This document shows positions 1-20,520 of a stretch of 20,520 nt of DNA, one piece after another; the first letter of the stretch is position 1; every line of letters begins with the position of its first letter. The DNA comes from a virus. The notes below the pieces were generated by a model. It was not told where the DNA came from. It saw only the letters and a program-made list of their open reading frames with translations, and did no database searches. Both the position numbers and the translations under genes were made by a program. Location of the stretch: positions 1 to 20,520 of the IMG/VR virus record IMGVR_UViG_3300030110_001695; one strand, given 5' to 3'.

Positions 1-26
1 CAGGAAAGGTAAGGAGAGCGTAATTA

Positions 27-1085
27 ATGGCTACTTTTGAAGCTGAAGTTGAAGTACTTACTGGGATAACGATTGACACTTCTGGGACTGTTCCAACTAG
101 AAACCAGCTTAGTCAGTTTCTTTCAGATGCCTCTGTTGATATATTAAATTCATTACCTCAAGATGTAGTAGCTAAGTATGCAACTGATGTTCAGACATTA
201 AATAATTCGACAACTAAAATGGATACTGTAGGTCATGGCCCAATCGTAGGTGTTTTTAGATTAGATGCTGATAGTGGTGGTGTAGACAAACCATGTAGAC
301 TGGTTCCCGTTTCGCAAAGAGGTCAAGTTCAGGATTCTAATGATATGAATTTTGCAACAGCTAGTGACCCTGTTTACTTGTATTACGATGAACAGTTAGA
401 GGTTTACCCTACTCCAACAGCAAATCAAACAGCTAGGATTCTTTATAATGATTATGTGACTATAGATGCCAATACTGACATTTCTGGACTGTCTCAGTTG
501 CCACAGGGAGCACTTAGGTTGTATGCACTGTATGGTGCTTATAAAACACTTCAGGCTAACATGGCTAGGCTTATAGCTGGCACAGGAGTCAGCACTGCTC
601 TTGGTTTGATAAAGACAGCGGTAGACCAAGCGGCCACAGCGGCAGGCAAATTTTTATCAGCCGATAGCGATTCTGTATTTGGAGATGAGGCTACTTTTTT
701 AACGAGTGACTCTCAACTTACAAGGGTCAAAGATGCTTTAGACAATGCAGAGAAGATTGTAGATGATGGTGCTAACTCTCCAACAGGAAATTCGGCTGGT
801 GATGCGGCATCTTATTTATATACAGATGAAGATACAGAATTATTAAATGGAGCATTGAGTATAGCCAGCTCTGAGATAAACAGAGCACAGGCTCACCTTT
901 CTGAATGGAACGCTATAGGTGACATGAGAGTAAAAGAAGTCAATGCGGCTTTATCTGAGGCTCAGGGTTATGCTAATGAAGTTCAGGCTAGATTAGCTGA
1001 CAATGCATCAAGGTATGACCAGTATTCAAAGTTGTCTGAAAGATATTATTCTGAATATAAAGATGGATTAGCTAACTTAAGGTAG
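27..1085 (+). CDS. Virion structural protein, probably neck/connector (352 aa)
   Basis: Probable virion protein of the head-tail neck, by position and general character; no catalytic motif is visible. The N-terminal ~170 residues are a mixed helix/strand region with the segment LYYDEQLEVYPTP (about residues 118-130), a pattern I associate with phage connector or adaptor proteins. Residues about 170-215 are alanine-rich helix, and the last ~90 residues are a charged helix likely to form a coiled coil, ending in a Tyr-rich stretch (YSKLSERYYSEY). The start is well supported: AAGGAG at 11-16 lies 10 bases before the ATG. The next gene begins 6 bases after the stop, so the two are probably co-transcribed. 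The family is inferred, not proven; the protein could equally be a tail accessory protein. Confidence 0.6.
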   Translation: MATFEAEVEVLTGITIDTSGTVPTRNQLSQFLSDASVDILNSLPQDVVAKYATDVQTLNNSTTKMDTVGHGPIVGVFRLDADSGGVDKPCRLVPVSQRGQVQDSNDMNFATASDPVYLYYDEQLEVYPTPTANQTARILYNDYVTIDANTDISGLSQLPQGALRLYALYGAYKTLQANMARLIAGTGVSTALGLIKTAVDQAATAAGKFLSADSDSVFGDEATFLTSDSQLTRVKDALDNAEKIVDDGANSPTGNSAGDAASYLYTDEDTELLNGALSIASSEINRAQAHLSEWNAIGDMRVKEVNAALSEAQGYANEVQARLADNASRYDQYSKLSERYYSEYKDGLANLR

Positions 1086-1091
1086 GTAAAT

Positions 1092-1442
1092 ATGGCAATA
1101 CATTCTTTAACAGTAGAAAAAATTATTAGTAGGGTAAGACAAGTTTTTCCTAATGCACCTGAAACATATATTATTTCATTAATTAATGATGCTATAAATG
1201 AACTAGGTCAATACTCACAAAAATCAATGTCTGCTAAGATAAACATAGTAGCAAATCAAACATTTTACGATTTATCAGATAGTGCAACAGATTCCAGTAG
1301 TAATGCAATGGGCGTTAATAAGGTTTATAGAGTGGATGTAATGGACAATGATGGTGACTACATAAGAATTCCTAGGGTTCTAGATGGAGAGCCATTAATG
1401 TTTGACAACACGTCTGAATCTGCAATAGAGGAGCCTTCATAA
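1092..1442 (+). CDS. Head-tail adaptor-like protein, N-terminal-type domain (116 aa)
   Basis: Small virion-type protein. Residues 5-45 form two helices containing YIISLINDAINELGQYS, the helical opening common in phage head-tail adaptor proteins, followed by a strand-rich half (VYRVDVMDNDGDYIRIPRV) and an acidic tail ending EEPS. Its stop codon overlaps the start of the next gene by one base (TAATG), so the two products are probably made in equal amounts by translational coupling. Together the two ORFs total 258 residues, which raises the possibility that they make up one adaptor split in two (see findings). No enzyme motif is seen. The neck role is inferred from position between a connector-like gene and the fibre. 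Confidence 0.6.
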   Translation: MAIHSLTVEKIISRVRQVFPNAPETYIISLINDAINELGQYSQKSMSAKINIVANQTFYDLSDSATDSSSNAMGVNKVYRVDVMDNDGDYIRIPRVLDGEPLMFDNTSESAIEEPS

Positions 1443-1870
1443 TGGCAAGTAATATTAAATATCCAGAAGATAAAGTATTATATTTTATAAGAGGAGACCA
1501 TTTAGGTTTAATCACTACTTTTTCATCAACAAATGAATCAAGGACAGACAGAAAGGCTTATCAGGGATTTGACCATGCGGTTACAAATGGCTTGTTAATT
1601 CATTACTATGGTAACCCTAATAAGGTTACAGCGATAACAGATACTCCAGACGTTGACAATCTATATCATTCTGCGATTGTAGATTATGTAAAAAAATGTT
1701 TATACATGGATAGGGCTGGTAGCACCTCTGATGCTAATCAAGCACAAATAGCAATGAATCTAATGATGAGACATGAAAGAAAATTTGATATGGCCGTTAC
1801 AAAACACGGCACAAAGAAAAGAAGTAAAACGGGAGGAACCAGAGCAGTCGTTCCAGCTAGTTTTACTTAA
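1442..1870 (+). CDS. Head-tail adaptor-like protein, C-terminal-type domain (142 aa)
   Basis: The first half is strand-rich (KVLYFIRGDHLGLIT, then GLLIHYYGNP). The second half is helical (LYHSAIVDYVKKCLYMDRAG, then QIAMNLMMRHERKFDMAV) and ends in a basic, Gly/Thr-rich tail (KKRSKTGGTRAVVP). A beta domain followed by two helices that pack against the portal or tail is typical of neck adaptor proteins. This is a comparison of architecture, not a domain hit. Translation probably depends on ribosomes finishing the upstream gene, because start and stop overlap by one base and no separate ribosome-binding site is obvious. A 100-base non-coding gap with a hairpin follows, so this gene ends the connector block. 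Confidence 0.6.
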   Translation: MASNIKYPEDKVLYFIRGDHLGLITTFSSTNESRTDRKAYQGFDHAVTNGLLIHYYGNPNKVTAITDTPDVDNLYHSAIVDYVKKCLYMDRAGSTSDANQAQIAMNLMMRHERKFDMAVTKHGTKKRSKTGGTRAVVPASFT

Positions 1871-1883
1871 TATAATTGTTTGT

Positions 1884-1922
1884 TTATATGTCTTGAGATG
1901 AGGTATCTTTAAAGACATATAA
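1884..1922 (+). repeat. 11-bp perfect inverted repeat / hairpin in the fibre leader
   Basis: The arms TTATATGTCTT (1884-1894) and AAGACATATAA (1912-1922) are exact reverse complements. Inside them AGAT (1896-1899) pairs with ATCT (1905-1908) across a 5-base loop, so the RNA could form one long, slightly bulged hairpin. It lies in the only long gap of the left half, between the connector genes and the tail fibre. It could end or slow transcription of the connector block, be an RNase processing site, or be an operator. The sequence after it (TTTACTATAT) is only partly U-rich, so a classical terminator is not certain. Confidence 0.7.
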
Positions 1923-1923
1923 T
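1893..1923 (+). promoter_or_regulatory. Possible sigma70-type promoter for the fibre/late genes
   Basis: TTGAGA at 1893-1898 (five of six matches to TTGACA) is followed, 19 bases later, by a perfect TATAAT at 1918-1923. The spacing is longer than the usual 17, and the genome is AT-rich, so a chance match is possible. The -10 box falls inside the right arm of the inverted repeat, which would let a DNA-binding protein or the hairpin control both. The fibre start codon is about 45 bases downstream of the -10 box. Confidence 0.35.
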
Positions 1924-1971
1924 TTACTATATGGATGCTTTAAGCGGTGGTGGAGGAATATAGGATAAATT

Positions 1972-4728
1972 ATGGCAAATCAATTCACCACAAAAGAAGT
2001 ACTGAACAAAGTACTATTAGACTCTTCAGGAAACGCCGTCACGGCAAATTCAGTAACTACACAAGAAGCTTTTAATTCAGCTTTAGACACCACAAACAAC
2101 AGATTAAATATGTCCCTAGCCGGAGGTACAATTTCTGGTGATGTAACTATATCTGGAGACCTTACTATTTCTGGTAGCAATACTTATACATATGACGAGC
2201 AAATAGATGGTCAACTATGGCTAAAAGATTCAACGGCTAGTGGCTCAGGTAAAGGTGGTCATTTGAGGTTGTTTAGTGACGATGATGCGGCTATGGCGGC
2301 AGGCGACAGATTGGGAGTTATAGAGTTTGCTGGAGCAGAAGACACCTCTCACACTATAACAGTTGGAGCTAGAATTGAAGCTTTGGCAGAGTCCACATAT
2401 ACAGCTTCTGAAAATGGTTCTTCTTTATCATTTTATACTACTGATGGTAATGCTTCTCAATCTGAAGTTTTGAAATTAGATTCAAACAAACTTGCTACTT
2501 TTTCTGGCAATCTTACTTTTACTCATAGCGGTGCAACTATATCATCAACTCTTGGGTTTTTACAATTAAGAACACTTGAAGGTGATAAGAATATGTTAAT
2601 TGACTGTGGTGATAAATTTAAGTTTAGAGATATGGATAGTGGTAATGCAGTTAGAGTCGCTATTGATTCAGCAAATGGTAATCTTTCCATAGGTACAGAA
2701 ACAGCTACAAATAACCTTCATATCGAAGCAACTGCTGGTGATGGGGGTATAACTATACATAGTGCGACAAATACTGGAAATGCCGTTATTTTAGATGCGG
2801 CTAGAACAGGAACGGATAATGGAATAGGTACTATAGTTGGCAAGTGGGATGGTACAGATATTGGTTATATGGGATTTTTTAGTGGTAGTAATACTGGTAG
2901 TAAAGGTGGTGTATTAAAATTTGCCACTGCACCTAATGGTGGCTCTGCTACTGTTGCACTTACAATAGGCTCTGACCAATCGTCTACCTTTAGTGGAGTA
3001 ACAACTATAAAAACAGATTCATCTCCAGCTTTTATGGTTGACGATGCAAATGGAGATACTCAATTTCAAGTCAATGTAAACGCATCAGATGGAGCAGAAA
3101 TAGAAGTAAGTGATGGTGGTAGCGATGGAAGAGTAAGATTTTCTGCAAGGTCAGGTGGATATAACTACATTACCAATGCTGGAACTTGTCGGTTGGGCAT
3201 AGGAACTGACTCACCATCAGAATTACTGCATTTAGAATCAGCAGAACCAGTATTAAGATTTACAGATTCAGACGATAGTAATTATCATCATATTTTTGCA
3301 TCATCAGATGACCTTTACATTAGCGCAGATAGAGGTGAAACTGGTACTAGTGCTGGAAATCTAATTTTTAGAGTTGGTGGCACAAATGTAAAAATGAAAT
3401 TAGATGTAAACTCTAGAATATCACTTGGAAATAATGATTCTAGTGGTGTAGCAACTAATACAATATTCGGTTATCAAACGGCAAATGTTTTAGCGAGTGG
3501 AGCATTAGAAAATACATTATATGGATACCAATGTGGATTGGCACTTAGTACAGGAGATTATAACACGGCATTTGGGGCTTTAGCTTTAAAAACAGAAGAT
3601 GTTGGTCAAGGTACTACCGCTATTGGTACTTCTGCTTTGTTTAGTCAAAATACAGCCTCTCAAGGCTTTTCGCATAATACTGGTGTTGGTCTATCAACAT
3701 CTTATTATAATGTTACTGGCGTAAATAATACAGCTATTGGCTCTAATGCTATGCTTGGAGTATCAGGAAATAGTCACTCTAATAATACAGCAATTGGATT
3801 TGAGGCTTTAAAAGTTGTAACAACTGGTCATTCTAATGTTGCAATCGGAGCTGGTGCTGGAGACGCTTTAGTGAACGGAGTTGAAAATGTCATTATAGGT
3901 AAAAACGCAGAAGCAAATTCTACAGATGCTGGTAATTGTATAGTAATAGGTTCGACAGCAACTGGAAAAGACCACAACTCAGTAACGCTTGGTAATGCAT
4001 CTGTAACTGATGTTTACATGGCACAAAATAGTGGTGCTACAGTTCATGCAAGACATATGAATTTAATTGATTCAGTAGACAATGCAAGTGGTGGTATTTT
4101 AAATTTAAAAAATGATAGAGACAATCCAGCAGATAACGATGAAGCTGGTAGAATTTATATGTATGCAGATGATGATGGTGGAAATGCAACAGAAGCAATA
4201 TTGATGATTGGTAGAATGACTGATGTAACTGATGGAACTGAAGATTCAGATTTAAGAATATATACATATAATAATGGAACTGCTGTCAATACGCTACAAT
4301 TATCGTCAGGAGCATTATCAAAAAATTCAGGTAGTTTTAAAATAGACCATCCACTTGAGTCTAAAAAAGATACTCATCATTTAGTTCATAGTTTTGTTGA
4401 AGCTCCACAAGCAGATAATATTTACAGAGGTAAAGCAACTCTTTCAAGTGGTTCTGTTGAGATAAATCTAGATACAGTTTCAGGAATGTCAGAAGGCACA
4501 TTTGTATTGCTAAACACAGATATACAATGTTTCACATCTAATGAATCCGACTGGGATGCTGTAAAAGGTTCTGTAAGTGGAAACATACTTACTATATCTT
4601 GTCAAAACACAGATTCAACTGCAACTGTATCTTGGTTAGTTATAGGTGAAAGACAAGACCAGCATATGCTAGATACGAATTGGACTGATGAGAATGGTAA
4701 GGTAATAGTAGAACCATTAAAAAATTAA
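1972..4728 (+). CDS. Tail fibre / receptor-binding protein with YadA-like repeats (918 aa)
   Basis: Probable host-recognition fibre. The N-terminus (about residues 1-50) is a helical anchor-like segment. It is followed by a beta-repeat start (SGDVTISGDLTISG, about 55-68) and a long Gly/Ser/Thr/Asn-rich shaft. Residues about 490-690 hold repeats of the YadA-head type (NTAFGALAL, TTAIGTSAL, NTAIGSNAM, NTAIGFEAL, NVAIGAGAG), which fold as a trimeric left-handed beta-roll in known adhesins. The C-terminus (about 785-918, from HPLESKK to IGERQD) is a separate globular domain and is not an S74 chaperone. Possible ribosome-binding sites are TAGGA at 1961-1965 (6 bases before the ATG) and GGAGGA further upstream. 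Low-complexity beta repeats, trimerisation and receptor binding fit the family; the actual receptor cannot be read. Confidence 0.85.
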   Translation: MANQFTTKEVLNKVLLDSSGNAVTANSVTTQEAFNSALDTTNNRLNMSLAGGTISGDVTISGDLTISGSNTYTYDEQIDGQLWLKDSTASGSGKGGHLRLFSDDDAAMAAGDRLGVIEFAGAEDTSHTITVGARIEALAESTYTASENGSSLSFYTTDGNASQSEVLKLDSNKLATFSGNLTFTHSGATISSTLGFLQLRTLEGDKNMLIDCGDKFKFRDMDSGNAVRVAIDSANGNLSIGTETATNNLHIEATAGDGGITIHSATNTGNAVILDAARTGTDNGIGTIVGKWDGTDIGYMGFFSGSNTGSKGGVLKFATAPNGGSATVALTIGSDQSSTFSGVTTIKTDSSPAFMVDDANGDTQFQVNVNASDGAEIEVSDGGSDGRVRFSARSGGYNYITNAGTCRLGIGTDSPSELLHLESAEPVLRFTDSDDSNYHHIFASSDDLYISADRGETGTSAGNLIFRVGGTNVKMKLDVNSRISLGNNDSSGVATNTIFGYQTANVLASGALENTLYGYQCGLALSTGDYNTAFGALALKTEDVGQGTTAIGTSALFSQNTASQGFSHNTGVGLSTSYYNVTGVNNTAIGSNAMLGVSGNSHSNNTAIGFEALKVVTTGHSNVAIGAGAGDALVNGVENVIIGKNAEANSTDAGNCIVIGSTATGKDHNSVTLGNASVTDVYMAQNSGATVHARHMNLIDSVDNASGGILNLKNDRDNPADNDEAGRIYMYADDDGGNATEAILMIGRMTDVTDGTEDSDLRIYTYNNGTAVNTLQLSSGALSKNSGSFKIDHPLESKKDTHHLVHSFVEAPQADNIYRGKATLSSGSVEINLDTVSGMSEGTFVLLNTDIQCFTSNESDWDAVKGSVSGNILTISCQNTDSTATVSWLVIGERQDQHMLDTNWTDENGKVIVEPLKN

Positions 4729-4750
4729 TTAACTAACAAGGAGCTAAATA

Positions 4751-5002
4751 ATGGCTAAAAAAGAAAATCAATCGCCAAAGTTAATGCTTAATGATGTCGA
4801 GTATGATGTCAATGAGGACTTAAACGATGAGCAAAAGCAGATGTATTTACATTTGAAAAATATAGACGATAAGATAAACAGTAATATGTTTATGCAAGAG
4901 CAGTTAGCAGTTAATAAAAACGCTTTTGTAAAATTGCTTGAAGAGTCGTTAGCTAAGTCTAATGACCCATCACCTCACGACCCCGGAGACGAAAACGACT
5001 AA
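4751..5002 (+). CDS. Small acidic phage protein, DUF6447-like (83 aa)
   Basis: The sequence opens PKLMLNDVEYDVNEDLNDEQK, a short beta hairpin then a helix, followed by a long charged helix (residues 25-70) and an acidic, proline-containing tail. This layout recalls the small phage family DUF6447 (target sequence, then a coiled coil); the match is from memory and approximate. Function is unknown; by position it may be a fibre accessory, chaperone or minor virion protein. AAGGAG at 4739-4744 gives a good ribosome-binding site. The stop overlaps the next start by one base (TAATG). Confidence 0.65.
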   Translation: MAKKENQSPKLMLNDVEYDVNEDLNDEQKQMYLHLKNIDDKINSNMFMQEQLAVNKNAFVKLLEESLAKSNDPSPHDPGDEND

Positions 5003-5451
5003 TGATTATAAGAAAGTCTAGTCAAGGTTACTATATTAGAATATATAGAAACAATACCAAGGGTGCAACTCGCACTAGAACCTATGCAGATGGTACTGTT
5101 GAAACTCTTACTTATCCCTCATCTTACGACTACTTTGTGGTCGTAGATGGGGAGATACTTAAAAAAACAAATAGTTTTAAAGTGGCAGAAGAGTTTTATG
5201 TTGAAGAGTGTGCTAAGAAATATAGTAATGGACATGGTAGGTTTGTAATTGGAGAACATCATATTGTTAATGGTGTAGCAACAAGTCAAATTGACTATCC
5301 AACAATGGATAATACAAAGGCAGAGATACAAGATTTTTACGATAAAAGAAATATAAGCTATTCAAGTTCTGAAACTAAATCAGAGTTGCTTTCTAGAATA
5401 ATTCCTATGATGGCTGGAGACAATGAAGTATCTAAGCATATAAAGGTATAA
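5002..5451 (+). CDS. Hypothetical protein with C-terminal HeH/LEM-like motif (149 aa)
   Basis: I do not recognise the whole protein. Residues 1-90 are strand-rich, with many Tyr residues and the turn TYADGTVETLTYPSSYDY. Residues about 108-137 (TKAEIQDFYDKRNI, then TKSELLSRI) have the two-helix pattern of HeH/LEM or SAP-like motifs. Those motifs occur at the ends of several phage structural proteins and sometimes bind DNA. It is translationally coupled to the gene before it (1-base overlap) and followed after 1 base by the next gene, so it belongs to a three-gene accessory unit between fibre and lysis cassette. A virion role is a guess. Confidence 0.6.
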   Translation: MIIRKSSQGYYIRIYRNNTKGATRTRTYADGTVETLTYPSSYDYFVVVDGEILKKTNSFKVAEEFYVEECAKKYSNGHGRFVIGEHHIVNGVATSQIDYPTMDNTKAEIQDFYDKRNISYSSSETKSELLSRIIPMMAGDNEVSKHIKV

Positions 5452-5452
5452 T

Positions 5453-5761
5453 ATGAGTTTATATAAATACACACAGAAAGAAGCCGCTAATCTATTAATA
5501 GGTCAAAATGGTTTTGACGTTATAGGTGAGCACGATACTACTGTTGTTAATCCAGACACGGGTTCTTGGGTTGCTATACAGGCATTAGGTAAAGACTCTA
5601 GTGGTACAACTGAATTTTTAAAGATAAAGGTTACATCTAATATAGGCGACAACATTAGTTCTTTTGTTAACTTAATACCCGGAGAAATACTATATGGTAA
5701 TTTTAGTGGCATTGTTAATCACACAGATTCTACAGCAGTATGCATAGCCTACAGAGGGTAA
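5453..5761 (+). CDS. Small beta-rich phage protein, possible virion decoration (102 aa)
   Basis: Predicted to be almost all beta strand after a short helix (KYTQKEAANLLIGQNGF). Segments include GSWVAIQALGKDSSG, FLKIKVTSNIGD and LIPGEILYGNFSGI, ending AVCIAYRG. Short proteins of this kind are common in phage virions as decoration or tail-tip proteins and would not be enzymes. There is one base between the previous stop and this ATG, with AAAGG about 8 bases upstream. It is the last gene before the membrane/peptide cassette. The role is inferred from fold type and position only. Confidence 0.55.
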   Translation: MSLYKYTQKEAANLLIGQNGFDVIGEHDTTVVNPDTGSWVAIQALGKDSSGTTEFLKIKVTSNIGDNISSFVNLIPGEILYGNFSGIVNHTDSTAVCIAYRG

Positions 5762-5775
5762 GAAGGACATATAGG

Positions 5776-5853
5776 ATGAAAAGAAGGTTAGGCATGAAAA
5801 AGTTATCTATGTGGCAAAAAATTAAAAACTGGTTTAAAAATAAAATAAAATGA
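5776..5853 (+). CDS. Cationic amphipathic 25-residue peptide
   Basis: A short ORF that is probably real. AGAAGGA at 5761-5767 sits 8 bases before the ATG, and the stop overlaps a following ATG (ATGA at 5850-5853). The product has ten Lys/Arg and no Asp or Glu in 25 residues. Its C-terminal half (KLSMWQKIKNWFKNKIK) places L10, W13, I16, W19, F20 and I24 on one face of a helix and lysines on the other, the classic membrane-active antimicrobial-peptide pattern. A second in-frame ATG (5794) has its own AGAAGG and would give 19 residues. No signal peptide is present, so it would act from the cytosol or after release. It opens the lysis-like cassette; a lysis or membrane role is inferred, not shown. 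Confidence 0.6.
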   Translation: MKRRLGMKKLSMWQKIKNWFKNKIK

Positions 5854-5877
5854 ATAAAAGGATTATAGGGTTAAAAA

Positions 5878-6120
5878 ATGGAGACTTTAAAGTTGTTGAT
5901 ACGAGCTACGATGCTCATGTTAGCTATAGTTTTAATAGGGGGTTGCGGTCAGGGTTGGAGCGTGGGGGGAATACAGCTAACGCCACAAGATACGGTTACA
6001 AATACAGTCTTTATAGAAGTAATGGGAGCTGATTCGGTGATTCATTATTATCATGGTACTGTATACTCTCAATCAAATTGGTGTTGGATTCATCATCAAT
6101 TTGAAGATGTGGTTAAATGA
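5878..6120 (+). CDS. Small lipoprotein, possible outer-membrane spanin-like partner (80 aa)
   Basis: The N-terminus has K5 and R9, a hydrophobic core (residues 11-20) and IGGC with Cys23 as the lipidation site, so a signal-peptidase-II lipoprotein with a ~58-residue mature part is predicted. The mature part contains TVFIEVMGADSVIHYYHG and a Trp/Cys/His-rich stretch (NWCWIHHQF). Its stop overlaps the start of a membrane/coiled-coil protein (ATGA). Such a pair resembles the o-spanin/i-spanin pairs that fuse the inner and outer membranes of Gram-negative hosts at lysis, though the order here is reversed. There is a weak AGGG before the ATG. An overlapping ORF at 5850-6032 in another frame has no such signals. 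The lipoprotein call is firm; the spanin role is a hypothesis. Confidence 0.7.
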   Translation: METLKLLIRATMLMLAIVLIGGCGQGWSVGGIQLTPQDTVTNTVFIEVMGADSVIHYYHGTVYSQSNWCWIHHQFEDVVK

Positions 6121-6437
6121 GTGGAAAGCCAAATACAGCTAGAAGTTATCGCACTGCCATTCTTGATGATAATGCCATTGTTAGCATTAATCTTAAATGG
6201 TTGGGGCAAATTTTTATTTTGGTTGCCGCATTGGTTTATGGTTATTGGCAAATTGAAAGTAGGATTAAGACGTTGGAAAATCAAGTGGCAACTGCGGATG
6301 AACAAATTGAAAACTTACTTAGCAAACATATTGCAGAAGAAGAAATAGAAAGACAAGAATTGGCAGACAAAATTTCTTTTTACGAAAAAGAGTTTAACAT
6401 CAATCCTTTATCTTGGGGTAAGAAAAAGCGGAAATAG
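6117..6437 (+). CDS. Membrane/coiled-coil protein, inner-membrane spanin-like (106 aa)
   Basis: Residues about 27-46 (LKWLGQIFILVAALVYGYW) form one transmembrane helix. Residues 47-93 are a heptad-like charged helix (ESRIKTLENQV, then EEIERQELADKI), and the protein ends in a basic tail (GKKKRK). One N-terminal membrane anchor plus a periplasmic coiled coil is the layout of i-spanins (Rz type). The start overlaps the stop of the lipoprotein gene. There is no clear ribosome-binding site, so coupling is likely. It could instead be a holin-associated or superinfection protein. A second frame of this gene also encodes a hydrophobic ORF (see findings). Confidence 0.65.
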   Translation: MSGKPNTARSYRTAILDDNAIVSINLKWLGQIFILVAALVYGYWQIESRIKTLENQVATADEQIENLLSKHIAEEEIERQELADKISFYEKEFNINPLSWGKKKRK

Positions 6438-6438
6438 C

Positions 6439-6768
6439 ATGGATACACAGACAATATTAGAAAGTTATAGCACACTTGGAGCAACTGGATTTTGTGTTGT
6501 ATTTTTAGGTTACATGCTGGTAAACCTAACTAAGTCTCAGACTGCACAAAATGAAAGTTTAGACAACTTAGCAGTTAGTCAAGCAAAAAGCGAAGAGACT
6601 ATTACAAATGTAGAAGGCATTTTACTGAAGTTGTTAGACAGGATTCAAAGAGAGTCTGAGAATCAACAAGGTTCGTCTTCACGCAGGCACGAAGCACTTA
6701 TGAAAGAAGTTGATGACCTTTCAGATAAGATAAGTTACATGTCAGGTAGAATTAATGGTGGGAGATAA
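6439..6768 (+). CDS. Holin-like membrane protein, BhlA-type architecture (109 aa)
   Basis: An N-terminal transmembrane helix (about residues 11-30, GATGFCVVFLGYMLVNL) is followed by a hydrophilic coiled coil to the C-terminus (NVEGILLKLLDRIQ, then LMKEVDDLSDKISYM). This topology matches BhlA/UviB-type small phage proteins that act as holins or holin partners. It is a match of layout, not a proven family member. It begins 1 base after the preceding stop, and its own stop overlaps the next start by one base, so the run of membrane genes is translated as a coupled set. A pore-forming function is plausible but unproven. Confidence 0.55.
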   Translation: MDTQTILESYSTLGATGFCVVFLGYMLVNLTKSQTAQNESLDNLAVSQAKSEETITNVEGILLKLLDRIQRESENQQGSSSRRHEALMKEVDDLSDKISYMSGRINGGR

Positions 6769-6980
6769 TGGAAAATAGTGAAATATATGCACTGCTTGTA
6801 AAACACGATGAAAGACTTAAAAATATTTACTCTGTTTTAAATAGGGTAGAGAAACATCTAGAAAAGTTAAATGGTAAAGTTGAGAATCACGAAAGGTCAA
6901 TCGCTAAGATGCAAGTCTTAGGCACTGTGGCTGTGGTTGGCTTACCAATAATAATAAACGTAATAATGAGGTTAGTATAA
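6768..6980 (+). CDS. XhlA-like lysis-associated protein (70 aa)
   Basis: Residues 5-47 form a charged coiled coil (ERLKNIYSVLNRVEKHLEKL) and residues about 49-69 a C-terminal membrane anchor (VLGTVAVVGLPIIINVIM) ending in Arg-Leu-Val. Length, order and character match the haemolysin XhlA family. Its members are cell-surface-associated phage or prophage lysis proteins that work with a holin such as XhlB. The partner here could be the BhlA-like product of the preceding gene. Start and stop overlap both neighbours by one base (TAATG). This is the best family match in the cassette but still rests on pattern recognition. Confidence 0.6.
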   Translation: MENSEIYALLVKHDERLKNIYSVLNRVEKHLEKLNGKVENHERSIAKMQVLGTVAVVGLPIIINVIMRLV

Positions 6981-7231
6981 TGAGTTATAAAGCAGTGTTA
7001 ATTGCTTCTGCTACTAAAATGGCAACTAAGTTAGCAGATGAAGCAAAAGAGCAATATCAAGAAGAGCTATTGGAATATATTAAAAGTGATGACGTTGAAG
7101 AAAAAATGGCAGAATGGTTAGATGAAAAGATTAATATTCCTTTTGTCAAAGACGATAAAGAAAAACCAATCTTCAAAGAAATTGCTGATGTTGTTCAAAA
7201 AGTATTAGTACTTGTAGTTGGAAATAAATGA
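6980..7231 (+). CDS. Hypothetical acidic helical protein in the lysis-like cassette (83 aa)
   Basis: Not recognised. It is predicted to be mostly helix: an Ala/Lys-rich start (KAVLIASATKMATKLADEAK), an acidic middle (YIKSDDVEEKMAEWLDEKI) and a hydrophobic C-terminal helix (IADVVQKVLVLVVG), too short and late to be a confident membrane span. It starts with a 1-base overlap and ends 1 base before the ATG of the lysine-rich peptide gene. Because the following product is extremely basic and would be toxic if membrane-active, a cytosolic acidic partner or antagonist (for example an antiholin-like role) is conceivable, but nothing in the sequence proves it. Confidence 0.55.
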   Translation: MSYKAVLIASATKMATKLADEAKEQYQEELLEYIKSDDVEEKMAEWLDEKINIPFVKDDKEKPIFKEIADVVQKVLVLVVGNK

Positions 7232-7232
7232 T

Positions 7233-7418
7233 ATGAAGTCAATATTAATTGCATTAATACTAATTGGGACTCCGGTAAACTCTGACCCTATGCAGTCAGA
7301 GGCTGTAATAGTCGCAATGGACGATGTTAAAAAGAAAAAGAAAAAGGGTAAGAAAATCTCCGGTAAAGGCAAAAAGAAGAAGAAAGGTTTTTTCTCTAAG
7401 GTGTTTGGCTCTAAGTAA
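7233..7418 (+). CDS. Exported lysine-rich peptide (61 aa), possible disruptin-like lysis factor
   Basis: I choose the ATG at 7233, not the upstream TTG at 7218, because the product then begins with a compact signal peptide: a basic start (MKS), the hydrophobic core ILIALILIG, and TPVNS followed by Asp-Pro as a likely cleavage site. The mature part is ~44 residues. After a short acidic segment it has 16 lysines in its last 29 residues (KKKKKKGKK, then KGKKKKKGFFSKVFGSK), ending in an amphipathic GFFSKVFG tail like those of antimicrobial peptides. An exported cationic peptide at the end of a holin/spanin-like gene run recalls disruptins, phage cationic peptides that disrupt the outer membrane during lysis (described for coliphage phiKT). 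The similarity is in properties only. It is coupled to the next virion gene (TAATG at 7416-7420). Confidence 0.65.
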   Translation: MKSILIALILIGTPVNSDPMQSEAVIVAMDDVKKKKKKGKKISGKGKKKKKGFFSKVFGSK

Positions 7419-9931
7419 TGCCTAAACAGCTTTACAGGCTAAACGACTTTAGCGGTGGTTTAAACAAACTTAAAGACGGTGCCGATATACAAGACAATGA
7501 AGTCCAAGAGGCTCAGAATGTAATGTTTAATGTTTATGGTGGTATACAGCCAGCATATTCATTGGCACAAACTGGCAATAAGATTTCAGCGTATCAAGCC
7601 GATGAGGTTGCAACGGTACAGCCGGGATATGGATTAGGTTTTTTTGAGACGGATTACATTAGAGATGGGGTAACTGTTTCACGAACCAGCGGTATTACAG
7701 GAACTGCTGATAGCGAAGGTTCTGCCACTGGTTTTATAGGTAGAACTAATAGTAGTTATGGTACTACTATGGTGGAGTTAGAATATAGAGATAGTGGAGC
7801 TCAACAAAATTTAGCGTCTTCCTTTCCAATAGGCTCCACTATTTTACTGACGGTTTCAACTTTTATTTCAGATGCTATAAGACCTAATGGTCAGGGTATA
7901 TACCGTGTCGTTAATGTAAATGGTAATAATATAGTCTTTGACAGGGTTATTGACATTGCATTAGAGGGAGGGACTCCTCAAAATTATTGGGGAGCTACCT
8001 TAAAAGGAGTTTCTTTGGGTGACCAAGTTATTTTGGTCGCTAATCCTGCTGACCACAATATAGATGTATTTTCTGTTGATGCTAATAATTATACACATAA
8101 TGTAATTACATTAAATTCAACAAGTATTTCTGGAGTTACTTCTAAAGTTAAGTATTACAAAGTAGAAGATTCTATACGATGCTGTGATACCTCTGAAAAA
8201 AATAGCTCTAAAATACAATGGTATGGATGGATACAGAGAAGGCATTTTAGCAACCTCAGTAATACCGGCACGACTACTGATGATAATTCTTATATGGATT
8301 ACTTCGCAAAAGATAATGACCTTGCAAGGCCTACAGAAGATGATTTAGCATCTACTTCAAGCACTTCTAGTGCAGTTTCAACCTATCCTGCCAGTGCTGG
8401 AACCGGCTTTGAAATAGCTATAACAACTAGGACTGATTTATCGGGTTTAATAGAAGAAGGGGTTTACGAGCTTGCATCTACCTTTATATATGATGGTAAC
8501 CAAGAATCTCTACCAACTGCTTATGCCAATACTCATAGCGTAGCTGGTCGCAATGAACTTACAGCCCTGTCTATAAACATAGGTGCTAAAGGGCCATACG
8601 ACCCTAGAATATCAGGTGGTAGGATATACATAAGAAAGCAAGGTGACGATTCTGAATATGTTATGCTTATTGATATTGACCTTACGAAGGGGTGTAGGAC
8701 TAGACTATCTGATGACTTTACTGCTTGGCATGATGCCGGTAGCTCTACCTATAATTGCCCTACAGCAACAGCTTCTGCAAATTTTGAAGTAACAGAATTA
8801 GGATTTATAACGTATGAAGTTTTAAATGGTTATTCTTCAAGTATATTTAGCAATGCTCTTGGTGACCAAGGAGAACATTGGAGGGATTCCGCTACTTCAA
8901 ATGATAGGGTATTTATTTGCAATGTTACAATGAAAGATGAAGGTACTGGAACTTCCAAATCTGATTCTGTTTTAAAAAATTATCCAGATAGAATAATGTA
9001 TTCAATGCCAAACCGTTATGATACTTTTCCTTCTGAAAACTCTATTGAAACGGCCAAAGGAGATGCTGATATATATGTTGCTATAGATGCTTACGCTGAT
9101 AGACTTCTTGCTTTTAAAAATTATAGCGTTGATATAATAAATATATCTGGAGATGACAAGAATTGGTTTTTAGAAGAAAGTAGGCAGTATCAAGGAGTTG
9201 CACATCCAGAAGCGGTAAAAAGAACTCAGTATGGTCTTGTTTGGGTTAACGAACAAGGTCTTTATTTATACGATGGGTCTAGTATTAAAAATTTAAAAGA
9301 ACAAAAGATAAGCGACGATGTATGGTCTACTCATGTAAGTTCATCATCTTCAATAGTATATGACCAACAAGCATCTATGGTGTTTGTAGTGAAGAATATG
9401 GGCTCAGATGGCGATGCTTATATGTGTGATTTAAAAAAGGGTAATTTTACACTTATAAAAGATTTTGTTTTAGATGCAAATGATGGAGTTACCAACTCTG
9501 TTGATGGGGCAGGCAATAGAACTTACATAGCACATGATAGTGGTAGTGCTGTAGATATATATCAAGTAAGAAGAGATGTAGTTGCCGCTACGAATACAAA
9601 ATTTAGAACAAAAGATTTTGATTTTGGTAGTCCGTTTCAAGTAAAGAAAATATATTCAGTTCATATAACTTATAAATCAGATGTTGCACTTACTAATCTT
9701 TTTACAATAGTTGAAGAGGATGGAACTGCTACAGCATTAAATGGAACTATATCAGCATCTGCTACTAACTGGGCAAAAGTGCAAATAACACCCCCTGCCG
9801 CCAGCGATGGACGTACTGCTTTCGTTTGTAATAAGGCATCTATAAAGCTCGATACTTCATCTACATCTGCAAAGGTTTATATAAACGACATAAGTATCGA
9901 ATATAGAGTTTTGTACCGTAAAGGCGTATAG
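7418..9931 (+). CDS. Large tail hub/nozzle-like structural protein (837 aa)
   Basis: It begins LYRLNDFSGGLN, the F-x-GGLN opening typical of large phage tail or DNA-stabilisation proteins. The second half has NYPDRIMYSMPNRYDTFPSE, then DRLLAFKNYSVDIINISG, then GLVWVNEQGLYLYDG (about residues 520-630). This order (a printed-out position, a value the ribosome can see, a small Gly-Asp turn) is what beta-propeller nozzle/hub proteins such as P22 gp10 show. T7 gp12, the tail nozzle, is 794 aa and lies similarly just before the internal core genes. The C-terminus is strand-rich and ends in a conserved-looking YINDISIEYRVLYRKG. The start overlaps the peptide gene stop; the end overlaps a GTG start (TAGTG). 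Virion role is likely; the exact homology is inferred. Confidence 0.65.
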   Translation: MPKQLYRLNDFSGGLNKLKDGADIQDNEVQEAQNVMFNVYGGIQPAYSLAQTGNKISAYQADEVATVQPGYGLGFFETDYIRDGVTVSRTSGITGTADSEGSATGFIGRTNSSYGTTMVELEYRDSGAQQNLASSFPIGSTILLTVSTFISDAIRPNGQGIYRVVNVNGNNIVFDRVIDIALEGGTPQNYWGATLKGVSLGDQVILVANPADHNIDVFSVDANNYTHNVITLNSTSISGVTSKVKYYKVEDSIRCCDTSEKNSSKIQWYGWIQRRHFSNLSNTGTTTDDNSYMDYFAKDNDLARPTEDDLASTSSTSSAVSTYPASAGTGFEIAITTRTDLSGLIEEGVYELASTFIYDGNQESLPTAYANTHSVAGRNELTALSINIGAKGPYDPRISGGRIYIRKQGDDSEYVMLIDIDLTKGCRTRLSDDFTAWHDAGSSTYNCPTATASANFEVTELGFITYEVLNGYSSSIFSNALGDQGEHWRDSATSNDRVFICNVTMKDEGTGTSKSDSVLKNYPDRIMYSMPNRYDTFPSENSIETAKGDADIYVAIDAYADRLLAFKNYSVDIINISGDDKNWFLEESRQYQGVAHPEAVKRTQYGLVWVNEQGLYLYDGSSIKNLKEQKISDDVWSTHVSSSSSIVYDQQASMVFVVKNMGSDGDAYMCDLKKGNFTLIKDFVLDANDGVTNSVDGAGNRTYIAHDSGSAVDIYQVRRDVVAATNTKFRTKDFDFGSPFQVKKIYSVHITYKSDVALTNLFTIVEEDGTATALNGTISASATNWAKVQITPPAASDGRTAFVCNKASIKLDTSSTSAKVYINDISIEYRVLYRKGV

Positions 9932-10617
9932 TGGAAAGAATTAGCAGATACACAGTAAATAAAAAGCAAGATAAAATAAGAGTTGTTAACTCACAGCCAT
10001 CTGTTAATTCAATGAGGGACGGAGAAGAAGTTTTATATTTCAGTAAGAACAACCAACTCTCAAGATTTAGAAAAGAAAAGGGTATGTTGTGGCGTTCGGA
10101 TATGTCACATAGTGGAAATCATTTTATAGAAAATAAACTAACTACTACAAAATTAGAGTATCGCAAATCATTTTTAGACTATAGAGCTTTCATGCACAAC
10201 TTTGAAGATGATATAGGAACTACAAAACATTACTTGCCTTGGTGGGGAACGACTGAAAGTTCTACTGGAATGGATGACCATAGAGTTGGCTTTGTAACTC
10301 CTTTTTCTATGACTTTATATAAAGTTATTGTAAGACCTAATGATGTAACTGCATCTGCTGACATTACAATACGAGTAGAAAGGCAAGATAGTGACAACAC
10401 TGAAGACGTAGTTGCAACTGCTGTATATGACGTTTCTGAAATGGGTGCCATTACAGATGATACAAACTTTGAACTAGCTACCTCTGATTTTGATGTTGCA
10501 CCACGAGTTGAAGCGGGAAAACTATGTGGACTAAGCATGCAAGCAAGTAGTGATGTGGTTGGTGCTAGTCACGATTGGTACATTACTTCTGTATGGAAAG
10601 TGCGAGTATTAATATAA
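9931..10617 (+). CDS. Virion structural protein (228 aa, GTG start)
   Basis: Its GTG start overlaps the stop of the hub-like gene by one base (TAGTG), implying coupled translation and matched amounts. Residues 20-50 carry NSMRDGEEVLYFSKNNQLSR and then RKEKGMLWRS, a pattern I associate with tail or fibre-attachment proteins of uncultured phages. Residues about 105-228 form a beta domain (FSMTLYKVIVRPNDV, then DITIRVERQD, then the final WYITSVWKVRVL). No enzyme motif is seen. A minor tail protein that binds the hub or a fibre is the best guess. Confidence 0.6.
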   Translation: MERISRYTVNKKQDKIRVVNSQPSVNSMRDGEEVLYFSKNNQLSRFRKEKGMLWRSDMSHSGNHFIENKLTTTKLEYRKSFLDYRAFMHNFEDDIGTTKHYLPWWGTTESSTGMDDHRVGFVTPFSMTLYKVIVRPNDVTASADITIRVERQDSDNTEDVVATAVYDVSEMGAITDDTNFELATSDFDVAPRVEAGKLCGLSMQASSDVVGASHDWYITSVWKVRVLI

Positions 10618-10638
10618 ACATTTATTATATAGTAAAAA

Positions 10639-10653
10639 TTGAATTAAATTCAA
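10639..10653 (+). repeat. Short AT-rich palindrome upstream of the S74-tailed gene
   Basis: TTGAATTAAATTCAA has 7-base arms around a single central base, in the 48-base gap before the next gene. It is close to the ribosome-binding site (AAGGA about 8 bases before the ATG). It may be an operator or may be a chance AT-rich palindrome; too little to decide. Confidence 0.35.
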
Positions 10654-10665
10654 AGGAATTTTATT

Positions 10666-12162
10666 ATGCATTACAATTCAGGTAAATCTAAAAAATCAGA
10701 CCCAATGTCCTCTGGCCCAAATATGACTGGTTACTATATGGGTGATTCTTCCAGTTTATTAAACATGATGCAAACAGGTGGTCAAGCAAGTGCCGGTGCG
10801 GCCTTACTTGCTAGGAGCAGACAAAGAAGGGCAGATAGGGAGGTACTTGAGCGTATACAAAAAGAAGAAGCGGAAAGGCAAAAGAAGGGAAGTACGTTTG
10901 GCTCTCTTTTTAGAGAGGGTGCTAAATATTTAGGTGGTGCAGTGTTTGGCCCAGTGGGTAGAGTTGCTGGTGCCTATTTAGGTCAAAAAATTGGAGAGGA
11001 ATATGGTGCTGGTGACCCAGTGGATTACGATACAAGTGGTACTGTCTATGGTCAAGACCTTTTTGAAGATGTAGATGAGGCTAGTGAAGACTACACTAAA
11101 GGCATTGATGAAAGAGCGTTAGTTGCTGGTCTTGAAACTGGAGTAGACACCTTATCGAAAGCGGCTAGTCTTTTAATGGGTGGTACTGGAACAGGTTCAG
11201 AGGCTCAGTTAATGATGTCTGGATTAGATGATAGCTTTACACCTGACAGTTCTTTTTCAGGATTTACTATTGATACACCTAATATTACTCCAAGTGCTGA
11301 CATTGGCCCATTTTCTGGCCCTGTCACATTTGATTCGCAACAATATTATGATTCTTTTCCAAGTTCTACAGATGCTATTGGTGATAATTTAACAGGGGGT
11401 AGGGGGCTATCTCAAGATGACGTGTTTCCTTTTCAAGAAGGTGGCTCTGTAGATATACAAGATATCTTAAGAGAGGCAGGTATAATGGCTACTCCAAACC
11501 AATTAGCTTTGTTTGAAAAGTTTGACCCCTCTCAGTTAAATAAATTAAAAGAATCAATGAGTCAAAGCCTTTTAGGCATGAGTAGCGGAGAAGGTTTAGC
11601 AAGTGTTGGTTCTGGTTTTGGAGCTCAACAAGCCTACAAGCAAGACGTTATTGAGGGAGCACAGGAGTCTCTTTTAGATGCAACGACAGATTCTACAAAA
11701 GCATTTGCATCCAAAACCCTAGGTGAGGTTGCTAGAATGGAAGATAAAGGAGTAAATTTTCTTTCTCTTGATTTAATAAATAGATTGACTGGTACTGGTG
11801 ATACAGGCTCTACTGGCCCACAGCAAACATCACCACTTGATAGTCCCGGAGAATTTGCGGGACAGACTATTAACTATAATGGACAAACCTACTCTTGGAA
11901 TGGCTCTGAATGGCAAAATCAAAACCCTGACCCTTCATTTGGCTTATCTGATAAAAGATTAAAGAAGAATATAGAGAGCATAGGAGTTTCTGATTCCGGT
12001 ATTAATATTTATACTTTTGAATATGCGGATGAAAAGCATGGTAAGGGTAGATATAAAGGAGTAATGGCACAAGAAGTTCCTTGGGCTACTATACCTTTAG
12101 ATAGTGGTTATTTAGCAGTTGACTATAATAAAATTGACGTAGATTTTGAGAGGGTTAATTAA
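10666..12162 (+). CDS. Internal-virion-like protein with C-terminal peptidase S74 chaperone (498 aa)
   Basis: The C-terminus from residue 428 (SDKRLKKNIESIG, then YTFEYADEKHG, then YKGVMAQEVP, then AVDYNKI) is a short peptidase S74 intramolecular chaperone. In this family Ser and Lys five residues apart cleave the chaperone off after folding of a trimeric protein; here S428 and K433 match. Unlike usual hosts of this domain, the N-terminal part is not a fibre. It has a basic coiled coil (about 48-75, RSRQRRADREVLERIQKEE), Gly-rich membrane-like stretches (FGPVGRVAGAYLGQKIGEEYG, about 98-118; LVAGLETGVDTLSKAASLLMG, about 145-165), and a Ser/Gly-rich middle. It occupies the T7 gp14-like place. 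The S74 domain is confident; the virion position is inferred. Confidence 0.75.
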   Translation: MHYNSGKSKKSDPMSSGPNMTGYYMGDSSSLLNMMQTGGQASAGAALLARSRQRRADREVLERIQKEEAERQKKGSTFGSLFREGAKYLGGAVFGPVGRVAGAYLGQKIGEEYGAGDPVDYDTSGTVYGQDLFEDVDEASEDYTKGIDERALVAGLETGVDTLSKAASLLMGGTGTGSEAQLMMSGLDDSFTPDSSFSGFTIDTPNITPSADIGPFSGPVTFDSQQYYDSFPSSTDAIGDNLTGGRGLSQDDVFPFQEGGSVDIQDILREAGIMATPNQLALFEKFDPSQLNKLKESMSQSLLGMSSGEGLASVGSGFGAQQAYKQDVIEGAQESLLDATTDSTKAFASKTLGEVARMEDKGVNFLSLDLINRLTGTGDTGSTGPQQTSPLDSPGEFAGQTINYNGQTYSWNGSEWQNQNPDPSFGLSDKRLKKNIESIGVSDSGINIYTFEYADEKHGKGRYKGVMAQEVPWATIPLDSGYLAVDYNKIDVDFERVN

Positions 12163-14015
12163 TGGCTAACGGGCCTAGAACAATATATAGTAGAAGACAA
12201 CGTATGGCTCCGGGCCAGTACGACACACCACTTGCAGACTTTTTAGATAGACTGCCAGATTACGTAAATCAATTCCAACAAAATCAATTAGCGATTGGTA
12301 GGCAGAAACTACAGGAGCAGAGATATCAAGATTCTATTAGCAGGCAAAATAGATTAGATGCCGAAGCTAGGGAACAGCAGAATATTGAAAATTTAAAATA
12401 TATACAAAGGCAAAAAGAAAAAAAGGCAATTAGAGCTGGTGAAGCTTTAGATAAGGCCAAGGAGGTAAATCGTGCAGAGTATGAGTCTGTGCTAGAAGGG
12501 CTTTCAAAATATGACTATGGAGCCAAGTCAAAAACAGCAAAGACTTTTGGCTATGATACCGAAGCTCAAAATTATAGTTCATTAGCAGACACACAATTTG
12601 ACAATTTGGTTTCCAGCAGGGAAAAAATTGATAAACTTAAAAGTCTTTCGTCAACCGGTACTTATTATGATGCAAATCCAATAATGCAATCTTTTTCACC
12701 TAACGAAATTAACGAATTGAAGGAAAGAGACCCTTTGTATTATGCTGATTTTATAAAGACAAGGAATGTATTCTCAGAACAAGAAAGTACTGGCATGCGT
12801 GCTATGCCTAAAAATATATCTAATAGACTTTCTCAAGTAAATAATATTATACTAGATACGGAAAGAAAATTAATTGATGCTTATAGAGATATGAATTATG
12901 ACGTTAGGGCAATGGAAGAAGCTCTGGCTAAGGGGGAGGATTTTCAGTTGCCAGAGGCTATTAAGGAGACAATGAAATTAACAGGAGGCGACCTTAGTAA
13001 TGTGACAAGCCTTGATAGGGACTTGAAAGATTATATTAATATTAGGAATAATATTCAATCGCAATATAAAATTGTACCGCCTAAACCAAAAGAAGGCGAA
13101 GATGCTAAGATGATAAAGATGCCTGATGGTACAATGGTACCTGCGATGTGGGCAGAAACAGCCGATGATGAAATACCTTTTAATATTGCCAGACCTGATT
13201 ATGACCCATCTGAAGGAATTAAAGTACCGGAGACAGTTAATGAAGCTATAGACCAAGAAGACAGAGTAGATTCTATGTATATATTATCATCTGCTCCAGA
13301 AGATTCCCCTGAGTATAAAAAAGCAATGGAAACTTTAAGTCAGGGCAGGGATGTGGATATTACCACCCCTAAGCCTCTACCCGGATTATCTGGTTTAATA
13401 GAAAGACTTAGTGTTGCTGGTCGGGGAATAGAGGAGGGTCAAAGAGAAGACTCTGGTTTTAGAATAAATCCTAACGCATTGGCTTTTGATTTGCCACCAG
13501 AGGGAGTAGATAATCCAGAGTATTATGATAGGGTAGCACAGCAGTTTAATATAGAGGTTGATAAGTTAAGTACTCTAACTCTTCAGCCAGAACAATATGA
13601 GGGAACTGGTAAAAGAGGTGCTAATCAAAAAGCAGTAGAGCTTAACAGCTCCTTAAAGAGTCGTGACAATTTAGTTAATCAGGTAAAGGCTTTGTATAAA
13701 AAAATACCCAAAACAAAAAAATTTGCAAATCAAATTAAAAAATTTAAAGATATTATTAACAGCAACCCGACCGGGGTACAGGTAGTATTAGACAGAAAGG
13801 CACGAGGGGGTAAGGGTGCTTTTAAATTTAATAAAAGAAAGCTTAGTCAGAGTGATAAACTTTTACTTGCTGAAATAAATAAAGATTTAAACTTTGAAGA
13901 GCCTCAAGAGTCAAATCAAGACTTGCTACAAAGATTATCTAATGTCGGTGGGGCAATGGCTAGTCCAGCGGGTAGAGCTGGAATGACTTCACAGCCTATT
14001 CAGTTGTTTGAATAG
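12162..14015 (+). CDS. Internal-virion/ejection-like protein (617 aa)
   Basis: Residues about 30-95 form a long Gln/Lys/Arg-rich helix (QNQLAIGRQKLQEQRYQD, then EREQQNIENLKYIQRQKEKK-like segments), typical of proteins stacked in a virion core. The rest is hydrophilic with several further helical stretches, a Pro-rich linker (about 300-360) and a basic region near residues 500-560 (KKIPKTKKFANQIKKFKDII). In size and place it corresponds to T7 gp15 (747 aa), one of the ejected core proteins, though no sequence relation can be shown here. Its start overlaps the previous stop by one base. The downstream gene starts 7 bases after the stop without a clear ribosome-binding site. Confidence 0.6.
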   Translation: MANGPRTIYSRRQRMAPGQYDTPLADFLDRLPDYVNQFQQNQLAIGRQKLQEQRYQDSISRQNRLDAEAREQQNIENLKYIQRQKEKKAIRAGEALDKAKEVNRAEYESVLEGLSKYDYGAKSKTAKTFGYDTEAQNYSSLADTQFDNLVSSREKIDKLKSLSSTGTYYDANPIMQSFSPNEINELKERDPLYYADFIKTRNVFSEQESTGMRAMPKNISNRLSQVNNIILDTERKLIDAYRDMNYDVRAMEEALAKGEDFQLPEAIKETMKLTGGDLSNVTSLDRDLKDYINIRNNIQSQYKIVPPKPKEGEDAKMIKMPDGTMVPAMWAETADDEIPFNIARPDYDPSEGIKVPETVNEAIDQEDRVDSMYILSSAPEDSPEYKKAMETLSQGRDVDITTPKPLPGLSGLIERLSVAGRGIEEGQREDSGFRINPNALAFDLPPEGVDNPEYYDRVAQQFNIEVDKLSTLTLQPEQYEGTGKRGANQKAVELNSSLKSRDNLVNQVKALYKKIPKTKKFANQIKKFKDIINSNPTGVQVVLDRKARGGKGAFKFNKRKLSQSDKLLLAEINKDLNFEEPQESNQDLLQRLSNVGGAMASPAGRAGMTSQPIQLFE

Positions 14016-14021
14016 TGTGTT

Positions 14022-17000
14022 ATGCCTGAGTCAACAAGTAAATATTCATATTATGAAAACCTTATTAATGATTTATCAGGTGACATTAGTGATACCTCTA
14101 TTCAAAAATTACAAAACACAGGTGATTATTTAGAAGAGGCTTCTAATTACGACAATAATTTATTTGACCCCAGTGCTTTTGTCAATGCTTACAACGAAAG
14201 AGAATCTAGTTTTAAAAAATCAAAAGAAGATGAGAATCTATATGGTTTTATACCCGGAGACTGGTTACCAGACTGGGTAAAAGCTGGATACAATCAAAGC
14301 CTTACTGGCCTAGCTGAACAAGTGGCAACTGGAGATGCTAGATTTGACCTTTCTAATTATAATCCCGGTATGCTTGAAGACATTGGTGCTACTGTTATTT
14401 CTTTTTTGCAACCTTTAGATTGGGCAACTATGATAGCCACGGGTGGTGTTGGTGGATTAGCCGCTAAAACAGCTACAAAAACGGCGGTTAAAAAAGCAAT
14501 ACAACAAGGAGTCGGCAAGGGAGTAGCAGTTAGCGATGACCTCACAAGGGCTATCATTGGTAAAAATGCAGAAGAGGCTAAGAGAAGGCTTGTTTTAAAT
14601 AAAGTTCCTTTAAAGACAGCCGACCAAGTAATTAAAAAAGCTACACCAAGAGTATTAAATCAAGCTTTTCAGTCATCGGCAGTAGGAGGCACCCAGCTAG
14701 GTTTTTATAGTGGCTTGCAGTCAAGCCTTGGTCAAATAGCAGACCCAGAACAAGAATTTGACTTACTGATGAATATTAAAAACGCATCTAAGGGTGTTGT
14801 TCTTGGTTCGGTAACTGGTGCTACTGGCCCTGTAGTAAAAACAGCTTTAAAAGGATTGAGCCCTGTAACGCAAACACTAGCATCTAAAGCTGTAGAAACT
14901 GCTGAATTTGGCACAATAGCACCTATTATGGAGGGTGAACTGCCTACTATTGAAGACTATGCACATGCGGCGGGTGTTATAGGGGCTCTGGGAGCACAAA
15001 GATACGCTAGTGGCAAGCTAGTTAAGGGGTATAAAAAAATTACACAAGCTAAGAAAGATGTGAAACTCGGTTTAGATGAGGGAGCTAGAATATTAGGTCA
15101 AATTGAAACCGATATGAGAATACAGCCTAATGAGGTATTTACTGCGAGAGATGGAACAAAAGTTAGGGATATTCGTTTTGATACTAGAACAACAAAGAAA
15201 GAACAAAGAACAACCGGTATAGGAACAGAGAAGACTACCTTAACTGAAGATATAGTTAAGCTTAAAGACTTTGAAACTGGAAAAGAATTAAACCCTATTA
15301 AGTTTAGTACTTTTCAGCAAAAAGGATTTACTAGAGGGGGTAAAGGTAGCCCTGCTGAACTCACACAAAGAAGAGTAAATGGAATTTTTGAAATAAGAAA
15401 AAATTTAAACATGAACGATGCTACTTTTCAAAACAGGTCTGGCGTTATTACTGGTAAAGATTTAGTGGGTCAAAATCCAAAACGTATTGTAAAGAACATG
15501 ACACCTCTTGAACAACTTAAAATGCTAAATCAAATGAGACACGAAACAAGGGTTGTTAAGCTGAGGGAGAGAATAAAGAATAACGGATGGGAAAGCACAA
15601 TGATTCCAGACAAAACTTTGTCTGACTATCATGGAATAAAATTTCTTGACAGGGCTGGAAAAAGATTGCAAACACAGTTCTCTACGGATGTACAAAATAG
15701 AGTAAATAACGCAGATGCTAGATATTTTACTTTATTAGGTCAAATGAGCAGAAGGCTTACTGAGTTAGGTCTTGAATCTTCTGGCATGGCAAAAGCAAAG
15801 CAAGTAATTAGCACTAAAGCAAAAGAAAAAGCTAGGCAAGAGGCTGTAGACTTAGGCAGAAAACTACAAGATTCTAAGTTTGCTAATGACCCCAAGGTAA
15901 GAGAGTATAGAAAAATACTTGATGATATGTGGGAAATAGCTAGAAAGGCTGGTGTAGACCTTGGGCCCAAGGAAGAGTTTTATTTTCCTAGGGTTATAAA
16001 AGAAGACGTACTAAAGGTTTTATCTGGAGACATAGCAAAGTTAAGAGACCAAAACCCTCAGTTGTTTGCAGAAAATGCAATGTATAATAAACCTAAGTTT
16101 CAAGAAGTTGTTGGGGATATTATCTCAAAAGGAAAGCTTTCTAACGAAACATTAAATATTATCTATGAAATGGCAGGAATTAGAAGAGACCTTGCTAGGG
16201 AGCAAGTTCCTGATTTTAATTTAAGAGTGTCGCAAGCTTTTAAAAGTTTAAATACCACTGTTAATTCTCAATATCACAATATTGCAAGCCATTTAGAAAT
16301 AGCTAGAAAAGCAAAAAATTTACCTGAACGGATGCTTGAAACAGATGCTAGAATAGTTCTCGCTAAATATGCTCATCAATGGGCTAGGAGGGTTTCTAGT
16401 GTTGAGCAGTTTGGAAATAGAGGTGAATTTTGGCAACAATCAATTAGTGGATTGCGAAAGTTGGCACAAAACAAAAACAATAAATATAGTGACAAAGAAG
16501 TTAAAGTATTTAAAGAGGAGGCAAATGTTCTTGATAAGATATATAAAATCTATACTAATAACATAGAGCTTGACCCCTCTCATAATTGGAAAAGCCCTGC
16601 CGCTAGAAGAGTTTGGAATGAAATAGTAGATTTTGAAATAGGTTCTAAGATAGGACTTGGATTTGCTACGGTTCCAAACCTTACACAGCTATCAATATCT
16701 ACCGCTGTTAAAACTGGATATTATCCAGTAATAAAGGGGATGTATAAGCTAATGACATCTTCAGAATATAGAAAACTTATAAAAGAATCTGGTGTTACAA
16801 ATATATCTTTATATGAGTCTTTGGCTGGTTTAAAACCGAGTGATACATTTTTTAACAAATTTGCTGAAGGTGCAACGTGGCTATCTGGATTTAAAAAGAT
16901 AAATGAAATAAATCAGTTAGTGTCTTCTGCGGCGGCTAAAGAATGGATAGAGATGTTACAACCCATAGCACAAGGAAAAGGCACTGGCAAGTTTAAAGCA

Positions 17001-17933
17001 AGGCAAAATTGGGCTAGGGAAAATTTGAGAGACTTAGGTCTATTAGACATTAACAAAATAACTGACCGTCAAAAAGCGGAGTCAATGTATAAGTTTGCAA
17101 GGGATACACAGTTACAAAGAAACATACTTCAAGAACCGTTAGTTTTTAATGACCCAAGGTTTAGGCCCTTGTTTTTATTTAAAAAGTTTGGATACAAACA
17201 GTTTAATTGGATAAGGGGTCAATTAGGGGATGAATTAAAAAGAGGCAATATTTTTCCTATGTTAAGATTGGCTTCTGCTGGATTACTTGGTGGAGAATTT
17301 GTTTCTCTTGCACGAGATAAATTAGCAGAGTTTTATGCGGGTGAAGAGGTATATGATGAGAATGAATACTTCTTAAACTATGGTGGCATTAAGGACGTAG
17401 CTTTTGGAGATAAAAAACTAAACTCGTTGATTAAAACAGATAGAATGACATGGGGTGATGTTCTTGATAGATTTGCATCTGTTGGTGCTTTTGGTATTGC
17501 GATGGATGTAGTGGCCGCTGAAAATACTATAAGAGCTTTGGAATTTGCTGGTAAGCCCGCTTTTGTCCAAGACTTTGACAAGATATGGTCGGCGATGACT
17601 AGAACACATGAAAACATTAAAGAGTATGGTGGTATCGGTGCACTGAAACGTCTTCCGAAATACATTGCCCCTGTATTCGGAACTGTTCCTAGGAGGGTTG
17701 CTCAAAGAATAGAACCAGAGGGTCAACGTAAAAGCTATGTAAAGTACAGAAAAGGATTAACTCGCTCAAAAATACTAGATTATATAATAGAAGGTAACGA
17801 CATAAAAGCAACTAGGCTTATCAAAAATTGGAATAACACTTTTCCAGAAAGTCCTTTGTTGTATGATGATATATCAGTTGATGAAGTCACAAAAAGAATT
17901 ATAAACAAAGCAAAGAAAAGAGCTAATCCTTAA
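14022..17933 (+). CDS. Large internal-virion / DNA-ejection-like protein (1303 aa)
   Basis: By far the largest gene; length and last position in the late block match T7 gp16 (1318 aa), which is ejected into the cell and helps DNA entry. Gly/Ala-rich membrane-active stretches are seen at about 115-150 (IGATVISFLQPLDWATMIAT, then GGVGGLAAKTATKTAV) and near 235-330. Residues about 640-670 carry KEEFYFPRVIKEDV, and about 1040-1110 carry FNDPRFRPLFLFKKFGYKQF, patterns I have seen in very large phage proteins that ride in the virion. I do not see the lytic-transglycosylase motif that T7 gp16 has at its start, so cell-wall digestion is not supported. The start has no good ribosome-binding site. The end overlaps the opposing gene by 11 bases. 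Confidence 0.7.
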   Translation: MPESTSKYSYYENLINDLSGDISDTSIQKLQNTGDYLEEASNYDNNLFDPSAFVNAYNERESSFKKSKEDENLYGFIPGDWLPDWVKAGYNQSLTGLAEQVATGDARFDLSNYNPGMLEDIGATVISFLQPLDWATMIATGGVGGLAAKTATKTAVKKAIQQGVGKGVAVSDDLTRAIIGKNAEEAKRRLVLNKVPLKTADQVIKKATPRVLNQAFQSSAVGGTQLGFYSGLQSSLGQIADPEQEFDLLMNIKNASKGVVLGSVTGATGPVVKTALKGLSPVTQTLASKAVETAEFGTIAPIMEGELPTIEDYAHAAGVIGALGAQRYASGKLVKGYKKITQAKKDVKLGLDEGARILGQIETDMRIQPNEVFTARDGTKVRDIRFDTRTTKKEQRTTGIGTEKTTLTEDIVKLKDFETGKELNPIKFSTFQQKGFTRGGKGSPAELTQRRVNGIFEIRKNLNMNDATFQNRSGVITGKDLVGQNPKRIVKNMTPLEQLKMLNQMRHETRVVKLRERIKNNGWESTMIPDKTLSDYHGIKFLDRAGKRLQTQFSTDVQNRVNNADARYFTLLGQMSRRLTELGLESSGMAKAKQVISTKAKEKARQEAVDLGRKLQDSKFANDPKVREYRKILDDMWEIARKAGVDLGPKEEFYFPRVIKEDVLKVLSGDIAKLRDQNPQLFAENAMYNKPKFQEVVGDIISKGKLSNETLNIIYEMAGIRRDLAREQVPDFNLRVSQAFKSLNTTVNSQYHNIASHLEIARKAKNLPERMLETDARIVLAKYAHQWARRVSSVEQFGNRGEFWQQSISGLRKLAQNKNNKYSDKEVKVFKEEANVLDKIYKIYTNNIELDPSHNWKSPAARRVWNEIVDFEIGSKIGLGFATVPNLTQLSISTAVKTGYYPVIKGMYKLMTSSEYRKLIKESGVTNISLYESLAGLKPSDTFFNKFAEGATWLSGFKKINEINQLVSSAAAKEWIEMLQPIAQGKGTGKFKARQNWARENLRDLGLLDINKITDRQKAESMYKFARDTQLQRNILQEPLVFNDPRFRPLFLFKKFGYKQFNWIRGQLGDELKRGNIFPMLRLASAGLLGGEFVSLARDKLAEFYAGEEVYDENEYFLNYGGIKDVAFGDKKLNSLIKTDRMTWGDVLDRFASVGAFGIAMDVVAAENTIRALEFAGKPAFVQDFDKIWSAMTRTHENIKEYGGIGALKRLPKYIAPVFGTVPRRVAQRIEPEGQRKSYVKYRKGLTRSKILDYIIEGNDIKATRLIKNWNNTFPESPLLYDDISVDEVTKRIINKAKKRANP

Positions 17934-18120
17934 TTCTAAAGTAACACTCCTCAGACCATTCAGGAAATCCACTTTCTTCCCAGAAGTCACCTAATAATTT
18001 CCAATAAGTATTAAAAGATATTTTCCTAGATTGAATCTTTTTCATAAGCTCTACAAGTTCTGTAACTCTATCGCTATCCATAATCTTTTCTGATTCAGGA
18101 AAGTCATCAAGTATATCCAT
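17923..18120 (-). CDS. Hypothetical small acidic protein (65 aa)
   Basis: Not recognised. It is acidic at both ends (MDILDDFPESEKIMD, then EWSEECYFRIKD), with a helical middle (VTELVELMKKIQSRK) and several Trp residues. It is the last gene of the leftward block and its start is 1 base after the stop of the 99-aa gene, so both are probably on the same transcript. Its end overlaps the end of the 1303-aa gene by 11 bases, the convergence point of the early and late blocks. Confidence 0.55.
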   Translation of the reverse strand: MDILDDFPESEKIMDSDRVTELVELMKKIQSRKISFNTYWKLLGDFWEESGFPEWSEECYFRIKD

Positions 18121-18121
18121 A

Positions 18122-18421
18122 TTATTTACCCCTTACTTTTAAAGATAGTAATTCCATCTTTTTATTTTTAGCATAAGTTGTTCGCTGACTCTTTGTCATC
18201 TTCAACCAACACTCCGGAAGTGAAGAAACTCTAGTATCGTAACTACTTGCAATACCACAAAACTCTCTTTCCTTCCCATCAAATTTTCTAGTTTCTGGAT
18301 TATATGTAGCAAAACCACAATAACCACACCTTTTACCTATCTTACTGCAAATTTCAAACATTGGTGTTAAAAAACCCCCTCTATATTCCCGTATTTCCTC
18401 GTAAAATAATTTTTTCAACAT
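18122..18421 (-). CDS. Cysteine-cluster protein, possible metal or Fe-S binder (99 aa)
   Basis: Cys25, Cys32, Cys35, Cys55 and Cys71 lie in EICSKIGKRCGYCGFAT, then REFCGIASS, then SLPECWLKM. Two tight Cys plus two or three further ones suggest a zinc or iron-sulphur site. A similar small family seems to occur in phages (CGYCG, then SSLPECW, then KSQRTTY), but I cannot name it. The C-terminal third is basic. No ribosome-binding site is obvious before the start; a TATAAT-like box lies about 20 bases upstream on this strand, after the hairpin. Its role is unknown; DNA-metabolism or host-regulation roles fit the early block. Confidence 0.6.
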   Translation of the reverse strand: MLKKLFYEEIREYRGGFLTPMFEICSKIGKRCGYCGFATYNPETRKFDGKEREFCGIASSYDTRVSSLPECWLKMTKSQRTTYAKNKKMELLSLKVRGK

Positions 18422-18448
18422 AACTATCGCTTAATAATTATATGTTTA

Positions 18449-18472
18449 ATAAGGGGGCCTAAGCCCCCTTAT
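18449..18472 (-). terminator. GC-rich hairpin, probable terminator of the early operon
   Basis: AAGGGGGC (18451-18458) and GCCCCCTT (18463-18470) are perfect complements across CTAA, with two more A-T pairs outside, giving a 10-bp stem. It is a striking GC island in an AT-rich genome and lies right after the stop of the gene at 18485-18697. On the minus strand the U-run after it is weak (TTATTAAACA), so it may be a partial terminator or a processing site. A TATAAT on the minus strand just downstream (about 18437-18442) could restart transcription for the 99-aa gene. Confidence 0.65.
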
Positions 18473-18484
18473 ATACAACAAGTC

Positions 18485-18697
18485 CTAGAAAGGGCTATCT
18501 TTCTTCTTGTATGGGTCTTTGAACTGACCGGAAAGGTATCTATCCCCTTTATCGTCTTCATTTATCCATAAAGAAAAGTCTTGCTTCTTTCCATTTACCA
18601 TTCCGTTCCCAGTATAGTCTGGCTTTTTATCGCCATCTTCTTTGAACTTGTTTTTCCACAGTGTGAAACTGCCGTCTTTTGGTTTATACTCAGCCAT
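18485..18697 (-). CDS. Small conserved-type phage protein (70 aa), possibly ssDNA-binding-like
   Basis: The pattern is TLWKNKFKEDGDKKPDYTG, then KKQDFSLWINEDDKGDRYLS, then QFKDPYKKKD: a basic start, a PDYTG turn, then an aromatic/polar strand. A common family of 60-75 aa phage and bacterial proteins has this layout (K...KNP-YTG...W....G..Y.S), often annotated DUF736-like or single-strand DNA-binding-like; I recall this only by pattern. AAGGAG 7 bases before the ATG is a very good ribosome-binding site. It is followed by the GC-rich hairpin, so it is probably the end of one transcript. Confidence 0.65.
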   Translation of the reverse strand: MAEYKPKDGSFTLWKNKFKEDGDKKPDYTGNGMVNGKKQDFSLWINEDDKGDRYLSGQFKDPYKKKDSPF

Positions 18698-18722
18698 GCT
18701 GGTCTCCTTTTTATGAGGTGGC

Positions 18723-18935
18723 CTAGTTTAGGTCTTTTTCATTTAGCCAATCTAGTGAGGTTTTCATTAGTTCCTCTTCCCTATATCTAAGCCACCCCGT
18801 TTCTTGTTTATATTTTTGCTCTAGTTCTAACATCCTTTTGTACGCAGGGCCATATTGCTGTACCCTGTTTTTCTTTAATAATGTTTTGTAAAAAGAAATC
18901 ACTGCTCTTCTTTTCATTGAATTATCTTGACTCAT
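18723..18935 (-). CDS. Hypothetical basic helical protein (70 aa)
   Basis: Not recognised. It is mostly helical, with a basic start (SMKRRAVISFYKTLLKKNR) and a coiled-coil-like middle (YKRMLELEQKYKQETGW, then REEELMKTSLDWL). Its start overlaps the end of the resolvase-like gene by 14 bases, with AAGGAG in that gene's coding end about 9 bases upstream of the ATG. It therefore has its own good ribosome-binding site. A DNA-associated early role is only positional. Confidence 0.6.
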   Translation of the reverse strand: MSQDNSMKRRAVISFYKTLLKKNRVQQYGPAYKRMLELEQKYKQETGWLRYREEELMKTSLDWLNEKDLN

Positions 18936-19260
18936 TCTTTGCCAACTCCTTCATTATAGATAATAGATTTATAAAGTATTCATAATCTAGCACAATGTAT
19001 GGCTTACCTCTGTCTTCCCTTACCACAACTCCTTCTTCTTTCTTTTCCGGCTTTAGCCATTGTGCTATCTTTGTTCTCCTTTTGCATCCATAGTACTGAC
19101 CTTCAATTTCTATATCTCCCTGTTCGTGCTGTGCTCCGCCCCTGTCTCTGTTGTAAGCATCTAGTCCTAAATCTTTAGCCATGCGAACTGCTTGTCTTTG
19201 TAGCTCTGCACCTCTTTGCCTAGCCCTTCTTCCTCTTCTTACATTCTTTGGATTTTTCAT
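18922..19260 (-). CDS. Holliday-junction-resolvase-like protein, PD-(D/E)XK type, atypical active site (112 aa)
   Basis: The order RRARQRGAELQRQAVRMA, then AYNRDRGGAQHEQGDIEI, then YYGCKRR, then VVVREDRG, matches small phage and archaeal-type Holliday-junction resolvases (Hjc/Hje-like). In that family a Glu near the start, an Asp (here D49) and a final E-x-K hold metal. Here the expected Glu of the final motif is Gly58 (GCK, with K60), while E19 and D49 are present. A catalytic loss or a shifted acid is therefore possible; a related phage subfamily may share the GCK form. The very basic N-terminus fits DNA binding. It is preceded by the zinc-ribbon gene (ATGA overlap). The family call is moderate. 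Confidence 0.6.
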   Translation of the reverse strand: MKNPKNVRRGRRARQRGAELQRQAVRMAKDLGLDAYNRDRGGAQHEQGDIEIEGQYYGCKRRTKIAQWLKPEKKEEGVVVREDRGKPYIVLDYEYFINLLSIMKELAKNESR

Positions 19261-19427
19261 AATGCCAACCTTAGTCTGTTATTCTTTTTATTAATAAAAC
19301 ATTTTGAACATCTCATAAATAATCTTTTAGAATCGTCCCAATGTATTTGGTCACACTCAGGACATTCATATAGGTATTCTATAATATCATAGCCCTCTTT
19401 AGTTTTCTTTCTTGTTGTTTCACGCAT
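19257..19427 (-). CDS. Small zinc-ribbon protein (56 aa)
   Basis: A short ORF sitting exactly between two coupled genes. Its ATG lies inside the end of the 80-aa gene (8-base overlap) and its stop overlaps the start of the resolvase-like gene (ATGA). The product contains YECPECDQIHW and then FMRCSKCF, two Cys-x2-Cys knuckles (Cys22/25 and Cys40/43) separated by 14 residues, a good treble-clef or zinc-ribbon pattern, flanked by basic ends (RETTRKKTK, NKKNNRLR). Such small ribbons often bind DNA, RNA or a partner protein; the function here is unknown. The perfect two-sided overlap and the Cys pairs make it likely to be a real gene. Confidence 0.65.
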   Translation of the reverse strand: MRETTRKKTKEGYDIIEYLYECPECDQIHWDDSKRLFMRCSKCFINKKNNRLRLAL

Positions 19428-19662
19428 CGTTAACAACTGAGTCTTCTACGACTTGCTCTTGCTTATCTCTATTAATAACAGCGGTTCTTTCCTTCTCAAG
19501 CATTTGCTCTTCTATTCTTATCATGTCTCTTAATAATTTTTCATATCTACCACGATAATTAATAAACTGAGGGTTGGATAATGCTGTCTTTAATGCGTTT
19601 ATATGCAACTGTATTTCTTGCCTAGTGTATTTTATTTTAGCAGTACAAATATATTCACTCAT
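19420..19662 (-). CDS. Hypothetical helical protein (80 aa)
   Basis: Not recognised. Its only regular pattern is a long helix (about residues 12-60: TRQEIQLHINALKTAL, then YEKLLRDMIRIEEQMLEKER), likely an antiparallel coiled coil, with a hydrophilic Gln/Glu/Asp-rich end. Its start overlaps the stop of the nuclease gene by 4 bases (ATGA), and an AAGGAAT-like ribosome-binding site lies about 10 bases upstream. It could be a small partner of the nuclease or a regulatory protein; nothing decides. Confidence 0.55.
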   Translation of the reverse strand: MSEYICTAKIKYTRQEIQLHINALKTALSNPQFINYRGRYEKLLRDMIRIEEQMLEKERTAVINRDKQEQVVEDSVVNDA

Positions 19663-20141
19663 ATTAATTCAATTCCTTTTTTAAATGGTAGATATGCATT
19701 GGTTCTAATAATACTACCTCCATTTATTGTTTTCTGTGTTTTGGTATTTTTAATTTCAAAATCAAATAAAAATTTTCCATGCTTATCTGTTATCTTCCAG
19801 TACATAACTATCTTATCTTTTAGAAGATACAGAAAACCTATGTATGGAACTCGTAACATTTCTGAAAGTCGTTTGCCGTCCATAATCTTATCAAACGTCA
19901 CAAGCCAAGAGCCAAAGTTTTTTAACTCCATCAAGCTTAGGTCTCTACACTTAGATTCAAATATAGCTGACAGCTCCCCATTGGTAACAACCATACCATC
20001 TATCTTGGCATCCATATCTTTATTGGTCTCTATTATTTGAGAGTTTTTCTTGTGTGTATCGCATATAAAGTACCTTATCCTTTCTAGCATTTCTCTTTCA
20101 TACATTAAAGACTTCTGTCCTTTTTCTGTTAGTATATCCAT
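19659..20141 (-). CDS. PD-(D/E)XK nuclease, probable phage exonuclease (160 aa)
   Basis: A helix rich in Glu (YEREMLERIRYFI, E16/E20) is followed by DAKIDGMVV (D48), then SAIFESKCRDLS with E62-S-K64, the canonical D...E-x-K metal-binding core, and a helix (LMELKNFGSWLVTFDKI). Small phage nucleases of this fold process DNA ends in recombination or degrade host DNA (lambda-exonuclease, RecB-like or Cas4-like folds); which job this one has cannot be told. It is the first complete gene of the leftward block. It starts by 1-base overlap (TAATG) with the gene cut by the window edge. Confidence 0.7.
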   Translation of the reverse strand: MDILTEKGQKSLMYEREMLERIRYFICDTHKKNSQIIETNKDMDAKIDGMVVTNGELSAIFESKCRDLSLMELKNFGSWLVTFDKIMDGKRLSEMLRVPYIGFLYLLKDKIVMYWKITDKHGKFLFDFEIKNTKTQKTINGGSIIRTNAYLPFKKGIELI

Positions 20142-20520
20142 TAAAAAGGAACCGAAGGTTGTTTTAATAACTGTATTGTTCTTGCTATCGGGTACCTCAC
20201 TTCAGATTCAATATCACTTATAAAAGATTTTATTGAAACGTCAATCAATACAATAGCATCTTTTATGTCGAGCAGATGAAGGTAGGGTAACTGACTACCC
20301 TGACCCTCATCTTTACGTAGTTGCATAATGGATAGGAATTTTGCAAACCCCCAGTTTTTTCCATGCTCATATAAACAATCATCTATCTTCTTATATCTGA
20401 AAACACCATTGTCTTTAACTATACAAGTATCATACTCCGGATGTTCTATTCTGTCTATTTCGTATTCAGGTTTAAACACATCTGCTACATACCTACCAAA
20501 CCTAACATTCTCAGATGTGC
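20141..20520 (-). CDS. Partial early protein, cut by the window's right edge (at least 126 aa)
   Basis: The frame is open from 20520 to its stop at 20141. The region before a GTG at 20479 still reads like protein (SENVRFGRYVADVFKPEYEI), so the true start is probably outside the window and this GTG is not the start. The visible C-terminus contains DTCIVKDNGVFRYKKIDDC, then YEHGKNWGFAKFLSIM, then DAIVLIDVSIKSFISDI and a last basic helix. The family is not recognised; a DNA-metabolism protein is likely from context (the next gene is a nuclease with a 1-base overlap). No catalytic motif is visible in the part seen. Confidence 0.6.
   Translation of the reverse strand, partial: TSENVRFGRYVADVFKPEYEIDRIEHPEYDTCIVKDNGVFRYKKIDDCLYEHGKNWGFAKFLSIMQLRKDEGQGSQLPYLHLLDIKDAIVLIDVSIKSFISDIESEVRYPIARTIQLLKQPSVPF

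Follow-up and report, generated by a model that had tools for sequence, protein, structure and literature searches.

A minimal Peptidase_S74 domain on the first protein of a presumed viral ejection cassette

Introduction

In the accessible parts of PMC8326128 and PMC10769870, Peptidase_S74 is described as the chaperone-protease of trimeric β-helical fibres and of MyRF. What, then, is the role of such a domain at the end of a protein whose gene is placed like that of a phage ejection protein? The question is raised by a virus fragment of 20,520 bases, the whole of which is referred to here as the window. A preliminary description had offered two answers: either the protein is a trimeric tail-tip or spike-like component, or the chaperone has been reused on a core protein. 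The second is the better supported of the two, by gene order, by a helical or disordered model, and by cultured phages in which gp7-type regions occur together with S74 (PAE2_13, AH02_11). Taken as a whole, the reading that is judged reasonably probable is that a minimal S74 domain assists the first ejection protein and then cuts itself off. The features of the window are collected in Table 1.

Table 1. Positions of genes and protein features in the window
Feature	Position	Strand	Basis or remark
Fibre-like protein, 918 aa, without S74	1972..4728	+	ORF, profile searches
Probable gp10/tail-tube-B-like protein, 837 aa	7418..9931	+	Weak profile-profile match
228-aa protein between gp10-like gene and cassette	9931..10617	+	Possible needle/tail-tip slot, by position only
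S74-bearing first gene of presumed ejection cassette, 498 aa	10666..12162	+	ORF, profile match, gene order
Long predicted helix with family-conserved Gly-rich (glycine-zipper-like) stretch, residues 43-115	10792..11010	+	AF2, family alignment, hydropathy
Low-confidence, probably disordered variable linker, residues 171-257	11176..11436	+	pLDDT <50; alignment gaps
Mostly helical region without β-helix, residues 264-360	11455..11745	+	AF2
Small β motif, residues 401-418, inside NGQTYSWNGSEW	11866..11919	+	AF2, relatives
Minimal Peptidase_S74 domain, residues 428-497	11947..12156	+	Profiles, domain model; predicted cut directly before S428
S74 Ser, S428	11947-11949	+	
S74 Lys, K433	11962-11964	+	
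Second cassette gene, 617 aa, gp15/gp20 slot	12162..14015	+	Order; start codon overlaps S74 stop
Third cassette gene, 1303 aa, gp16 slot	14022..17933	+	Order and size

The S74 domain

Residues 428-471 match PF13884 (Peptidase_S74) with an E-value of 1.6e-6 and 28.7 bits, against a curated cut-off of 22. The S-D-x-x-x-K dyad motif is complete (S428, K433) and agrees with the motif in the accessible text of PMC10769870; the domain with intact S428 and K433 that the preliminary description had placed on the gene at 10666-12162 is thus confirmed. A profile search found no second S74 match elsewhere in the 20,520-base record, and the fibre-like ORF at 1972-4728, correctly described as lacking the domain, has no match in the Pfam S74 profile search.

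The domain is of a short form; it comprises about 70 residues at the extreme C-terminus, and the protein ends two residues past the iterated-profile match. An AF2 model of the isolated 72-residue stretch (mean pLDDT 90.9) is made up of short strands and turns. It contains no C-terminal triple-coiled-coil helix, the chain ending 70 residues after S428. The best solved relative by sequence is 3gud_A, a neck appendage protein (E 0.0017); the Foldseek and VIA-align lists for the isolated domain hold no solved S74 entries. The window domain is a minimal or variant S74, for which self-cleavage is predicted from the invariant dyad only.

Relatives were gathered by scanning viral contigs with one conserved, dyad-free stretch, the best 80 of 400 loci being kept, and an S74 profile (six dyad-bearing seeds, iterated once) was run on 93 sequences. 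Among the matches listed, there are 94 S74 ORFs in 87 loci, and in 91 of these 94 the domain lies no more than 15 residues from the ORF end. Three of the 94 are longer S74s; merging identical rows leaves 72. Ser, Asp and Lys of the motif are present in all 72 distinct domains among the matches listed, an invariance that is strong yet not unbiased, because both seeds and ranking favour dyad-bearing sequences. Fifteen pairs were compared for dN/dS, eight of which were saturated; values for the S74 region were 0.08-0.14 in five usable pairs of relatives and about 0.3 in two pairs involving the window. The region is under purifying selection in most usable pairs. S74 counts from Pfam alone are lower bounds, because PF13884 misses some short domains; in G015/L047 none is found by Pfam, and the iterated profile does find S74.

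Other arrangements were also encountered. Many viral proteins of about 740-890 residues (L053 and many of L019-L092) have the same short S74 at the end. One of them, P0002 (L053:7595-10210), the only one of its kind that was scanned, has a sub-threshold match to a baseplate OB domain. At L026:4539-5815, L075:3200-4482 and L078:8079-9361, two adjoining ORFs of about 209 and 214-216 residues each terminate in a short S74. At L028:1-3999, L031:1-2973 and L033:1-3528, the first of two adjacent ORFs has a longer S74 and the second ends in a short one. L048 has two S74 ORFs, 9317-10222 and 14708-15682, one before a gp10-like gene and the other after a weak core homologue. In relative L001, the S74 of the fibre is longer and is extended at its C-terminal side by sequence resembling a coiled coil.

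Genomic context

The podovirus ejection operon, as laid out in the accessible part of PMC8954989, consists of a small gp14-like gene, then a gp15-like and then a larger gp16-like gene. The window gene is the first of a three-gene cassette behind a probable tail-tube-type gene, and this order (498, 617 and 1303 residues, after genes for 228 and 837) is kept in relatives. The tail-tube assignment is itself weak: the 837-aa protein reaches gp10-type profiles with E 0.0085 at a probability of only 4.7%, five other profiles giving 0.4 or worse, and it also has a sub-threshold β-propeller match.

Searches for named families returned little. The 617-aa protein has no family match above cut-off, and none of the window neighbours matches a named family above its curated cut-off or an ejection PHROG. 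Outside S74, the window protein matches neither phrog_598 nor phrog_4287 nor PF25688, and PHROG, Pfam and profile-profile searches gave no sequence link between residues 1-427 and ejection families. The 1303-, 837- and 617-aa proteins have no tblastn match in 50,697 phage records, and comparison of their families with solved structures produced nothing credible. Homology of the cassette to P22-like ejection proteins was considered and set aside, profile-profile comparison giving only the weak gp10 signal. The ejection slot is therefore given by order and shape, not by membership, because sequence matches to named ejection families are lacking. Of the 'ejection-protein block' of the preliminary description, the synteny stands, while the family assignment of the neighbours does not follow from these searches. 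In a scan of genome collections, the only relative of the 1303-aa protein was on L273, a 9.6-kb contig of a Marinimicrobia MAG (39% identical), which may belong to a host or be a stray viral contig.

Related proteins in cultured phages

Among 16 cultured-phage proteins examined, 12 have a short, near-terminal S74 (1-23 residues following) with the dyad present, so that an S74 tail on such a protein is not unique to the window. The other four are MW202675, with an internal domain; a protein annotated for a tail-fibre domain, with a longer tail; and two with none. DSL-LC05 p32 and RHph_I1_23_13 are without S74 though they are homologues of S74-bearing proteins.

Two of the 12 are PAE2_13, residues 3-228 of which match phrog_598 ('DNA ejection', E 5.7e-30) ahead of a terminal S74, and AH02_11, with a phrog_598 match (E 1.1e-14) followed likewise by a terminal S74. 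The window protein would accordingly work like gp7/gp14 rather than be a member of that family, because the phrog_598 match holds for these two and not for the window. Matches to phrog_4287 ('DNA ejection protein') are found in phiM5_27, OH gp40, DB2_18 and ppBeUSDA76-2, and matches to phrog_6121 in phiGT1_17, Mwe-JY13 and Mx8p54. Annotation lines and PHROG names already reveal S74 on proteins of this kind; the GenBank note for phiGT1 names the S74 domain, the injection proteins being the next genes, and phiM5_27 and the three genes after it bear the GenBank note 'detected in phage particle proteome'.

In a scan of ten following genes, three had above-cut-off matches to families of cell-wall hydrolases (glucosaminidase in NYA, Hydrolase_2 in DB2, SLT in the third ORF of PAE2) and six had no match at all; the match of AH02_12 to the P22 injectosome translocase stays below its cut-off. 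In Mae-JY35 and Mx8, the ORF after the S74 gene is a small one.

Internal and double S74 domains

In another lineage, the same domain is found inside long chains. The 1185-aa 'internal virion protein D' of MW202675 has S74 at residues 276-341, preceded by a part of phrog_4287/6121 type and followed by an SLT transglycosylase part. A scan with this protein gave 80 loci, 73 of which have the same internal form; of the remaining seven, four end soon after S74 and three before it, at the end of the stretch. Together with the query, there are 74 ORFs with an internal S74 and more than 150 residues after it. Their N-terminal parts are related to that of the query, and some ORFs are cut by contig ends. 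Distinct sequences among them number 62, and each of the 47 distinct S74 rows has S, D and K. Two S74 domains are present in nine of the 57 distinct ORFs of 700 residues or more, and the Ser and Lys of the dyad are kept in all 66 domains of these 57. All six fused ORFs scanned have phrog_4287/6121 matches, and two of the six have an SLT domain by Pfam. For L242, cuts before Ser would yield pieces of about 280, 501 and 734 residues. The long ejection-type ORFs with an internal short S74 are those at L113:6179-9736 and in L193-L272.

The two forms are connected by phiM5_27, which has a near-terminal S74 and aligns with the N-terminal part and S74 of the fused protein P0003 (E 4e-11). The same kind of protein is thus either a separate, S74-terminated gene or the front of a long chain with an internal S74. 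No relation was found between the second PAE2 gene and the C-terminal part of P0003; within PAE2, the SLT part of P0003 matches only the third ORF.

Internal and double domains suggest, by their sequences, self-processing of ejection polyproteins. This leads to a reading that overlaps with the preferred one and differs from it in purpose: S74 in this slot would cut or trim ejection proteins and would not be a folding aid. Fused ORFs would be the full form, and in the window, where the junction falls between genes, only the tail would be removed. The internal and double domains, all bearing the dyad, and the alignment of phiM5_27 with P0003 speak for it, as does gene spacing: the S74 stop lies within four bases of the next start in 11 of the 12 cultured phages (the exception is AH02), and in the window the two overlap. 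Start/stop overlaps are, however, common in phages, and the share of fused forms is biased, since the query was itself fused. Moreover, a cut before Ser would make S74 the N-terminal portion of the following piece, and the second PAE2 gene, being unrelated to the C-terminal part of P0003, also counts against this reading, as does the restriction of the SLT match to the third ORF of PAE2. It explains internal and double domains better than does assistance in folding; as an account of the window gene it is a serious but lesser possibility.

More tentative still is a generalisation of the same idea, in which the minimal, coiled-coil-free S74 would be a widespread self-processing module of the podovirus ejection apparatus. 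In many lineages it would trim the first ejection protein, and fused polyproteins would be cut by it at one or two places, so that autoproteolysis, and not a separate protease, would make the stages of the DNA conduit. If this were true, the repeated occurrence of dyad-intact S74 on helical ejection-type and fused proteins would change the purpose ascribed to the domain; S74 would provide a cheap test for ejection-protein processing; and record names such as 'tail fiber domain-containing protein' and 'putative tailspike protein', given to some of these proteins, would need correcting.

Structure of the protein ahead of S74

The whole window protein was modelled with AF2 as a monomer from a 41-row alignment (mean pLDDT 65.7), the S74 part being confident. 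Helices are predicted at residues 29-37, 43-115, 130-170, 289-306 and 318-360. The chain ahead of S74 is helical or disordered in this monomer model, with no β-helical shaft, including residues 200-427; a β-helical fold in that region, which the preliminary description had named as the finding that would speak against a core protein, was not found. Its coiled coil and Gly-rich, membrane-like stretches fare unevenly: the Gly-rich character is retained and the coiled coil is modelled as long helices, while the membrane-like character is doubtful in the window, where the best 19-residue hydropathy is only 0.95. In the corresponding Gly-rich segment, the seven relatives that were scored rise to 1.3-2.0. 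In relatives, S74 either directly follows a small β motif like that of the window or is missing. Searched by fold, the whole model found no PDB entry reaching E 0.001. In BFVD the top rows start at E 1.4e-3, and some of them are phage proteins whose names refer to an ICA domain; the VIA rows are common helical arrangements.

With these results, the first of the two original options, a trimeric tail-tip, needle or spike component served by its S74 chaperone in the manner of a fibre, loses ground and is now unlikely. S74 does normally serve trimeric fibres, and the long protein P0002, with its sub-threshold OB-domain match, ends in the same short form. Against this stand the model, which lacks a β-helix and is disordered over much of its length, the core homologues that do without S74 in 46 of 54 records, and the gp7-type proteins with the same tail elsewhere.

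Distribution of the tail in the window lineage

The S74 tail is optional in the lineage of the window. It is present on the core protein in eight of the 54 records with a visible core C-terminus, a share that must exceed the true one, because several of the eight were found via S74 itself. The 46 without the tail count against the preferred reading. Left out of the tally are cores truncated where a contig or locus ends (G004, G017, G018 and G036-G039 are examples), records that only the second or third gene led to, and the weak-core records G015 and G016; in G016, the core homologue has an S74 ORF immediately behind it. Of the eight, G008 and G009 encode the same protein, and G032 bears S74 on the second, split-off ORF of its core. 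Cores split into two ORFs were noticed at L133:5797-7649, L142:9001-10547 and L151:5504-6905, the second bearing S74 in L133.

On a third-gene tree, made by a quick method (45 rows, 44 labelled) and without incomplete or much divergent third genes (among them those of G008, G009, G010 and G014), the four S74-bearing rows require at least three changes. G001 and G003 are nearly the same virus, with end branches of 0.0013 and 0.0063 on that tree and 96% identity over an 825-base region containing the beginning of the core gene. The core of G003 has the S74 tail and that of G001 ends without it; conversely, the fibre of G001 has a longer S74, and the 814-aa fibre frame of G003 has none. The proteins of L122 and L013 share the ending GQTYVWSEEEGQYV, at which L122 stops and from which L013 runs on into S74. 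Such patchiness would fit a domain that arrived by recombination and has little function here, and both the difference between G001 and G003 and the changes on the tree favour that view; the invariant dyad and the low dN/dS in five of seven usable pairs make it quite improbable.

There may be a real tendency for S74 on the core to go with a fibre lacking it. Where both ends are visible, fibre S74 occurs in none of four records with core S74 and in 14 of 21 without (Fisher p 0.026), the other seven of the 21 having S74 on neither; this tally includes only profile-matched fibres, ignores kinship and concerns a pattern noticed after the fact. The S74 frame of G028, which matched no fibre profile, was left out. 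Across ways of counting, p ranges from 0.02 to 0.105, the most severe variant (11 of 21) giving 0.105; with four further S74-free records counted as negative and all 15 positives included, it is 0.042. A tally of 0/4 against 15/21 (p 0.017) was rejected; it accepted some positives by position and omitted some negatives, favouring the effect. Also rejected was a strict rule of one S74 per genome, on fibre or core: several records, G005 among them, are without S74, and G016 carries two S74 ORFs that both failed to match the fibre query.

Proposed mode of action

In the preferred reading, in which S74 assists the protein and is then shed, the window protein would occupy the gp7/gp14 slot, as the first of three proteins that are packed in the head and ejected to build a DNA conduit. 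After synthesis, the C-terminal S74 (ICA) domain may aid assembly of the helical protein. Contacts of the host protein itself probably drive this assembly, because the usual trimerising helix is missing. S74 would then cut the chain directly before S428; the virion would keep about 427 residues, and a piece of 71 would be shed. Packaging and ejection, the oligomeric state, cleavage and its timing are all things that we infer. The chief reason for caution about a classical S74 mode of action is that this helix is missing; the absence of a sequence link from residues 1-427 to ejection families also counts against the reading.

Comparison with known systems

Neither ejection proteins that carry S74 nor longer phage chains that contain it are discussed in the accessible parts of PMC10783043, PMC10386132, PMC3909814 and PMC10769870. 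The likeness of the window domain to the Peptidase_S74/ICA family (PF13884: endosialidases, the T5 L-shaped fibre, GA-1 gp12, MyRF) consists of the profile match and a Lys five residues after Ser. The S74 of 3gud has 129 residues, whereas that of the window has about 70 and lacks the C-terminal coiled-coil helix; the protein that carries it is helical or disordered in the model, in contrast to the β-helical proteins of known S74/ICA fibres. In Bdellovibrio, according to the accessible text of PMC10769870, an S74 domain with the SDxxxK motif cleaves itself at Ser, and cleavage is lost in a Ser-to-Ala mutant.

MyRF offers a further parallel. Like the fused phage ORFs, MyRF is a long chain with an internal S74. 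Its cleavage requires trimers that are held together by a C-terminal helix (PMC8326128, in the part accessible); MyRF keeps this trimerising helix, whereas the short S74 of the window, as modelled, is without it.

Among ejection proteins, P22 gp7 and T7 gp14 (phrog_598, PF25688) resemble the window protein in being encoded by the first of three genes behind a gp10-like gene, and the window protein shares with them a Gly-rich, helical character in the model. It differs in being about twice as long and in having no sequence match to phrog_598 or PF25688. Members of phrog_4287 ('DNA ejection protein') and phrog_6121 ('virion structural protein') have the same short, near-C-terminal S74 and a similar place in the operon, while the N-terminal part of the window protein is unrelated to them by profile comparison. 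The proteins of PAE2 and AH02 combine both features: they are of the phrog_598 type and carry S74.
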